A stretch of DNA of 64,000 bases, taken from Leptotrichia sp. HSP-342. GTDB taxonomy: Bacteria > Fusobacteriota > Fusobacteriia > Fusobacteriales > Leptotrichiaceae. The notes under the pieces were generated by a model that was given only the letters and a program-made list of their open reading frames with translations, was not told where the DNA came from and did no database searches. The DNA is taken from the NCBI RefSeq assembly GCF_041199995.1, contig NZ_CP165646.1:992001-1056000 (forward strand), given 5' to 3'. Position numbers and translations under genes: made by a program. Positions 1 through 64,000 of this stretch are shown in pieces (position 1 is the first letter of the stretch; each line of letters opens with the position of its first letter).

Positions 1-255
1 GTGAACTTTTATTTTTTTGAAAAAGACGGGTATTAAAAGAACCTAAATAAATCAGAAAAATAAGTATCCCCAAAATTTCAGATAAATAATTTATACAATC
101 TATAATTTGGAACTATGAATTGTCGAACCAAATAATCTTTATATTATCAACTCTTTTAACACAGAGAATTACGTTTTTCCTATAATTTCTTTACTATTTC
201 ATGGATATTTTTATTTTTTTCGTTTTCTTGATGAAAAATCCCCTGTCTCCTTCTT

Positions 256-510
256 AAACTTTATCCATCTGTATAATGTGATAGAACTTATGTTGAATTG
301 AAATAACGTTTTTGTTTTTTTGATTTCATAATAAAATTTAAAATTCTTTTTCTATAATTTTTTCAGGCTCTTTGTTAAGTGTGGGGGATGTAAAAAGTTT
401 GATAACCTTAAGAAATCCTAAGTATAATGAGGTTTTTAAGATTGTCGAATTTTTTTATCCCATAAGATTTTATCTTGTTATTTTCTTCTTCTACAAATTC
501 ATTATTTATG
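256..510 (-). mobile_element. IS630-type transposase remnant, copy 1
   Basis: A decayed stretch nearly identical over about 220 bases (roughly 290-510) to 17740-17960, where the same relic continues to a recognisable IS630 C-terminus. On the minus strand short readable pieces resemble the N-terminal helix-turn-helix region of an IS630-type transposase (a run like LYRWIKFKKETG), broken by stops and frame changes. No ends or target duplication were found. The first 255 bases of the window look like more of the same decayed DNA, and I support no gene there. Confidence 0.55.
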
Positions 511-910
511 AAGTGCAGAAGAAGTAAAAATACATATATAAGGATGATTGCAATACATTAAGGGATTGAGGCTTGCTGATAATAATATTTCCTGAAGTGT
601 TTCCAAGAAGGGAGATAAGGGCAAGAGCGTTATACTACACTTTCTTTGCAAACTATAGGAAAAACAGGGAAAAGGCCTACAAACTGTACTTTAGTAGTGA
701 AAAATATGGCTTCAATGGAAAAGGTAATAGGGATGCAATATTTATCGGATATTGTTAATGGAGCAGGAAAAAACACAAATATTCCATATTTAAGAGGAGG
801 ATAATGATATTCTGAAGGAAATATCACAAAGCAGAATGATTTAAAAAAGCAGTCCAAAAAAGATTATTGCATTTTTTTATGATAGTTCTCTATTTTACTC
901 TGTTATTTGA
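511..910. other. No supported gene (flank of IS remnant)
   Basis: This stretch holds only a 61-codon open frame at 573-758 (+), lysine- and phenylalanine-rich, without a ribosome binding site or a family I recognise. It lies directly beside IS debris and a broken gene, so it is more likely decayed sequence than a gene. Confidence 0.4.
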
Positions 911-1556
911 GAAAGAAATGATTATATAAAAAATGATAAAGATGTGTATTTTATAGATACTTATAACTTATCTCAACCAATTGTAGTGGAAAAATTACCA
1001 GTAAATCCAGATAAATTTAGAGTTATAAAGAAAAATTATTTAAAAGATGATAAAATTTTTTACTATAATAGTACTTATGGTAATATGAAAGTCGAAAGAG
1101 CAGGTGCGTCAAGTTTTCAAGAATTGACAGAAAATTATGGAAAAAATAAAAATTATATTTATTTTGTCGAAATTGAAAAAGTGTAAAAGCGATAACTGAT
1201 ATTATTTTAAAAAATAAGAATAATATTTATTACATTGGGCAAAGATTAGAAGAAATTGCTGATGCAATGACTTTTGAAGTGATTAGTAATGTGAAGGATT
1301 TTATACAAAAGACAAGTATAACATTTATTTTATTTCGACTTTTGATTTTTATGAAAAAATGATAAAATTGGAAGGATTGGATATTAATAAAATAAAAGTT
1401 TTGAATGAGTATTATGTAAAAAATAACAAAGAAGTTTATTATCTTGGAGAAAGAATTAATAGTGCAGATGCTGAAAGTTTTAAAGTGAAAAATGGGTACA
1501 GTTCGCAAAGGAAAGATAAAAATAGAAAGTATGAGTATTGCAAGATTGCAAAATAA
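911..1556 (+). pseudogene. DKNYY-repeat protein, frameshifted fragment
   Basis: Readable pieces in different frames carry the DKNYY-family signature, in which short blocks end in DK(N/D)(N/V)YY or VYYLG and alternate with segments like DxxTFxVL. Examples are NDKDVYF near 932, KNNIYYIG near 1216 and KNNKEVYYLGE near 1420. The first frame is open from about 911 to its stop at 1184-1186, a second frame covers about 1190-1350, and a third runs 1359-1556. No start or signal peptide is left. The intact relative in this window is the 647-residue protein at 50528-52471. Between them lie IS remnants, so this is probably a truncated paralogue damaged by insertion and deletion. Function of the family is unknown. 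Confidence 0.7.
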
Positions 1557-1614
1557 TACTAAATCCCATTAAAGTAACAGAATATAATGTGTATAATACA
1601 ATAGAGTAATAAAA

Positions 1615-2090
1615 ATGGCAAAAGCGTATGAGATAATAGAAGAAATTTCAAATGAGATAAGAATGATTAGAAAATTAATAAAAAACAAAAGTGAAGATAT
1701 AAGACTACATGTGGTAGAAATAAGAGGCGTAAGCAAAAGGAATAATGAAATAGCTGAAATTTTAGATGTGTATGAAAAAGTTGTGAGTAAATGGATAAGC
1801 ATATTTTCAAATTAGAGAATAGAGATTGATAAATAAGCCAAAAGGTGGAAATCATAAAAATATGATATTTGAAGAAGAAAGGGAGTTCTTGAAGCAATTT
1901 GACGAACGGGCAAAAAAAGGTGAACTGTTAAGAACAAATGAAATAAGACAGGAATATGCCAAATTAATTGGATATGAACAGATATATAGAGTTCTAAAAT
2001 GGCATGACTATTCAAAATAATGTCTAGAAGTAAACATCCAAAACGAGATTTAGTAGTTATAAAAAATTGCCAATCTGGGGCAGAAAACAA
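1615..2090 (+). pseudogene. IS630-family transposase N-terminal fragment
   Basis: Two adjoining open frames (1615-1815 and 1826-2020) followed by SRSKHPKRD in a third frame look like one IS630-type transposase N-terminus split by frameshifts. The first piece has the winged-helix start (MAKAYEIIEEIS, then an RGVSKRNNEIAEILDV helix-turn-helix). The second has the typical PKGG linker and a YEQIYRVLKWHDYSK segment that in intact proteins leads into the catalytic domain. The DDE domain is missing, so the element is inactive. Other IS630-type relics are at 256-510 and 17440-17976, in the opposite orientation. Confidence 0.75.
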
Positions 2091-3157
2091 AAAGCTTACT
2101 TTTGAATTAATTTTAAAATTAAAATAAGATTAAATTAAAATTGTTATTAAATAATTCCTCTGATTTTGAAACCTTGTTTAGTTATAATATTAATAACTTC
2201 GTCTAAAAAAATTTCTTTGTTGTTACTAAAATATTATATTTATGATAAAGTTCAGCATTGTATGGTTCAGTTTTTTATTGTATGATAAATAACGATTAAA
2301 AGTATTCTATTAATAGTGATAATTAACTATAACGTTAAAAATTTCAGGATTACTTTAATACTAGCATTGGTTTGCTAAACAAGCAAGGGTTTGATGTAAT
2401 CTTCAGTTTTAATAATTCCAACCGACTTTTTTTTTCAGCACTTTCATTACTGGTAGAGTAAGCCGAGATGTGTTTAGAAGTTGGAAAAACTTGATTTCAG
2501 AAATGATAGAAATGGTACTAAGCGGATTTTTAAAGCCAGGTACAGTAAGAATATGATTAATTTCATTACTGAGATTAGAAGCAAGATTAAAAATAATCTT
2601 TTGTAGTTCGTGTTTAAGAGAATTGACAAAATGAAAATGTTTTTAAGTTTTTCAAAATGTATTGGAAGCGACATTAACTAATTGAATATTACAAACAATG
2701 AGACAATTTTGAAATCTATTCTTTTCACAGGGACTAATGTTAATAGCTTAGAATGGTAACGGATAAAATCATGTAACTGACAATAGTAGCAGATGGGAGA
2801 ATAATTTAAAGAGATCAGTAATCCACTTAGTATTTTTTTATCAGTTTTTTAATCCTGATAGCTTTAATATATTTAGGGTAAATAAGGATGGCATGGCAAT
2901 GATTTTCAAGAAGCTGGTACAGGAATACAAGTCACAACAAATGTTTTGTAAATATCGATACCGCAGAAAATCTCATAAATAATTTTAAGAGACTTAAAAC
3001 AGCTCCGATCTAAACCATTAGATTTGAATATATAGTAGATAGAAAATATCGATTATTCGCTGAGTTATAAACTAGTATTGTTTGTTAAAGATATTAAAAT
3101 CACAGTTATCTGTGCTTGATAAGGTAAACTACATAAATATAGGTTTTTATAAAAAAA
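2091..3157. other. Decayed intergenic DNA, no gene supported
   Basis: About 1 kb in which all six frames are broken at short intervals. Some pieces look like former coding sequence (a minus-strand frame near 2640-2760, a plus-strand frame near 2866-2980), but I cannot assign them to a family. Position between an IS630 fragment and an ISAs1 element suggests more transposon debris. Confidence 0.5.
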
Positions 3158-3187
3158 AGCCGAATAGAAATTCGGCTGATTTTTTTG
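3158..3187 (+). terminator. Rho-independent terminator (bidirectional type)
   Basis: A perfect 8-bp stem (AGCCGAAT at 3158-3165 and ATTCGGCT at 3170-3177) with an AGAA loop is followed by a T run. An A run on the left side would give a U tract on the other strand too. No intact gene ends just upstream, so it is probably a leftover of a lost gene. Confidence 0.75.
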
Positions 3188-3296
3188 TATAATATATTTA
3201 TGACAAACATTACACAAAATAAACTGAAATATATTTTCAGTAACAACAATATTTTACTGGATTCCTTAAAATTTTGCAAGAAAAATAATATTGGCG

Positions 3297-4563
3297 CATG
3301 ACAAACGCATGAAAAAAATCTAAAAAAAGGTATAATATTACTGAGATATTTTATGAAAGAAGCTGGTAAAAATGTCGGAAAATAACCAAAATCTAAAAGA
3401 ATTGTTAATATATATTACTCAAATAGAGGACAAGCGACAGGCTTCAAAAATAAAACACAAGTTAAGTGACATTGTTATGATTACTCTTTTTGCTATGCTT
3501 GCGAATGTTGAATATTGGGAAGAGATTGAGAAATTTGAGAAACTATATCTTAAAGCATTAAAAAGATACTTGGAGCTGCCAAACGGAGTTCCTTCGCATG
3601 ATACTATTCAAAGAGTCATGGCTACAATAGAGCCTGAAGTTACAGAAGTTCTTTTGACAAAATGGATGGAGTTAAAAATTTCCGGGGAATATAAAAAAAT
3701 AAGAAAAATATTGAATATTGATGGGAAATTTTTAAACGGAATGAAGAATAAAAACAACAGCCCGTTAGACATAGTATCTGCGTATTCCAAAGAAGATGGA
3801 ATCTGCTATTCACAAGTGGCGGTTGAAGGAAAAGGGAATGAAATAGAAGCGATATTACGTCTGCTTGATAAAATCTCAGTAAAGGAATGTATAGTTACAA
3901 TAGATGCGATAGGAACCCAGAAAGAAATCATAAAAAAGCTAGGAAAGAAGAAGGGCTATTTCTGTCTCCAGGTAAAAGGGAACCAGAAGACTTTAAAAGA
4001 AGATATAGAAGATTACTTTGCTGACAAGGGATTCAGAAAAAAATTAAAGGAGGAAGGAATGTACAGCAGGAAAACAGAAAAGCAAAGGCGTCGACTGGAA
4101 ACTAGGGAATATTACTATACTGAAGAAACAGAATGGCTTATTAAAAGAAATAAGGAATGGAAGGAAGTAAAAGGGATAGGTGCATCAATTTTAACAACAG
4201 AAGAAAATGGAAAAAAGCAGGAACAGAAAAGGTATTACATAACGAATATAGCAGGGGGAGTGGAAGAATTTGTAAGAGAAGAGGACATTGGGCAATAGAA
4301 AGTTATCATTGGATACTGGATGTGACATTCAGAGAAGATGCAAATAAGACATTAAACAAAAATGCGGCAAGAAACTTAAATATTCTAAGGAAATTAGCAA
4401 TCTCAATACTGGAAGAACTGCCGTTCAGAAAGAAATTTAGCAGAAGGATAAAGAGATAATATAAGAAGATATTTAAAATTATTTTTTGATATATAGAAAT
4501 GCTGTTGTTAAAAAAATGAATAAATATAAAGAAATAGTTTAAAATATTCATGCGTTTGTCGTG
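3297..4563 (+). mobile_element. ISAs1-family insertion sequence (full-length, transposase frameshifted)
   Basis: The transposase gene is bounded by a terminal inverted repeat: 3297-3313 on the left and 4547-4563 on the right match as inverted copies at 16 of 17 positions (core GACAAACGCATGAA). No convincing target-site duplication is visible. The element is about 1.27 kb, normal for ISAs1. A second, deleted copy with the same right end lies at about 19440-20274. With both ends intact it could move only if transposase were supplied in trans. Confidence 0.8.
3372..4459 (+). pseudogene. ISAs1-family transposase, frameshifted near the 3' end
   Basis: The frame from ATG 3372 encodes an ISAs1/H-repeat type DDE transposase: an N-terminal associated domain (residues about 1-95, with KHKLSDIVMITLFAMLANVE), then the catalytic core with NIDGKFLNG (first Asp), a VTIDAIGTQ block (second Asp) and LQVKGNQKTLK. 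It runs into a stop at 4298. The C-terminus, RGHWAIESYHWILDVTFRED (last acidic residue) to the end at 4459, continues in another frame. Comparison with the sister copy, which reads ...FIKAVR at the same place, suggests loss of about 4 bases near 4275. Slippage is unlikely because no slippery heptamer is present. Probably inactive. Confidence 0.85.
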
Positions 4564-4581
4564 ATCCTGCAAAGTTTTCAC

Positions 4582-4610
4582 TTGGCAAAATCAAAAAAAT
4601 AGGTTATAAT
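4582..4610 (+). promoter_or_regulatory. Sigma70-type promoter for the SH3b gene
   Basis: TTGGCA (4582-4587) and a perfect TATAAT (4605-4610) are separated by 17 bases, about 70 bases upstream of the ATG at 4682. It lies just outside the right end of the ISAs1 element; the -35 box is 19 bases beyond it. Confidence 0.7.
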
Positions 4611-4681
4611 ACAATTGAAGAAAACATATGTTACATAAAATTGATAAATATAAATTTATATTATTTAAGGAGTGATTTTTT

Positions 4682-5164
4682 ATGAAAAAGTTTGTACTAA
4701 AGAAAATGTTTCTATTTTCAATTCTATCTATGGGTCTTAGTGCCATTTCAATGGGAGCGGCATTTATAACATCGTCAAAAGACAATGCGATTAATATAAG
4801 ACAGTCTGCCAATACAGATTCTAAAGTTGTTGAAACCATTACAAATGGTCATATACTTGAAAGTAATGAAAAATCTGGTGAATGGCATAAAGTAACGTAT
4901 TATAACAATGATATTAAAAAATCGTTTACTGGTTACGTGCATAACAGTCAATTAAAAGAAATTGTAGGAAAACTTACTATAACTTCGAGCGAAGGATACA
5001 GTAATATAAGAGAAAAACCAACAACAAAATCTACTATAAAAACAAGATTAAAAACAGGACAAACTGTTTACGCAATAAGCAAAACAGACGATGATTGGTA
5101 CTATATTAGATATAACGGAAATCAATATGGATATATTTATGGCAATCAAGTAAGTAAAAAATAA
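4682..5164 (+). CDS. Secreted protein with two bacterial SH3 domains
   Basis: A 160-residue exported protein. Residues 1-26 are a signal peptide (two Lys, a long hydrophobic stretch, Ala/Gly end). Two SH3b domains follow (about 32-92 and 95-158), each with the typical start (INIRQSANTDSKVV; SNIREKPTTKSTIK), a central GxWxKVxY or DWYYIRY strand and a final GYVHNSQL or GYIYGNQV. SH3b domains generally bind cell-wall peptides; there is no catalytic domain here, so it is a binding or scaffold protein of the periplasm or surface. AAGGAG lies 9 bases upstream of the ATG. Monocistronic: its own promoter in front and a terminator behind. Ligand unknown. Confidence 0.85.
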   Translation: MKKFVLKKMFLFSILSMGLSAISMGAAFITSSKDNAINIRQSANTDSKVVETITNGHILESNEKSGEWHKVTYYNNDIKKSFTGYVHNSQLKEIVGKLTITSSEGYSNIREKPTTKSTIKTRLKTGQTVYAISKTDDDWYYIRYNGNQYGYIYGNQVSKK

Positions 5165-5203
5165 ATTTAAAATAGTTTAGAAATGATTAATTATAAAATA
5201 AAA

Positions 5204-5243
5204 AATAGCAGGGAGTATTATATACAATCCTGCTATTTTTTTG
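5204..5243 (+). terminator. Rho-independent terminator after the SH3b gene
   Basis: A 9-bp stem (AATAGCAGG at 5204-5212, CCTGCTATT at 5229-5237) is followed by a run of T. Confidence 0.85.
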
Positions 5244-6040
5244 TAATGTAAGGGCATCAGACACCATGCCCTTTTTCGCAATAATAATTATTTTGACATG
5301 TATAACTGGCTACTACTTAGAGATAATGGCGAAACGTTCTACGAACTACCCCGCTTAACGCAAAACTTTCTTATAAAGAAAAAATAAAACTCGCTTCGTA
5401 AAACTATACTCACTTTCGCAAACAAGAGTTATTTTAACATAAATAAGTTTTATCATTATAAAAATTATGGCGAAAGAAATATATATTTGTATTTAGTTAT
5501 TTTTTCTTTAACAAAATTTTGCTTATTTAATATTTTCCAAATGTAAAAGCCTAAAATTTAAAGATAATAATTTTTATAATTTAATATAGAATGTCGTGAT
5601 TTTTTTGGAATAATAACGACTAAACACATTTATGTGTTTCTTTCGCCAGAACCTTTATAGCAAATATATTTTATAGAGTTTTTCTAATATTTATTTGCGA
5701 AAGTGAGTGTTAGCGAGTTTCGTTTTCGTAGTAATCAAGATTTATCCCAATAATAAATCTTAGACTACTTTCCCAAATAAAATTTTGGAAGATTTCAAAA
5801 AAATGCTTAGACGAGCCAGGGTTAGTGCGTAGCACTTTCGCCATTCTCTTTAATATGCCATTATTTAAATATATTAAAATAACTATTATTGTGAAATAAA
5901 GGGAAATGGCGATTGATTTCCCTTGCTTTATAAAAAGAAAAAACATAAAAACTATAGGAAAAATATTTATTATAAGCAGTTTTTTTAATGAAAGTCCTTA
6001 TATGGATACTTAATGATAAATTTAATTAAAGGGTATTTTA
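5244..6040. repeat. Dispersed structured intergenic repeat, copy A (long form)
   Basis: About 800 non-coding bases sharing many blocks, in the same order, with 36901-37340. Both copies begin with a hairpin (arms AAGGGCAT at 5250-5257 and ATGCCCTT at 5266-5273) and contain near their end a hairpin with arms AAGGGAAAT (5899-5907) and ATTTCCCTT (5916-5924). Inside is a nested palindrome: AAACTCGCT (5387-5395) with AGCGAGTTT (5712-5720), and a perfect 15-base pair 5408-5422 with 5694-5708. Copy A also has extra segments bordered by ATGGCGAAA boxes (5326, 5467) and inverted TTTCGCCA boxes (5641, 5836). Open frames inside it, such as 5710-5946 on the minus strand, cover the palindromes and are not credible genes. 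Confidence 0.8.
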
Positions 6041-6132
6041 ATAGTTATATAGGTTGTATGATAGATAATCCTTTAAAAAAATAACTTTAATTTTATAATT
6101 TTTTATTTCTGCTCTTTAAACGGGAAATAGTA

Positions 6133-7752
6133 CTAACTGTACATTTCATTCAGCCTTGCTTCAACAGTTTCATCATTTAAATAATCATCGTATTCCATTT
6201 CTTTTTCTAAAATACCTTTTGGTGTAATTTCAATTATTTTGTTTGCAATTGTTTGAATAAATTCGTGGTCATGTGTTGTGAATAAAATTGTTCCGTTAAA
6301 TCTTTCCAGCGATTTATTTAACGATGTAATTGATTCAAGATCTAAGTGATCTGTTGGGTTATCTAATAGTAGTACATTTGCATTGGATAGCATCATTTTT
6401 GAAAGCATGCAACGAACTTTTTCCCCTCCAGAAAGTACTTTGGCCTTTTTTTTCGCCTCTTCTCCTGAGAATAGCATTCTTCCTAAGAATCCACGTACAT
6501 ATTCTTCGTGCTGGTCAGGTGAAAATTGTCTTAGCCAGTCAATCAATGACAAATCTACCCCTTCAAAAAATTCAGAGTTGTCTTTTGGGAAATAACTTTG
6601 AGAAGTTGTAACTCCCCATTCAACAGTTCCTGAATCTGGTTCTAATTCTCCAGCTAGAATTTGGAAAAGAGTAGTCTTTGCAATGTCATTTTTTGATAAA
6701 ATAACAACTTTGTCCCCAGTATTTATGGTAAAGGAAATATTGTTAAGAACTTTTTCGCCATCAATAGTTTTGGTTAAGTTCTCAACTTTTAACATATTAT
6801 TTCCAGCTTCTCTTTCAGGCTTGAACTCGATGTATGGATATTTTCTGTTAGAAACTTGCATATCTTCAAATTGTAATTTTTCCAGCTGTTTCTTACGGCT
6901 TGTAGCCTGTTTTGATTTTGAGGCATTGGCAGAGAAACGTGCAATAAAGTCTTGCAATTCCTTTTTCTTTTGCTCCATCTTTTTATTTTGGTTTCTGATT
7001 AATTCTTGCATTAATTGATTTGATTCGTACCAGAAATCATAGTTTCCAACAAACATTTTAATTTTTCCGTAATCAATATCAGCAATATGAGTACAAACCT
7101 TGTTTAAAAAGTGTCTATCATGCGAAACTACAAGTACAGTTGTGTTTTCCAAGTCCATCAGAAAATCTTCTAGCCATTTTACTGCGTGCAAGTCAAGTCC
7201 ATTTGTAGGCTCATCTAATAATAATATGTCAGGATTTCCAAAAATAGCCTGTGCAAGTAGAACCTTTACTTTTTCAGGCTCTGTTAACTCTTTCATCAGT
7301 TTATGATGAAGTTCAGCGGGAATTCCTAAACCAATAAGAAATTTTTCAGCATTTGTTTCGGCTTCCCAGCCATCTAGCTCTGCAAATTCTCCTTCAAGTT
7401 CAGCCGCTAAGTTTCCATCTTCTTCTGTAAATTCAGTTTTTGCGTATAGGGCATTTTTTTGCATCATAATATCGTATAATTTTGCGTGTCCCATCATTAC
7501 CACATTTAATACTTCTTCGTCTTCATAAGCAAAGTGATCCTGTTTTAGAAATGATAATCTTTTATTTTTTTCTACAATAACTTCTCCAGAAGTAGAATCA
7601 AGCTCCCCGCTTAATATTTTTAAAAACGTCGATTTTCCAGCTCCATTCGGTCCAATAATACCGTAACAGTTTCCTTCTGTAAATTTAATATTTACTTCAT
7701 CAAAAAGTTTTCGTCCACCAAACTGGACAGATAAATTACTTGTTGAAATCAA
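6133..7752 (-). CDS. ABC-F family ATPase (YbiT/YkpA-like)
   Basis: A 539-residue soluble protein with two ABC domains and no membrane segments, as in ribosome-associated ABC-F translation factors. Domain 1 has Walker A GPNGAGKS (34-41) and Walker B LLLDEP (Glu181), but its signature reads LTEPE (156-160). A charged linker covers about 245-310. Domain 2 has the reverse pattern: a weak Walker A, SKNDIAKT (353-360), a canonical LSGGE signature (440-444) and LLLDNP, so Asn465 replaces the catalytic Glu. From memory, YkpA-type members are naturally divergent at these points. Start is TTG at 7752 with GGAGG 8 bases upstream. It stands alone on this strand. Role inferred: a ribosome-bound translation factor rather than a transporter. 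Confidence 0.88.
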   Translation of the reverse strand: MISTSNLSVQFGGRKLFDEVNIKFTEGNCYGIIGPNGAGKSTFLKILSGELDSTSGEVIVEKNKRLSFLKQDHFAYEDEEVLNVVMMGHAKLYDIMMQKNALYAKTEFTEEDGNLAAELEGEFAELDGWEAETNAEKFLIGLGIPAELHHKLMKELTEPEKVKVLLAQAIFGNPDILLLDEPTNGLDLHAVKWLEDFLMDLENTTVLVVSHDRHFLNKVCTHIADIDYGKIKMFVGNYDFWYESNQLMQELIRNQNKKMEQKKKELQDFIARFSANASKSKQATSRKKQLEKLQFEDMQVSNRKYPYIEFKPEREAGNNMLKVENLTKTIDGEKVLNNISFTINTGDKVVILSKNDIAKTTLFQILAGELEPDSGTVEWGVTTSQSYFPKDNSEFFEGVDLSLIDWLRQFSPDQHEEYVRGFLGRMLFSGEEAKKKAKVLSGGEKVRCMLSKMMLSNANVLLLDNPTDHLDLESITSLNKSLERFNGTILFTTHDHEFIQTIANKIIEITPKGILEKEMEYDDYLNDETVEARLNEMYS

Positions 7753-7895
7753 AAAAATTTCCTCCTTAAATATTTATATTTTTCTTACATTATATCAAAA
7801 ATTTTCACTAAAAACAAAATAAATTTATTTAAAACCTTTATTTTTTTCAAAATAATTGGTAAAATATACGAAAGAAAAAAATTGAAAAGGATAGA

Positions 7896-8684
7896 ATGGG
7901 GAAAAGTATGAATAAGACAAATTTTCACACTCACAATTACCGATGTGAACATGCCGTTGGAAATGTGGAAGATTATGTAAAAGTAGCGATTAGAGAAGGT
8001 TATACTGAACTTGGAATTTCAGATCACGCTCCAATGCCTGAATATTATGAAAATAACAGAATGAAAGAAGAAGATTTTGACGGATATTTGAAGGAAATAG
8101 AAGAAGCACAGAGAAAATATGGAGATAAAATCAAGATTTATAAATCACTAGAGATTGAATATTTTCCAGAATTTATTGAAAAATACGATAGATATAGAGA
8201 AAAATTAGATTATCTTGTTTTAGGACTGCATGCCTTTAGAAAAAACGGAGATAGCACAAATTATAATGCTTGGAAGATACAGACAGGGGAAGATGTACTA
8301 GCTTATGCGAAATATATGGTTGAGGCTATAGAAAGTGGTAAATTTGACTACATTGCACATCCAGATTTGTATGTAATAAATTATCGGACTTGGGATGAAA
8401 GCTGTAAAAAAGCTGCACATATGATTGCAAAAGCAGCAGAAAAAATGGATGTACCACTTGAAGTAAATGCAAACGGAATAAGAAAAACATTTGAAAGACA
8501 TCCAGACTGGGACAGATATATGTATCCATACAAGGAATTTTGGGAAATTGTGAAGCAGTATAATGTTAGAACGATAATTGGTTCGGATGCACACGATTTT
8601 AACAGAATGGAAGATAAAGAGATGGAAATTGCAAGGGAGTTTGCAAAGGAAATTGGTCTGAATGTAATTGAGAGTATTTTTTAG
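7896..8684 (+). CDS. PHP-domain phosphatase, histidinol-phosphatase (HisJ/HisK) family
   Basis: A 262-residue PHP-fold metal-dependent phosphoesterase, the usual size for HisK-type histidinol phosphatases. Metal ligands are visible in order: HTH at 11-13, SDHAPM around 42-47, a Glu in LEIEYFPE, His in GLHAF, AHPDL in the middle, and SDAHD near the end. Histidinol phosphatase removes phosphate from L-histidinol phosphate in histidine synthesis, but no other his gene is nearby, so it may act on another phosphoester. The ATG at 7896 follows AAAAGG; an alternative ATG is 4 codons downstream. The next gene starts 29 bases after its stop. Confidence 0.8.
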   Translation: MGKSMNKTNFHTHNYRCEHAVGNVEDYVKVAIREGYTELGISDHAPMPEYYENNRMKEEDFDGYLKEIEEAQRKYGDKIKIYKSLEIEYFPEFIEKYDRYREKLDYLVLGLHAFRKNGDSTNYNAWKIQTGEDVLAYAKYMVEAIESGKFDYIAHPDLYVINYRTWDESCKKAAHMIAKAAEKMDVPLEVNANGIRKTFERHPDWDRYMYPYKEFWEIVKQYNVRTIIGSDAHDFNRMEDKEMEIAREFAKEIGLNVIESIF

Positions 8685-8713
8685 AATTGTAAAATTTAAC
8701 AGGAGGAATTAAA

Positions 8714-9151
8714 TTGAAGAAAATAATTTTATTTATTTGTATTTTAATAGGAGTGAGTTCGTGTTCTTATATTAATTATGTAAAACAATATACTGCAAAA
8801 ACTAAAAATGAGGGAAGGCAAGATAAAATAGGGAGAGAACTTTTAGAAAAAAATACACAAAAAATAGTATGGAATGAAATGGAATTAATAGTTCCAGAAA
8901 ATACAACAATAGATACAAATGGAAGATTAAATTATAATAACCAAGAATTAGAAATAGAATTTAAAAAAACTAATAATAGAGAAGAACTTTGTAGAAATAA
9001 ATCTTATAAAATACAATGGTTTAAAAAATATAATGAAGATTATGTTACTTTGGGAGGTTATAGATACGATAATTTAAAATATCACTCAGATAGTAATTTA
9101 AAATTGGCTGAAAGAATAGCTATAAAAAATAAGTTCAGTGAGTGTCGATAA
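8714..9151 (+). CDS. Small lipoprotein, paralogue 1
   Basis: A 145-residue protein with a lipoprotein signal (KK, hydrophobic stretch, lipobox GVSSC with Cys17). Start is TTG at 8714 with AGGAGG 8 bases upstream. The mature part contains QDKIGRELLEKNTQKIVWNE and then a predicted strand-rich region (MELIVPENTTIDTNGRLNY), closely matching the next gene. The C-terminal third differs more and ends with a Cys, which could pair with the Cys in the LCRNK segment. No family recognised. A recent tandem duplication; exposure on the cell envelope is inferred from the lipobox only. Confidence 0.75.
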   Translation: MKKIILFICILIGVSSCSYINYVKQYTAKTKNEGRQDKIGRELLEKNTQKIVWNEMELIVPENTTIDTNGRLNYNNQELEIEFKKTNNREELCRNKSYKIQWFKKYNEDYVTLGGYRYDNLKYHSDSNLKLAERIAIKNKFSECR

Positions 9152-9167
9152 GTAATTAAATTTAAAA

Positions 9168-9227
9168 GAAAGGAAGTATGGTAAATATGACACAATTGAT
9201 AGTATATTTATCATATAAAGAATTAAG
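9168..9227 (+). promoter_or_regulatory. Leader hairpin between Shine-Dalgarno and start codon (case 1)
   Basis: A GAAAGGAAG box (9168-9176) is followed by an 11-bp stem with one G-U pair (9177-9187 with 9205-9215) and then 12 bases to the ATG at 9228. There is no closer ribosome binding site. If the hairpin forms, the box comes within reach of the ATG. The same arrangement is at 9691, 39395 and 40133. Confidence 0.6.
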
Positions 9228-9689
9228 ATGAAAAAAATAATTTTGTTTATTTGTATTTTATTAGGATTAAACTCTTGTGATATAATTGCCGAATCAATTC
9301 GTGAGGCACATCGTGATGCTAAAGGGTATGGAGAAGTAACTAAATCGGAAAGGAAACAAGATAAAATAGGGAGAGAACTTATAAAAAAAAATACACAAAA
9401 AATAGTATGGAATGAAATAGAATTGATAATTCCAGAAAATACAGCAATAGATGATAAAGGGAGGTTAGTTTATGATAATCAAGAATTAGAAATAAAATTT
9501 CATACTGTCACTAGAAAAGAAAATATTTGTGGTGCCGAAGTGTCTTATAAAAAAGAATGGTATAAGAAATATAATGATAGTTACTATATTTTAGAATTTC
9601 ATACATATCAAAATTTAATTTTTCATACAAATAGTAATTTAAAATTGGCTAAAAAAATAGCTAAAGAAAATAATTTTACTAAATGTTAA
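9228..9689 (+). CDS. Small lipoprotein, paralogue 2
   Basis: A 153-residue sister of the preceding gene, with an almost identical signal (MKKIILFICILLGLNSC, lipobox Cys17) and the same core (RKQDKIGRELIKKNTQKIVW, then IELIIPENTAIDDKGRL). It differs by an insert after the lipobox (about residues 18-45, charged) and in its C-terminal third, which again has a Cys near each end. Conserved core with divergent tails suggests binding of something variable, but the function is unknown. Its ribosome binding site appears separated from the ATG by a hairpin. It is followed, after the same type of leader, by the NUDIX gene. Confidence 0.75.
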   Translation: MKKIILFICILLGLNSCDIIAESIREAHRDAKGYGEVTKSERKQDKIGRELIKKNTQKIVWNEIELIIPENTAIDDKGRLVYDNQELEIKFHTVTRKENICGAEVSYKKEWYKKYNDSYYILEFHTYQNLIFHTNSNLKLAKKIAKENNFTKC

Positions 9690-9690
9690 A

Positions 9691-9736
9691 GAAAGGAGTG
9701 TATGGTAAGTATTTTTTATTATCATACAAAAAATAA
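9691..9736 (+). promoter_or_regulatory. Leader hairpin between Shine-Dalgarno and start codon (case 2)
   Basis: GAAAGGAG (9691-9698) is followed by a 9-bp stem with one G-U pair (9700-9708 with 9719-9727, 10-base loop) and 9 bases to the ATG at 9737. Folding would reduce the gap from the box to the start codon from 38 to about 10 bases. Confidence 0.6.
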
Positions 9737-10240
9737 ATGGATAATAGTTTTAGATTTTTAAAAGGTTCAAAAATGACACATCCTACGACAGGGATAACTT
9801 TGGAGTATTTGGATAAATCTGATGCTGTTTGTTTTGTCCTGTTTAATGAGAGTAAGGAAAAAGCAATATTAGTAAAGCAATTTCGTCCGGGGTCTAAGGA
9901 TTATGAAATTGAAGTTTGTGCTGGATTAATTGATGGTAATGAGAAGCCTAGAGTTGCTGCATTTAGAGAGCTGAAAGAGGAAACTGGGTATTTGGAAAAA
10001 GATGTGACAGATATTGAAGAATTGCCACAAGGGCTATATGTATCGCCAGGATACACAACTGAAAGATTATATTTTTTCAGTGCAAAACTAAAATCTGATG
10101 ATGTTAAGCCTATAGAGCAGTCACTCGACCATGGGGAAGAAGTGGAAGTAGTATGGGTCGATGTGAAGGATATTACAAAGGTGTCAAGAGATATGAAAAC
10201 AATACTTGCAGTAACTTATTTTTCAAAAGAAGCTAAATAA
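9737..10240 (+). CDS. NUDIX hydrolase, ADP-ribose pyrophosphatase-like
   Basis: A 167-residue protein with a complete Nudix box around residues 73-95: a G, five residues later E, then REL(K)EETGY, i.e. GxxxxxExxxxxxxRELxEETG. The flanking strands (AILVKQFRPGSKDYEIEVCAGL before, GLYVSPGYTTERLYFF after) are typical of ADP-sugar hydrolases of the ADP-ribose pyrophosphatase type, which split ADP-ribose into AMP and ribose 5-phosphate using Mg2+. Cytoplasmic. Substrate is inferred from the subgroup only. It shares its leader structure with the lipoprotein gene before it, so the two may be co-controlled at translation. Confidence 0.85.
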   Translation: MDNSFRFLKGSKMTHPTTGITLEYLDKSDAVCFVLFNESKEKAILVKQFRPGSKDYEIEVCAGLIDGNEKPRVAAFRELKEETGYLEKDVTDIEELPQGLYVSPGYTTERLYFFSAKLKSDDVKPIEQSLDHGEEVEVVWVDVKDITKVSRDMKTILAVTYFSKEAK

Positions 10241-10289
10241 TTTTAATCTATAAATTGACTTTTATACTAAAAAAGGAAGGGAGGAGATT

Positions 10290-10715
10290 ATGAAGATTTA
10301 TTTGCCGTTGCCTGTAATAATACTAATTTTTTATCTAATTTATATAACTTTTTTGATAATTATGAAAAAGATTAGATTTAATGCAGAAAATTTAGAAGAA
10401 TTGGGTGGAGAATTTATATTCACTTTTATAAAAAAAATAAAAAAAGAACAGATATATTTTAATATTGATGAAGTTAAGATGTGTGTTTTAACAAGGATTT
10501 TTATTCGTCAGGGAACTTTTAGAACGATAAATTTTAATATCTTTTTGAATGATGGATATAGCTTAAAATTAAGGAAAAAGAATGAATGCTTATTATTTTT
10601 GCAAGTATGCCGTGAGAAGAGGGAGGAGCTGTATCAGAAAATTTTAAGTATGATACCTGCAGATATGACAGTTATTTCAATTATTGAAAAAGAGCTTGAT
10701 AATTTTAAACGTTAA
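10290..10715 (+). CDS. Membrane-anchored protein of unknown function
   Basis: A 141-residue protein with one N-terminal membrane helix (residues about 5-25, LPVIILIFYLIYITFLII) and a basic cytoplasmic-type remainder. No domain recognised. A PH-like or YcxB-like small domain is possible from the alternating strands (FRTINFNIFLNDGYSLKLRKK), but this is a guess. GGAGG lies 8 bases before the ATG. The DUF4272-like gene follows after 28 bases, so they are probably co-transcribed. Confidence 0.6.
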   Translation: MKIYLPLPVIILIFYLIYITFLIIMKKIRFNAENLEELGGEFIFTFIKKIKKEQIYFNIDEVKMCVLTRIFIRQGTFRTINFNIFLNDGYSLKLRKKNECLLFLQVCREKREELYQKILSMIPADMTVISIIEKELDNFKR

Positions 10716-10743
10716 AAATAATACTATGAAAGGGGAAATAAGA

Positions 10744-11973
10744 ATGGGTTTATGGAATCTTTTTAAGAAAAAGAAAAAAGTGCAGTCAGGTGTCTGTTTT
10801 TCAAATGAAAAATCCTCTATAGAGCTTGTAAAAAGTTTTTTAGAAACTTATGCAGATGAAATTAGCAGAGTTTCAACAGAAGATGGGAATAAATTGACTG
10901 AAAAAACGAGGAAATTTTATTTTGAGCTAAATGATGGAAGAAAAATAACGGTAGTCGTAAATCCAGATAGAAATTTTCTCTTAAAAGAAAAAATAGGAAT
11001 AGAAATCTTTTTAGAAAAACTGAATTTAGAAAGTTTTAGAAATCTAAGTGAAGAAGAGCTTACTAAATATAACAAACTATTTGTAACTGTAGAGGCTGTT
11101 GATAAGGAAGAAATGAAAGATGAAGAAAAATTATTGGCTAAAACCGTAAATTTTCTAGGAAAATTTCATAAATTTATTATACAAAAGAGATTGAATCATT
11201 ATCACTTTGGCAATAGAAAGATGGTTCAAAATCCTGAAAAATGGGAAGTTTCAGATTTTATTCCGCCACTTTCAGAAAAAATGTTCACTGAATATAATTT
11301 AGAAATAACAAACAATGATATTGAAAGAAAGAATAAAAATATAGACAGAATAAAACAGAACAGTTTTCCGTATAATGAAAATATGGAAGTAAACATATCA
11401 GAAACAAATGTGCAGATATGTAAAAAGTGGGATATCATAAGAAGAATAGTGGCAATAGTGATGATACGTCTTGCCGCTGAAACTTATCTTGAAAAAAAAG
11501 AAAATGGACAAAAAGAATTAAAAGCAATTATTGATATTTTTGAAAAAAAATACGAGTTTAAGCAAATTTTATCAGAGCGTGAAAAAAATTATCTGGAAAA
11601 TCCATCAGATGACAAGGAATTAAACTTGGAATTTTATTTTATGTTAGAAACTGCAAAAATGCTGTTATGGGTATTATCGCTTATTGATATTGAATTTGAA
11701 GATTTTAATACATTTTGTGATGTTTCTATGTTTATAGATGGATTAAAATACGAAAAACTAAAATCTTTTGCAAGAAAGTGTGAGATACGCTCAAAAAATA
11801 AGATTTTAGATATGCTAGACTATACATATAGGTTAAACTGGGCAAATGTTGAGATAAAACTAGAAGGGTATGATAGAATTGTAAATGAGAGTATTGTGTA
11901 TTTTAGCAGGCTTGCTTTGGAATGGGTAGTTCAAGATGGAAAAAATATGGAAGAAATTATAATCCACACATAA
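10744..11973 (+). CDS. DUF4272-domain protein
   Basis: A 409-residue soluble protein. The C-terminal half (about 220-405) matches what I know of DUF4272: a helix with WDIIRRIVAIVMIRLAAETY, an EKNYLEN segment, a WVLSLID helix, then LDMLDYTYRLNWANVEIKL and ALEWVVQDGKNMEE near the end. The first 15 residues are very basic (MGLWNLFKKKKK), and residues 25-110 form a separate mixed domain. Start chosen at ATG 10744 (AAAGGGGAAATAAG just before) rather than a TTG 60 bases upstream that lies inside the previous gene. Function of DUF4272 is unknown; it is often seen near polymorphic-toxin immunity genes, but no toxin gene is visible here. Confidence 0.7.
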   Translation: MGLWNLFKKKKKVQSGVCFSNEKSSIELVKSFLETYADEISRVSTEDGNKLTEKTRKFYFELNDGRKITVVVNPDRNFLLKEKIGIEIFLEKLNLESFRNLSEEELTKYNKLFVTVEAVDKEEMKDEEKLLAKTVNFLGKFHKFIIQKRLNHYHFGNRKMVQNPEKWEVSDFIPPLSEKMFTEYNLEITNNDIERKNKNIDRIKQNSFPYNENMEVNISETNVQICKKWDIIRRIVAIVMIRLAAETYLEKKENGQKELKAIIDIFEKKYEFKQILSEREKNYLENPSDDKELNLEFYFMLETAKMLLWVLSLIDIEFEDFNTFCDVSMFIDGLKYEKLKSFARKCEIRSKNKILDMLDYTYRLNWANVEIKLEGYDRIVNESIVYFSRLALEWVVQDGKNMEEIIIHT

Positions 11974-12135
11974 ATTTATAATGTTGGTTAAAAATTTTTA
12001 TTTATAATTTTTTTATTTTTATAAAAACCTAAAAATAGTTAATAATCAAACTAATTAATTTTAAATAAAAATTTAGACTATTAAACAGATTTAATTAAAA
12101 AAAGGGGCGTATAATAAAATAATTTGAAAAATTAA

Positions 12136-12164
12136 TTGACAATAGATTTCAAAAATGATAATAT
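12136..12164 (+). promoter_or_regulatory. Sigma70-type promoter for pfkA
   Basis: A perfect TTGACA (12136-12141), 17 bases, then TAATAT (12159-12164), about 60 bases before the pfkA start. GATAAT at 12157 is an alternative -10. The 160 bases before it (from 11974) are AT-rich with no supported gene. Confidence 0.6.
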
Positions 12165-12225
12165 TAAAACATAGAATTTAAAAGAAATTTTTGTAATTAT
12201 AATGTGTAGAAGGAGAAAATTTAAG

Positions 12226-13188
12226 ATGAAGAAAATCGCAATCTTAACAAGTGGAGGAGATTCACAGGGGATGAATACAGCGATAAGAGCTGTCACTAAA
12301 GCTGCTATAAACAAAGGAATGGAAGTTTATGGTATAAGAAGAGGATACAAAGGAATGCTTGAAGATCAGATTTTTCCATTGACATTGTTAGATGTAAGCG
12401 GAATTGCTGATAAAGGAGGAACAATTTTATTATCAGCAAGATTGCCAGAATTTAAGGATCCTGAAGTTAGAGCAAAAGCGGCGGCTAATTTAAAAAAATA
12501 TGGAATTGACGGATTAGTTGTAATCGGTGGAGATGGATCATTTCATGGAGCACACTATTTGTATGAGGAACATGGTATTAAAACAATTGGAATACCTGGA
12601 ACAATTGATAATGACGTAGCGGGAACTGACTATACAGTTGGTTATGATACAGCATTAAATATAATTTTAGATGCTATTTCTAAATTAAAAGATACAGCAA
12701 CTTCACACGAAAGAACATACTTAGTTGAAGTAATGGGAAGAAACTGTGGAGATTTAGCTCTTTATTCTGCAATAGCAGGAGGAGCAAGTGGAGTAATGAT
12801 CCCAGAAGCTCAAAGTTCTATCGATAAAATAGCCGAAGTAATCAAAAAAAGACGTGCAGAAGGTAAATTGTACGATATAATCGTAGTTGCAGAAGGTGTT
12901 GGAAATATTATGGATATTAAGAATGAATTAGCTAAAAAAGTTGATACAAATATAAGAGTTACAATCTTAGGACATATTCAAAGAGGTGGAGCACCAACAG
13001 CATTTGACAGAATATTAGCAACAAGATTAGGAGTAAGAGCGGTTGAGCTTATCGAAGAAGGAAAAGGTGGATTAATGGTTGGAATTCAAAGTGAAGAGGT
13101 AACAACTCATAAATTATCTTACGCTTGGGAAAACTATTCTAAAGCATCTGCTTCTGATTATGCAATAGCAAATATGTTATCATTATAA
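12226..13188 (+). CDS. pfkA: ATP-dependent 6-phosphofructokinase
   Basis: A 320-residue PfkA, the standard bacterial length. It phosphorylates fructose 6-phosphate to fructose 1,6-bisphosphate, the committed step of glycolysis. ATP-site motifs TSGGDSQGMN (8-17) and GGDGS (about 101-105, the Gly expected of ATP- rather than PPi-dependent enzymes), catalytic PGTIDND (about 124-130), substrate-binding VEVMGRNCGD (about 164-173) and GHIQRGG (about 249-255) are all present. Start is ATG 12226 with AAGGAG upstream; an upstream ATG at 12202 overlaps that ribosome binding site. Pyruvate kinase follows, an arrangement common in low-GC bacteria and likely to coordinate the two irreversible steps. Confidence 0.96.
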   Translation: MKKIAILTSGGDSQGMNTAIRAVTKAAINKGMEVYGIRRGYKGMLEDQIFPLTLLDVSGIADKGGTILLSARLPEFKDPEVRAKAAANLKKYGIDGLVVIGGDGSFHGAHYLYEEHGIKTIGIPGTIDNDVAGTDYTVGYDTALNIILDAISKLKDTATSHERTYLVEVMGRNCGDLALYSAIAGGASGVMIPEAQSSIDKIAEVIKKRRAEGKLYDIIVVAEGVGNIMDIKNELAKKVDTNIRVTILGHIQRGGAPTAFDRILATRLGVRAVELIEEGKGGLMVGIQSEEVTTHKLSYAWENYSKASASDYAIANMLSL

Positions 13189-13239
13189 TTGTTAAAATCT
13201 TTTTTAGGTTTAACAGTTTAAAAAAATAAATGAATATTT

Positions 13240-13280
13240 CTTACGGAAGTAAGAGTTCATTGATAAAATAATACAATGAA
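13240..13280 (+). promoter_or_regulatory. Two small hairpins in the pyk leader
   Basis: CTTAC-GGAA-GTAAG (13240-13253) is a 5-bp stem closed by a GNRA-type loop. It is followed by a 7-bp stem (TTCATTG 13256-13262 with CAATGAA 13274-13280). Neither has a T run, so they are not terminators. They may mark a processing or stability element between pfkA and pyk. Confidence 0.35.
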
Positions 13281-13309
13281 ATTTTAAATATCAAATTTTA
13301 GGAGGAAAA

Positions 13310-14737
13310 ATGAAAATTAAAATGACTAAAGTTGTTTGTACCATTGGTCCAAAAACTGAAAGTGTTGAAATGTTGACAAAATTAGTAGAAAGCGGAATGA
13401 ACGTAATGAGATTAAACTTTTCTCATGGTGATTTTGAAGAACATGGAGCAAGAATTAAAAATATTAGAGAAGTAATGAAAAAAACAGGTAAGGAAATAGG
13501 AATTTTATTAGATACTAAAGGGCCTGAAATCAGAACTGGAAAATTAGAAGGTGGAAAAGACGTATTATTAGAAACTGGTAAAAAAGTAACTATTACTACT
13601 GACTACTCTTTCGTTGGAAATGCTGAAAAATTTGCAGTTTCTTATCCTGGAATTGTTGATGACTTGTATGAAGGAACAACAGTATTATTAGATGACGGTT
13701 TAGTTGGATTAAAAGTTGAAAGTGTTGATAAAGCAGCTGGAGAAGTTCATTGTGTTATTACAAATACTGGAGAATTAGGAGAAACTAAAGGTGTAAACTT
13801 GCCGGATGTTTCAGTTGGATTGCCAGCATTAGCTGAAAAAGATATTGCTGACTTGAAATTTGGTTGTGAACAAGGTGTTGACTTTGTAGCAGCTTCATTC
13901 ATAAGAAAAGCATCTGACGTTGCTGAAGTAAGAAAAGTCTTAGATGACAATGGTGGAAAAAATATTCAAATTATTTCAAAAATTGAAAGCCAAGAAGGTG
14001 TTGATAACTTTGATGAAATCTTGGAATTAAGTGATGCAATCATGGTTGCCAGAGGAGATTTAGGAGTAGAAGTACCTGCTGAAGAAGTTCCATTTATGCA
14101 AAAAATGATGATTAGAAAATGTAACAAAGTTGGAAAACCAGTTATTACAGCAACACAAATGTTAGATTCAATGATCAGAAACCCACGTCCTACAAGAGCG
14201 GAAGCAGGAGATGTTGCTAACGCTATTTTGGATGGTACAGATGCAGTTATGCTATCAGGAGAATCTGCAAAAGGTAAATATCCGGTAGAAGCTGTTAAAA
14301 TGATGGCTACTATTTCAAAAAGAACAGATGAATTCAAGAAATTTAAAACAGTTGAAACTCCAGATGGATCAGAAATTTCTGTTACAGAAGCAATTTCAAG
14401 TGGTGCAGTAAGTACTTCTCATGCATTAGATGCTAAATTAATTGTATGTTGGACAAAAACTGGTAGAGCGCCAAGAATGATTAGAAAATATGGACCAACT
14501 GTACCAATTATCGCTTTAACTGACAACGAACAAACTGCAAGACAGTTGGCATTAGTGAGAGGAGTTAGAGCTTACGTAGCAAAAGGATTAGATAAAACAG
14601 ATGATTTCTTCACAAAAGCAAGAGAAATTGCAGCTAACCATGAAGAAGCTAACAAAGGTGATTTAGTAGTAATGGTAACTGGAATTTCTAAAGAAGGAAC
14701 AACTAATACATTCAGAGTAGAAAGAGTTGGAGAATAA
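13310..14737 (+). CDS. pyk: Pyruvate kinase
   Basis: A 475-residue pyruvate kinase converting phosphoenolpyruvate and ADP to pyruvate and ATP. Motifs in order: TKVVCTIGPKT (6-16), MNVMRLNFSHG (30-40), LLDTKGPEIRTG (about 65-76), the B domain (about 78-170), ISKIESQEGVDNFDEIL with the catalytic Lys (about 222-238), MVARGDLGVE (about 244-253) and the signature region TATQMLDSMI (about 280-289). The C domain (about 345-475) is normal, without the extra C-terminal PEP-utilising domain of Bacillus enzymes. AGGAGG lies 5 bases upstream of the ATG. It lies 121 bases after pfkA and is closed by its own terminator. Confidence 0.96.
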   Translation: MKIKMTKVVCTIGPKTESVEMLTKLVESGMNVMRLNFSHGDFEEHGARIKNIREVMKKTGKEIGILLDTKGPEIRTGKLEGGKDVLLETGKKVTITTDYSFVGNAEKFAVSYPGIVDDLYEGTTVLLDDGLVGLKVESVDKAAGEVHCVITNTGELGETKGVNLPDVSVGLPALAEKDIADLKFGCEQGVDFVAASFIRKASDVAEVRKVLDDNGGKNIQIISKIESQEGVDNFDEILELSDAIMVARGDLGVEVPAEEVPFMQKMMIRKCNKVGKPVITATQMLDSMIRNPRPTRAEAGDVANAILDGTDAVMLSGESAKGKYPVEAVKMMATISKRTDEFKKFKTVETPDGSEISVTEAISSGAVSTSHALDAKLIVCWTKTGRAPRMIRKYGPTVPIIALTDNEQTARQLALVRGVRAYVAKGLDKTDDFFTKAREIAANHEEANKGDLVVMVTGISKEGTTNTFRVERVGE

Positions 14738-14795
14738 TTAAAAATCTGATTATTTAACCGCATCACACACAACAAGTAATTATAAATATTTTATG

Positions 14796-14828
14796 AGGGA
14801 AACGGTCTTATGCCTTTTCCCTTTATTT
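14796..14828 (+). terminator. Terminator after pyk
   Basis: A 7-bp stem AGGGAAA (14796-14802) with TTTCCCT (14816-14822), then a T-rich tail. Confidence 0.6.
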
Positions 14829-14949
14829 GTATACGATAAAATAATGTTGTTAAAAAGTTTGATATGGCAGGGAAATTAACTTGAACGTGGGCTGGAAGAG
14901 GAAAATGATTTTCCAAAACGTGCAATATATAATGAGAAGGTGAGATAAG

Positions 14950-15762
14950 ATGAGAATTATAAAAACTATACTATATTTGATAATATTTCAAATATTAACT
15001 TTTTCTAAAACTAGAGAGACATTACGCACTACAGTGTTTTATAATTACTATCCAGTTATTAATCAAGAAATAAAATCGGGACTTGAAATTCAAAGACTGA
15101 AAGGCTATTGTTTAACACATAAAAATACTGATCATATATGTAAAGGATTTATATTTATACCTAAATATTATGAATTTGAATCAGAAGATGAATACGAACC
15201 TGAAAGATTAAAAGTGGATGCTATAAAAAAAATAAATATTAATCTGTCAACTTTTAAAGCAATGTCATATGGCGATGTTGATTTTAAAGAAAATTATCCC
15301 AAATTCAATAAGATAGATTCGATAACATTAAAAGATTACAGGATACAAGAAAGTATAAATAAGATAAAAAAAATGTTAGTGGTTTATGATGCGATTGATG
15401 ACACAAGACAATTTAGAAATATGATAGTAGATTGTTGTTATACCATTCCAGTTATCGAAAAAAATTATGACGATTTTGGAAGAAATTTTTCACATTATAT
15501 TGTCATAAAAGGTGCTGATATTATACATCCATATATAATGGATATAAAAAATTATAAACCTGATGAAGTAAAAACTGAAGTAAAAAATTTAAATCAGATT
15601 TATCAATACTTCAAAAATAATTCATATAGAAATATTGATTATGCAAGTGAAAAATTTGATGAATATGAAAATTTTATAGAGGAAAATATAGATAAAAATG
15701 AATTAGAAGTTGCATTACAAAGAGAGATTTATGAACTGACTAAAGAGTTGGATTTGCAATAA
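14950..15762 (+). CDS. Exported protein of unknown function, paralogue 1
   Basis: A 270-residue protein with an N-terminal signal peptide (residues 1-19, ending FSKT) and no other membrane segment. No family recognised. Residues 28-45 (FYNYYPVINQEIKSGLEI) and 188-215 (HPYIMDIKNYKPDE, then LNQIYQYFKNN) are strongly conserved in the broken copy just downstream. The C-terminus is charged and helical (LQREIYELTKELDLQ). It has two Cys in GYCLTHKNTDHIC and a CC pair near residue 160. GAGAAGGTGAG lies before the ATG. Tandem duplication plus decay of one copy is typical of fast-evolving surface or immunity-type genes, but the role is unknown. Confidence 0.7.
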   Translation: MRIIKTILYLIIFQILTFSKTRETLRTTVFYNYYPVINQEIKSGLEIQRLKGYCLTHKNTDHICKGFIFIPKYYEFESEDEYEPERLKVDAIKKININLSTFKAMSYGDVDFKENYPKFNKIDSITLKDYRIQESINKIKKMLVVYDAIDDTRQFRNMIVDCCYTIPVIEKNYDDFGRNFSHYIVIKGADIIHPYIMDIKNYKPDEVKTEVKNLNQIYQYFKNNSYRNIDYASEKFDEYENFIEENIDKNELEVALQREIYELTKELDLQ

Positions 15763-15878
15763 AAGAAATAGAGGATTTTAATAATAAATTTTTGGAAAAA
15801 GAAATTTATGAAACAAATTTTTATTTTGAATTAAACAGAGAAATTGTAGAATTATTTGAAAAATTGGGGTTAAACTAA
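15753..15878 (+). pseudogene. C-terminal fragment of a further exported-protein copy
   Basis: Directly behind the stop of the preceding gene, a 41-codon open frame in another phase encodes a charged helix (AIKEIEDFNNKFLEKEIYE, later NREIVELFEKLGLN) that resembles the C-terminal tail of its neighbours. The start of the same sequence (IKEIEDFN) recurs behind the second copy near 16674. It has no start codon of its own and looks like a leftover of duplication or a lost C-terminal extension. Confidence 0.5.
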
Positions 15879-15902
15879 AAAATGTGGAGGAGTGAAATTA
15901 AA

Positions 15903-16675
15903 ATGAGAATTAAAAAAATTATTCTGTATTTTTTCGCATTGCAGATAATGATGTTTTCTGAACCAACAAAACTGGATAAAATAATATATTATCGATATTT
16001 TCCTCTTATTGAAGATAAATTGAAATCTGGAATGGAAATTCAAAAAATAAGAGGTTATTGCATTCCCGTAGATATGAAATGTACTACTAGAGGAGTGTTT
16101 GTGGCAGAAGAAATGGATAGCTGGAAACAAGGGCTAGGAGAAAGCACCCTAAAAAAAATAGATATTGATTTATCAAATTTTAAAAAAACTTTTTTCATAG
16201 GCGAATTTAGAAATGATTATCCGTATTTTGAAAATTTGAGGCAAGAGATTTTAAAAGAGAATAAACTAAGAAAAAAAATAGAGAAAATAAAAAAAATGTT
16301 ATTTATAAATGACATCATGCTCGAAACGGAAATGGGAAGAAGTTCTTATAGCGATTATTATACATTGGGAATTGATTATGAGACACAAACAAAAAAATCT
16401 TTTTCGATTATATCATAATAAGAACAGATGAAATTTCACGTCCATTTATAATGGATATAAAAAATTATAAACCTGACGAAGAAAAAATTGAGTTAAAAAA
16501 TTTGAATCAAATTTATCAATACTTCAAAAATAATCCATATAGAAATCTCGAATACACATTTGAAAAAGTTGGTGAATATGAAAAATTTATAGAAAAAAAT
16601 ATAAATATAAATGAATTTGAAAACATTTTGCAAAGAGAAATTTTTGAACTTACTAAAGAGTTGAATTTAGAATAA
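15903..16675 (+). pseudogene. Exported protein, paralogue 2, single frameshift
   Basis: A close relative of the gene at 14950. The first part (15903-16418) has a signal peptide ending MMFSEPT, then YYRYFPLIEDKLKSGMEI and the two-Cys loop. It stops at 16418, while the C-terminal half (RPFIMDIKNYKPDE, LNQIYQYFKNN, LQREIFELTKELNLE) continues in another frame to 16675. The switch falls at about 16390-16405, where an A7 run and a T5 run sit together. A one-base change there would restore a protein of about 257 residues. Start is ATG 15903, 10 bases after GGAGG. It could be dead, phase-variable, or a sequencing error. Confidence 0.75.
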
Positions 16676-16764
16676 AAGAAATAGAAGATTTTAATATTAT
16701 AAAATAAAAAGATTTAAAACTATTCCTATTTAAGTAAGGTTTAGTACAAGAAAGGAATAAAGAA

Positions 16765-17361
16765 GTGAAAAAACTTGATGATTTGATAGATGTTTTTGCA
16801 AAATTGCCAGGAATTGGTAGAAAAAGTGCAGCTAGAATTGCATTTGATGTACTTGATAGAAGTAAAGCTGATATTGATAGAATGCTTGAAATAATAAAAG
16901 ATTCACATGCTAATATTAAACATTGTGAAATTTGCGGAAACTTATCTGAAAACGATATTTGTGAAATTTGTGCCAATGAGAAAAGGGACAAGGAAGTGAT
17001 ATGCGTTGTTGAAGGAGTGCGAGATGTAATTGCATTTGAAAAGTCTGAAACTTATAATGGACTTTATCACGTGCTTGGTGGAAAAATTGATCCACTAAAT
17101 GGAGTTACAATTGAAGATTTGAATTTAAGAAAGCTAATAAATAGGATAAATGGAGATGTAAAGGAAGTTATACTGGCTTTAAATCCTGACTTGGAAGGTG
17201 AAACTACAAGCCTATATTTGACAAAATTCCTGAAAGAAAAAAATGTCAAGATTTCTAAAATCGCCAGTGGAATTCCAATGGGTGGAAATATTGAATACAC
17301 GGATATGGCGACGCTGGGGAGATCGCTTGAGGGTAGAGTTAATGTAGATGATTTAGATTAA
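16765..17361 (+). CDS. recR: Recombination mediator RecR
   Basis: A 198-residue RecR, standard length. It works with RecO (and RecF) to load RecA on gapped DNA. Seen: N-terminal helix-hairpin-helix LPGIGRKSAARIAF (about 14-27), a four-Cys zinc finger CEICGN...CEIC (about 54-69) and a Toprim domain (about 78-170) with VEGVRDV and ALNPDLEGETT. The C-terminal GIPMGGNIEYTDMATLGRSL is characteristic. Start is GTG 16765 with AAAGGA upstream. The usual partner dnaX is not in front of it; instead it follows the duplicated exported genes, and IS debris follows, so local rearrangement is likely. Confidence 0.95.
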   Translation: MKKLDDLIDVFAKLPGIGRKSAARIAFDVLDRSKADIDRMLEIIKDSHANIKHCEICGNLSENDICEICANEKRDKEVICVVEGVRDVIAFEKSETYNGLYHVLGGKIDPLNGVTIEDLNLRKLINRINGDVKEVILALNPDLEGETTSLYLTKFLKEKNVKISKIASGIPMGGNIEYTDMATLGRSLEGRVNVDDLD

Positions 17362-17439
17362 GTTGTGTTTAAATATATATGGTTTGAAAATTTGAGAAAC
17401 AAGTAGACATTTAAAATGTTTAGTGTTATACCAAAACCT

Positions 17440-17976
17440 ATTTAAAATCAAATTATCTTATTTCTTCTTTTTCTATTGAGTTTAAATCCGATGAATACAG
17501 TGGATGAAATGATAGATAATGTCCCGTTTTTTTAATTATTTTTCTAATATTCTTGTCATTATTCAAAAAATTCACTTTCCATTGTCTCTCTGTATTTTGT
17601 CTGAATTTTTGGGATTTTCATATATTGATTAAGTTTTTCAGGATTAGGCATCTTAAATTTTCTTTTGCACTTTCTTGATAAAAGCCCTCCCTATTTCCTT
17701 GTTAAGCTTTATCCATCCGTACAATATGTTGGGATTCATGTTGAATTGAAATAACGTTTTTGTTTTTTCGATTTCATAATAAAATTTAAAATTCTTTTTC
17801 TATAATTTTTTTCAGGCTCTTTTTTAAGTGTGGGAGATGTAAAAAGTTTGATAACCTTAAGAAATTCTAAGTATAATAAAGTTTTTAAGATTGTCGAATT
17901 TTTTTATCCCATAAGATTTTATCTTGTTATTTTCTCCTTCTACAAATTCATTATTTATATTATATTTTCGTATATT
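17440..17976 (-). mobile_element. IS630-type transposase remnant, copy 2
   Basis: On the minus strand a decayed IS630-type gene is readable in pieces: an N-terminal helix-turn-helix segment (NILYGWIKLNKEIG near 17690-17730) and a C-terminal piece (IIKKTGHYLSFHPLYSSDLN, then SIEKEE, near 17465-17560), matching the IS630 hallmark of a hydrophobic run followed by P-YS-DLN-IE. The middle is shortened and out of frame. Its first 270 bases match 256-510. It was cut on its left side by the IS5-like element that starts at 17977. Confidence 0.7.
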
Positions 17977-18713
17977 AGACCTGTTTGACAACCTTGCGTA
18001 AAGAACAATATCAAGGTATAATAATACTGGTAATAAAATGATAAATAATGTTGAAAGAATAAAGAAACTTAAAGAAGAAAACTATCAGAAAATTTTTGGC
18101 ATTGAAAAGAACACTTTTGATAAAATGCTGAAATTTTGAACGAGGCATACAGAATTGAACATTTAAGAGGCGGACATCCATCAAAACTGTCTGTTCTTGA
18201 CAGACTTGTAATCATGCTTTCATGCTATCGTGACTATAGAACTATGGAAAATATTGCCTTTGAATATGGTGTTGCAAAAAGTACTATCTGTGAGAAGGAA
18301 AAAACATACGATAAAGGCTCAGATAGTGGCAGACGAAAAGGATTTAAGGATACTCAACGCCTCGTTTTCACACGGGAGCGTTCATGACTTCAGGCTGTTC
18401 TGTAGAGGTCGTGTGTATTTTTCAAAAGATGTCCTTTTAATTGCCGACAAGGGATACATAGGCATAGATAAGATACACGTCAACAGCTTGGTGCCTAAAA
18501 AATCGACAAAAAAGCATAAATTAACTAAAAAGGATAGAAAATACAATTCAATTATTTCAAGACGTAGAATTTACATAGAACATGTGAACAGGCATATCAC
18601 GAAATTTAGGATAGTGTCTACACGATATAGAAACAAGAGAAGAAAATTTGCCCTGAGATTTTCGTTAATTTGTGCAATTTATAATTTTCAACTATAGGTT
18701 ATCGAACAGGTCT
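17977..18713 (+). mobile_element. IS5-family-like element, internally deleted
   Basis: A 737-base element bounded by an imperfect 17-base inverted repeat (17977-17993 and 18697-18713; outer AGACCTGTT identical, 15 of 17 matching). The bases ATT flank both ends, compatible with a 3-base target duplication of IS5 subgroups. It contains the broken transposase at 18038-18697. The element is shorter than normal, and part of the gene is deleted. Confidence 0.7.
18038..18697 (+). pseudogene. IS5-family-like transposase with deletion and frameshifts
   Basis: Pieces in order: MINNVERIKKL... from ATG 18038, interrupted at 18139; RGGHPSKLSVLDRLVIMLSC with a helix-turn-helix ending GVAKSTICE (frame 18136-18300); then in another frame KHTIKAQIVADEK, GSVHDFRLF (second Asp region), LIADKGYIGI and, near the end, SRRRIYIEHVNRHITKFRI (last Glu). 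The domain order is that of DDE_Tnp_4 transposases. The segment that should lie between the helix-turn-helix and KHTIKAQ, including the first catalytic Asp, is missing. Not functional. Confidence 0.75.
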
Positions 18714-18779
18714 ATTACTTAATTTCTTTTTTCCTGTTTGATAATGTTTCTATTAACTTAATGTATTCCTTTATCCCTT

Positions 18780-19400
18780 ATCATCCAGTTCGCCTACCTT
18801 ATGACATGATACTTGTCTGCTATAATATCAGTATGTGGAAGATAGGAGTATACTGTATTTCTAAACTGTATGAACATTTTCATTCCAACTTTCTTTATTC
18901 TGTTTGAATGACAGAGCAGTAATTTTCTTATAGTTGATGATTTCTGGTTCAATCAGGACATGGTTTGTATCATATATTACCAATTAATACTTTTATTAGC
19001 TTTAAATTCATCAAGATAGACGTTCTCATAGTCCAGTTTCCTTTTTTGAACTTCAATGTCATGAAATATCCTCATGACAGTTGATATGCTTATATTTTCT
19101 TCTCTTCTTATCTGAGTGAATGACTTTATCTCTGAAAGCTTCCTTCTTATGCCATCCTTCACTTCATTTGAGATTATACAGTTCCTGTTTCTGCTTTTCT
19201 ATATGAAGTATAACTCTCCTATTTCTGTAACATAGGCTGCTTACATTAACAGTCCTGTAGTCAGATTCATTCTTCTGTTACAGTGGTTCAGTCTTATATC
19301 ATATCTTGTTCCGTATACATGATAGATATTACAGACAAGTACAACTTTTTCTATTTTTACTCCTTTTATTTCTGGTCTAAATGTGGTAAAATTATTTTGC
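18780..19400 (-). pseudogene. ISL3-type transposase remnant
   Basis: Minus-strand pieces recall an ISL3-family transposase: a run with FTQIRREENISISTVMRIFHD (helix-turn-helix), then ENVYLDEFKANK (the DEFK motif of the catalytic start) and, in a shifted frame, DIIADKYHVIR (second motif). Many stops interrupt it, and both ends are lost. It lies between the IS5-like element and the ISAs1 remnant. Confidence 0.6.
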
Positions 19401-19439
19401 ATAAATACAAATTTCTTTCTTATGTTCTTTTGGCAAAAA

Positions 19440-20274
19440 CATAATACTATAAAAGAGGCATAATATCATTAAAGCTGCTAAAAATGTCAGAAGATAACCA
19501 AAATCTAAAAGAATTGTTAGTATATACAAACGACAGACTTTAAAAATAAAACACAAATTATGTAACATTATTGTGATTACTCTTTTTGTTATGCTTACAA
19601 ATGTTGAATATTGGGAAGAAATTGAAGAATTTGAAAAACTGTATCTTAAAGCATTAAAAAGATACTTGGAGATTTCTTTCACACGATACTATTCAAAGGA
19701 TCATGACTACAATAGAGTCTGAAGTTACAGAAGTTCTTTTGACAAAAAGGATGGAACTAAAAATTTTAGGAGAAGATAAAAAAATAAGAAGGATATTGAA
19801 CATTGACGAAAAATCTTTGAACAGGATGAGAAATAAAAACAATAGCCCATTAGATATAGTATCTTCATATTCAAAAGAAGATGAGATATACTATTCACAA
19901 GTAGCAACTGAAGGAAAAGAGAATAAGATAAAAGCGATATTACGTCTGCTTGATAAAATCTCAATAAAAGGATATATAGTCACAATAGACGCAATAGAAA
20001 CTCAAAAAGAAATCATAAGGAAGATAGGGAAGAAACGGGGATAGGTGCATCAATTTTAGCCACGGAAGCAGACGGGAAAAAACAGAAACATAGAAGATAC
20101 TACATAATCAATATAGCAGGAGGAGTAGAGGAATTTATAAAAGCAGTAAGGAGATATATCATTAAATGTAAGAAGATATTTAAAATTATTTTTTGATATT
20201 ATAGAAAAGTTGTTGTTAAAAAATAGATAAATATAAAGAAATAGTTTAAAATATTCATGCGTTTGTCGTGCCTG
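19440..20274 (+). mobile_element. ISAs1-family remnant, second copy
   Basis: A deleted copy of the element at 3297-4563. Matching segments: the start (MSEDNQNLKELL near 19483), the core open frame 19703-20044 (IESEVTEVLLTKRMELK, NIDEKSLNRM, IVTIDAIETQKEI), a deletion of about 200 bases after KKRG, a short piece near 20045-20150, a second deletion, and the right end with the same terminal inverted repeat (TTCATGCGTTTGTCGTG ending near 20271). The left inverted repeat is gone. Inactive. Confidence 0.8.
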
Positions 20275-20287
20275 ATTTTTAAAAGAT

Positions 20288-20316
20288 TTGTAAAAATTTA
20301 TAAAAAATGGTATAAT
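20288..20316 (+). promoter_or_regulatory. Sigma70-type promoter for pnp
   Basis: TTGTAA (20288-20293), 17 bases, TATAAT (20311-20316). It lies just outside the right end of the ISAs1 remnant and gives a leader of about 115 bases. Confidence 0.6.
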
Positions 20317-20324
20317 TAAAAAAA

Positions 20325-20414
20325 TTTTAAGAAGGTATTTTGAGTAAGTAATTGTAAAGTTTTTTATTGGGAAAATGATAAAAGATTTTACTATTATTTG
20401 CTCCCTTCTTAAAA
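20325..20414 (+). promoter_or_regulatory. Long-range leader stem in front of pnp
   Basis: A perfect 11-bp inverted repeat (TTTTAAGAAGG 20325-20335 and CCTTCTTAAAA 20404-20414) encloses 68 bases. It lies between the promoter and the AGGAGG (20427-20432) of pnp. No T run follows, so it is not a plus-strand terminator. In E. coli the pnp leader forms a stem cut by RNase III and then used by PNPase to repress itself; this could be an analogue (inference). Confidence 0.55.
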
Positions 20415-20436
20415 AAAAGAAATTTTAGGAGGAAAA

Positions 20437-22542
20437 ATGTTTGAAGAGAAAATTTATGGTTTTAATTTAGGAAACCAGAAAATTAAAATAAGTACAGGGA
20501 AAATTGCACGTCAAGCTGGGGGATCTGTTGTTGTTCAATGTGGAGGAACAGTACTTTTGGTTACAGCGACTAGAAGTAAGGATGTTAGGGAAGGACAAGA
20601 TTTTTTCCCTTTAACAGTTGATTATATCGAAAAATTTTATGCATCTGGAAAATTTCCAGGCGGATTTATAAAAAGGGAAACTAAGCCAGGAACTGATGAA
20701 ATTTTGATTTCAAGATTGATTGACAGACCAATTAGACCTTTATTTCCAGAAGGATTTTTGAATGCAGTACACATTGTAGTTACGGTGCTTTCATATGATG
20801 AAGTGAATTATCCTGAAAATCTTGCTACAATTGGAGTTTCTACTGCTTTAGGATTATCAGATATTCCATTTGCAGGAACTGTGGCTGGAGTTACAGTTGG
20901 ATACATTAATGGAGAATACATCTTAAATCCAACAGGAGAACAATTATTAGAAAGTAAAATTCAATTGTCAGTCGCAGGGACAAAAGACGCTGTAACAATG
21001 GTAGAGGCTGGAGCTAAGGAAGTTTCTGAGGAAGTTATGCTGGAAGCGATTATGTTTGGGCATGAAAGAATTAAGGAAATTTGTGTTGAACAGGATAAAT
21101 TCCTTGCACAATTTGAAATTCAGAAATATGAATTTGAGAAAAAGGAAGTAGATTTTGAAATCAAGGAATTTATTGACAGTTTTGAAAATGAAGTTGAAAA
21201 GGCTATAATGACACCAGGTAAACTCGAAAAATATGAAGCGATTGATAACTTAGAAATAGAACTTTTTGAAAAATATGTTCAAAAACTTGAAAATGAAGAT
21301 AAAGAAATTGATGAAAATCTTGAAAAAGAATTTAAGAAATATTATAGAGATGTGGAAAAAAGACTTGTCAGAGATGCTATTTTATACAAGCAATACCGTG
21401 CTGACGGGCGTCAAACTACTGAAATCCGTCCAATTGATGTGGAAATAGATACACTTCCAGTGCCGCATGGTTCTGCATTGTTCACACGTGGAGAAACTCA
21501 GGCATTAGTTGTTGCAACACTTGGAAGTAAGGAAGATGAGCAAATTATCGACGGAATGGAAGATGAAACACGTAAAAAATTCTTCCTGCACTATAATTTC
21601 CCGCCATATTCAGTTGGAGAAGCAGGATTTATGAGAGCACCAGGAAGACGTGAGCTAGGACACGGAAATTTGGCTGAAAGAGCATTAAAATATGTTATGC
21701 CAGATACAGAAAAATTCCCATATACAGTAAGACTTATTTCTGAAATTACAGAATCAAATGGTTCATCATCACAGGCTTCAATTTGTGGAGGGTCTCTTGC
21801 ATTAATGGCAGCTGGAGTACCAATAAAATCTACAGTTGCAGGAATTGCAATGGGTCTTATAAAAGAAGGAGATACATTTACTGTACTTACTGATATTCAA
21901 GGGCTTGAAGATCATCTTGGAGATATGGACTTTAAAGTTGCAGGTACGAAAAATGGAATTACTGCAATTCAAATGGATATAAAAATTGAAGGAATTACAA
22001 GAGAAATAATGGAAATCGCTTTAAGACAGGCATTAGAAGGAAGATTGTTCATCATTGATAAGATGGAGGCAGTAATTAGTGAGCCAAGAGCACAAGTTGC
22101 TGAAAATGCACCAAAAATTGAGATTATTAAAATTAATCCTGATAAAATTGCTGGGCTTATTGGTCCAGGAGGAAAAGTTATTAGAGCAATTATTGATGAA
22201 ACTGGAGTTTCGATAGACATTGAAGACGACGGAACTGTTTCGATTTTCGGAAAAGAATCTGAAAATATGAAAAAAGCTTTAGAACTTGTTAAAAGACAAA
22301 CTCAGTCAGTTGAGTTAAATGAAATTTATGAAGGAAAAGTTACAAAACTGATGAAATTTGGTGCATTTGTGGAAGTGTTGCCAGGAAAAGAAGGACTTTT
22401 ACATATTTCTGAAATTAGCAATAAGAGAGTGGAAAAAACTGAAGATGCTTTAAAAGAAGGGCAAAATGTCAGAGTCAAGGTAATTTCAATGGAAAGTGAA
22501 GATAAATTTAACTTAAGCATGAAGGCATTGCAGCAGCAATAA
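20437..22542 (+). CDS. pnp: Polyribonucleotide nucleotidyltransferase (PNPase)
   Basis: A 701-residue PNPase, full length. It degrades RNA 3' to 5' with phosphate, releasing nucleoside diphosphates, and is part of the RNA decay machinery. Domains: first RNase PH-like (about 5-230; [21 protein letters not shown] with phosphate-site residues), helical linker (about 235-315, unusually rich in Glu/Lys), second catalytic RNase PH-like (about 316-545; [51 protein letters not shown]), KH (about 560-615; [11 protein letters not shown]) and S1 (about 620-700; [20 protein letters not shown]). AGGAGG precedes the ATG. pgsA follows after 28 bases. Confidence 0.97.
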
Positions 22543-22570
22543 CATTATATTATAAAGGAGCGTGAAAGGT

Positions 22571-23125
22571 ATGAAAATGAATTTACCTAATAAATTAGCC
22601 ATATTAAGAATAATTCTAGTTATACCATTTGTCATTTTTTTAAGTTTAGCTTTGGAAGTTTCAGATAATACAGCAGTTTCTGTGACGATGAGAGTATTTG
22701 CAACGATTATCTTTGTAGGAGCGTCTATAACAGATTATTATGATGGGAAAATTGCAAGAAAATATAACTTGATTACAAATTTAGGAAAACTGCTAGATCC
22801 TTTAGCAGATAAAATTCTTGTTATTTCGGCTTTAGTGACACTTGCAAAATTTAGTCAGATTAGCCTATGGTTTGTGATAGTTATAATATTTAGAGAATTA
22901 ATGATAACAGGGCTTCGTTCAATTGTAGCAGCTGAAGGGGTTGTTATTGCAGCAGAAAGTCTTGGAAAGTGGAAGACTGCGACTCAGATGGTAGCACTTA
23001 CATTAATAATTTTAATACCTTTCAGTTTTACAATAAATAATATTTTATTACTTATTCCACTTATATTAACAATAGTCTCAGGAGTTGAATATGTTGTAAA
23101 ATGTAAAAATGTTCTAAATAAATAA
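22571..23125 (+). CDS. pgsA: CDP-diacylglycerol--glycerol-3-phosphate 3-phosphatidyltransferase
   Basis: A 184-residue integral membrane enzyme making phosphatidylglycerol phosphate from CDP-diacylglycerol and glycerol 3-phosphate. It has the LPNKLAILRI start typical of PgsA and the CDP-alcohol phosphotransferase motif D-G-x2-A-R-x8-G-x3-D-x3-D, seen as YDGKIARKYNLITNLGKLLD followed by PLADK (about 58-82). Further hydrophobic helices follow (about 85-180). Start is ATG 22571, 10 bases after AAAGGAG; GTG 22562 is too close to that site. Likely in one transcript with pnp and the following YggT gene. Confidence 0.93.
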   Translation: MKMNLPNKLAILRIILVIPFVIFLSLALEVSDNTAVSVTMRVFATIIFVGASITDYYDGKIARKYNLITNLGKLLDPLADKILVISALVTLAKFSQISLWFVIVIIFRELMITGLRSIVAAEGVVIAAESLGKWKTATQMVALTLIILIPFSFTINNILLLIPLILTIVSGVEYVVKCKNVLNK

Positions 23126-23161
23126 AATAATAACCTTTTTAAATTTTTTGGAGGTGTGATT

Positions 23162-23431
23162 TTGGATATTGTTATAGCAGTGATATTAAAACTGTTTGAT
23201 TTATATGCTCTTCTTATTTTAGTAAATATTTTGGGAACTTGGATTGATCCATATAATCAAATAGGACTTTTTCAATGGGTAAGAAAAGTTACAGAGCCAT
23301 ATTTACGGATGTTTAAAATAATAATTCCGATTGGAAGTATGAATCTTGATATTTCGGCAATGCTAGGATTAATGATTTTGGAATTGATAAAAGAAATTTT
23401 TGTAAGAACCGTTTTGTTAGGCTCATTTTAA
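23162..23431 (+). CDS. YggT family membrane protein
   Basis: An 89-residue protein with two hydrophobic segments (about 1-22 and 60-85). Between them is the YggT signature: a short loop with Asp-Pro (GTWIDPYNQ), then VRKVTEPYLRMFKIIIPIGSMNLDISAM. YggT proteins are small membrane proteins linked to cell-division or sec/osmotic functions in various bacteria; their exact role is unsettled. Start chosen at TTG 23162, 7 bases after GGAGG; a GTG at 23156 is too close to it. It follows pgsA by 36 bases. Confidence 0.85.
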   Translation: MDIVIAVILKLFDLYALLILVNILGTWIDPYNQIGLFQWVRKVTEPYLRMFKIIIPIGSMNLDISAMLGLMILELIKEIFVRTVLLGSF

Positions 23432-23602
23432 ATATAAAAATATTAAAATTTTGCTCATTTACTAAATAAAATTTAGAAAAACTAAGATAAAAAAAAATGA
23501 GAATATTATTTTTTCTAAGAAAAGAGGAGTAAAATAACTAGCATTATAAAGGTTTTAAAATCTAAAAAATATAAATTTTATGAAAGAGGAGACTTTAAAA
23601 GT

Positions 23603-24742
23603 ATGAAATTAAAAAGACTTTTGACCACATCTTTTATGGCGGCAGCACTTACAGCAACAGCTGCAGTTTCAAAAGATACAGATATTTTGCATAATAAGCA
23701 AATTGTTCAAAATACAAATATTACAGGAGATATGTACAGTGCGCAAAATGCGTTTTCAGCAGTCTATGAAAAGGCGAAAGATTCAGTTGTAAATATTAGA
23801 ACTAAGAAAACAATTGTTGTGGAAACTTATAACCCGCTTGAAGCATTTTTATTCGGAACATCTGGGAGAAGACAGCAAAGACGTGAATCAGGAAGTTTAG
23901 GTTCAGGATTTATAATTTCAAGTGATGGATATATGATGACAAACAATCACGTTATTGACGGAGCAGATGAAATTTATGTAAAATTATCTGATGGGCATGA
24001 ATATTTAGCAAAATTAGTTGGAACATCGCCAGAAGTGGATATTGCAATTTTAAAAGTAAATGCAAACAGAACATTTAAACCATTAAAATTTGCCGACTCA
24101 GATAATATAAAAATTGGACACTGGGCAATTGCATTTGGTAATCCGTTAGGACTGAACAGTTCGATGACTGTTGGAGTAGTTGGAGCTTCTGGAAGAAGTT
24201 CACTTGGAATTGAACAAGTTGAAAATTTTATTCAGACAGATGCTTCTATTAATCAGGGAAATAGTGGTGGACCGCTTCTTAACATTAATGGGGATGTTAT
24301 TGGTGTAAACACTGCCATTTATTCTCCAAATGGTGGAAGTGTTGGATTAAGTTTTGCAATTCCATCAAACTTGGCTGAAAATGTAAAAGACTCTATAATA
24401 AAAAATGGTAAATATGAACGTCCATATATTGGGATTTCAGTGCTTGATTTAACTCCTGAATTGAAAAAAGAAAGAAGAATTTCATATTCAACAGGTATTT
24501 TGATTCAACAAATTTATCCAAATTCGCCAGCAGCAAAATATGGATTAAAAGTTAATGATTTAATTCTTGAAATCAATGGAAAACGTGTAACGTCAGCAGG
24601 ATCATTTATTGGAGAAATTGCGGCTAAAAAAATTGGTGAAACAGTTAACTTAAAAGTAGTATCAAATGGAACTGAAAAAAATATTTCTATGAAATTGGAA
24701 GCGTTTAACTATCAGCAACAAAGAACTCAGCAAAGAAGATAA
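23603..24742 (+). CDS. HtrA/DegP-type periplasmic serine protease
   Basis: A 379-residue exported protease with a signal peptide (1-22, ending AAVS), a trypsin-like domain (about 48-265) and one PDZ domain (about 275-365). The catalytic triad is visible: His116 in TNNHVIDG, Asp146 in VDIAILKV and Ser221 in GNSGGPLLN. A Q/R-rich loop at 89-97 corresponds to the regulatory LA loop. The protein ends QQQRTQQRR, an unusual polar tail. With a single PDZ domain it resembles DegS/HtrA more than two-PDZ DegP. Such enzymes clear or sense misfolded envelope proteins. It has AGAGGAG in front and its own terminator. Confidence 0.93.
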   Translation: MKLKRLLTTSFMAAALTATAAVSKDTDILHNKQIVQNTNITGDMYSAQNAFSAVYEKAKDSVVNIRTKKTIVVETYNPLEAFLFGTSGRRQQRRESGSLGSGFIISSDGYMMTNNHVIDGADEIYVKLSDGHEYLAKLVGTSPEVDIAILKVNANRTFKPLKFADSDNIKIGHWAIAFGNPLGLNSSMTVGVVGASGRSSLGIEQVENFIQTDASINQGNSGGPLLNINGDVIGVNTAIYSPNGGSVGLSFAIPSNLAENVKDSIIKNGKYERPYIGISVLDLTPELKKERRISYSTGILIQQIYPNSPAAKYGLKVNDLILEINGKRVTSAGSFIGEIAAKKIGETVNLKVVSNGTEKNISMKLEAFNYQQQRTQQRR

Positions 24743-24761
24743 AAAATTATCAATTATAAAA

Positions 24762-24800
24762 ATAGGCTTTCCCAAAATATTGTGAGATAGCCTGTTTTTT
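24762..24800 (+). terminator. Terminator after the HtrA-type protease gene
   Basis: AATAGGCT/AGCCT hairpin (stem AGGCT 24764-24768 with AGCCT 24789-24793) followed by TGTTTTTTATTTTATT. It may also serve the convergent kinase gene. Confidence 0.6.
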
Positions 24801-24810
24801 ATTTTATTAT

Positions 24811-26112
24811 TTATTTATTTTCGTAATTAATTTTTGCAAATTGAATTTTTACATCAATTCCATCCTTTCTATTTTCTATATAAATTTCTCCATCATTTAG
24901 TAATATTATATCTTTCATAATTGGAAGTCCAAGTCCTGCTCCTTTTTTAGCATTTTTACCTTGAAAATTTCGATTAAATAAATTTTTCTTTTCTTCGTCA
25001 GGAATCCTGTCTCCATAATTTCTTACAATAATTTCAACTGTTTCATCTTCTTTTACAAGTAATTCGATATTACCGATAGAGTATTTTATACTATTATCAA
25101 TTAATCCACGTAAAACTTCTGAAATTAAATTTTTATCAACAAAAATGTTTATCTCATTATCTACTTTTATTATAATTTTATTTTTTATATTTAAAAGTTC
25201 GTAATCTTTTTTTATTTTTTCGAAAAGTTGTTTTACATTTGTAATCTCTTTTTTTATAGTTATTTTTTCAAGATTTGAATTTAGAAACAAAGTATTTATT
25301 ATTCTTTCAATATTTTTTACTTCAAGATTTAAATTTTCGATGGCTTCATTTAATAAATCTTTATCGTCTCTTGCCCATTGCAGTATATCAAGATAGCCTT
25401 TCATTATGGCAAGTGGTGTTTTTAATTCATGTGATACGTTTGAAGTAAAATTTTTTTGGCTTTTTATAATTTCCTTTTTTTTATTAAAAGTTTCATTTAA
25501 AACATCAATCAGTTCACCAATTTCGTCATCTCGCTTTTTTGTTAACTGTATGTTAATGTTGTGTTTACTCATTTCATTACTTTGAGAAATTATATTTGAA
25601 AGCGGATTTAGTACATGTTCTGCTACAATTTTGGAAATTATGACAATTGAAATTGTTATTAGAACAAACATTGCAATCATAACATACAAAAGTTCATGTG
25701 CTTCCATAAATTCAAAATTTCTTATGGCATAGTATTTTGCATTGTGTCCAGTATAGATTTTTTTGTAGATAAATCTATCCCATTTTGTTTTAAGTTTGTT
25801 TGACTCAAATTTTTTTAACTTAAAACTATCTTTATCATCTGATAAATAACTAAATTTTCCATTTTTCTCGACTGCAAGGGAAATGTATTCTTTATCAGCA
25901 TAATCATAATTTCTATAAGTTTCTTTTAATTTATTGTCAGGAACTTCATCCAATTTTTTTATAACAGTTGGAAGTAATTTATCCATTTCTTTAGTTTCAG
26001 CTTCAACAGCTGTGTGAATTAAAAAAATTGTCATTGCCAAAATGATGACAAATGAAATAAAAACAAGGCTTACTGTATTTGCAATAATTATTTTATCTTT
26101 TATTTTTTTCAT
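24811..26112 (-). CDS. Sensor histidine kinase
   Basis: A 433-residue inner-membrane kinase. Two membrane helices (about 10-34 and 141-162) flank an extracytoplasmic sensor of about 105 residues. A HAMP-like region follows (163-215), then the dimerisation domain with the phospho-acceptor His228 in SNVSHELKTPLA, and an ATPase domain with the N box (LRGLIDNSIKYS), a G1-type DRIPDEEK segment and GAGLGLPIMKDII. The sensor has no recognised ligand. It overlaps the response regulator gene upstream by four bases (ATGA), so the two are translationally coupled. Signal and targets are unknown. Confidence 0.92.
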   Translation of the reverse strand: MKKIKDKIIIANTVSLVFISFVIILAMTIFLIHTAVEAETKEMDKLLPTVIKKLDEVPDNKLKETYRNYDYADKEYISLAVEKNGKFSYLSDDKDSFKLKKFESNKLKTKWDRFIYKKIYTGHNAKYYAIRNFEFMEAHELLYVMIAMFVLITISIVIISKIVAEHVLNPLSNIISQSNEMSKHNINIQLTKKRDDEIGELIDVLNETFNKKKEIIKSQKNFTSNVSHELKTPLAIMKGYLDILQWARDDKDLLNEAIENLNLEVKNIERIINTLFLNSNLEKITIKKEITNVKQLFEKIKKDYELLNIKNKIIIKVDNEINIFVDKNLISEVLRGLIDNSIKYSIGNIELLVKEDETVEIIVRNYGDRIPDEEKKNLFNRNFQGKNAKKGAGLGLPIMKDIILLNDGEIYIENRKDGIDVKIQFAKINYENK

Positions 26113-26756
26113 ATTTTTAAAATATAACCAATTCCTCTCACAGTTTTTATTTTTTCTTTTCCAATTTTTTGCCTAATTTTTTTTATTGTTGTATCAAGAA
26201 GATTGTCGCTTGCTTCCCATCCCCATATTTTTTCTACGATTTTATCACGCAAAACTATTTCTTCTTTATTTTCAATTAACAATTTCACTAGCTCAAATTC
26301 TGTTTTTGTAAGCAAAATAGGAGTATTTTCCAAAGATGCGGAATAATTTTCCATATTTAATTTTAAAGTTTTGTAGATAATTTGTGAAATTTTTTCTTTT
26401 CTAATATTTATATTAATCCTTGCTTCAAGTTCTAAAAAATCAAAGGGTTTGGTAACATAGTCGCTTGCTCCAGATTTTAACAATTCAACTTTCTCTTCTA
26501 CGTTATTTTTAGCAGATACGACAATTATGGGGACTTTTGATATTTTTCTAACATTTTTACAGACTTCATTTCCCTCCATAGAAGGAAGCCCTAAATCTAA
26601 AAGAATTAAGTCATAAAACTCTCTTTTTCCATTAATTTCGTTTAATGCGTCAATTCCATTTTCAAGTATTGTTATTTCATGATTTTTTCGTTCTAGCTGT
26701 AATTTCAAAATTCGTGATATTTTTTTATCATCTTCAACAATCAGTATTTTTCCCAT
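26109..26756 (-). CDS. OmpR-family response regulator
   Basis: A 215-residue regulator: receiver domain (1-115) with acidic pair ED8-D9 region (VEDDKK), phospho-acceptor Asp54 in LLDLGLPSMEG, conserved Ser/Ala switch in VVSAKN and Lys in VTKPFDF; and a winged-helix DNA-binding domain (about 125-213; LTKTEFELVKLLIENK, then a short DTTIKKIRQKIG recognition helix and TVRGIGYIL end). It is the partner of the kinase that follows with a 4-base overlap. The helix before the wing is shorter than usual (WGWEASDNLLDTTIKKIRQK). The gene pair faces away from the PAP2 gene. Confidence 0.93.
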   Translation of the reverse strand: MGKILIVEDDKKISRILKLQLERKNHEITILENGIDALNEINGKREFYDLILLDLGLPSMEGNEVCKNVRKISKVPIIVVSAKNNVEEKVELLKSGASDYVTKPFDFLELEARININIRKEKISQIIYKTLKLNMENYSASLENTPILLTKTEFELVKLLIENKEEIVLRDKIVEKIWGWEASDNLLDTTIKKIRQKIGKEKIKTVRGIGYILKI

Positions 26757-26925
26757 CTTTCCTCTTTCTAAAATTTATTCAGGTTAAATTCATTTTTTAA
26801 TTTGCTTTTTATGGTATTATTACATCATCAAATATATTATATCTTAAATTAAGTGAAATAAAAAGATATAATTCAAATTTATTTTTTTATAATTTATTTA
26901 AACTAAAACAAAATAGGAGAAGGTG

Positions 26926-27621
26926 ATGCCGTTGCAACTAACTAATAATATTTTTTTTATTGACAGATTCTTTTTTAAACATTTATCTTTTTTTTCAAAG
27001 TCTAGTATTTTTTATAATTCTAAAAATATTGAAAAATTTTTTCGTATAATTACTAAATTTGGGGAAGGGTATTTCGAATTATCATTAATTCTTATATTAT
27101 TTTTGTTTATTTTTTTAAACAAAAAGAAATCCCACATTTTTAAAAAATATATTACAGGTATCTTTTTTACTTTATTTTTTACTCAAATAACTGTAAATTT
27201 ATTTAAACTTTTGTTTGGAAGAGCGAGACCTTCAGTAACGGCAAATCCAGAGAAATTTTATGGAGTTTTAAGTTTAATAAAAAATAACTTTCTTTTTGAA
27301 GGTGACTACGCCTCTTTTCCTTCGGGGCATACAATTACTATTTGGGGAACAATTTGGATTTTAAGTTTTTTTATAAAAAGTAGATATATCAAAACGTTAT
27401 TATTTCTTTTAGGATTTTTAGTAGGAATTAGCCGTATTTATCTGGTGTATCATTGGACTACTGATGTTATTGCCAGCATTATTATTTCATATTTTATTGC
27501 AAAATTTGTGTACAATAGAATGCATGGAATCAGTTTCGTAAAAGACTCTGTTTATGGTAAAAAAGTTAAAAAGATAGGCAGAATTAAACGAAAGAGAGAA
27601 AAACTAGGAGTAGTCAATTAA
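26926..27621 (+). CDS. PAP2-family membrane phosphatase
   Basis: A 231-residue membrane protein with about five hydrophobic helices and the three PAP2 motifs: KLLFGRARP (about 99-107), PSGHT (about 137-141, with the catalytic His) and SRIYLVYHWTTDV (about 176-188). This superfamily removes phosphate from lipid phosphates such as phosphatidic acid, phosphatidylglycerol phosphate or undecaprenyl pyrophosphate. A very basic tail (KKVKKIGRIKRKREK) follows the last helix. Start ATG 26926 lies 6 bases after AGGAG; a GTG directly before it is possible too. Substrate cannot be told from sequence; with pgsA nearby a PGP phosphatase role is only a possibility. Confidence 0.87.
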   Translation: MPLQLTNNIFFIDRFFFKHLSFFSKSSIFYNSKNIEKFFRIITKFGEGYFELSLILILFLFIFLNKKKSHIFKKYITGIFFTLFFTQITVNLFKLLFGRARPSVTANPEKFYGVLSLIKNNFLFEGDYASFPSGHTITIWGTIWILSFFIKSRYIKTLLFLLGFLVGISRIYLVYHWTTDVIASIIISYFIAKFVYNRMHGISFVKDSVYGKKVKKIGRIKRKREKLGVVN

Positions 27622-27659
27622 TCAAAAATTTAACAAGGAAGAATAATTACTTGAAATTT

Positions 27660-28000
27660 ATACAAAAGGGGCTGTCTCAAAATGATTAAAATTTTGAGTT
27701 CAGCTTTTATTTTTTTATGAACATATTTTCTTAAATTATAGCCAATAGCAAACAGTATGACTTCAACTTTAGTTTTAGATTTTTCACGGTATTTAAAGCG
27801 TTTGAATTTCATGTTCTGTTTTAACACTCCAAATGCCCCTTCAACCTGAATGCTTCTATTCATTCTAAGTATTATCCCTTTTTCTGTTGTTATATTTTCC
27901 TGTGACTGTTTTCTATATCTTAAAAAATTATCAGCTACATAAAGTTTTTTGTTATGAGATATCTTTTTACATTTTTCTGCAAAGGGACATCTCCTTTTTT
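27660..28000 (-). mobile_element. IS1182-family transposase 3' remnant with terminal repeat
   Basis: On the minus strand the last ~110 codons of an IS1182-type transposase are readable: RRCPFAEKCKK (cysteine segment), LYVADNFLRYRKQSQENI, then RMNRSIQVEGAFGVLKQ and ILFAIGYNLRKYVHKK. The element end GGGGCTGTCTCAAAA at 27668-27682 looks like the usual IS1182 terminal repeat. The remaining ~1.2 kb upstream is lost. The rest of the gap to 28170 is AT-rich with no supported gene. Confidence 0.8.
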
Positions 28001-28176
28001 TATATAAATTAATTTTTTTTGATAATATTTTTCAAAACAATTTATTTGATATTCAAATAATAAAAAGTTTGATTAAGAAACAAGATTTGAATATACAAAA
28101 AGGCTGTATTTATTAGCTTAAAATAAAAGATTTATAATATATATGCAATTATATAAAAAATATATAATATATATTG

Positions 28177-28205
28177 TTGACACCATTAATGATTAGTAAT
28201 ATAAT
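28177..28205 (+). promoter_or_regulatory. Consensus sigma70 promoter of the citrate-to-2-oxoglutarate operon
   Basis: Perfect TTGACA (28177-28182), 17 bases, perfect TATAAT (28200-28205), 38 bases before the aconitase start. The region immediately upstream (28130-28176) is almost pure A/T and could act as an UP element. A short imperfect dyad (ATTAATGATTAGTAAT) covers the spacer and might be an operator. Confidence 0.85.
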
Positions 28206-28243
28206 GGAAGTATAATTGAAAGTTATGTAAGGAGGGCAATATT

Positions 28244-30223
28244 ATGTCTATAAGTAAAAATTTGAACTCTAATAATATGAGTTTAACGTATAAGATTTTA
28301 GCTAAAAATCTTTTAAAGGGTGAATTGAAAGCCGGAAATGAAATTGCTGTCAGAGTTCATCAGACACTTACACAAGATTCCACGGGAACGATGGCTTATC
28401 TGCAGTTAAATGCTATGGATGTCGATAAAGTTGCAACTGAAATTTCTGTGGCTTATGTTGATCATAATATGCTGCAGTCTAGTTTTGAGAATGCAGATGA
28501 TCATGAGTTTATTAAAACATCAGCTGAAAAGCACAACATAGTTTTTTCAAAACCGGGAAATGGAATTTGTCACAGATTACATTTGGAAAGATTTGGAAAA
28601 CCTGGGAAAATACTGATTGGATCAGATAGCCACACTCCAACTGGAGGAGGACTTGGAATGCTTGCAATTGGAGCTGGGGGACTTGATGTTGCGATTGGAA
28701 TGGCGCGAGGACTATATTATTTAAAAGTTCCGAAAGTTTACAATATTGAGCTAAGAGGGAAATTACAGCCTTGGGTGTCAGCTAAAGATGTTATTTTGTA
28801 TGTCTTGAAACAGCTTACAGTAAAAGGTGGAGTTGGATACGTGATGGAATATACTGGAGATGGGATTAAATCACTATCAGTTGAGGACAGAGCAACAATT
28901 ACAAATATGGGAGCTGAGTTAGGGGCAACAACATCAATTTTTCCAAGCGATGAGTATACAAAAATTTTTTTGGAAAAACAGTCACGGGGAGATGATTTTA
29001 TAGAATTATTGCCTGATGAAAATGCGTTTTATGATGATAAGTTAGTTGTAAATTTGGATGAGCTGGTACCACTTGCAGCTTTTCCTCATAGTCCTGACAA
29101 TGTACATAAAATTCCAAAGGACAAAAAATTAAAAGTCGATCAGATTGCGATTGGTTCATGTACAAATTCATCGTATTCAGATTTTATGAAGCTTGCAGCA
29201 ATTTTAGATGGGAAAAAAGTTCATCCAGATGTGAGTCTTGTATTATCGCCAGGTTCAAGCAATATTATGAAAATGATTTCAGAAAACGGTGCATTGGCAA
29301 AGTTTATAGCAGCTGGAGCAAGATTATTAGAAGCTGCGTGCGGACCTTGTATTGGAATGGGGCAAGCGCCAAAAACGGATGGAATTTCACTTAGAACATT
29401 TAACAGAAATTTTAAGGGAAGATGTGGAACAATGAGTGCTGGAGTATATCTAGTAAGTACAGAAACGGCAGCTGCGTCAGCAATTACGGGATATTTGACT
29501 GATCCTAGAGAATTGGGAGCAGAAATTATTGTAGAAGAGCCTGAAAAATTCGAAATATCAGATAACTATTTTATTTTCCCAAATCCAAATGAAGAAGAAG
29601 CAAAAAGGGAAAGAGAAGCAGTAAAAATCGTAATGGGACCTAACATTAAGCCATTTCCGATTGGAGAAGAGTTAAAAGACAGTATTACACGGAAAGTTAT
29701 CTTAAAGACGGGAGATAATATTACAACAGACGATATTTGTCCATCAAATGCCGCATTACTACCATTCCGTTCAAATATTCCAAAATTATCCGAACATTGC
29801 TTTGAAACAATTATTCCAGATTTTAAGGAAAGAGCTGAAAAAAATAATGGCGGAATAGTTGTTGGAGGAGAAAATTATGGGCAAGGTTCAAGCCGTGAAC
29901 ATGCTGCATTATTGCCGCTTTATCTTGGTATAAAAGCAGTTATTGCAAAATCCTTTGCAAGAATACATAAGGCAAACTTGATAAACAGCGGAATTATACC
30001 ATTAGAATTTGAGAATGTGGAAGATTACGATAAAATTGACGAATACGATGAATTACAGCTGTCGGACATTCTAAATTCATTGGTAAATGGAAGATTTATA
30101 ATAAAAAATATTACTAAAAATACTGAATTTCCTGCAAAATTCAATGGTTCAGAGAGAGAACTTAAAATCTTAAAATTTGGAGGATACTTGAAATTTGCAA
30201 CAAGTGATGAGTTTTTAAGTTAA
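28244..30223 (+). CDS. Aconitate hydratase
   Basis: A 659-residue aconitase that interconverts citrate and isocitrate with a 4Fe-4S cluster. Cluster cysteines are in GSCTNSSY (about 305) and AACGPCIGMG (about 366 and 369). Active-site motifs include GSDSHTPTGGGLGMLAIG (about 126-143), GRCGTMSAG (about 391-399) and, in the C-terminal swivel domain, GGENYGQGSSREHAALLP (about 543-560). It is shorter than the ~890-residue AcnA/IRP1 type and resembles the ~650-residue mitochondrial/Aquifex type. GGAGGG lies before the ATG. First gene of the operon; icd and gltA follow. Confidence 0.94.
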   Translation: MSISKNLNSNNMSLTYKILAKNLLKGELKAGNEIAVRVHQTLTQDSTGTMAYLQLNAMDVDKVATEISVAYVDHNMLQSSFENADDHEFIKTSAEKHNIVFSKPGNGICHRLHLERFGKPGKILIGSDSHTPTGGGLGMLAIGAGGLDVAIGMARGLYYLKVPKVYNIELRGKLQPWVSAKDVILYVLKQLTVKGGVGYVMEYTGDGIKSLSVEDRATITNMGAELGATTSIFPSDEYTKIFLEKQSRGDDFIELLPDENAFYDDKLVVNLDELVPLAAFPHSPDNVHKIPKDKKLKVDQIAIGSCTNSSYSDFMKLAAILDGKKVHPDVSLVLSPGSSNIMKMISENGALAKFIAAGARLLEAACGPCIGMGQAPKTDGISLRTFNRNFKGRCGTMSAGVYLVSTETAAASAITGYLTDPRELGAEIIVEEPEKFEISDNYFIFPNPNEEEAKREREAVKIVMGPNIKPFPIGEELKDSITRKVILKTGDNITTDDICPSNAALLPFRSNIPKLSEHCFETIIPDFKERAEKNNGGIVVGGENYGQGSSREHAALLPLYLGIKAVIAKSFARIHKANLINSGIIPLEFENVEDYDKIDEYDELQLSDILNSLVNGRFIIKNITKNTEFPAKFNGSERELKILKFGGYLKFATSDEFLS

Positions 30224-30346
30224 GATTTTGGCTTTATTGTTCAAAATTAAGTTGGTAAAAACATAGAAATTGAGAAAATTACTTTCAATTTTTGAATTTT
30301 AAAGTTTTAATCGTATAGAAAAATAGAATAGGAAGAGTGATTTTTT

Positions 30347-31348
30347 ATGAAGAAAGTAACATTAATACCTGGAGATGGGATTGGATATGAAATATCTGAA
30401 AGTTTAGTGGAAATTTTTAAGGCTGCTAAAGTTCCAATTGAATTTGAAACTGAAAATGCAGGAGCAGATGTTTATGAGAAAACAGGAGAATTAATACCAA
30501 ACAGCCTTTATAAAAGCGTTGAAAAAAATAAAATTGCTATAAAAGGGCCGATTACTACACCGATTGGGAAAGGGTTTAGAAGTATAAATGTGTATCTTAG
30601 AAAAAAATATGATTTATATACAAATTTTAGACCCTCAAGAAATTTACCGGGAATTAAGACTCGGTATGAAAATATTAATTTAGCAATTTTTAGAGAAAAT
30701 ACTGAAGGAATTTATATTGGTGAGGAAAAGTATGAAAATGATGAAAAGACAAGTGCAATTGCTATAAAACGAATTACAAGGAAAGGAAGCGAACGAATTA
30801 TAAGAAGTGCATTTGAATATGCAAAAAATAACGGACTTTCTAAAGTTACAGTTGTACATAAGGCAAATATACTGAAATTTACAGATGGAATGTTTCTGGA
30901 AATTGCAAGAGAAGTTTCAAAAAGTTATGAAGGAATTGAACTGGAAGAGCTTATTGTTGATAATATGTGTATGCAGCTTGTTACAAATCCAGAAAGATTT
31001 AGAGTAATTGTTACGATGAATTTATATGGAGATATTTTATCGGACTTAGTGGCTGGACTTGTAGGGGGACTGGGAGTTGCCCCGGGAGCAAATATTGGAG
31101 ATGATATAGCTATTTTTGAAGCTGTGCATGGCTCTGCACCGGATATTGCGGGGGAAAATAAGGCAAATCCTTTGGCATTGCTGCTATCTTCATTAGAAAT
31201 GCTAAAATATTTAAAGCTGAATGATTTTGCAGAAAATATAGAAAATGCTATTTTAAAGACATTGGAAGAAGGGTGTAAAACGAAAGATTTGGGTGGAAAT
31301 GCTACAACGACTGAATTTACAAAAAAAATTATTGAAAATTTAGGATAG
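30347..31348 (+). CDS. icd: Isocitrate dehydrogenase, short NAD-type
   Basis: A 333-residue member of the isocitrate/isopropylmalate dehydrogenase family, oxidatively decarboxylating isocitrate to 2-oxoglutarate. Motifs: IPGDGIGYEI (7-16), GPITTPIGKGFRSINVYLRK (about 66-85; the Ser and Arg bind isocitrate), FRENTEGIYIGEE (about 119-131), VHKANILK (catalytic Lys, about 168-175), VDNMCMQLV (catalytic Asp) and LSDLVAGLVGGLGVAPGANIG (metal Asp). The short length and the cofactor region HGSAPDIAGENKANP suggest NAD rather than NADP. It lies 123 bases after aconitase and 9 bases before citrate synthase. Confidence 0.9.
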   Translation: MKKVTLIPGDGIGYEISESLVEIFKAAKVPIEFETENAGADVYEKTGELIPNSLYKSVEKNKIAIKGPITTPIGKGFRSINVYLRKKYDLYTNFRPSRNLPGIKTRYENINLAIFRENTEGIYIGEEKYENDEKTSAIAIKRITRKGSERIIRSAFEYAKNNGLSKVTVVHKANILKFTDGMFLEIAREVSKSYEGIELEELIVDNMCMQLVTNPERFRVIVTMNLYGDILSDLVAGLVGGLGVAPGANIGDDIAIFEAVHGSAPDIAGENKANPLALLLSSLEMLKYLKLNDFAENIENAILKTLEEGCKTKDLGGNATTTEFTKKIIENLG

Positions 31349-31357
31349 GAGGGCATT

Positions 31358-32689
31358 ATGAAAAGTGATTTTATAAATGAGCTCGGCACGTTATTTAATC
31401 TGAATAATTCGATTTCAGACGATATTTATAATAAGCTTGATGTGAAAAGAGGGCTTAGGAATAAAAATGGTACAGGGGTTCTGGTTGGATTAACTAAAAT
31501 TGGTTCAGTTTTAGGGTATTCGGTAAACAAAAAAGGGAAAAAGATTCCAGAAAAAGGGAAGCTTTATTATAGAGGAATTTCGATTGACAAGCTTGTTGAG
31601 CAGTTTGAGGAGGAGAAGACATTTTGCTTTGAAAAAACGATGTTTTTGCTACTTTTTGGAAAAGTTCCTTCTAATTTCGAATTAAAAATGTTTGTAAGCA
31701 CGTTGAAAGAGTATAGGCACTTGCCGGATGAATTTATAGAGGATTTTATCTTGCGAAAACCTAGCACAGATATAATGAATCATCTTCAAAGAGCTGTTTT
31801 ATGCCTGTACACGTTGGATGAAAATCCGGATGACGTGAGTTTATCAAATTTAATAGATCAGTCTTTAAATTTAATTGCAAAATTTCCAAGTTTATTAGTA
31901 TACTGTTATCAGGCATGCAATTATAAGCATTTTAAAAAGAGTTTGATAATTCATAATCCAATGGAGGAATACAGCATTGCTGAAAATATTCTTCATATGC
32001 TTAGAAACGACAGCAAATTTACAAAACTGGAATCTGAAATACTGGACTTAATTTTAGTTATACATGCAGAACACGGTGGTGGAAACAATTCAACATTCAC
32101 TTCGCACGTAATTTCTTCCACAAGGACAGATACCTATTCTTCAATTTCTGCTTCAATTGGTTCGTTAAAAGGGCCTATGCATGGTGGAGCAAATTCGATG
32201 GTTACAAAAATGATAAAGGATATGAAAAAAAATTCCAATCCTTATGATGAAATAAAATTGAAAGAATATTTAAAAAAAATATTTGAAAAAAAAGTATTTG
32301 ATAAGACAGGACGAATTTATGGAATGGGACATGCAGTTTATACAGTTTCAGATCCACGTGCTGAAATTTTGAAAAAAAAGGCTTACGAACTGGCAAAGGA
32401 AAAAGATGCGCTTGAAGAATTTCAACTTTTTTCAAATGTTGAAAAATTTACGAAAGAAATAGGAAAAGAATTAAAAGGCAAAGATTTTGAAATTTGTGCA
32501 AATGTTGATTTGTATTCAGGATTTGTGTACAAACTTCTGAATATTCCACAGAATATATTTACACCATTATTTGCGTTGTCGAGAATAGCGAGCTGGAATG
32601 CACACAGGATGGAGCAGATTCTTGTTGATAAAAAATTAATTCGTCCAGCATATAAAGCAATTGATGAAGATGGAAATATATTTTTATAA
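31358..32689 (+). CDS. gltA: Citrate synthase
   Basis: A 443-residue citrate synthase, condensing oxaloacetate and acetyl-CoA. Catalytic residues are visible: His in HAEHGGGNNSTF (about 231-242), His in GPMHGGANSMV (about 268-278) and, after GMGHAVYTVSDPRAE (about 325-339; here His and Arg), the catalytic Asp in ANVDLYSGFVY (about 382-392). The N-terminal GKLYYRGISIDKLVEQF is typical. AGGAGG lies 6 bases before the ATG. Last gene of the operon, followed by a terminator. With the two genes before it, it completes the path from oxaloacetate and acetyl-CoA to 2-oxoglutarate, most likely to feed glutamate synthesis. Confidence 0.95.
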   Translation: MKSDFINELGTLFNLNNSISDDIYNKLDVKRGLRNKNGTGVLVGLTKIGSVLGYSVNKKGKKIPEKGKLYYRGISIDKLVEQFEEEKTFCFEKTMFLLLFGKVPSNFELKMFVSTLKEYRHLPDEFIEDFILRKPSTDIMNHLQRAVLCLYTLDENPDDVSLSNLIDQSLNLIAKFPSLLVYCYQACNYKHFKKSLIIHNPMEEYSIAENILHMLRNDSKFTKLESEILDLILVIHAEHGGGNNSTFTSHVISSTRTDTYSSISASIGSLKGPMHGGANSMVTKMIKDMKKNSNPYDEIKLKEYLKKIFEKKVFDKTGRIYGMGHAVYTVSDPRAEILKKKAYELAKEKDALEEFQLFSNVEKFTKEIGKELKGKDFEICANVDLYSGFVYKLLNIPQNIFTPLFALSRIASWNAHRMEQILVDKKLIRPAYKAIDEDGNIFL

Positions 32690-32698
32690 TTTTTTTGG

Positions 32699-32738
32699 AA
32701 CAGGGAGAAAATTTTATTCTCCTTGTTTTTTTTATCTA
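32699..32738 (+). terminator. Terminator after the gltA operon
   Basis: ACAGGGAGAA pairs with TTCTCCTTG (9 bp with one G-U pair, 32701-32709 with 32717-32725) and runs into eight T. Confidence 0.85.
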
Positions 32739-32807
32739 TTTTTTCATTGTCATTTTGCAATTTATGAGATATAATAAAATTGATGTTTCTTGAAAGGAGT
32801 TACACCA

Positions 32808-33512
32808 GTGAGTAAATATAAGGAAGTTTACAATGATATAAAGGAAAAGATTACAAATGGGACATTTAAGGCAAGAGAATTTTTAAAAAGCGAATCTGAA
32901 CTTGCACGAAAATATTCATATTCAAAAGATACGATAAGAAAAGCCTTGTCAATGCTTGAACTGGATGGATATATTCAGAAAATCAAAGGAAAAAATTCGA
33001 TGGTTCTTGAGAATGGAAGATTTAAAAATAGCCTGTCAAATTTACGTACTTCAAAGGAACTAAATCAAATTGAAAATATTAATATAAAAACCAATCTCAT
33101 TGATTTGAGACTTATTCAGGGAGACTCTGAACTTATGAGAATTTTTGAAGTATCTGAAGAAGCTTTGTTTTATAGGGTTTTACGTACAAGAGTTTTGGAT
33201 GGGGAAGCACTCGAATATGAAAAGACTTATTTTGATAAGCGAATCGTACCATTTTTAGATAAAAAAATTGTAGAAAGTTCAATTTACGATTATCTTGAAA
33301 AAAAATTACATCTAAAAATATCCCATTCACGACGAGATATAAAATTTAGATATGCTACTGAAGATGAAAAAAAATATATGGATTTAAAAGACTTTAATCT
33401 AGTTGTTGTGATTGAAAGCCATACTTATCTGTCTAATGGAACATTGTTTCAGTATGGCGTAAATTTATATAGGCCAGATAAATTCGTTTTTTCAACAGTG
33501 GCAAAAAGATAG
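32808..33512 (+). CDS. GntR-family regulator with UTRA domain (TreR-like)
   Basis: A 234-residue transcription factor: N-terminal winged helix (about 1-70; KSESELARKYSYSKDTIRKA, ELDGYIQKIKGKNS) and C-terminal UTRA ligand domain (about 85-230; FYRVLRTRVLDGEALEYEKTYF split over two strands, SHTYLSNGTLFQYGVNLYRPDKFVF at the end). It is most like TreR-type trehalose-operon repressors, which bind a sugar phosphate, but no sugar operon is beside it here. Start is GTG 32808, 8 bases after AAAGGAG; the TTG at 32790 overlaps that site. A two-component regulator gene starts only 15 bases after its stop, so they likely share a transcript. Confidence 0.85.
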   Translation: MSKYKEVYNDIKEKITNGTFKAREFLKSESELARKYSYSKDTIRKALSMLELDGYIQKIKGKNSMVLENGRFKNSLSNLRTSKELNQIENINIKTNLIDLRLIQGDSELMRIFEVSEEALFYRVLRTRVLDGEALEYEKTYFDKRIVPFLDKKIVESSIYDYLEKKLHLKISHSRRDIKFRYATEDEKKYMDLKDFNLVVVIESHTYLSNGTLFQYGVNLYRPDKFVFSTVAKR

Positions 33513-33527
33513 GCAAGGTGAAAATTT

Positions 33528-34211
33528 GTGAGAATTTTAGTAATTGAAGATGAAAAGAATCTGAATGATATAATTGTAAAAAAGCTAGTATTGGAAAAAT
33601 ATTGTGTGGATAGCTGTTTTAATGGAAATGATGCGCTGGACTATATTTTTTCTGTTGAATATGATGTTATTGTTTCTGATATTATGCTTCCTGGGATAGA
33701 TGGATTTGAAATTTTAAGAAGAATAAGGGAGAAAGAAATAAAAACACCTGTTTTATTATTGACTGCAAGAGATGGAATAGAGGACAGGGTAAAGGGGCTT
33801 GACTATGGAGCTGACGATTATTTAGTAAAACCATTTGCTTTTGATGAACTGATGGCAAGAATAAGAGTGCTTTTAAGAAGAAATCCGTTAAGCAGTAATT
33901 CAAATGCAAGTAATATATTCTCAATTGCAAATTTAACAGTTAATTGCAACTCTCACGATGTTTTTCGAGATAAAACGCCGATAAAGCTGTCAACTAGGGA
34001 ATTTACAATTTTGGAATATATGATTAGAAATAAAGAGCGTGTGCTTTCAAGAGAACAAATTGAGCAGCATATATGGAATTATGACTATGAAGGCGGTACA
34101 AACGTGATAGATGTCTATATCAGATATTTAAGAAGAAAAATTGACAAGGATTTTGAACCTAAATTAATTCATACAATTCGTGGAGTCGGCTATGTGTTAA
34201 AGGCTGAATAG
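33528..34211 (+). CDS. OmpR-family response regulator
   Basis: A 227-residue regulator: receiver domain (1-118) with IEDEKN, phospho-acceptor Asp51 in VSDIMLPGIDG, Thr in LLLTARDG and Lys in LVKPFAFDEL; then a winged-helix DNA-binding domain (about 130-226; IKLSTREFTILEYMIRNKE, VIDVYIRYLRRKID, HTIRGVGYVL). It is of the CusR/CopR or ArlR-like type. Start is GTG 33528. Its kinase follows after 37 bases. Lying directly behind the GntR-type regulator is unusual; see the PepSY genes downstream for a possible target. Confidence 0.93.
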   Translation: MRILVIEDEKNLNDIIVKKLVLEKYCVDSCFNGNDALDYIFSVEYDVIVSDIMLPGIDGFEILRRIREKEIKTPVLLLTARDGIEDRVKGLDYGADDYLVKPFAFDELMARIRVLLRRNPLSSNSNASNIFSIANLTVNCNSHDVFRDKTPIKLSTREFTILEYMIRNKERVLSREQIEQHIWNYDYEGGTNVIDVYIRYLRRKIDKDFEPKLIHTIRGVGYVLKAE

Positions 34212-34248
34212 GTTTTAAATCTTAAATAAAAAGGAATAAAAATAAACA

Positions 34249-35604
34249 ATGAAAAGATTTTTTAATAACAGTTCAATAAAGTTAAAAATTGGTTTATGGT
34301 ACATGGGAATTATGATTTTGCTTGTCTTTTCATCACTGGCTATAGTTTTTTATATCAGTGAAAATATTATCCATTCAAGTGTACGAACTTATCTAAAAGA
34401 TGTAGTAATTCATAGGCTTGACTATTTGACTATAAAAAATGGAGAAATTATAATTGACAGCAACTTTGATACAATGATTCAGAATGTGGAAATTGCCATT
34501 TATGACAAGGATTTTAAATTCCTTTATGGAAATTCACCAAATGGATTTGAGATGGATAATAGAAAGTCAAAGGATGATAAAATTATGATTATTAGAAGCA
34601 ATAATCAGAAATGGTATGTCTATAACAAGACAATTGAACTTGGAAATTATGGAAAAGTATGGATTCGAGGAGTAATGCCTAATATTGGACAATCAAGTGC
34701 CATTGAAACAGTTATTCAGATTTCCTTTGTAATTTTGCCATTTTTCCTTATACTTTCAGCAATTGGAGGCTACATTATTACAAAAAATGCCTTTACGCCA
34801 ATTGAAAAGATTAGAAGAATTGCAGAAAAAATCAACGAAGGAAATGACTTGTCACAGCGAATAAATCTTGGAAAAGGCGATGATGAGCTTCACACACTTG
34901 CAAATACTTTTGATGTAATGTTCGATAGGCTTCAGACATCTTTTGAAAATGAAATTCAGTTTACTTCGGATGTTTCGCATGAATTAAGAACACCGATTAC
35001 AGTAATTTTGACACAGGCGGAGTACGGGAAAGACTCGATAAGTTCAGTCGAAGATGCACAAAAATCCTTTGGAATTATTGAAAAAGAAGGGCAAAAAATG
35101 TCAAAACTAGTCTCGCAATTACTAACTTTAGCTAGAATGGAACGAGGAAGACAAAAACTGAATATCGAAAACATCAATTTAAGTGAATTGCTAGAAATGA
35201 TTATTGAAACTCAGACTTTAAGTGCAAATACTAAAAATATAAAATTTGTTACAAATATAATGCCTGAAATTTATGCAAGTATTGATGAAATGATGATTAT
35301 GCGAGTTTTTACAAATCTAATTTCAAATGCAATTTCGTATGGAAAACAGAATGGAACAGTTACAGTTGAATTATTTCTTCAAGAAAATAGGATTGTCAGT
35401 AAAATTTCAGATGATGGAATAGGCATTTCGGAAGACAAGCTGGATAAGATATGGCTAAGATTTTATCAAGTAGATCCGTCTAAAAATGGTGATAATTCAG
35501 GACTCGGGCTTTCAATGGTAAAAAAAATTATAGAACTACATAAAGGAGAGATTTTTGTGGAAAGCGAACTTGGGAAAGGGACAACTTTTACAATAATTTT
35601 ATAA
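34249..35604 (+). CDS. Sensor histidine kinase
   Basis: A 451-residue kinase with two membrane helices (about 16-38 and 154-178) around a periplasmic sensor of about 115 residues. A HAMP domain follows (179-232; TPIEKIRRIAEKINEGNDLSQ), then a HisKA domain with phospho-acceptor His244 in SDVSHELRTPI and an ATPase domain with the N box (NLISNAISYG), DDGIGISEDKL and NSGLGLSMVKKII. The layout is that of CusS/ArlS-type kinases. It pairs with the response regulator in front. Signal unknown; the PepSY proteins encoded downstream suggest an envelope or protease-linked stress. Confidence 0.92.
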   Translation: MKRFFNNSSIKLKIGLWYMGIMILLVFSSLAIVFYISENIIHSSVRTYLKDVVIHRLDYLTIKNGEIIIDSNFDTMIQNVEIAIYDKDFKFLYGNSPNGFEMDNRKSKDDKIMIIRSNNQKWYVYNKTIELGNYGKVWIRGVMPNIGQSSAIETVIQISFVILPFFLILSAIGGYIITKNAFTPIEKIRRIAEKINEGNDLSQRINLGKGDDELHTLANTFDVMFDRLQTSFENEIQFTSDVSHELRTPITVILTQAEYGKDSISSVEDAQKSFGIIEKEGQKMSKLVSQLLTLARMERGRQKLNIENINLSELLEMIIETQTLSANTKNIKFVTNIMPEIYASIDEMMIMRVFTNLISNAISYGKQNGTVTVELFLQENRIVSKISDDGIGISEDKLDKIWLRFYQVDPSKNGDNSGLGLSMVKKIIELHKGEIFVESELGKGTTFTIIL

Positions 35605-35950
35605 AATCTGAAAAAATCAAAAAATTTTTTACACTCTAAAATAGTGATAAATAGCGGATAATATACAAAATTGAAAAAAATTTTTTAAAAAATGTAAAAA
35701 AATTAAAAGTTCTCATTTTTCTTTAATGTTTATATGGTACTATTATCTTGTCAGGAGGAGATGATATAATAGTTCAATTTTAGAACAAATTACTCGAGTA
35801 AAAAATAATCAGTAAATTGCTGTGAAAAAATGAAGAAATTAGTTAGTTATCAATTCAGAAAGGGAAGGAGGGAATTTATCAGGTAATTGTATATTGAAGA
35901 AAAAAGAGAAATAAATATTAGACAGAATTAGAAAGAAGGGGATGAAAGCG
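35605..35950 (+). other. Intergenic region before the PepSY genes
   Basis: About 345 bases without a credible gene. It contains TATAAT at 35765 without a good -35 box, a purine-rich AGGAGGAG at 35754, and no clear terminator after the kinase gene. A binding site for the neighbouring response regulator would be expected here, but I see no clear repeated motif. Confidence 0.35.
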
Positions 35951-36238
35951 ATGATGAAAAACAAATTACTAATATCAATGTTATCTGGAGTTTTAATTAT
36001 CAATATAATGAGTTTTTCAGCTATGAAGGATCGTAAAAAAGTACCAGCGGTAAAAGCGAAACAAATAGCTCTAGCTAGAATCCCCGGAGCAACATTTGCA
36101 AACGTTCTTGAATTTGATTCAAAAGGCAGTAAATCTTATAAAGGACAAATTAATTACAGAAATACTGTCTACAATTTTGAAATAGACGTCTATACTGGAA
36201 AGATTATTAATTGGAGTGAAGAAAAAAGTAATAGATAA
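35951..36238 (+). CDS. PepSY-domain exported protein 1
   Basis: A 95-residue exported protein: signal peptide (about 1-25, ending SFSA) and a single PepSY-like domain (about 32-92): VKAKQIALARIPGATFANVL, a YKGQINYRNTVYNFEIDVYT strand pair, then GKIINWSEE. PepSY domains often inhibit proteases or occur in periplasmic regulators. Start chosen at ATG 35951 because the ribosome binding site AAGGGG ends directly at the earlier ATG 35942. The next gene encodes a second PepSY protein and begins 28 bases later; both follow the two-component genes. Confidence 0.78.
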   Translation: MMKNKLLISMLSGVLIINIMSFSAMKDRKKVPAVKAKQIALARIPGATFANVLEFDSKGSKSYKGQINYRNTVYNFEIDVYTGKIINWSEEKSNR

Positions 36239-36266
36239 AAATAAAAAAGAGTTTATGGAGAAAAAT

Positions 36267-36623
36267 ATGATAAATAAAAAAATAATAAAAAAAGGGAATT
36301 TAAATTATACAATTACACTGATGGTTTTCCTGCTTTCTGTCAATCTTTTGGCAAAAGGAAGCACTGATTATGTTAAAAAGGAGAAATTAGTTCCGATGGT
36401 AAACATAAAAACATCCAATGGACAGATAACGCCAAGCAGGGCAAAGGAAATCGCATTGGGACACGTTGGAGTCTCAGAAGGTTCAGCTAATTTTAAAAAA
36501 ATAAAATTAGATAATAAAAATGGAAGACCTGCCTATGAAATAGAGTTTATTGCAAACAGTTCCAGATATGAATTTACTATTGACGCTGTAAATGGCTCAA
36601 TTATAAAATTTGAAAAGAGATAA
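36267..36623 (+). CDS. PepSY-domain exported protein 2
   Basis: A 118-residue exported protein with a signal peptide (about 12-33, ending NLLAKG) and a PepSY domain (about 52-117): SRAKEIALGHVGVSEGSANF, then GRPAYEIEFIANSSRYEFTI and DAVNGSIIKFEKR. Start chosen at ATG 36267, 6 bases after GGAG; ATGs further upstream lack a binding site and overlap the previous gene. Together with its neighbour it forms a pair of small periplasmic PepSY proteins, a common output of two-component systems in Gram-positive and fusobacterial genomes (inference). Closed by a terminator. Confidence 0.78.
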   Translation: MINKKIIKKGNLNYTITLMVFLLSVNLLAKGSTDYVKKEKLVPMVNIKTSNGQITPSRAKEIALGHVGVSEGSANFKKIKLDNKNGRPAYEIEFIANSSRYEFTIDAVNGSIIKFEKR

Positions 36624-36632
36624 AATAAAAAT

Positions 36633-36676
36633 AAAGACTATATGGAAAATGAATAATATCTATATAGTCTTTTTAT
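36633..36676 (+). terminator. Terminator after the PepSY genes
   Basis: An 11-bp stem AAAGACTATAT (36633-36643) with ATATAGTCTTT (36662-36672), followed by T residues. Confidence 0.8.
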
Positions 36677-36900
36677 AATATTTAAATTTTATGGTGTTTT
36701 ATACTATTTCCCATTTAAATAGCAAAAATCAGGGAATTCATGAAATTAAATTTTTACAAGATTATATTATTATATAATCTATGGAGCTATTAAAATATCT
36801 TTTAATTAAATTCAATCATTAAGTATCCATCTTAAGAACTTTTATAATTTAATTTATAAGTATTATGATTAATAATAGTTTTTCTATTTTTTTATTCAAT

Positions 36901-37340
36901 TTTTTTGTAACGTAAGGGCATCAAACGCCATGCCCTTACAACCCCGCTTACGCAAAACTTTCTTATAAAGAAAAAATAAAACTCGCTTCGTAAAACTACG
37001 CTCAAACAGTTATTTTTCCTTTAACGAAATTTTGCTTATTTAATATTTTCTAAATACAAAAGCCTAGAATTTAAATATAATAATCTCTATAATTTAGTAT
37101 AGAATGTCGTGATTTTTTTGGAATGAAAACGGTTGTCTGAGCGTTAGCGAGTTTCTTTTTATTTCAAAAAAATGCTTAGACGAGCCAGGGTTGCAAGGGA
37201 AATGGCGACTGATTTCCCTTGCCTTATAAAAAGAAAAAACATAAGATTATGAAAAAATATTTATTAATAATAAGCAGTTTTTTAAAATCTAAATAAAATC
37301 CTTTATATGGATACTTAAAAATTAATTATATGATTTAATT
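36901..37340. repeat. Dispersed structured intergenic repeat, copy B (short form)
   Basis: About 440 bases matching copy A (5244-6040) block by block without its extra inserts. It has the left hairpin (GTAAGGGCAT 36912-36921 with ATGCCCTTAC 36930-36939), the inner arms AAACTCGCT (36979-36987) with AGCGAGTTT (37146-37154) and ACGCTCA (36998-37004) with TGAGCGT (37138-37144), the block AATGCTTAGACGAGCCAGGG (37171-37190) and the right hairpin (GCAAGGGAAAT 37193-37203 with ATTTCCCTTGC 37212-37222). The 220 bases before it and 140 after it hold nothing I can support. Confidence 0.8.
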
Positions 37341-37481
37341 ACTACTTTTTAATGGTATTTAGTATTAAACAATAAAGCAGAGTTATTATAAGTTTTTTTT
37401 TCAAGGTTAAATAGTTTATCAGTTAAATAAAAGATAATTTTTTTGAAAAGAGCTTCATATTAATCTTATTCTAGCTGTAAA

Positions 37482-38426
37482 TTACATCATTCCAAGATAG
37501 GCAGCACCTAAAATTCCTGCATCATTTCCAAGAGTTGCTGTAACAATTTTTAGATTTTCCAAAATCGATGGGAATGCTACATCTTTTAATTTTTCTTTCA
37601 CACGGTCAAACAGGAAATCTCCAGCAAGAGCAACTCCTCCACCTACTACAACGATTTCAGGATCTAGTATGCTAAGCAGATTTCCAATTCCTAATGCTAA
37701 TTTTTCCGCTTCATAATCAACAATGTCAATTGAAAATTCATCACCTTTTCTAGCAGCGTCAAATACATCTTTTGCTTCTAAATCTCTACCTTTTGTCATT
37801 TCATAAAGAAGGTTTTGTTTATTTATTGCAAGACGGCTATTTGCTTCACGGATTATCCCTGTAGCAGAAGCGTAGGCTTCCCAGCATCCTTTTTGTCCAC
37901 ATCCGCATAGTTTTCCATTTGGTTCAATTTTAATGTGTCCAACTTCTCCGCCAGCTCCGTGTTCTCCGCTTACAAGTTTTCCATCAACAATAATTCCACC
38001 ACCAATTCCAGTTCCGACAGCAAGACCTAGTACATTTTTATATCCTTGCGCAGCACCCTTCCACATTTCTCCAAGTGTAATAACATTAACATCATTATCA
38101 ACTTTTACTGGTTTACCAAGATTTTTTTCGAATTCCAATGCTAAATCCATTCCATGTTTCCAAGGGAAATTTGCCCAAAACTTAACAACTCTGGAATTTA
38201 ACACAGGTCCTGGTACTCCAACACCAACTGAGACAACATTATCAAAATTAACATTAGTTCCTTCAATTTGAGTAATTAGAATTTTTGACAATCTTTGAAT
38301 TGTCTCAGAAAATCCTTCCATTGAATCAGTTTTTACAATAGTCGTAAAAATGATATTCCCTTTTTCATCAACAAGTCCAATCTTTGTATTAGTTCCTCCT
38401 AAGTCAATTCCTACATAATATTTCAT
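37482..38426 (-). CDS. ROK-family glucokinase
   Basis: A 314-residue sugar kinase of the ROK family: ATP-binding GIDLGGTNTKIGLVD (6-20), GVPGPV (about 71-76), catalytic DNDVN (about 111-115), AVGTGIGGGIIVDG (about 135-148), the sugar-binding E-H pair in GEVGHI (about 162-167) and the zinc motif CGCGQKGCWEAYAS (about 175-188). It lacks an N-terminal DNA-binding domain, so it is a kinase and not a ROK repressor. Glucose is the most likely substrate, giving glucose 6-phosphate for glycolysis. GGAGG lies before the ATG. It is transcribed alone, away from the paralogue cluster. Confidence 0.9.
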   Translation of the reverse strand: MKYYVGIDLGGTNTKIGLVDEKGNIIFTTIVKTDSMEGFSETIQRLSKILITQIEGTNVNFDNVVSVGVGVPGPVLNSRVVKFWANFPWKHGMDLALEFEKNLGKPVKVDNDVNVITLGEMWKGAAQGYKNVLGLAVGTGIGGGIIVDGKLVSGEHGAGGEVGHIKIEPNGKLCGCGQKGCWEAYASATGIIREANSRLAINKQNLLYEMTKGRDLEAKDVFDAARKGDEFSIDIVDYEAEKLALGIGNLLSILDPEIVVVGGGVALAGDFLFDRVKEKLKDVAFPSILENLKIVTATLGNDAGILGAAYLGMM

Positions 38427-38533
38427 ATTTCCTCCTAAGTACAGTTTTATTTATATAACACATAGCAAAACATCTTTAAAATTAATTGTTATATCAATAT
38501 AAGTTTACCTTATTTCTTCTACTTTTTCAATAT

Positions 38534-38563
38534 TTTACAAAATTTTTTTTTAATGATATAATG
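38534..38563 (+). promoter_or_regulatory. Promoter for the tandem paralogue cluster
   Basis: TTTACA (38534-38539), 18 bases including a ten-T run, TATAAT (38558-38563). The block TTTTTCAATATTTTACAAA with its T run is nearly repeated in front of trpS (57884-57923). Confidence 0.55.
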
Positions 38564-38694
38564 AAAATATATTTTTTAAATACAGATATTTATTTTAAAG
38601 AAGCAATAATAAATGAGAAGGAAATAATTATAAATACAAAATTATTTATATAGCTGGTAAAAATAAATTTTTTTGAAAGGAATGATATAATAAA

Positions 38695-39342
38695 TTGAAC
38701 GAAATAAAAAAAGGAATAATAATAGGTTTGTTATTAACTTGTGTCTACAGTATAGGAGCATATATTTATAAATATCAAGTTAAAAAGAAAACGGAAATTC
38801 AAATAAAAAACAGAAAAAATAATGAAACAAGTAAAGAAAATGCAGAAAAAGACATTGATACAAAAAACTTACAAAATGAAAATGATAAGATAATCAATGG
38901 CTATAGACATAAAAATGGCTATGTATATAAATGGTCAGATAATGAAAAATCTTCATTTGTAAAAAGAAGCCTTGGATATGAAAAAAGATTTTCCAAAACA
39001 GCAAGTCAAGAAGAGCTGGACAATGGATTAAAATCAGAATATTGTGATGCAATAAAGGAAATTGAGAAAGTTGACCAGAAAATAGTTCCTGGAACTGATA
39101 TTCCTTTTAGAAAGGCAACATATACACAAGTGGATGATGCATATAAGGAATACTTGCAAAAAATAGCTCAAATAAGACAGGTGGTTTCTATTATAAAACC
39201 AGATAATCTAGATAACGAGATATACTTTGAAACTCGTATAAAGTGTTGGTATAAAGGAACTAACTGGAATAATGCCAATTCAAAATTCAAGCATTTGGCA
39301 AGAGATTTTTATAGTGCGGAAGTTAATGACTATTATAAATAA
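38695..39342 (+). CDS. Membrane-anchored protein of unknown function, tandem paralogue 1
   Basis: A 215-residue protein with one N-terminal membrane helix (about 6-25, GIIIGLLLTCVYSIGAYIY), a charged spacer rich in K/N/E (26-62), and a conserved region (about 65-215) with YRHKNGYVYKWS, SLGYEKRFSKTASQEEL, EYCDAIKEIEKVDQKIVPGT and YLQKIAQIRQVVS. Start is TTG 38695, 8 bases after GAAAGGA. No family recognised. Cys in EYC and in KCWYKGTNW could pair outside the cytoplasm. Three copies in a row suggest recent duplication. Confidence 0.7.
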   Translation: MNEIKKGIIIGLLLTCVYSIGAYIYKYQVKKKTEIQIKNRKNNETSKENAEKDIDTKNLQNENDKIINGYRHKNGYVYKWSDNEKSSFVKRSLGYEKRFSKTASQEELDNGLKSEYCDAIKEIEKVDQKIVPGTDIPFRKATYTQVDDAYKEYLQKIAQIRQVVSIIKPDNLDNEIYFETRIKCWYKGTNWNNANSKFKHLARDFYSAEVNDYYK

Positions 39343-39394
39343 TCCATTGATATTAAAGTATGAAAATTTATAAGGAGATAAAAATATATTTACA

Positions 39395-39440
39395 GAAAGG
39401 AAGATATGATATTTAGTTTGTTATCATCGCTAAGTAAAAA
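39395..39440 (+). promoter_or_regulatory. Leader hairpin between Shine-Dalgarno and start codon (case 3)
   Basis: GAAAGGAAG (39395-39403), a 6-bp stem ATGATA (39406-39411) with TATCAT (39422-39427), 10-base loop, then 13 bases to the ATG at 39441. An additional AAGGAG at 39373 is too far from the start codon to help. Confidence 0.5.
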
Positions 39441-40082
39441 ATGGAAATAGGGAAAATACTGGGTGAAATAAAAAAAGGTATAATAATAGGATTGCTATTG
39501 ATAAGTTTTTATGGCATAGGAGTGTATGTTTATAAGAATAAAAATAAAGTAGAAACTAAAATTGAAATAAAAGACAGAGAAAATAATGAAATAAACAAAG
39601 AAAATACATTAAAAGACATTGACGCACAAAATAAAAATGATAAGATAATCAATGGTTATAGACATAAAAACGGCTATGTATATAGATGGTCAAAAAATGA
39701 AAAATCTTCATTTACAAAAAGAAGCCTTGGGTATGAAAAAAGGTTTTCAAAAACAGCAAGTCAAGAAGAGTTAGAAAATAATTTGAAAAAGGAATATTGT
39801 GATGCAATAAAGGAAATTGAAAAAGTTGATCAGAAAATAGTTCCTGGAACTAATATTCCTTTTAGAAAGGCAACTTATACACAAGCAAATGACGCCTATA
39901 GGGAATATTTACAAAAAATAGCTCAAATAAGACAGGTAGTTCGTGCTATATTACCAGATAACAAGGAAGCTTTTGAATATCATATAAAGTGTAGATATAA
40001 AGGAACTAACTGGAATAATAAAAATTCGGAATATTCAGTAGCTAGTTTTTATAGTGAAGAAGTTAATGATTATTACAAATAA
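39441..40082 (+). CDS. Membrane-anchored protein of unknown function, tandem paralogue 2
   Basis: A 213-residue sister of the gene before it, with the strongest identity in the core (YRHKNGYVYRWS, KRSLGYEKRFSKTASQEEL, KKEYCDAIKEIEKVDQKIVP, GTNIPFRKATYTQANDAYRE). It has six extra residues in front of the membrane helix (MEIGKILGEIKKGIIIGLLL). The same two Cys positions are kept. The ends (residues 170-190) differ by small deletions. It has the hairpin leader described at 39395. Function unknown. Confidence 0.7.
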   Translation: MEIGKILGEIKKGIIIGLLLISFYGIGVYVYKNKNKVETKIEIKDRENNEINKENTLKDIDAQNKNDKIINGYRHKNGYVYRWSKNEKSSFTKRSLGYEKRFSKTASQEELENNLKKEYCDAIKEIEKVDQKIVPGTNIPFRKATYTQANDAYREYLQKIAQIRQVVRAILPDNKEAFEYHIKCRYKGTNWNNKNSEYSVASFYSEEVNDYYK

Positions 40083-40132
40083 TTCATTAATTCTAAGTTT
40101 TAAAAATTTTTGGAATACCATGTATATTTACG

Positions 40133-40178
40133 GAAAGGAAAATATGATATTTAATACATTATCATAAACAAATATAGA
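40133..40178 (+). promoter_or_regulatory. Leader hairpin between Shine-Dalgarno and start codon (case 4)
   Basis: GAAAGGAA (40133-40140), a 7-bp stem TATGATA (40143-40149) with TATCATA (40160-40166), 10-base loop, then 12 bases to the ATG at 40179. Confidence 0.55.
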
Positions 40179-40754
40179 ATGAGAAGTGGAAATATTGGAA
40201 AAATACTAACAGAAGTAAAAAAAGGGATTGTAATAGGTTTATTATTAATAGGTTTTTATGGTGTGGGAGCATATATTTATAAAAGTCAGACTAGAAATGA
40301 AGCAGAATCTGAAATTAAAATAAAAGATGATGACAAAAATAAAGGAAACATTGAAGCTAATTATGAAATTTATGGATATAGGTATAAAAATGAAGGTGAT
40401 AAAGAATCTAAAGTTTTAAAAAGAAACTTAGGTTATGAAAAAAGGATTGCAGAAGCAGTAAATAAAGAAGAAGTACATAATAAGCTAAAATTAGAATATT
40501 GCGCTTCAATAGCCGAAATAAAAAAAGTTGATAAAAAAATAATGCCAGGTACAAATATTTCTTTTACGCAAGCTGCCTATACTCAAGTAAAGAATGCTTA
40601 TGAAGGATATTTGCAAAAGATAGCTCAAATAAAACAAGCAATATTAACAATCGAAAATAAAGATATAGAAAGAGAGACAGGGTGTTATTATGAACCAACT
40701 AGATGGGACAAAGTAAATAATTTAAACTATAGATTGAAGGATTTTCTTCAGTAG
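40179..40754 (+). CDS. Membrane-anchored protein of unknown function, tandem paralogue 3
   Basis: A 191-residue, more diverged member of the same family: membrane helix at about 17-35 (GIVIGLLLIGFYGVGAYIY), a shorter spacer that lacks the KNGYVY(K/R)WS segment, then RNLGYEKRIAEAVNKEEV, EYCASIAEIKKVDKKIMPGT and YLQKIAQIKQAIL. The Cys in EYC and the one in GCYYEP near the end are kept. Shorter C-terminus than its sisters (ends DFLQ instead of the NDYYK ending). Last of the cluster; a terminator follows. Confidence 0.7.
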   Translation: MRSGNIGKILTEVKKGIVIGLLLIGFYGVGAYIYKSQTRNEAESEIKIKDDDKNKGNIEANYEIYGYRYKNEGDKESKVLKRNLGYEKRIAEAVNKEEVHNKLKLEYCASIAEIKKVDKKIMPGTNISFTQAAYTQVKNAYEGYLQKIAQIKQAILTIENKDIERETGCYYEPTRWDKVNNLNYRLKDFLQ

Positions 40755-40830
40755 ATATGTATTAGCTATAAAAGTTGAAATAATTATAGCTTTTGGATTT
40801 TCAGAAAATTTAAATACACTTAAACATAGA

Positions 40831-40872
40831 AAAGCTATTTTGGGATAATATTTTCCTAAGATAGCTTTTTTA
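40831..40872 (+). terminator. Terminator after the tandem paralogues
   Basis: AAAGCTAT (40831-40838) pairs with ATAGCTTT (40861-40868) and is followed by T residues. The 180 bases from there to the next promoter hold nothing else. Confidence 0.75.
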
Positions 40873-41053
40873 GTTTGTTAAATATCAGATTAATTTCTAC
40901 ATATTTTAAAATATGTTATAAAACTTTTTAATACGAAAATAGAATAATTTATATAACTTATTTCAAAATACTATAAAACACTATATTTATTATATCTTTA
41001 TCTATAACATAATTATATTTATGCAAAAAAATAAATATTTATAAAAAAATATA

Positions 41054-41082
41054 TTGACATATTATATAAAATACGGTATAAT
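41054..41082 (+). promoter_or_regulatory. Consensus sigma70 promoter before the autotransporter block
   Basis: Perfect TTGACA (41054-41059), 17 bases, perfect TATAAT (41077-41082). It gives a long leader of about 290 bases before the first ATG at 41382. Confidence 0.85.
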
Positions 41083-41302
41083 ATTTCTGTAATAAAAAAT
41101 AAGAATAATTTTTATAAGATTAATTCGTACAAATAAATATTTATTTTTATAAACTTTAACTCGATATAAAAAGAAAGAGAGGGCATTTTTTGAAGAAGAT
41201 AAAAAATTTATAAATACACTAATAAAAATTTTTACATAATTAGTACGCAAAAAGCAATTTTATAAAAAAATTTAGTTTTTATTTTTCAAACACAAAGAAT
41301 GT

Positions 41303-41342
41303 ATACCCTATTTTTTACTTTAAAAAAAAGTTAGAAGGGTAT
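41303..41342 (+). promoter_or_regulatory. Hairpin in the long leader before 41382
   Basis: ATACCCT (41303-41309) pairs with AGGGTAT (41336-41342); a T run and an A run inside can extend the stem. It lies about 30 bases before the GGAGG of the first gene, within an otherwise featureless 290-base leader. A translational or stability role is possible. Confidence 0.4.
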
Positions 41343-41381
41343 GATATAAGGGAAATTAATTAAATAAATTTGGAGGTATTT

Positions 41382-41711
41382 ATGAAAAGTAAACTAAAAC
41401 TAATATTATTAGTAACTATGATTAATTTAAACTGTGTGAGCTATTTTTCTAATTTTTGTAAAGTGGCTGGAGAAAAGAATACAAGTAAAAAAAGAATTTG
41501 TACTTTTTATAAAGCAGGTAAAAAATTATTTGGTGAATCTAGTAAGGTACTTGGAATTGCACTTGATATGGGTATTAATGGAAATAGAGTTGTTAGTAAA
41601 AAGACAAAAGCAAAGACAAAGAAAGGTAAAAATTTAAAAACAGATGTTGAAAAGATAAGTAGTACAGAAACTGCAAAAGAACCAAAGAGAAAAAATAAAA
41701 AACAAATATAA
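41382..41711 (+). CDS. Small basic exported protein upstream of the autotransporter
   Basis: A 109-residue protein with a signal-like N-terminus (about 1-20, KLKLILLVTMINLNCVSYF; LNC could be a poor lipobox) and a very Lys-rich second half (KKTKAKTKKGKNLKTD... KEPKRKNKKQI). No domain recognised. Start ATG 41382 follows GGAGG by 7 bases. The autotransporter starts 29 bases later, so the two are probably co-transcribed from the promoter at 41054. It might help export or bind the anionic cell surface; this is inference from charge and position only. Confidence 0.6.
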   Translation: MKSKLKLILLVTMINLNCVSYFSNFCKVAGEKNTSKKRICTFYKAGKKLFGESSKVLGIALDMGINGNRVVSKKTKAKTKKGKNLKTDVEKISSTETAKEPKRKNKKQI

Positions 41712-41740
41712 GATAAAGAATGAGTAAGGAGAGATCGAAT

Positions 41741-44700
41741 ATGAATAAAACAAAAAAATTAATGTTAGCGATATTTTCGTTAATTGCTATTGTAAGTTGT
41801 GGAGAAGCAGGTAAAAGTGGTGATTCAGGAAGTGGTACATCAGCAACAACTCCTACTGCTCCTGTGACATCAGGACCCTCAACAAGTCCAGCGACGACAA
41901 TAAGTAATATGCCAAGATTCACAAAAACAGACTTAAGTAAACTTGCTAATAATGTAGATATTTTTAAATATGCTGTTGTTGGAGAAAAATGGATCCCAAG
42001 TGCTCGAAATACAACTAGAACTCGTTATGAAGTTGGAAATCATCAAATCGGGCTTGAATTAAGCGGAAGTTCTTCATCTCCACTTACTGTAACTAGGTCA
42101 ACAACGATTAATGTAAAAGCTGGTGGAGCAGCATTGAGTTTTGATTATTACAGAACTGCTGAATCAAATTCAGATTTTGCTAATGCTCCTCAACTAGCTA
42201 TGAGAAAATATTTAACTGAATATTTAAAGAATGCTAATAAGTTGACAATTAATATGGAACCAGGCTCATATTTATTTGTATTTAAAGGTATGGACGTAGA
42301 ACTATCTAAAAATAATATTGCAAACCCTTTGTCCGCAGTTCCGGTAAGTTCAAGACCTACAATTAATGGAACAGGATATAAAATATTTAAATTCGATAAT
42401 TCTACACTTTCTATTGATCAAAATGTAAATTTAGATGATCCTAATGATTTGTATAATCAAGTAGAATTTACAAATACAAATACTCATGTTTTGAAAGATT
42501 TTAAAATTGTTGGAACTAAGGATAATCAAATCGGTATTAAAAGTACAGAGTCATTCGATAGAGGTGGATGGAATATTTCTAACTCAAATCAGGGTACAAT
42601 TGACTTAAAGGGAAATAATACTGTTGGAGTTTACAATACACGTGCAAGTTTTACTAATCACTCTAACGGGAAGATTTCTGTAAATACAAATTCTATCGGT
42701 ATTTATTCAATAGATAACAATATTTTAGGAAATTCAGCAGGTGAAATAGAAAATAATGGTCTTATCAAACTGGGAGAAAGTTCTACAGGTATTTATTATG
42801 AAAAACGTTGGATTGATTATAATGGCAGTGTTCTTAATGATTATCTTGGAAAGATTGAAAGTAATTCTAATAATGTTATTGGAATAAGTGCAAATGTTCG
42901 TAATCAAAAAAAAGATCCTTCATCTCCTATTTGGGTCGTTGATATAATTAGAAATTATGGAAATATAAATTTAAATGGAGATAAATCAATTGGAATATAT
43001 GCTGGTGGAGATGCTAATTATAATGCAATTAATGATGAACGGTATGGTAACGTAGGCGTAATTAAAATAGGCGATTCATTTGAAAAGAAGAATCCAAGCA
43101 TAGGAATGTACAGCGATAATAAAAATGCAGTTTTAATAAATAAAGGAATTATTGAAATTGGGAAAAACTCTGTTGGTATGGCTGGATCCAAGAGCACTGT
43201 GCTAAATGATGCTGGAGGAATTATCAAAATTACTAAAGATGGTGGAGTTGGAATGTATTTAGGAGATGGTGCAGCAGGAACTAACAACGGAACTATAACT
43301 ACTGTTGGCTCTCCAAAAAATGCAATTGGTGTAGTTGTTGGAAAAAATTCAGAATTTACAAATAATGGAACGATTCATATTGATTCTGCTGGTGGTGCTG
43401 GAATTGTTATCGCTGGTGGTGTAGTTAAAAATTATGGAAATATTGAAGTTAGTGGCGGAGCTGTGAGAAGCCGTACTGACAATACATATACTGTAAAAGT
43501 TTTATCAAATAGAGTAAAGCCAGTAGATAGTGACTTAGGAGTTTATGTAGATACTCTAGGAAGAACAAAACCAATTGAAGGACTTTCTAACTTAGGATTA
43601 AAAAATGCTGATTTACTAATTGGTGCTGAAGCAACTGAAAAAACTAATGCAACAGAAGTAACAGTTGGAAATGATGTGCTTGATCCATTTAATAAATCTA
43701 TTGAGGCAAGTAATATTGCGAACTGGAATGTAAAAACAGGTTCTTTAGTTTGGGAAGCTGATTCTGAAATCAAAAATAACAAAGTAGAAAAAGTTACTTT
43801 GAAAAAACAATCTTATGCCAAGTTTGCTGATAGTGAAACAACTGAGGAAGTAGCAAAAGGATTGGATGAAAAATATACTGAAACTACTGTGGACTCAAAA
43901 GATAAAGAAGTATTCAATTATTTGAATACATTAAATAATAGAAAATTATTAGCAAAAACTTATAAAGAAATTGATGGAAATCAATATATCAATGTTCAAC
44001 AAAGAATAGCACAAACTGATAATATTTTAGACAGCAAACTTTCTGATTTGCAAAAAGAAAATGTAGATAAATCTGGACATCATGTGTCTACTTTCTTTAA
44101 TAAAGATAAACATGAAGCAAGAACTCCAGAAATAGCGAATACAAACAGCTCAGCTTACGGAATTTCATATTTATTCAATAATGCTGATGCAAAACAGGGA
44201 ATTTATGCTGGAACAGTTATTAACAACTTCAAATTTAAAGACAATGGAAAATCAAAAGAAAATGTAACAATGTTTAAATTAGGTGCTTACAAGACATTTG
44301 ACTTGAATAATCTTGAGTGGACTTTAAGCGGAGATGGATTTGTTTCTAAAAACGATATGAAGAGAAGATTTGTGATTGGAAATAATGTTTATGAAAATAA
44401 AGCTGGTTATAATGCTTATGGATTTGTATTGAAAAACGAATTTGGTAAAACTTTCAGCATTGGAGAAAATATTACGGTTAAACCTTATGCAGCTTTAAAA
44501 CTTGGTTATGGAAGATTCTCGAAAATTAAGGAAAAAGATGGAACTTTGAATATGGAAGTTAAAGGAAATGACTTCTATTCTGTAAAACCATCTGCAGGAG
44601 TTGAATTTGGTTATTCTAATTCAATTACAGCAAATACTAAATTTAAGGCATCTTTAGGACTTGGCTATGAACATGAACTAGGAAAAGTTGAAAGCAAGGT

Positions 44701-44893
44701 AAATGAAGCTAAATTTGCGAACACAAGCACTAAAATCAACTTAAAAGGTGCAAAAGATGAAAGACGTGGAAATTTCAAAAGCAATGTAAAAGTTGGATTT
44801 GAAGCAGGAAACTTTGACCTTACAGTAAATGGTGGATATGATACGAAAGATAAAAATGCTCACGTTGGTGTGGGACTTGGTGTTTCGTTTTAA
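41741..44893 (+). CDS. Autotransporter adhesin-like protein with lipobox
   Basis: A 1050-residue outer-membrane autotransporter. The N-terminus has a signal with a clear lipobox (AIVSC, Cys about 20), then a Ser/Gly/Thr/Pro spacer (21-55). The passenger (about 60-640) has repeated short strands of the right-handed beta-helix type, many ending in Gly-Ile/Val-Gly or N-N-G (KSIGIYAGGD, NSVGMAGSKS, NNGTIHIDSAGGAGIVI). A linker is followed by the C-terminal beta-barrel (about 770-1050) with alternating strands and the final Phe (HVGVGLGVSF). Start ATG 41741 lies 9 bases after AAGGAG. A lipid anchor on an autotransporter is uncommon but known (NalP, SphB1). Probable role: adhesion or surface coat. 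Confidence 0.88.
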   Translation: MNKTKKLMLAIFSLIAIVSCGEAGKSGDSGSGTSATTPTAPVTSGPSTSPATTISNMPRFTKTDLSKLANNVDIFKYAVVGEKWIPSARNTTRTRYEVGNHQIGLELSGSSSSPLTVTRSTTINVKAGGAALSFDYYRTAESNSDFANAPQLAMRKYLTEYLKNANKLTINMEPGSYLFVFKGMDVELSKNNIANPLSAVPVSSRPTINGTGYKIFKFDNSTLSIDQNVNLDDPNDLYNQVEFTNTNTHVLKDFKIVGTKDNQIGIKSTESFDRGGWNISNSNQGTIDLKGNNTVGVYNTRASFTNHSNGKISVNTNSIGIYSIDNNILGNSAGEIENNGLIKLGESSTGIYYEKRWIDYNGSVLNDYLGKIESNSNNVIGISANVRNQKKDPSSPIWVVDIIRNYGNINLNGDKSIGIYAGGDANYNAINDERYGNVGVIKIGDSFEKKNPSIGMYSDNKNAVLINKGIIEIGKNSVGMAGSKSTVLNDAGGIIKITKDGGVGMYLGDGAAGTNNGTITTVGSPKNAIGVVVGKNSEFTNNGTIHIDSAGGAGIVIAGGVVKNYGNIEVSGGAVRSRTDNTYTVKVLSNRVKPVDSDLGVYVDTLGRTKPIEGLSNLGLKNADLLIGAEATEKTNATEVTVGNDVLDPFNKSIEASNIANWNVKTGSLVWEADSEIKNNKVEKVTLKKQSYAKFADSETTEEVAKGLDEKYTETTVDSKDKEVFNYLNTLNNRKLLAKTYKEIDGNQYINVQQRIAQTDNILDSKLSDLQKENVDKSGHHVSTFFNKDKHEARTPEIANTNSSAYGISYLFNNADAKQGIYAGTVINNFKFKDNGKSKENVTMFKLGAYKTFDLNNLEWTLSGDGFVSKNDMKRRFVIGNNVYENKAGYNAYGFVLKNEFGKTFSIGENITVKPYAALKLGYGRFSKIKEKDGTLNMEVKGNDFYSVKPSAGVEFGYSNSITANTKFKASLGLGYEHELGKVESKVNEAKFANTSTKINLKGAKDERRGNFKSNVKVGFEAGNFDLTVNGGYDTKDKNAHVGVGLGVSF

Positions 44894-44939
44894 AAGAAGT
44901 GAAAAATTATAAATAAAATATAGAAAGGAAGATTAATTT

Positions 44940-45368
44940 ATGAAAAAATTGATTTTATTAGGGAGTTTGATTATCTCAAGTTTTGTTTTTGGAAGACAGT
45001 ATACTTTTATAGCAAAGAATGCTTATTGTACACAACCCGTATCGGAATATAATACTTTTACATCTGTTGGTGAACTTGGATCTGGAACAGTATTTCCTTT
45101 TAGAAATTGTTATAATAATGGAAAAAAATTTAATTATCAAGGTACGTTTATTGTATCACCTATGGATAAAAGTACTTATGATAAAATTATTAAACAAAAT
45201 TATCCATATCTTTTTTTCAAAGATGGTTCAGAAATCCATGTAATAGAAGCTACAGTAAAATCTACAAATGATGCAGGTTATTTTTTAATCGATATTAATG
45301 ACGGCAAGAGCAATTTTTTGTTCTCACATAAATATGCGTATCCTAGCAGAAGTGATTGGGAAGACTAG
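44940..45368 (+). CDS. Small exported protein of unknown function
   Basis: A 142-residue protein with a signal peptide (1-18, ending FVFG) and a mature part without membrane segments. No family recognised. Two Cys (AYCTQP and FRNCYNNG) could form a disulphide. Predicted strands (QYTFIAKNAY, KFNYQGTFIV, EIHVIEATVKS, GYFLIDIND, SNFLFSHKY) suggest a small beta-rich fold. AGGAAG precedes the ATG by 7 bases. It follows the autotransporter by 46 bases in the same direction and may belong to the same transcript. Confidence 0.65.
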   Translation: MKKLILLGSLIISSFVFGRQYTFIAKNAYCTQPVSEYNTFTSVGELGSGTVFPFRNCYNNGKKFNYQGTFIVSPMDKSTYDKIIKQNYPYLFFKDGSEIHVIEATVKSTNDAGYFLIDINDGKSNFLFSHKYAYPSRSDWED

Positions 45369-45738
45369 TTAATCTATAAAAATTTAGTCAATAAATTACT
45401 AAAATTTATACTATTTCTCATTAAACATAATTAGATTTATCGTAAAATATAATTTCTATTTTTTTAATGGGATTTAGTATTATGAAAACTTATTTTTTAA
45501 AAAAGAAACTAGCACTAAGTAGATAATTGTAATTTTAGAAGGAATTAATAATTATGTTTGGCAGCTTATAGTTTAAAATTATAAATTGCAAAATTTAACA
45601 GAAACAGCATATTTAATGTCTTTTAGAAAATATCTAGGGATATAAAAGAACTTAGGGATTTATTTATCAATATTTAATAAATTTTCAAATAGGATAAATC
45701 AAAAAAACAGGAATAAAGGACATGAAAGGAGAAAAAAC
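45369..45738. other. Intergenic, nothing supported
   Basis: 370 AT-rich bases without a credible open frame, clear promoter or hairpin with T run. The last 15 bases hold the AAAGGAG of the next gene. Confidence 0.5.
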
Positions 45739-48006
45739 ATGAAAAAACTGATAATAACGTTAAATTTAATTTCAGTTATTATCTATGGAGCAAGTGAGTT
45801 AAGATATGTTAACAGTCAAACATATACTCGGAATAAAGATGATTATATAGTATATAAAAAGAATGAGGCAAGAAAGTCTGGAATAAATGACTATATTGGA
45901 CTTTTTGATGGAACAATAGACTTGGATGATGTGAGCAAACTAGCAGGAATTCCTTTTCCAAAAGTATGGTATTTTCCAGGGGCAGAAAACGAGGAGTTTC
46001 AAAAGGTAAAAAAGGATAAAAGCAGTGATAATCATCTTTCATCAATGTTCCGTGCATTCATAATGATGGTAGGAAATGATTGGGGGTCACAAAATTACGG
46101 AAGACTTTATACAAGTTCATTGCAGGGGGAAAATCAGGCTGTGATGCCTTATGGGATTGCACAAAGCTCATTGACGATTACTAACAACTATAGCGGGCAT
46201 TTGACCTCGCAAGCTCCGTATTACGGAAATGTGATAAACGAGATGTCTGCATTGCCAATGACAGGCAGAAGAATGCTTGATGCAGATTATACTGAAAACG
46301 GAAACCTGTTCATACAAGCCATGGAGAATGAAACTCCAATAAATACTGTGAAACTACAGAAAAATACATCAGGAACGAAATCAGGTCTTGTGAATATTGA
46401 TAATTACACGGCAGTATCAAGCGGATATGGAATAGAAGCTCAGAAACTCATGAGAGCTGAAAGCATACATGTTATTCAGGAGATTTGCGGAGGATGGAGT
46501 AGAGGATGGGAACAGGGGGGAGACTACAAGAACAGCTGGAAAGATGTTACGACTCAAAGCTCAGGAGAAACTACCTTGGATTTTTTGGACAAAGAAAAAA
46601 AATTGAGAAATGGAAAGCTTGCCAAAATGGTGGAACATGGATACGCAAAGAATGAATGTGTGCTTTCATCCGAAAAGACGGATATTGCTTCACTACCCCT
46701 GTTGTCAAGAGCGCATACTGTGGTTGCCAATGGACAGGTATGGAATGGAAATAGGGTAACAAATGGAACTTCCTTTGCAGCTCCAAAGATTGCAGGACTT
46801 GCAGCTAAGATACAGGAGAAGTTTCCAGGGATGAGCTATCATCAAATCAAACAGCTGATACTTACGACAGCAAACAGAACAGAAGACAGATTATCGAGTT
46901 TCATAGGGTGGGGTACGCTTAACGAAACTAAGGCATTGAATGGTCCTTCTATGCTTAATGCAGGACTTATTGAGGAAGAAAAATTTTTTACAGGGATGTA
47001 CGATAAAGTAATGGCAAAAGATGGAACTAAATTTTTTTGGGCTGAAGTTCCGCAAGGAATAAAGTGGAAATGGATCAACGACATATTTCCGGGATTTGAG
47101 GATAAACCTAGTGGATATGATACATTTGACACGGCTCTTACAGGGGAGCGTCCTGATGGAAGAATGGCAAGTGCACTGAGTTATGCTTCTGTTGTTGAAG
47201 GAATAAATATTGCAAGATATGTACCTAATGAAAAGAACTTCTACTATGACGAAGATGACATGGAAACAAGAGCAGGATTAAGAAAGGCTGGAAATGGAAT
47301 ATTGGAGCTTAATGCAAATTTGAGATACAGGGAAGTAACTCAAATTCTTCAAGGGAAATTTATCCTTAATGGAAACTCTGATAGTGAACTAAGAGTATTC
47401 AAAAACGCAACACTGGAAATCAATGGAAATAGGAATATCCAAAGTTTAATTGCTGATGGAGGAAAAGTGAGCCTTAATGGAAACATGACAATAAATCATT
47501 TTGGAATTGATTCAGGGGATATAAGTTTTTCTGGAAATATCACAATAAATAACCTTTATGTAAAAAATGAGGCAGAAAAACAGAAGTACATGTCAATGAA
47601 AAATCTTAAAATAGGTAAAGTGTTTTTTAGAGATTTTGAGCCTGTAAATGCGATAATTAATAATAAGAAGGTCGCAAATATTAAGCATGAATACTTTATG
47701 AATAATTTTTCTTCTTCCCCTAAGACTTTAGGGATATATGATATAGACAAGAAAGAAATTTTTGCGAAGATTAGGGAAAGATACAAAACAAATGCAGATT
47801 CTCCAAACAGGGAATATATTCCAGGATACAAAGATGGAGGATTTACAGCTGACAGAGATCCCGACGCTGAAAGATTTAATTATAGATACTACCTAGGTGG
47901 TACAATGTGGTTCATGGGATTTAGTCCAAACCTTAAAACAACAGGTAAGGACTGGAAAATGTATGACTATCAGGCAGTACAAGGAAAATTTAAAAAGATA
48001 GAATAA
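45739..48006 (+). CDS. S8 (subtilisin)-family protease-like exported protein, no barrel
   Basis: A 755-residue exported protein with a signal peptide (1-19, ending IYGAS). The S8 family is shown by NGTSFAAPKIAGLAAKI around Ser345, followed by the usual helix and NRTEDRLSSFIGWGTLNETKA. The other triad residues sit in altered contexts: Asp57 in IGLFDGTID (normally D-S/T-G) and His99 in DNHLSSMF (normally HGT). TITNNYSG may supply the oxyanion Asn. A C-terminal region (about 520-640) has passenger-like strands (GKVSLNGNMTINHFGIDSGD), but the beta-barrel seen in fusobacterial S8 autotransporters is missing. AAAGGAG precedes the ATG. Active protease or binding derivative: undecided. Confidence 0.75.
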   Translation: MKKLIITLNLISVIIYGASELRYVNSQTYTRNKDDYIVYKKNEARKSGINDYIGLFDGTIDLDDVSKLAGIPFPKVWYFPGAENEEFQKVKKDKSSDNHLSSMFRAFIMMVGNDWGSQNYGRLYTSSLQGENQAVMPYGIAQSSLTITNNYSGHLTSQAPYYGNVINEMSALPMTGRRMLDADYTENGNLFIQAMENETPINTVKLQKNTSGTKSGLVNIDNYTAVSSGYGIEAQKLMRAESIHVIQEICGGWSRGWEQGGDYKNSWKDVTTQSSGETTLDFLDKEKKLRNGKLAKMVEHGYAKNECVLSSEKTDIASLPLLSRAHTVVANGQVWNGNRVTNGTSFAAPKIAGLAAKIQEKFPGMSYHQIKQLILTTANRTEDRLSSFIGWGTLNETKALNGPSMLNAGLIEEEKFFTGMYDKVMAKDGTKFFWAEVPQGIKWKWINDIFPGFEDKPSGYDTFDTALTGERPDGRMASALSYASVVEGINIARYVPNEKNFYYDEDDMETRAGLRKAGNGILELNANLRYREVTQILQGKFILNGNSDSELRVFKNATLEINGNRNIQSLIADGGKVSLNGNMTINHFGIDSGDISFSGNITINNLYVKNEAEKQKYMSMKNLKIGKVFFRDFEPVNAIINNKKVANIKHEYFMNNFSSSPKTLGIYDIDKKEIFAKIRERYKTNADSPNREYIPGYKDGGFTADRDPDAERFNYRYYLGGTMWFMGFSPNLKTTGKDWKMYDYQAVQGKFKKIE

Positions 48007-48184
48007 TGAATCTTTTTAATTTATAGAATGATAGGAAATATTACTGAAAATACAGAATATCATAGTTTTTTAAAAAAGGACTTAGTTGATATTTTGAAAA
48101 TTATTCTGATAAATCAAAAGATAATCAACATATGATTATAACTGATGTAAGGTTTGAATAAAAAAAATTGTATATTTAATTTTT

Positions 48185-48243
48185 AAGATATTTTTGTTAT
48201 TAGAGTTACTATTGCAATTTTTAACTAAGATATCTTTTTTTTA
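48185..48243 (+). terminator. Possible terminator after the S8 protein
   Basis: A weak 7-bp stem AAGATAT (48185-48191) with ATATCTT (48230-48236), then eight T. The remaining bases between 48007 and 48379 hold no supported gene. Confidence 0.4.
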
Positions 48244-48379
48244 TTCAAAATTATTTAGAATCAGATTTTATATAGTTTTGTTTTCTTCTTTAAATATTTA
48301 AATAATTATAATTATGTTTTATAAAAAAGAAATAAAAGTATAAAAATTACAAAATAATTTATTATTTTAAATAAAAGTG

Positions 48380-48408
48380 TTGACAAAAAACAAAATATAT
48401 ATTATAAT
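48380..48408 (+). promoter_or_regulatory. Consensus sigma70 promoter for the M48 protease gene
   Basis: Perfect TTGACA (48380-48385), 17 bases, perfect TATAAT (48403-48408). The leader is about 200 bases; it contains an AAAGGAG at 48480 not followed by a credible open frame. Confidence 0.8.
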
Positions 48409-48614
48409 TACTTTATAAAAATACAGAAATAAAATTATGTTATAACGAATAGAAATTTCTATAAAAAAATTAATTAAGAAAGGAGCTTAGATTTATAAAA
48501 TTTAATTTTACCAATGAATTTAATTTATTGTGTTGATAATGAAAAATATTAAAATTATTAATTTTTGATTGTAACTGAATAATAAAACAAATAACTAAGT
48601 TAGGAGAGATTAGA

Positions 48615-50495
48615 ATGTATTTTATTGATTTTTTTAAAAAAGTATTTAATTTAAAAAATATTGGGATAATTGTATGGATGGTAATAAACTTATATATAAT
48701 AATTAGTTTTTTTCCAACAACTAAAGGAGTCACAAATGGTTCTGAGGCATTAGTAGCTATAATTCGGGGAGTTATTGTATATGCGATTTCTGTAGCATTG
48801 GCATTATCTCCAATAGGTGAGGCGATTTTTAGGTCAATGAATGGATGTAGAGAAATTGTTGATTCATCCATTCTTAACCGATTGACACCATTATTTAATG
48901 AAATTTATGAAAAAGCTAAGTTAAAAGATCCGAATTTGTCACAGAACATTAAACTGTACATGGTAGACCAGCCCTATCCAAATGCCTTTGCACTTGGAAG
49001 AAATACAGTTTGTGTAACAAACGGACTGCTGCACCTGGATGATGATGAAATAAAAGGTATTTTTGCTCATGAGTTTGCACACCTATCAAATAAAGATACA
49101 GATATTTCGTTGTTTATATATGTAGGAAATTTACTTGCTTCATTAATGTTCCTTATTCTTAGAGTCATACTTTTTATAATAAGTTTTCTTATGATAAGTT
49201 TTTCTGAATCAAACAGCACATATGAAACGTATGATGCTTATGGAAGACGACAAAGAAAAAAAGACGGAGCTTTAAAAGGATTTGCCTTAGCAACAGGTCT
49301 TGATATGATTTATGTGGCGATAATTGGACTATATACAAAATTAGGAATAATTTTAGTAAGTCATTCAAGCAGAAGTCATGAATTTGCAGCAGATAAATTT
49401 GCATATAATTTGGGGTATGGAAGGGAGTTAAGAGACGCTTTGGTAGAATTGCAGGGAGAAACTGAGAAGCCAACAGGCTTTGTAGCAAACCTTATGGCAA
49501 CTCATCCTAAAACAGCATTAAGAATTGAAAAATTAAATATGTATTTATCAGGAAATTTTGACGATGATTTGAATAAATCTATAGATGAAGAGCCACAAAC
49601 ATCAAATGACAAAACTGACACAGCTGACTATAATACAGGTAAAACAGATTATTCGTCAGCTAGTTCAAACGATACGGCTTCCTTTAACAAAGAAGAAACA
49701 AAATATTCAGTTGATTCCAATGATACAATGAGACAGCCAACAATTAACGGTGTAATTTTTATTGATGATGATATAAATTCTGATAAAAACATCAATAATG
49801 TTAAGAATCAGGAAATTATAAACGAAAGAACAACAGCTTCAAATACAGCAACTTTTAATAAAAATGAAGAAAAAATTAGTTCAACTGATGTATCAAAACA
49901 GCATAATGATACAACTTTCAGGGAAGATAATAGCAAAAAGGGTAGTTATGAAAAAATAGAGGATACAAAAGCAAAAACGAAAGTGGAAGTGACTAGCTCA
50001 AGTCAAAAAAATAATGATAGAATATTTTATATAGGATTATTTGCTTCAAGTTTTATTCAAATTATTCCAGCGATTTTTACAAAGACTGCTTTTTTGTTAC
50101 TTAATATTGGAGTTATATTTGGTGATAAATTCCAGCTATATGACTTAGCTATAAGCATTACTTATTTTGCCGATGCACTTGGTGAAGTATTTGATAAGAT
50201 AATATATTTATTTACACGAGAATTATATTTAGCATGTGATATAATTTTAATATTATTATCAATACTAATAATTATAAAATTAAATAAAGAAAACAGGGGA
50301 AATGAATTAAAACGAATAAATTATTTATCAGCAATAGTTGGGAGCTGTATGCGTATTTTTATTCGAATAGCAAGTTATTATTATATAATGGATTTAAAGA
50401 ATTTAGATAATTTGTGTGATGTTATTTTATTAATATCAGCTATCGCAAATGGAATTCTTATCTTCAAAAGAAAAAAGAACAATAAAAAATATTAA
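48615..50495 (+). CDS. M48-family (HtpX-like) membrane metalloprotease with long C-terminal extension
   Basis: A 626-residue membrane protein. Residues 1-320 are an HtpX-like zinc protease: two N-terminal helices (about 15-35 and 45-68), HEFAH at 152-156, two further helices (about 172-195 and 232-252) and the third zinc ligand Glu256 in SRSHEFAADKFAY. HtpX degrades misfolded inner-membrane proteins. Unlike HtpX (about 290 residues), it continues with a polar, repetitive T/S/N/D/K-rich stretch (about 330-465) and then four hydrophobic helices (about 475-620) in a domain I do not recognise. GGAGAG precedes the ATG. The extension may tether it or add a sensor. Confidence 0.87.
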   Translation: MYFIDFFKKVFNLKNIGIIVWMVINLYIIISFFPTTKGVTNGSEALVAIIRGVIVYAISVALALSPIGEAIFRSMNGCREIVDSSILNRLTPLFNEIYEKAKLKDPNLSQNIKLYMVDQPYPNAFALGRNTVCVTNGLLHLDDDEIKGIFAHEFAHLSNKDTDISLFIYVGNLLASLMFLILRVILFIISFLMISFSESNSTYETYDAYGRRQRKKDGALKGFALATGLDMIYVAIIGLYTKLGIILVSHSSRSHEFAADKFAYNLGYGRELRDALVELQGETEKPTGFVANLMATHPKTALRIEKLNMYLSGNFDDDLNKSIDEEPQTSNDKTDTADYNTGKTDYSSASSNDTASFNKEETKYSVDSNDTMRQPTINGVIFIDDDINSDKNINNVKNQEIINERTTASNTATFNKNEEKISSTDVSKQHNDTTFREDNSKKGSYEKIEDTKAKTKVEVTSSSQKNNDRIFYIGLFASSFIQIIPAIFTKTAFLLLNIGVIFGDKFQLYDLAISITYFADALGEVFDKIIYLFTRELYLACDIILILLSILIIIKLNKENRGNELKRINYLSAIVGSCMRIFIRIASYYYIMDLKNLDNLCDVILLISAIANGILIFKRKKNNKKY

Positions 50496-50527
50496 ATTAT
50501 TTAAAAAATGTGGTTGGAGGGATTTTT

Positions 50528-52471
50528 ATGAAAAGTAAATTTTTTAAAGTTATATTAGGGGTATTTGTTTTAGCGAATCTGGGAATGGCGGAATATGTGA
50601 AAAGGAATAATGAAATTTATTATAAGTATTCTAAAGAAGACGATATAGGGATTAAGGTAAAAAATGTTAATTTAAATACATTTAAAATATTGAATGATAG
50701 ATATGCAAAAGATGATAAAAGTGTTTATTTTTCAGGAAATAAATCATTTGAAGATGTGGACAGTAAAACTTTTGAAGTGTTGCCAAACTATTATTCAAAA
50801 GATAAAAATAATGTTTATAGGCCAATTAATGAATGGATTCACAAAATAAATGGAGCAAATCCAAAAACAATAAAAGCTTTGGGTTATTTTTATTCAAAAG
50901 ATGATAAAAATGTGTTCTATGGCTCAGATAAAATTTTAAATGTAGATGTAAATTCGTTTGTGGTTCTAGAAGGAGACCATAGTTATGCAAAAGACAAAAA
51001 TTCAGTCTATTATTCAGGAGAAAAAATTGAAGGTGCGAATCCAAAAACATTTAAAATAATTTCGGATGGAATGTATTCAAAGGATGATAAAAATGTATAT
51101 GCGACAGTAGACATTATAAAAGGTGCAGATCCTCAAACTTTTAGAAGAATTTCTGAAACAAATTATGCCAAAGATAAGAATAACCTGTATTATTACTTTG
51201 GAGATGTTAAAAATCTTGGGAAAATAAATGAAAAAGATTTTAAAGTTTTGGATAGTGATTTGATTAAAAATGGAAATGAAATCTACTATTTGGGAGAAAA
51301 AGCGAATATAAAAAATCCTGAAAAATTTGAACCAATAAAAGCTTCAGATGATAAACGTATTCTTTATGGAAAGGATGATGAAAATGTATATGCAGTAACG
51401 TCAGATGAAAAGCATGGATATTTCAAGGTTATAAAAAATGCTGATAAAGATACTTTTGAAGTAATGGAGAAAGATACCAGATATTCAAAAGATAAAAATA
51501 ATGTTTATTATGCAGGGTATAATGTTGTGCAGTTACAGGATGCAGATAAAAATAGTTTTACTATTGTAGAAGATGAAGATTTTTCATACGATAAAAAAAA
51601 TGTTTATTATGCAGGAAGAAAACTAAATGATATAAGTCCAAATGGCTTTAAAGTTACAAGACTGGTTAATAGGCGAAATATACCACTTAATTTTTTAAAT
51701 GACAATAAGAATATATACAAACTTATTGACATATTTGATGAAGAAACTGGCGAGCTGAAAAGTGTAAAAACAGCCCTTGTAAAAAGGCCTAAAGTAGATT
51801 CTAAAACTTTTGAAATATTTAGTTATTCGGAAAATTATTTCCGTGATAAAAATAACGTGTATTATGAAAATGAATTGTATAAAATGGGCTTGAAAAAAAT
51901 AGAAGGTGCAGATAGAAACAGTTTTGAAGTTTTGAATGATGAATTTTCAAAAGACAAAAACAATGTTTATTATTATGGAAATAAAATGAAAGGTATAAGT
52001 CCAGTTGGATTGGAGTTTGTGGATAGTAACTTTAAAAATGGTGAAGATATTATTTCTTTTTTTAAAACTAAAGATAAAGTTTATGCCTTGAAAACTAGAA
52101 TTGGTAAAGAAGCATACGAAATAGTCCCTTTAAATTTTGACGTAATTTCTTTTAAAGATTCCAATGCTGATTATCCGTATGGATCTAAATTTGAGGGTTA
52201 TTTTCAGGACAAAAACGGAGTTTATTATTTTGACATGTCTAAATTGGATAAATTAACTCCAAATAATATTTTTTCAAAAGTAGAAGGTGCTGATACTTCG
52301 TCATTTGTACAGTTAATGTTTGGTTATGCAAAGGATAAGAACAAGGTATATCGTGGGAATCAGGAAATTAAAGGTGCAGATCCAGAAAGTTTTAAAATAA
52401 TTGAGACAAGCGGGAAAGTTATAGTAAAGGATAAAAATAGGGCTTATAGGGAAATAAAAGAAGAATTTTAA
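50528..52471 (+). CDS. DKNYY-repeat exported protein
   Basis: A 647-residue protein with a signal peptide (1-20, ending NLGMA) and about sixteen repeats of roughly 30-45 residues. Each repeat has a DxxTFxxL or NPKTFKII strand, then YxKDKNxVYY or SKDDKNVYY and a G-rich turn (SGEKIEGA). This is the DKNYY family, abundant in fusobacteria and some Bacteroidetes and of unknown function, probably a surface or periplasmic repeat fold. Start is ATG 50528, 7 bases after GGAGG. It follows the M48 protease gene by 32 bases and may be co-transcribed. A broken relative lies at 911-1556. Confidence 0.85.
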   Translation: MKSKFFKVILGVFVLANLGMAEYVKRNNEIYYKYSKEDDIGIKVKNVNLNTFKILNDRYAKDDKSVYFSGNKSFEDVDSKTFEVLPNYYSKDKNNVYRPINEWIHKINGANPKTIKALGYFYSKDDKNVFYGSDKILNVDVNSFVVLEGDHSYAKDKNSVYYSGEKIEGANPKTFKIISDGMYSKDDKNVYATVDIIKGADPQTFRRISETNYAKDKNNLYYYFGDVKNLGKINEKDFKVLDSDLIKNGNEIYYLGEKANIKNPEKFEPIKASDDKRILYGKDDENVYAVTSDEKHGYFKVIKNADKDTFEVMEKDTRYSKDKNNVYYAGYNVVQLQDADKNSFTIVEDEDFSYDKKNVYYAGRKLNDISPNGFKVTRLVNRRNIPLNFLNDNKNIYKLIDIFDEETGELKSVKTALVKRPKVDSKTFEIFSYSENYFRDKNNVYYENELYKMGLKKIEGADRNSFEVLNDEFSKDKNNVYYYGNKMKGISPVGLEFVDSNFKNGEDIISFFKTKDKVYALKTRIGKEAYEIVPLNFDVISFKDSNADYPYGSKFEGYFQDKNGVYYFDMSKLDKLTPNNIFSKVEGADTSSFVQLMFGYAKDKNKVYRGNQEIKGADPESFKIIETSGKVIVKDKNRAYREIKEEF

Positions 52472-52489
52472 ATTGCACAGAAAAAGTTA

Positions 52490-52518
52490 GTGAAATTTAG
52501 TGATAAATATGCTATAAT
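52490..52518 (+). promoter_or_regulatory. Extended -10 promoter for the chaperone locus
   Basis: TGCTATAAT (52510-52518) is an extended -10 element. A weak -35 (GTGAAA, 52490-52495) stands 17 bases upstream of TATAAT. It lies about 90 bases before the GrpE-like gene. Confidence 0.55.
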
Positions 52519-52606
52519 ACAATAAATTGTCTAAATGTATTAAAAACATATTTAATATTAAATATAATTTGGTAAGAAATTAAGGATACATGAAAGGACA
52601 ATGATT

Positions 52607-53200
52607 ATGGAAGCGGAAAAAATTGAGAAAAGGGGCGTATCAAAAATATTTCATCCAGCTTTAAAAAATGAAGCAGTAAAATTGGATGCTGAAGAAAAAA
52701 GTGTATTTGAAGAGATTCAGGAACTTAATGAAAAAATGGATGTTATGAATGATATGGTTTCTCAAAAAATCTTAAATATAGATTTTGAAAAAAATATAGT
52801 CGACAAATTGCACAAGGAACTTCAAGACTATAAAGATGATCTTTATTTTCAGCTTATAAAACCTCTTATAATGGATTTGATAAATATGAGGGAAAGGATG
52901 AGAAGAGCTGTAAAACATTCTTCCAAAGAAACTGATGAAAAAAAAGTTGAAATGCTTGAAAGTTATGTGGAAGAAATTGAAACTATTTTAGAAAATAATA
53001 ATATAGAAATTTACGAAACTAAAAAAGAAAAAGATGATTACAAGGTAAAGAAACAGCGTATAGTAAAACAAATAAAAACATCAGATGAAAAATTACATGG
53101 AAAAATTTGTAATATTTTAACGAATGGATATATTTATACAGAAAAAAATAAAATTATCTTTCCAGAAAAAGTAGAAGTATATGTTTATAAAAACAATTAA
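52607..53200 (+). CDS. GrpE-like nucleotide exchange factor (divergent)
   Basis: A 197-residue protein with the layout of GrpE: a long coiled coil (about 25-75, EEKSVFEEIQELNEKMDVMND), a helical bundle (about 80-135, LIKPLIMDLINMRERMRRAV; KKVEMLESYVEEIETILENN) and a small C-terminal beta domain (about 140-197) ending YIYTEKNKIIFPEKVEVYV, which parallels the GYKLxDRVLRPAxVxV ending of GrpE. The usual PFDPxxHEA loop is absent. GrpE releases ADP from Hsp70; the Hsp70 gene starts 18 bases later. Start ATG 52607 is 8 bases after AAAGGA; the ATG at 52601 is too close. The assignment rests on layout and context. Confidence 0.7.
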   Translation: MEAEKIEKRGVSKIFHPALKNEAVKLDAEEKSVFEEIQELNEKMDVMNDMVSQKILNIDFEKNIVDKLHKELQDYKDDLYFQLIKPLIMDLINMRERMRRAVKHSSKETDEKKVEMLESYVEEIETILENNNIEIYETKKEKDDYKVKKQRIVKQIKTSDEKLHGKICNILTNGYIYTEKNKIIFPEKVEVYVYKNN

Positions 53201-53218
53201 ATGAAAGGAAGAATAAAA

Positions 53219-54865
53219 ATGTCAAAATATGTATTTGGAATTGATTTAGGAACAACATATTCTTGTATAGCTCGTGTAGATGAAACAGGAAGAGCAGAAG
53301 TGATTAAAAACTTAGAAGGCGAAAACATAACACCTTCTGTAGTAGCTTTTGAAGATAATAGTGTAATCGTGGGAAGCGATGCAAAAGAAGAATCAAGCAT
53401 AAAGCCAGAAACAACAGTGTTATTAGTAAAATCTTACATGGGGAAAAAAACTAGCATGCTTGATTATAATGGCGAGCCTAAAATGCCGGAAGAAATTTCA
53501 TCATATATTTTAAAAAAACTTGCAAGAGATGCTTCGGAACGGCTTGGAGTCGAAGTGAGAGATGTTGTGATAACTTGTCCTGCATATTTTGGAACAGCAG
53601 AACGTACAGCTACTAAAAATGCTGGTAAAATTGCTGGATTGAATGTTTTAGAAATTATAAGCGAACCGACAGCTGCAGCAATATATTATGGCTGCACAAG
53701 AAAACATGATGAAAAGACAGTTCTAGTGTATGATCTTGGTGGAGGAACGTTTGATGTTACAGTTATGAGAATAAGTGCTGATAAGATAGAAGTTATATGT
53801 TCTGACGGAGATCATGATTTAGGCGGTAAAAATTGGGATGAAACATTAATGTCTTATTTAATTAATCAGTTTAGTGAAAAAGTTGGATATGAAGTGGAAC
53901 CAGATGAATACTTGGATCAGAGATTAAGGGAACTGGCTGAAAAACTAAAAAAGAGATTAACTTCAAGCACTAAAGCAAGCGGAATACTGGAAGGTGATGG
54001 AAGGCAGGAAAAATTAACAATAACTAGAGAAGAATTTGAAAGAATGACATCGGTATATCTTAGAGAAACAATGAATAAAGTGGACTCTGTACTTGAAATA
54101 GCGCAAAGTAAAGGATATCAAGTTGATGAAGTTCTTTTGGTTGGGGGATCAACAAGAATGCCTCAAATAAAGGAAACGCTGGAGAAAAAATTTGAAAAAG
54201 AAAAAGTTCAGTTTCTTGAACCTGACGAAGCTGTAGCTAAAGGAGCCGCAATTCATGCTGTGAATGTTTATGTAAATAATCAGAAAAATCTTACCGAAAA
54301 AGATTTTGAATCTGATGAAGACGTGCAAGTAAATATTGATGGAGATATAAAAGAGTTAAACGCAAAAGACTATAAGGAAAAATTAAGTTTTTCTCCAGAA
54401 ATAATGAGTCTAGGGGGTAAGGCAAGAGAAGTTGTTATGGCAACAACAAAAAGCTTTGCATTAAACCCTATTGTGAACGGTAAACAAATTGGTTATAACA
54501 TGATTATAAAGAATCAGCCTTTAAATAACGGTTTTTTAGAAGTTTCAAAAGTTTTTGGAACTTATCTTGAAAATCAGGAAAGTGTAAATATAGCAATATA
54601 TGAAAATGACAGTATGGAAGAGTATTTTGAATTGGAGGAAAATTTGAAACTAGGAGATATAAATTTGGAATTGCCTAAAATTCTTCCAAAACAATCTCCA
54701 ATAGAAATAACTTTAAAATTAACTAAAGAGGGAATCCTTGAAGTAAAGGGACTTGACAAAACTAGTAATAAGGAAGTAAAGGTTGAGATGAATACAAAAG
54801 GGATTATGTCGAAAGATGAACTGGAGAAAATAAAACTTAAGGTTCAAGGTATAACATTAATATAA
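53219..54865 (+). CDS. Hsp70 (DnaK)-family chaperone without C-terminal lid
   Basis: A 548-residue Hsp70. The nucleotide-binding domain (about 1-355) is complete: GIDLGTTYSC (phosphate 1), SEPTAAAIYYG (connect 1), YDLGGGTFDVTV (phosphate 2), VLLVGGSTRMPQ (adenosine). The linker differs from the DnaK VLLLDV motif. A beta substrate domain follows (about 385-525; MSLGGKAREVVMATTKSFAL). The protein ends at GIMSKDELEKIKLKVQGITLI, where DnaK would begin its helical lid of about 100 residues, so the lid is absent. DnaK proper is not in this window; this looks like a specialised paralogue. Start ATG 53219 follows AAAGGAAG. Partners: the GrpE-like gene before and the J-like gene after. Confidence 0.9.
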   Translation: MSKYVFGIDLGTTYSCIARVDETGRAEVIKNLEGENITPSVVAFEDNSVIVGSDAKEESSIKPETTVLLVKSYMGKKTSMLDYNGEPKMPEEISSYILKKLARDASERLGVEVRDVVITCPAYFGTAERTATKNAGKIAGLNVLEIISEPTAAAIYYGCTRKHDEKTVLVYDLGGGTFDVTVMRISADKIEVICSDGDHDLGGKNWDETLMSYLINQFSEKVGYEVEPDEYLDQRLRELAEKLKKRLTSSTKASGILEGDGRQEKLTITREEFERMTSVYLRETMNKVDSVLEIAQSKGYQVDEVLLVGGSTRMPQIKETLEKKFEKEKVQFLEPDEAVAKGAAIHAVNVYVNNQKNLTEKDFESDEDVQVNIDGDIKELNAKDYKEKLSFSPEIMSLGGKAREVVMATTKSFALNPIVNGKQIGYNMIIKNQPLNNGFLEVSKVFGTYLENQESVNIAIYENDSMEEYFELEENLKLGDINLELPKILPKQSPIEITLKLTKEGILEVKGLDKTSNKEVKVEMNTKGIMSKDELEKIKLKVQGITLI

Positions 54866-54883
54866 AAATTATTTTTATAAAAT

Positions 54884-54936
54884 GCTCAAGTTTTTTAATA
54901 TCTAAATTGATATTATGGAATTTGAGTAAATTTTTA
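54884..54936 (+). terminator. Possible attenuator or terminator after the Hsp70 gene
   Basis: An imperfect hairpin: CTCAA (54884-54888) pairs with TTGAG (54921-54925), and AATATC (54898-54903) with GATATT (54909-54914); a T-rich tail follows. The 200-base gap to the J-like gene also has a TATAAT at 54955 without a good -35 box. Confidence 0.4.
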
Positions 54937-55065
54937 TTTGTTAATCATAGATTGTATAATAATTGCGAGAAATTTAAAATTACTATTTGAATTGTAATAT
55001 GGCAGTTTAATTTTAATGTAGTTTTGCTGAATTTGAATAAATAAGAATGCAAAGGAGAATATACA

Positions 55066-56070
55066 GTGTCAAAAGAAATAAAAGATAATTGGTATGTAGT
55101 ATTGGGATTGGATTTTTATCCTATTGCTGAGGAAAATGAAGAAATTATAAAGAATAGGATAGAAGAAAAGAAATCTGAGTGGGAAAGAAGGAAAGTTCGT
55201 GCTTATAATAAAGAAAATTTTATAAGATACATTAATTCATACGACACTATAAAAGAGGAAATGTTGGGGAGTAATAATATAAGAAAAGAATTAATAGAAG
55301 ATGCCATCGCTCCTGTAGACAATGCTTTAAAAATGGGAGAAGGAAGCATTAAAGTCTTTACAGATGATATTATAAAAAAAATTTCAAGGGAAACAAAGAG
55401 AAGTGAGAAAGTCGTAAGACAAAGAATTATGGAAAATCCTAATTTTGAATTGTATGATGAAACAATTTACAATGATTATCTTAACATTATTAAAAATAAG
55501 ACTGATTTTGAAATAATAGAAAAATCATTAAAAATATTGAATAGCAAAGATATTTATAGCTTTTTGAGTTCTCAAAATTTAAAATTTGAAACTTTAGATA
55601 ACAGTATTATAAATAAAGAAAGGAAAAAACTGACAAATCTTCATAATAATATTTCTTCTGCTAAAAACAAATTATATAGTCAAATTGAAAATATGGTTAA
55701 CAATAATGAAGAAAAACAAAAATATGATAAATATTTAAAGTATAGTAAAGTAATAAAAGAGCTAAATTATGTAAAAATATACAAAAACGGAACTGTAGGA
55801 ATTAAACCTGTTCAAAACATCAAAAAAATATTAGGCAATGAAAAAGAAGCAACTAATATTTTTATAGGCTTTTGTGAAGAAAATAATATTGCATACAATC
55901 TTTCGGATAACTCGGATACAGTAATTTCAGATACTTTAAATGATGAAAATGAAAATTTTAAAATTACATCTGATAATAAACAGACTAACCATATGATCAG
56001 ATATGTTGTGGCTTTAGCAGTATTCGCTTTAGGAGTTTTTGTAATAAATACATATTTTATAGGAATATAA
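55066..56070 (+). CDS. J-like protein without HPD motif, C-terminal membrane anchor
   Basis: A 334-residue protein. Residues 5-75 recall a J-domain: DNWYVVLGLDFYP at the start (as in YYEVLGL), then helices IKNRIEEKKSEWERRKV and NKENFIRYINSYDTIKEEML. The HPD tripeptide needed to stimulate Hsp70 is missing. The middle (about 85-270) is helical with a coiled coil (EKSLKILNSKDIYSF; NNISSAKNKLYSQIENMVNN). A single hydrophobic helix near the end (about 311-331, MIRYVVALAVFALGVFVINTYF) suggests a tail anchor with the body in the cytoplasm. Start is GTG 55066 after AAAGGAG. It probably brings the Hsp70 to the membrane; this is inference from domain and context. Confidence 0.65.
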   Translation: MSKEIKDNWYVVLGLDFYPIAEENEEIIKNRIEEKKSEWERRKVRAYNKENFIRYINSYDTIKEEMLGSNNIRKELIEDAIAPVDNALKMGEGSIKVFTDDIIKKISRETKRSEKVVRQRIMENPNFELYDETIYNDYLNIIKNKTDFEIIEKSLKILNSKDIYSFLSSQNLKFETLDNSIINKERKKLTNLHNNISSAKNKLYSQIENMVNNNEEKQKYDKYLKYSKVIKELNYVKIYKNGTVGIKPVQNIKKILGNEKEATNIFIGFCEENNIAYNLSDNSDTVISDTLNDENENFKITSDNKQTNHMIRYVVALAVFALGVFVINTYFIGI

Positions 56071-56080
56071 AAGAATAATT

Positions 56081-56112
56081 ACATAGTATTCTGTGTTTTT
56101 TTGTGTTATAAT
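56081..56112 (+). promoter_or_regulatory. Weak terminator overlapping a new -10 box
   Basis: ACATAG-TATT-CTGTGT (56081-56096, one G-U pair) with a run of T, directly followed by TATAAT (56107-56112), 35 bases before the HsdS-like gene. It suggests that the last two genes of the locus can be transcribed separately from the chaperone genes. Confidence 0.5.
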
Positions 56113-56146
56113 AAATATGGAAAAAATAAAATAAGAAGAGGTAGAA

Positions 56147-56734
56147 ATGAAATTAGGAGATAATGTAGATATAATAGCGCCATTAAACGTAAAAACGGCT
56201 GATTCTGAAACAGGATATTTTTTACTAAATCCAACAATGATAAGCAACGGAAAAATAGAAACTTTTGACTATGCAGAAGTTCCAGACAGATATAAAAATG
56301 GAAAAAATAAAATAGCCGATAAGTATTTTATAAAAAAGGATGATGTGCTATTTCAAGCTAAAGGAAGTAAAATAGATGTAGTGTATGTAGATAAGGATTA
56401 TGAAAAAGTTCTTCCATCAACACTTTATTTTATTTTAAGACCAAATGAAAAAATAAATCCCAAATATCTTCAATGGCTTTTAAAAACAGAACTGGTATTA
56501 TTGTATTTTGAAAAGAAATATAAAACAATGGGGACTGTTAGGGCTGTGAACAAGGGAGACATAGTGGACCTGAATGTGAAGATACCCGAAAGAAAAATTC
56601 AGGACGAAATGGCTAAAATAATAACAAGTTTTGAAGAGGAAGAATACAGTACAATGAAATATTTAAACATAAAAAGAAAGTACATTGAAGAAAGAGTTAT
56701 TGAAAACAATCAGGTGATAATAGATGAAGAATAA
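56147..56734 (+). CDS. HsdS-like single target-recognition domain protein
   Basis: A 195-residue protein resembling half of a type I restriction specificity subunit: a beta-rich recognition-like part (about 1-115; KLGDNVDIIAPLNVKTADSETG, YFIKKDDVLFQAKGSK, YFILRPNEKINPKYLQWLL) ending with GTVRAVNKGDIVDLNVKIPE, then RKIQDEMAKIITSFEEEEY and a helix (about 140-195) like the conserved spacer helix of HsdS. HsdS proteins have two such domains; this has one. No HsdR and no intact HsdM are in the window. AGAGGTAG precedes the ATG. Its end overlaps the next gene by 11 bases. A DNA-binding adaptor is the simplest guess. Confidence 0.72.
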   Translation: MKLGDNVDIIAPLNVKTADSETGYFLLNPTMISNGKIETFDYAEVPDRYKNGKNKIADKYFIKKDDVLFQAKGSKIDVVYVDKDYEKVLPSTLYFILRPNEKINPKYLQWLLKTELVLLYFEKKYKTMGTVRAVNKGDIVDLNVKIPERKIQDEMAKIITSFEEEEYSTMKYLNIKRKYIEERVIENNQVIIDEE

Positions 56735-57857
56735 ATTTTTTAAAGTTATGAGCGAAGAACTTGAAAATGAAAAAAAATCAAAAAAAATAGATATACTTAA
56801 AACATCATTATTTTTATATATGACTGTAATAAGTAAAGTTCTTTATGAAGAACTGGAAGTTTTGAAAAATAGTAATTATTTATTTTTAGAATATTTAAAT
56901 AATATAGGTTTTACGTACAATTTAAAAGAAAATTATTTGAAAAATATGAAGAATCTATCAAGTAAAATAAAGATATTTGAAGATACCTATAAAGCTATAG
57001 AAAGTCGTTTGAACAGGGAAGAGCTGATTGAAGATGCAGGAGCTATGGAAATAGATCTTAAACTAGATATTTTCAGAGGACAATGTGTAAAAATAGTTAA
57101 GAATTATATTGATAAAATAATAAACAGCGCAGTAATACCTAATGACAACACAGTTCAGCTGTTATCAGAAATTCTTGGAATAAAAAATAACGAAATTTTA
57201 TATGCTATAAATTTTTTTGAAGAAAACATATTTTATGATTACGAAATACCAAAAAATGAAATAGATACTATTACTGATATTTTATTTTCCATAGCTAATT
57301 TAGAAAAGAAAGAAAAAATATCAATAATTTTAACAAAAGAAATAACATCAAAAGAATTAATATATGAATCAATAAAAAATAATAAAAAAGGCATAGTGGA
57401 GAAAAGCGTTATTGATTCGTTAACTTTAGAAGAAAAAGAGGAATTAGTAAAGTCAGATAAAATTCAATGCGTAATATCTGTACCGTTTAATAATGTATTA
57501 AAGAATCAAGTAATAATATTTAACGAAGAAAAAGAAGAAAAAGAACATATATTATTTGTTCAAACACAAGATTTTTTTGAAAAAGGGAATGAAAAAATTA
57601 AAGTTGAGAACTTTAAGGAATTGTTAAAAATTCTTGATGAAAAAGAGGAAGTTAATGGAGTCTTAAAATCAGTTTCCAATGATGCAGTATTAGAGAAAGA
57701 ATGTAATTTTGATATTTTAAATTATGTCTTTAAAATAAAGGAAAAAATTAATTTGGAAGAATTAATGGCAGAAAAGGATGAAAGTTATAAAATAATGACA
57801 GAAAAAAGAGAAAAATGTGATAAGTTATTAAGAGAATCTTTAGAGGTAAAAAAATAG
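56724..57857 (+). CDS. HsdM-like protein lacking methyltransferase motifs
   Basis: A 377-residue soluble protein. The N-terminal half (1-190) is helical and unrecognised. The C-terminal half resembles the end of type I/N6 DNA methyltransferases: KGIVEKSVIDSL, then ELVKSDKIQCVISVPFNN and VIIFNEEKE, HILFVQTQDFFEKGNEK and CNFDILNYVF, parallel to HsdM segments xAVIxLP, ILVLNK, VLFIDAS and NxxRYV. The SAM-binding FxGxG and catalytic NPPF motifs are absent, so it cannot methylate. It overlaps the HsdS-like gene by 11 bases (ATG at 56724, stop at 56734), which implies coupled translation and probably a complex. The similarity is read by eye and is the least certain of the locus. Confidence 0.55.
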   Translation: MKNKFFKVMSEELENEKKSKKIDILKTSLFLYMTVISKVLYEELEVLKNSNYLFLEYLNNIGFTYNLKENYLKNMKNLSSKIKIFEDTYKAIESRLNREELIEDAGAMEIDLKLDIFRGQCVKIVKNYIDKIINSAVIPNDNTVQLLSEILGIKNNEILYAINFFEENIFYDYEIPKNEIDTITDILFSIANLEKKEKISIILTKEITSKELIYESIKNNKKGIVEKSVIDSLTLEEKEELVKSDKIQCVISVPFNNVLKNQVIIFNEEKEEKEHILFVQTQDFFEKGNEKIKVENFKELLKILDEKEEVNGVLKSVSNDAVLEKECNFDILNYVFKIKEKINLEELMAEKDESYKIMTEKREKCDKLLRESLEVKK

Positions 57858-57894
57858 ACATTATTTTATTCCGCTTTTTAGGCTTTTTCAATAT

Positions 57895-57923
57895 TTTACA
57901 AATCTTTTTTTTAGTGATATAAT
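57895..57923 (+). promoter_or_regulatory. Promoter for trpS
   Basis: TTTACA (57895-57900), 17 bases with an eight-T run, TATAAT (57918-57923). Nearly the same block stands at 38524-38563. Confidence 0.6.
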
Positions 57924-57982
57924 ACAGGTATGTTTTTAAAAATATAAGTATCTGTTTAATAATATAAATTATGGAGGTTTTT

Positions 57983-58954
57983 ATGAGAAGCTTATCGGGA
58001 ATACAGCCCAGCGGAATTTTACATATTGGAAATTATTTTGGTGCCATTAAGCAGTTTGTAGAGCTGCAGGATGAATATGAAGGTTTTTATTTTTTGGCAA
58101 ATTATCACGCTTTGACGTCTTCACCAAAAGGAGAGGATTTGAAGGCTAATACGATTGGTGTAATTTTGGACTATTTGGCTTTGGGACTGAATCCTGAAAA
58201 ATCAACACTGTTTTTGCAGTCGGATGTACCTGAACATGCCGAATTATCTTGGATTTTGTCAAATATTGCTCCAATGGGGCTACTAGAAAGAGCTCATTCA
58301 TATAAGGACAAAGTTGCGAAGGGAATCAAACCAAATGTGGGGCTTTTTACTTATCCAATACTTATGGCTGCTGACATTTTAATGTATTCGCCAGATATTG
58401 TGCCTGTTGGAAAGGATCAAAAACAGCATTTGGAAATGACTCGTGATATTGCAACTAAATTTAATGAAACTTACGGCAAGGAAGTATTTAAATTGCCAAA
58501 AGAAAAAATTGTTGAAAATGTAGCAACTGTGCCAGGAACAGATGGCGATAAAATGAGTAAGTCCTATGGAAATGTAATAAATATGTTTGGCTCAAAGAAA
58601 GCATTGAAAAAACAGATAATGAGCATTGTAACAGATTCAACACCTTTAGAAGAACCAAAAGATCCTGATAACAACATCACAAAATTATATGCTCTTTTTG
58701 CAACAGAAATGGAAGTAGAAGCACTAAAGGAAAAATTCAGAGCAGGAAACTTTGGATATGGACACGCTAAAAATGAATTGTTTGATAAATTTATGGATTA
58801 TTTTTCTCCATTCCAGAAAAAAAGAGAAGAACTGGAAAATAATATGGACTATGTGTACGGAATTTTGCGAGAAGGTGCAAATAAGGCTAGAAATATTGCA
58901 ACTGAGAAGATGGATGAAGTTAGAGATGTAGTGGGGCTTTTGAAAAAAAATTAG
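57983..58954 (+). CDS. trpS: Tryptophanyl-tRNA synthetase
   Basis: A 323-residue class I synthetase charging tRNA-Trp. SGIQPSGILHIGNYFGA at 5-21 contains the HIGH-equivalent HIGN, and GDKMSKSYGN around 190-199 holds the KMSKS loop. The central QSDVPEHAELSWILS, GLFTYPILMAADILMY and DQKQHLEMTRDIA segments are typical. Length agrees with bacterial TrpRS. Start chosen at ATG 57983, 5 bases after GGAGG; the in-frame ATG at 57971 overlaps that site. It has its own promoter; the rimP operon follows after another promoter and a hairpin. Confidence 0.96.
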   Translation: MRSLSGIQPSGILHIGNYFGAIKQFVELQDEYEGFYFLANYHALTSSPKGEDLKANTIGVILDYLALGLNPEKSTLFLQSDVPEHAELSWILSNIAPMGLLERAHSYKDKVAKGIKPNVGLFTYPILMAADILMYSPDIVPVGKDQKQHLEMTRDIATKFNETYGKEVFKLPKEKIVENVATVPGTDGDKMSKSYGNVINMFGSKKALKKQIMSIVTDSTPLEEPKDPDNNITKLYALFATEMEVEALKEKFRAGNFGYGHAKNELFDKFMDYFSPFQKKREELENNMDYVYGILREGANKARNIATEKMDEVRDVVGLLKKN

Positions 58955-58958
58955 GGGC

Positions 58959-59036
58959 TTGAAAAAAAAGCGAAAATGTGTTATTATAGTTACAGAAAAT
59001 AATTTTAGGTAGAGAGTGGGTTAGCCCACTCTTTAG
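58959..59036 (+). promoter_or_regulatory. Promoter and leader hairpin of the rimP-nusA-infB operon
   Basis: TTGAAA (58959-58964), 17 bases, TATTAT (58982-58987) forms a promoter. About 25 bases downstream a perfect 8-bp stem AGAGTGGG-TTAG-CCCACTCT (59013-59032) is followed by TTAGTTTT. It lies in the leader, before the AGGTG of rimP, so it could be a trpS terminator read with the promoter inside, or an attenuator for the operon. NusA itself acts on such hairpins, so autocontrol is possible (inference). Confidence 0.6.
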
Positions 59037-59059
59037 TTTTAGATATGAGGTGTAATTTT

Positions 59060-59548
59060 ATGGAACAAATTTTAAATGAGTTTGAGAAGAAAATCGAATT
59101 ACATTTAAAAGAAATGAATCTGGAATTGGCAGATTTAGAATATGTAAGAGATGGCGGGTATAATTATTTGAGGGTATATGTGGAGAAACTGGATGGAACT
59201 ACTACGCTTGATGATTGTATTGATTTTAGTCGTGAGATTGATGGAATTGCGGATGACTTGATTGAGGAGAAGTTTTTTCTGGAGGTTTCGACACCTGGGG
59301 TTGAGCGTAGATTGAGAAAGCCTAAAGATTTTGTGAGATTTTCGGGAGAGAGAATTAATGTTCAGGCTAAGAGCAATATTGAAGGAGCGAAGAGGTTTTT
59401 AGGAAAATTGGAAAAATTTGAGAATGATACGGTTTTTCTTTTAGATGATAAATTGGAAAAAATAGTGGAAATACCACTTTCTAAATTAAAGAAAGCAAAT
59501 TTAATATATGAATTACCAAATGGCATATTAAATAGTGAGGAGGAATGA
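59060..59548 (+). CDS. rimP: Ribosome maturation factor RimP
   Basis: A 162-residue RimP, needed for maturation of the 30S subunit. N-terminal alpha-beta domain (about 1-80; LELADLEYVRDGGYNYLRVYV and DDCIDFSREIDGIAD) with the family motif FFLEVSTPGVERRLRK (about 72-88), then an SH3-like C-terminal domain (about 90-160; GKLEKFENDTVFLLDD, IPLSKLKKANLIYEL). Start chosen at ATG 59060 after AGGTG; the ATG at 59045 overlaps that site. It overlaps nusA by one base (ATGATG), in the conserved order rimP-nusA-ylxR-infB. Confidence 0.93.
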   Translation: MEQILNEFEKKIELHLKEMNLELADLEYVRDGGYNYLRVYVEKLDGTTTLDDCIDFSREIDGIADDLIEEKFFLEVSTPGVERRLRKPKDFVRFSGERINVQAKSNIEGAKRFLGKLEKFENDTVFLLDDKLEKIVEIPLSKLKKANLIYELPNGILNSEEE

Positions 59549-60705
59549 TGAAAGGGCGAGATCAAAAAATATTTTTGGAAGCACTTGATGAACTTGAAAA
59601 GGAAAAGGGAATTTTAAAGGAAGAATTGCTGGAAACAATAGAAACTGCATTGCTTGCGGCATATAAAAAAAATTATGGTGAAAAGGACAATGTAAAGGTA
59701 ACAATTAATAGAAATAGTGGAGATGTAAAGGTTTATTCACAAAGGCTGATTGTAGAAAACGTAGAAAATCCTGAAGAGGAAATTAGTCTGCAAGATGCAA
59801 TTTCTGTTAAAAAGCGTGCTAAGCTGGGAGATGTTCTGGATTTGGAAATTAATGCGGAAAGTTTTAAGAGAAATGCTATTCAGAATGCAAAACAGATTGT
59901 TGTACAAAAAGTTAGAGAATGTGAAAAAAGAAATATCTTTAATAAATTTAAAGAAATTGAAAATTCAATTGTTTCTGCAAATGTTAGAAAGACTGATGAA
60001 AAAGGGAATCTGTATGTGGATATAAATGGACTTGAAGCAATTGTACCAGCAAAAGAATTGTCGCCAGTAGATATATTCAGACAAGGAGATAGAATTAAAA
60101 TTTATATCGGTGCTGTGGAAGAGTCTACGAAATTTACAAAAACTTTTGTTTCAAGAAAATCTGAGGAATTACTTCGAGGACTGCTTGAATTAGAAGTTCC
60201 TGAAATATATGAAGAAATTATTGAAATCAGAAACATTGCAAGGGAAGCGGGAAGCCGTTCTAAAGTGGCTGTTTACTCAAATGATGAGAATTTGGACGTT
60301 AAAGGTGCATGTATTGGGCGTAATGGAATGAGAATCCAAAATATTATCGATGAACTTTGTGGAGAAAAAATCGACATTGTTCTTTGGAATGAGGATATAA
60401 CGGAATTTGTAAAAAATGCCTTGAATCCTGCAGAAGTTCTGTCAGTGGAAATCATTGAGGAAGGCGAAGAAAATATGAAAGTTGCAAGAGTACTTGTAGC
60501 AGAAAACCAGTTATCGCTTGCAATTGGTAAGAAGGGTCAAAATTCAAGGCTTGCAGCAAGACTGTGCGGCGTGAAAATAGATATTCATACAGAACCTGCT
60601 GAAATTGATGGATTTGAAGAGTACGAAGAAGATACGGCTTTTAATGATTCATTTGAAGATGAAGCTGAGGAAAGTGCATTTGCTGGACTTCATGAGGAAG
60701 ACTAA
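59548..60705 (+). CDS. nusA: Transcription termination/antitermination factor NusA
   Basis: A 385-residue NusA binding RNA polymerase and nascent RNA to control pausing and termination. N-terminal RNAP-binding domain (about 1-125; LETIETALLAAYKKNYGE), S1 domain (about 130-200; SIVSANVRKTDEKGNLYVDI), KH1 (about 205-280; GSRSKVAVYSNDENLDVKGA, CIGRNGMRIQNI) and KH2 (about 285-350; VARVLVAENQLSLAIGKKGQ, NSRLAARLCG). A short acidic tail (EEYEEDTAFNDSFEDEAEES) follows; the extra C-terminal repeats of E. coli NusA are absent, as usual outside proteobacteria. ATG 59548 lies 4 bases after AGGAGG; ATG 59545 is an alternative. Confidence 0.95.
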   Translation: MKGRDQKIFLEALDELEKEKGILKEELLETIETALLAAYKKNYGEKDNVKVTINRNSGDVKVYSQRLIVENVENPEEEISLQDAISVKKRAKLGDVLDLEINAESFKRNAIQNAKQIVVQKVRECEKRNIFNKFKEIENSIVSANVRKTDEKGNLYVDINGLEAIVPAKELSPVDIFRQGDRIKIYIGAVEESTKFTKTFVSRKSEELLRGLLELEVPEIYEEIIEIRNIAREAGSRSKVAVYSNDENLDVKGACIGRNGMRIQNIIDELCGEKIDIVLWNEDITEFVKNALNPAEVLSVEIIEEGEENMKVARVLVAENQLSLAIGKKGQNSRLAARLCGVKIDIHTEPAEIDGFEEYEEDTAFNDSFEDEAEESAFAGLHEED

Positions 60706-60769
60706 AATTTGTAAAAATTATAAAAGATAAGTATTGAAAAAGTATCAAACAAGGAGATGATTAGAGAGT

Positions 60770-61339
60770 TTGGATACATTAATAAAAGAAAAAAAAGAAA
60801 GTAACAAACCTGAAAGAATGTGTATTTGCTGCAGGAAAAAAGGTAAAAAGATGGATTTTTTCAGGATAACTGAGCAAGACGGAAAATATGTTTACGATAA
60901 GGAAATGAAGGTGCAGGCAAGAGGATTTTATGTCTGTAAAACGAATGAATGTATTGAAAGACTGTCAAAACACAAGAAATATAATGTTGAAATAGAACAG
61001 CTTGTACGAATGCTTGAGGAAGTAAAAAAACAAAAGAAAAATATAATTGATATTTTAAAGCCGATGAAAAATTCTGAATATTTTGTCTTTGGAGTGGAGG
61101 AAACAATTAACGGAATAAAGCGTGAAAAAGTAAAGCTTGTTATTATTCCAAAAGATATAAGGGCAAAATATATTGAGGAGTTTAAAAAATTAACTGAAAA
61201 ATTTAATTTTAAAATTGTATTTGTTGAAAAGAAAATTGAATTAATAGAGCTTTTTTCAAGAGATGTGAATGTTATCGGTATTTTTGACAAAAAAGTAATC
61301 AAAGGAATATTAAGCAAAGTGGAGGTGATGAATGGATGA
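60770..61339 (+). CDS. ylxR: YlxR (DUF448) domain fused to an L7Ae-like domain
   Basis: A 189-residue RNA-binding protein. The N-terminal part (about 12-85) is YlxR: ERMCICCRKKGKKMDFFRI, GRGxYVC-like ARGFYVCKTNECIERL. The C-terminal part (about 95-185) looks like an L7Ae/YlxQ-type domain (KNSEYFVFGVEETINGIKRE, KLVIIPKDIRAKYIEEF, VNVIGIFDKKVIKGIL). In Bacillus these are two separate genes, ylxR and ylxQ, between nusA and infB; here they are one. Start is TTG 60770 after AAGGAG with a long 12-base gap. It overlaps infB by four bases (ATGA). Function is tied to RNA or ribosome biology. Confidence 0.85.
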   Translation: MDTLIKEKKESNKPERMCICCRKKGKKMDFFRITEQDGKYVYDKEMKVQARGFYVCKTNECIERLSKHKKYNVEIEQLVRMLEEVKKQKKNIIDILKPMKNSEYFVFGVEETINGIKREKVKLVIIPKDIRAKYIEEFKKLTEKFNFKIVFVEKKIELIELFSRDVNVIGIFDKKVIKGILSKVEVMNG

Positions 61340-64000
61340 AAGTGCATGAATTAGCAAAGGAAAATGGTTTTACGGCAACAAAATTTATGGAGGAAATCAG
61401 AAAAATTGGGGTAGATAAAAAACACCACATGAATGTACTGAGTGATGAAGAAGTAAGCCTTATAAGGAAAAAACTTCAAAAAGGTGTCCAAAATAATCAA
61501 AATAACGGTAAAACGGAGAATCTGAATAAAAAAGAAATTAAATCAAATGAAAATATTGCAAAAATAGTAAATAGCCATTCAGACAATCAAAAAAACAATA
61601 GTATTGAACATAATAAAATTAATGAACAAGAAAACATTAATAAAAATTATGACAAATCAAAACAGCCATTGGAAAAAGATATTAAACTAAATGCAGAAAA
61701 TAAATCAGATAATAGTAATAAAAATAATCTGAATAACATAAAAGATTTAGATAATAATAAAAATCATAAATTTGAGCAGTCAAATAAATTTGATAAAAAA
61801 GAAAATAAAAAGAAAATGGAGATGAAAGTTAATTTGAGTAGTCAGAGTAATAAAATGAATGAAGTAAATAAAGATAAGCAGAATTTTCAAAATAGAGAGA
61901 ACAGAGAAAATGGAGGAAGAAACTTCCAAAATAGGGACAATCGAAATAGAGAAGACAGAAACAAAGACGGATTTAGAAGAGAAGGAAGAGATAATTTCAG
62001 AAAAGATAATAGAAACTTTAACAGAGATGGAAATTTTCAATCAAGAGATGGCCGTGATAACCGAAGCTTCCAAAATAAAGACAATCAAGACAATAGGGAA
62101 AATGGGGGGAAAAACTTCCAAAATAGGGACAATCGAAATAGAGAAGATAGAAACAAAGACGGATTTAGAAGAGAAGGAAGAGAAAACTTCAAAAGAGAAA
62201 ATCGAAGCTTTAATAAAGACGGAAATAGCCAAGCAAGAGACAGTCGTGACAACAGGGGCTTCCAAAATAGAGATAGAGATAATCAAAGCGGTACAAGAAA
62301 CTTTAGAGATAGACAGGAAAATAGAGGATTTTCTGATAAAGGCGGATTTAATAAGGACAGAGATGACTTTAGAAGAGAAAGCCGAAGTTTTTCTAATACT
62401 AAAAAGGAGCCAGCATCTGAAATTCCTTCAGCAACAGTAGCTGAAAAAGGGAAAGCTGGTGGAAAAGGAAAAGGAAAATTTGAGAAGAAAAAATACGAAA
62501 AAAATAGAAGAGACAGAGAACATCAAGAAAAAGAACTTCGTTCAGACTTTAGAAAAGATGACAAAAAGAAAAAGAAAAACAAGAAACAAGAAAAAGTTGT
62601 TAAGGATGAAATTGTTAGAATTGAAGGAGAGAGCATAGGAATGATAACAATTGGAGAAGAGATTGTTATTAAAGATTTAGCTGAAAAATTAGGAATTAAT
62701 GTTTCTGATATAATTAAAAAATTCTTTATGGAAGGAAAACTTCTTACTGCAAATGCAATTTTATCATTTGAAGAAGCCGAAGAAGTGGCTCTTGAATATG
62801 AAGTAATTGTAGAAAAAGAAGTAGTTGAAGAAGTGAGTTATGGTGAAAAATACCAGCTTGAGCAGGAAGATACAGATGAAGAACTTGTAACAAGAGCACC
62901 TGTTATTACAATAATGGGACACGTTGACCACGGTAAGACATCATTATTAGATGCACTTAGACACACAAATGTAATGGGTGATGAAGCTGGAGGAATCACA
63001 CAAAAAATAGGAGCTTATCAAGTAAACTGGAAAGGTCAAAGAATTACATTTATTGATACTCCAGGACATGAGGCGTTTACTGAAATGAGGGCAAGAGGAG
63101 CGAATATTACAGATATTTCGATTCTAATTGTAGCAGCTGATGATGGAGTAAAACCTCAAACTGTAGAGGCAATTTCTCATGCTAAGGAAGCAGGAGTTCC
63201 AATAATCGTTGCAATTAATAAAATTGATAAACCAGGTGCAGATCCTATGAAAGTCAGAACTGAATTGACTGAATATGGACTGATGTCACCTGAATGGGGA
63301 GGAACTACTGAATTTGTTGAAATTTCTGCAAAACAGAAAATTAATTTGGAAGAACTTCTTGAAACAATACTAATTACAGCGGAACTTGAAGAATTGAAGG
63401 CCAATCCAAATAAACGTCCTAAAGCGGTTGTAGTAGAGTCAAGACTGGATCCAAAAATGGGAGCAGTTGCCGATGTACTTGTGCAGGAAGGGACACTTAA
63501 AATTGGAGATGTGTTCGTAGCAGGGGAAGCTCATGGTAGAGTCCGTTCAATGCTTGATGACAGAGGTAAAAAAATAAGCAAATCTATTGTCTCACAGCCA
63601 GTTGAAATTACAGGATTTAACGTTGTGCCAAATGCAGGAGATATTTTGTATGGTGTAGAAAGTGATAAACAGGCTAAAAAAATTGTAGAAGACTTTATCA
63701 GAGAGAAAAAAGTAAATGAACAGAACAAGAAAAAACATATTTCACTAGAAAGTTTGTCTCAAGAATTAGAAGAACAAGAATTAAAAGAATTAAAATGTAT
63801 CATAAGAGCAGATTCAAAAGGATCTGTTGAAGCATTAAGGGAATCACTTGAAAAACTTAATACTGAAAAAGTTGTAATTAATATAATTCAAGGAAGTGCA
63901 GGAGCAGTAAGTGAGGGAGATGTAAAACTTGCAGAAGTATCAAATGCAATTATAATCGCATTTAATGTGCGTCCAACTACACCAGCCAGAATCATTGCTG
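61336..64000 (+). CDS. infB: Translation initiation factor IF-2, 3' end beyond window
   Basis: The first 888 codons of IF-2; the gene continues past 64000. The start MKVHELAKENGFTATKFMEE (IF2_N) is at ATG 61336, 8 bases after GGAGGTG, overlapping the previous stop. Residues about 50-415 are a very long polar linker, first N/K-rich, then R/N/D-rich with duplicated blocks. A second IF2_N-like domain (about 430-495; EEIVIKDLAEKLGINVSDII) precedes the G domain: GHVDHGKTSLLDAL (about 528-541), GGITQKIGAY, DTPGHEAF, NKIDKPGAD and SAKQKI. Domains II and III follow, cut in III. It brings fMet-tRNA to the 30S subunit with GTP. Confidence 0.95.
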   Translation, partial: MKVHELAKENGFTATKFMEEIRKIGVDKKHHMNVLSDEEVSLIRKKLQKGVQNNQNNGKTENLNKKEIKSNENIAKIVNSHSDNQKNNSIEHNKINEQENINKNYDKSKQPLEKDIKLNAENKSDNSNKNNLNNIKDLDNNKNHKFEQSNKFDKKENKKKMEMKVNLSSQSNKMNEVNKDKQNFQNRENRENGGRNFQNRDNRNREDRNKDGFRREGRDNFRKDNRNFNRDGNFQSRDGRDNRSFQNKDNQDNRENGGKNFQNRDNRNREDRNKDGFRREGRENFKRENRSFNKDGNSQARDSRDNRGFQNRDRDNQSGTRNFRDRQENRGFSDKGGFNKDRDDFRRESRSFSNTKKEPASEIPSATVAEKGKAGGKGKGKFEKKKYEKNRRDREHQEKELRSDFRKDDKKKKKNKKQEKVVKDEIVRIEGESIGMITIGEEIVIKDLAEKLGINVSDIIKKFFMEGKLLTANAILSFEEAEEVALEYEVIVEKEVVEEVSYGEKYQLEQEDTDEELVTRAPVITIMGHVDHGKTSLLDALRHTNVMGDEAGGITQKIGAYQVNWKGQRITFIDTPGHEAFTEMRARGANITDISILIVAADDGVKPQTVEAISHAKEAGVPIIVAINKIDKPGADPMKVRTELTEYGLMSPEWGGTTEFVEISAKQKINLEELLETILITAELEELKANPNKRPKAVVVESRLDPKMGAVADVLVQEGTLKIGDVFVAGEAHGRVRSMLDDRGKKISKSIVSQPVEITGFNVVPNAGDILYGVESDKQAKKIVEDFIREKKVNEQNKKKHISLESLSQELEEQELKELKCIIRADSKGSVEALRESLEKLNTEKVVINIIQGSAGAVSEGDVKLAEVSNAIIIAFNVRPTTPARIIA

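Follow-up and report, generated by a model that had tools for sequence, protein, structure and literature searches.

This paper describes a conserved accessory gene block of Leptotrichia, bacteria of the mouth, in which genes for a specialised Hsp70 chaperone machine are followed by genes for a type I restriction-modification-like protein pair, S (HsdS-like) and M (HsdM-like), of which M has lost the segments required for methylation. Both the cassette and the loss of catalysis are well supported by the comparison of sequences, and we infer that S and M still bind DNA and are coupled to the chaperones. The copy that served as reference lies in a stretch of 64,000 nucleotides from Leptotrichia sp. 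HSP-342, hereafter the window. No description of this composition was found in the titles and abstract openings listed by searches of an open-access library, preprints excluded.

The chaperone genes and the putative membrane-bound co-chaperone

Five consecutive open reading frames are present on the plus strand at 52601-57857 (Table 1), in agreement with the original prediction, and the 11-base overlap of the S and M genes that it had noted is found, by coordinates, in the window as well as in 12 fetched loci.

Table 1. Genes and regulatory elements of the cassette in the window.
Feature	Position	Strand	Remarks
GrpE-like nucleotide exchange factor	52601..53200	+	199 aa; possible start 52607; PF01025
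Lidless Hsp70	53219..54865	+	548 aa from ATG 53219; ORF open from 53201 = 554 aa
J-like (unproven) putative co-chaperone with C-terminal membrane helix	55066..56070	+	334 aa
S, single-TRD HsdS-like protein	56147..56734	+	195 aa; Methylase_S E 3.1e-9
M, HsdM-like protein without methyltransferase motifs	56724..57857	+	377 aa
Chaperone promoter block	52487..52518	+	pattern TTARTGAAATTT-N14-TATAAT; conserved
Weak terminator-like hairpin AGAATA/TATTCT + T run	56072..56102	+	overlaps S promoter; sequence + upstream-region alignment
S promoter block	56085..56112	+	GTATTCYRYR-T7-RTGKTATAAT; conserved

The first two genes encode what had been predicted, a GrpE-like protein (Pfam PF01025, E 1.7e-9, 38 bits against a cut-off of 25.8) and a lidless Hsp70 of 548 residues (Pfam HSP70, E 1.4e-112). 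Alignment with DnaK and HscC places the end of the window Hsp70 approximately 15 residues past its beta-sandwich domain, reveals an insert of about 50 amino acids between its two domains, and shows that the GrpE-signature loop and the segment corresponding to DnaK 77-101 are missing. The GrpE-like gene adjoins an Hsp70 gene although the encoded Hsp70 is devoid of the GrpE-signature loop.

In its shortness and the two missing segments the protein resembles HscC, the best-studied short specialised Hsp70, of 550-580 aa without the GrpE-signature loop and with DnaK 76-101 deleted, for which passages of PMC8215388 suggest chaperoning of cadmium-related membrane proteins and leave a wider role open. 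The window Hsp70 is just below that length range and differs from HscC, which keeps its lid sequence and has no long inter-domain insert that could be seen; moreover, it is accompanied by a GrpE-like gene, as in seven of the 10 linked cassettes, whereas HscC is thought in the same passages to act without GrpE (PMC8215388). The djlB-djlC-hscC cluster of E. coli encodes a Sel1-repeat protein, and Sel1 repeats were matched in 5 of 20 relatives of the window's third protein; a title cited by PMC8215388 describes DjlC as tail-anchored. DjlB and DjlC, however, have recognisable J domains with an HPE motif, which the window partner lacks, and that E. coli stretch contains no S-M genes. Another related arrangement is a GrpE-Hsp70-TPR-DnaJ operon (L078) in another fusobacterial genome, perhaps of the Fusobacteriaceae, where a dedicated GrpE (6.2e-12), a 542-aa Hsp70 and a J protein are encoded in a single run, but there Pfam recognises a real J domain (1.3e-15) and S-M is missing from the fetched stretch.

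The third protein had been predicted to be J-like, without an HPD motif and with a C-terminal membrane helix. The absence of HPD and the helix were borne out, the latter near residues 311-332 (hydropathy peak 2.39 over residues 314-332) and within a helix at 289-333 in the predicted structure, which agrees with membrane tethering, but no test backed a J domain. The protein matched no Pfam family above cut-off and not DnaJ (PF00226) at E values up to 10, and DnaJ was not among the best 25 of 89 families for 20 of its relatives. Comparison of its family profile with six E. coli J domains (hhalign) yielded a score of 9.1, which was equalled or exceeded by 46 of 60 column shuffles (median 10.7, maximum 16.8). 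Residues 1-68 were modelled with pLDDT under 50, and no J domain appeared among the structure matches listed. A candidate J domain with HNN in place of HPD at residues 163-226 (approximately) was likewise unsupported by the profile comparison and the shuffle control.

Relatives of this protein at the other linked loci measure 574-652 aa and extend past the membrane helix, whereas an exported domain is missing from the window copy. In L036 the extension carries a YARHG domain and the same cluster contains an Amidase_3 gene, while an LprI gene is present in the cluster of L075, which has no S-M; only these two clusters suggest a role at the cell envelope. The exported parts encoded at L029 and L034 matched no Pfam family above cut-off.

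S and M: lost chemistry and a conserved recognition domain

As predicted, the fourth and fifth proteins resemble a single-domain HsdS and an HsdM without FxGxG and NPPF motifs. S consists of one Methylase_S domain (PF01420) that scores above cut-off. M alone matched no Pfam family, apart from a chance match that stayed under the cut-off. A profile built from 10 of its relatives, however, matched HsdM of EcoR124II (9.3e-12, residues 238-371), and its predicted structure, a weak model with a mean pLDDT of 64.8, matched HsdM structures; S and M are therefore not unrelated to HsdS and HsdM. N6_Mtase was matched by 11 of the 12 cassette M genes, in the C-terminal part only, the broken G072 copy being unlisted. 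The SAM-binding motif I and the NPPF/DPPY block are missing from all four cassette M rows that were aligned with compact HsdM proteins, and the span from the first chaperone gene through M contains no HsdR gene in any of the ten linked cassettes. Of the predicted DNA-binding but non-methylating module, the loss of methylation motifs is thus confirmed, and DNA binding is a plausible property.

Type I systems usually have the gene order hsdM-hsdS and an HsdS with two TRDs; the C-terminus of HsdM binds S, and half-S subunits may dimerise. The cassette shares with these systems the Methylase_S domain and the C-terminal part of HsdM, but S precedes M and evolves more slowly, and the catalytic motifs and HsdR are absent. 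Closer relatives are compact S-first HsdSM units (L037, L039, L040) of another fusobacterial family, which we take to be the Fusobacteriaceae, as for all of L037-L042. In these, a single-TRD S of 189-190 aa, 42-43% identical to the cassette S (about E 2e-40 or better), is followed by a short M, with the same 11-base overlap in L037. Their M, however, is 425-434 aa long and matches N6_Mtase over most of the profile, with FGKGS and NPPF in L039, and the ORFs of the stretches fetched include no Hsp70 of the cassette clade. Identity of S to the HsdS proteins of Leptotrichia itself is 23-29%, with E values of 1e-5 or weaker against four of them. S-M probably derives from an S-first HsdSM methyltransferase of the compact kind, with methylation since lost.

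Over six pairs, dN/dS was 0.015-0.053 for S and 0.060-0.132 for M, which demonstrates very strong purifying selection on S; Hsp70 was slightly below S in two of these pairs. By identity, S is the protein most conserved between cassette groups (74-79% between the window and the other linked groups, versus 65-68% for Hsp70 and 50-52% for M). In genuine type I loci of Leptotrichia the trend is opposite, since HsdS outpaces HsdM in divergence: in a control of five HsdM and four HsdS proteins, HsdM was 91-99% identical (10 pairs) and HsdS 45-71% (6 pairs). This control left out a 206-aa HsdS-like piece (L149), L152_1868, L153_3100 and the L154 ORFs, one of which, L154_2766, is an HsdS that had been grouped by length under HsdM. 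These rates and identities, unlike those of the type I loci of the genus, point to a fixed specificity of S. Because the marking chemistry is lost while the part for DNA recognition is strongly conserved, the S-M pair probably binds DNA for a purpose other than restriction. Decay of a type I locus was rejected on dN/dS values of both S and M far below 1, yet two of the 12 S-M loci are broken, L033 in M and L032 in S.

Occurrence of the block and its two promoters

Twelve S-M loci were found in 9 of 13 Leptotrichia genomes. Ten of them lie in one run with the Hsp70 and J-like genes, at three sites, with S directly after the J-like gene in nine and after the J-like gene plus an amidase gene in one, so that the two blocks co-occur beyond the window as predicted. 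The other two loci are away from Hsp70, one intact (L031) and one whose S is split by a transposase gene (L032); conversely, four Hsp70-J clusters without S-M occur in three genomes, and G081 carries S-M far from its Hsp70 cluster. The Hsp70 clade concerned (identity at least 59%) is present in all nine genomes with S-M versus one of the four without. Location 2 is empty of the whole block in seven of the 13 genomes, and in G080 and G081 the chaperone promoter is kept there as a scar directly before the next gene. Four other Leptotrichia genomes lack the 19.4-kb segment to which the window cassette belongs. The same cassette groups emerge from the trees of Hsp70, J and M, and most of them from that of S, and pairwise identities over nine cassettes correlate between the proteins (Pearson 0.85-0.97), all within a single genus whose related genomes are not independent. 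Linkage at three sites, broadly agreeing trees and absence as a block answer against a chance neighbourhood of the two parts.

Two conserved promoter blocks precede the chaperone genes and S, respectively. In five diverged cassettes (the window, L028, L030, L034 and L036), the chaperone block has a mean identity of 88%, compared to 30-49% in flanking 30-bp windows, and the S block 87%, compared to 25-39% in most flanking windows and 65% just upstream. Both blocks are found in all 10 linked cassettes, where exact matches arise by construction as the search patterns were built from them, and the chaperone block in none of the four Hsp70 clusters without S-M; it is also present in G080, without S-M. 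Outside cassettes fell 5 of the 15 matches of the chaperone pattern, two being the scars in G080 and G081, and 2 of the 12 matches of the S pattern, while a reversed control pattern had none. One exact match (G070:591036) precedes an unrelated acyltransferase-like gene.

The caveat that a weak terminator and a new -10 at 56081-56112 might split the genes into two transcripts proved right, in that S has a conserved promoter of its own; both elements are real and conserved according to the sequence and the upstream alignment. A consensus scanner lists neither of them, the hairpin failing its G-C minimum, and in the L028 and L033 types the hairpin pairs less strongly.

Possible function and alternative explanations

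The role of the S-M complex is probably regulatory. Our preferred reading, which falls somewhat short of even probability, is that an envelope-tethered specialised Hsp70 machine is genetically coupled to a non-methylating S-M pair of fixed specificity, forming an envelope-to-DNA device for regulation or tethering rather than a restriction-modification system. Half-S subunits would pair and be held by M, so as to bind a single fixed sequence of DNA and leave it unmodified; the putative co-chaperone would keep Hsp70 at the inner membrane, with its longer homologues sensing the envelope; and remodelling or titration of S-M by Hsp70 could shift DNA occupancy, for example at the promoters of the cassette itself. 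The device may then work like a chaperone-controlled repressor, by analogy with HrcA and sigma-32. The most specific form, in which the membrane-tethered lidless Hsp70 reads the envelope and loads, unloads or titrates S-M as an envelope-to-nucleoid regulator or tether, is possible, if doubtful. Against the preferred reading, Hsp70 is devoid of the GrpE-signature loop beside a GrpE-like gene, the J identity failed in every test, the window copy is without the exported domain, the M model is weak, and the promoter blocks could serve an unrelated regulator. Its own promoter moreover means that S-M may be a separate unit, and loci of either part without the other exist. The two latter points, together with the accessory 19.4-kb location of the window copy, agree with the alternative of uncoupled neighbours, in which S-M, a domesticated remnant of HsdSM, binds DNA and regulates itself on its own and travels with the envelope chaperone genes through a shared island or insertion site. 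This is rather unlikely in view of the same gene order at three sites, the block-wise absence, the broadly concordant trees, the chaperone promoter block that marks linked but not unlinked clusters, and the Hsp70 clade retained in every genome with S-M.

Defence, one of the functions originally suggested, would have S-M recognise unmodified or invading DNA, with the membrane-bound Hsp70 machine as sensor or effector. The patchy distribution across species on an accessory segment, the descent of parts from restriction-modification and a weak match (4e-6, 25.9 bits versus a cut-off of 400) between S and MAD5 of the MADS defence system fit such a role, but it is disfavoured and unlikely: PADLOC returned for S only generic Specificity_I models (best 25 of 60), none for J and M, and weak matches for GrpE (0.0084) and Hsp70 (0.00039), neither a nuclease nor a helicase nor an HsdR is encoded in the cassette, S evolves under extreme purifying rather than diversifying selection, and no relative of M or J was confirmed in the viral contigs or plasmids searched. 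Loss of DNA binding, in which case M-S would serve the chaperone as a structural adaptor or deliver clients to it, would accord with an M that lost its enzyme core while both proteins stayed under purifying selection; the retained single-TRD Methylase_S domain and the higher identity of S than of Hsp70 between cassette groups make it quite unlikely. Finally, a dead M and a half-S might act as dominant-negative or anti-restriction subunits on a resident type I system, as could be indicated by their kinship with HsdM and HsdS, the C-terminal part of HsdM that M retains, the true HsdM genes in some cassette genomes and the resemblance of S to the HsdS of the genus. This is very improbable, since S is nearer to the compact S-first units and since genome G070 carries two cassettes, whose S genes are its only two Methylase_S matches, and no canonical type I HsdM, which argues for independence from restriction-modification and against an HsdMS helper of a resident system.

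If the preferred reading is true, restriction-modification would have supplied DNA-recognition parts to a domesticated device that modifies nothing and is controlled by chaperones. This would provide a function for one branch of the short specialised Hsp70s and show how a defence enzyme can turn into a regulator, a path open to direct testing in an oral anaerobe that is in culture. Even if the two parts are not coupled, a half-HsdS whose evolution is slower than that of its HsdM is an unusual example of a recognition domain that has become frozen.

Composition and linkage of the cassette

The identities proposed for the first, second and fourth proteins of the cassette were confirmed by matches to the GrpE, HSP70 and Methylase_S families above the cut-offs, and no Pfam family reached its cut-off for proteins three and five. 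Alignment with DnaK and HscC showed that the cassette Hsp70 is lid-less, as had been claimed, since it stops directly after the beta-sandwich domain; moreover, neither the GrpE-signature loop nor the DnaK 77-101 segment is present, and its two domains are separated by an insert of about 50 residues. The third protein, predicted to be J-like with a C-terminal membrane helix, does end in such a helix but failed the J-domain tests. Its homologues in linked cassettes (the HsdS-like/HsdM-like pair, S-M, in one run with an Hsp70 and a J-like gene) beyond the window and its relatives L026 and L027 measure 574-652 aa and extend past the helix, where one of them (L036) carries a YARHG domain.

Coordinates of the cassette and its surroundings in the window
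Feature	Position	Strand	Remark
19.4-kb segment	38581-57941		between ROK-kinase-like gene and trpS; includes the cassette
59-bp imperfect direct repeats	38522-38580 and 57883-57941		flank the segment; 50/59 identical
M48-family metallopeptidase	48615-50495		upstream of cassette
DKNYY-family repeat protein, 653 aa	50510-52471		immediately upstream of cassette; kept in L025-L027
Chaperone promoter block, 32 bp	52487-52518		upstream of first chaperone gene
Five-gene cassette	52601-57857	+	ORFs
S promoter block	56085-56112		weak terminator and extended -10
trpS	57971		directly 3' of cassette

Among 98 genomes of the phylum, matches spanning most of M were restricted to Leptotrichia (12 loci, spread over nine of its 13 genomes), and the cassette evidence covers this one genus. 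Of these genomes G001 is the closest to the window, whose named protein hits come from L. hofstadii and L. buccalis. The anticipated co-occurrence of chaperone genes and S-M was found in other genomes, with 10 of the 12 S-M loci being linked cassettes; S lies directly 3' of the J-like gene in nine of these ten, an Amidase_3 gene intervenes in L036, and seven include a GrpE gene. The unlinked loci are L031, which is intact, and L032 (G081), in which an IS605-type transposase gene splits S; both genomes retain Hsp70-J clusters at other places. The frame of M is lost in L033 (G072), and these broken copies imply that the S-M module is dispensable in some species. Hsp70-J clusters without S-M (L073-L076) occur in three genomes. 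Two of them, L073 and L074 in G078, include three and four paralogues of the J-like gene, a number of whose products terminate in Sel1/TPR-like repeats, and a lone intact S-M pair lies approximately 20-35 kb away. This Hsp70 clade is present in one (G075) of the four Leptotrichia genomes without S-M, and another, G074, has only a distant Hsp70 (39%). In L077 of G074, a distant relative of the chaperone set, recombinase-like genes accompany a GrpE-like protein, a pair of Hsp70-like proteins and a protein of 1049 aa whose sequence begins NYFEILGL.

Control regions and genomic sites

The chaperone promoter block displays 88% identity among five diverged cassettes, compared to 30-49% in neighbouring 30-bp windows, and is present in 10/10 linked cassettes versus 0/4 unlinked Hsp70 clusters; just five further matches with at most two mismatches were detected in the 13 genomes, two of which are scars in G080 and G081. 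The block upstream of S shows 87% identity among the same five cassettes, against mostly 25-39% around it and 65% just upstream. Its terminator and extended -10 imply that S-M can be transcribed separately, which bears out the caveat of two transcripts. Of the 12 matches to this block in the genomes, ten fall at linked cassettes, and the lone S-M locus L031 kept just the 3' half of the block.

The cassette occupies three sites: before trpS (3/13 genomes), before an exo/endonuclease-phosphatase gene (location 2; 6/13), and a third in G070. The far border of location 2 is one same gene in G001, G071 and G072, and falls outside the fetched stretch in G073, G077 and G079; the border genes adjoin each other, without a cassette, in 7/13 genomes. 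Between these border genes, G080 and G081 retain a copy of the chaperone promoter, and their similarity to L034 picks up again immediately after the M stop codon. These scars are most simply read as the loss of Hsp70-J-S-M by a single deletion; an insertion of the cassette at a promoter that was already there is less likely, since cassettes at the other sites start with this promoter too. The Hsp70, J and M trees recover the same groups (window, L026, L027; L028-L030; L033-L035; L036), and in the S tree L028-L030 and L033-L035 again form groups, although the window group is not resolved. The S-M-less L075 and L076 fall inside the linked cassettes in the Hsp70 tree (93/90), which implies either a loss of S-M in these two or two separate gains of it.

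Besides the cassette and its two upstream neighbours, the segment before trpS encodes an autotransporter, a subtilase and three proteins of about 200 aa that belong to no Pfam family; in G072, G073, G077 and G079 the ROK-kinase-like gene adjoins trpS. The flanking repeats (score 73, maximum 43 in 293 random windows) contain a promoter-like stretch before trpS. A relative of the M48 protease (44%) lies between the Hsp70 and J-like genes of L073.

Relation of S-M to restriction-modification

On the basis of G070 gene content, PADLOC and S similarity, S-M is INDEPENDENCE from restriction. The single 2,465,610-base contig of G070 carries two cassettes and only two Methylase_S matches, both being S; its six N6_Mtase matches, two of which are M, include no canonical HsdM, the best non-M match (2.9e-10) being on a 691-aa frame. 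PADLOC gave no system-specific defence component for the cassette among the matches listed. S shares 42-43% identity with compact S-first units (about E 2e-40 or better), compared to 23-29% with four HsdS of its own genus (E 1e-5 or weaker), and S-M is, judging by sequence, descended from compact S-first HsdSM units. As originally observed, M has lost the methylation motifs, and S-M stands outside restriction-modification by catalysis, by the lack of HsdR within the ten linked cassettes and by mode of evolution.

Across six pairs, dN/dS amounted to 0.015-0.053 for S, 0.060-0.132 for M, 0.010-0.100 for Hsp70 and 0.129-0.237 for J, and identity between the window and other linked cassette groups was 74-79% for S and 50-52% for M. 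True type I loci of the genus display the opposite pattern (five HsdM, 91-99%, 10 pairs; four HsdS, 45-71%, 6 pairs). Neither restriction-modification nor phase-variable methylation would call for a recognition subunit that changes less than its partner, as S does; the pattern fits a fixed target.

Proposed working and place among Hsp70 systems

At the sequence level, composition, linkage, methylation-motif loss, constraint and promoter blocks are established. S subunits may pair into a two-TRD unit held by the retained C-terminal part of M, and this complex would bind one conserved sequence without modifying it, the two promoter blocks being candidate operators. The membrane-helix partner would recruit Hsp70 to the membrane, where Hsp70 and GrpE could change S-M occupancy. 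Two clusters have features related to the envelope (L036 with YARHG and Amidase_3, and L075, which lacks S-M, with LprI), and an M48 protease gene lies close to the window cassette and to L073; together these hint that envelope state may be the input.

By analogy, the Hsp70 might work like HscC, but it is not of the HscC type with respect to lid, GrpE and linker; the third protein resembles DjlB/DjlC in position and topology, differing in its failure of the J-domain tests. No description of the five-gene composition appeared among the listed results of open-access literature searches. Judged by composition, the new element, of putative function, is the addition of S-M to an Hsp70 operon. Finally, to judge from a related GrpE-Hsp70-TPR-DnaJ operon in another fusobacterial genome (L078), dedicated Hsp70 operons may recur more widely in the phylum.
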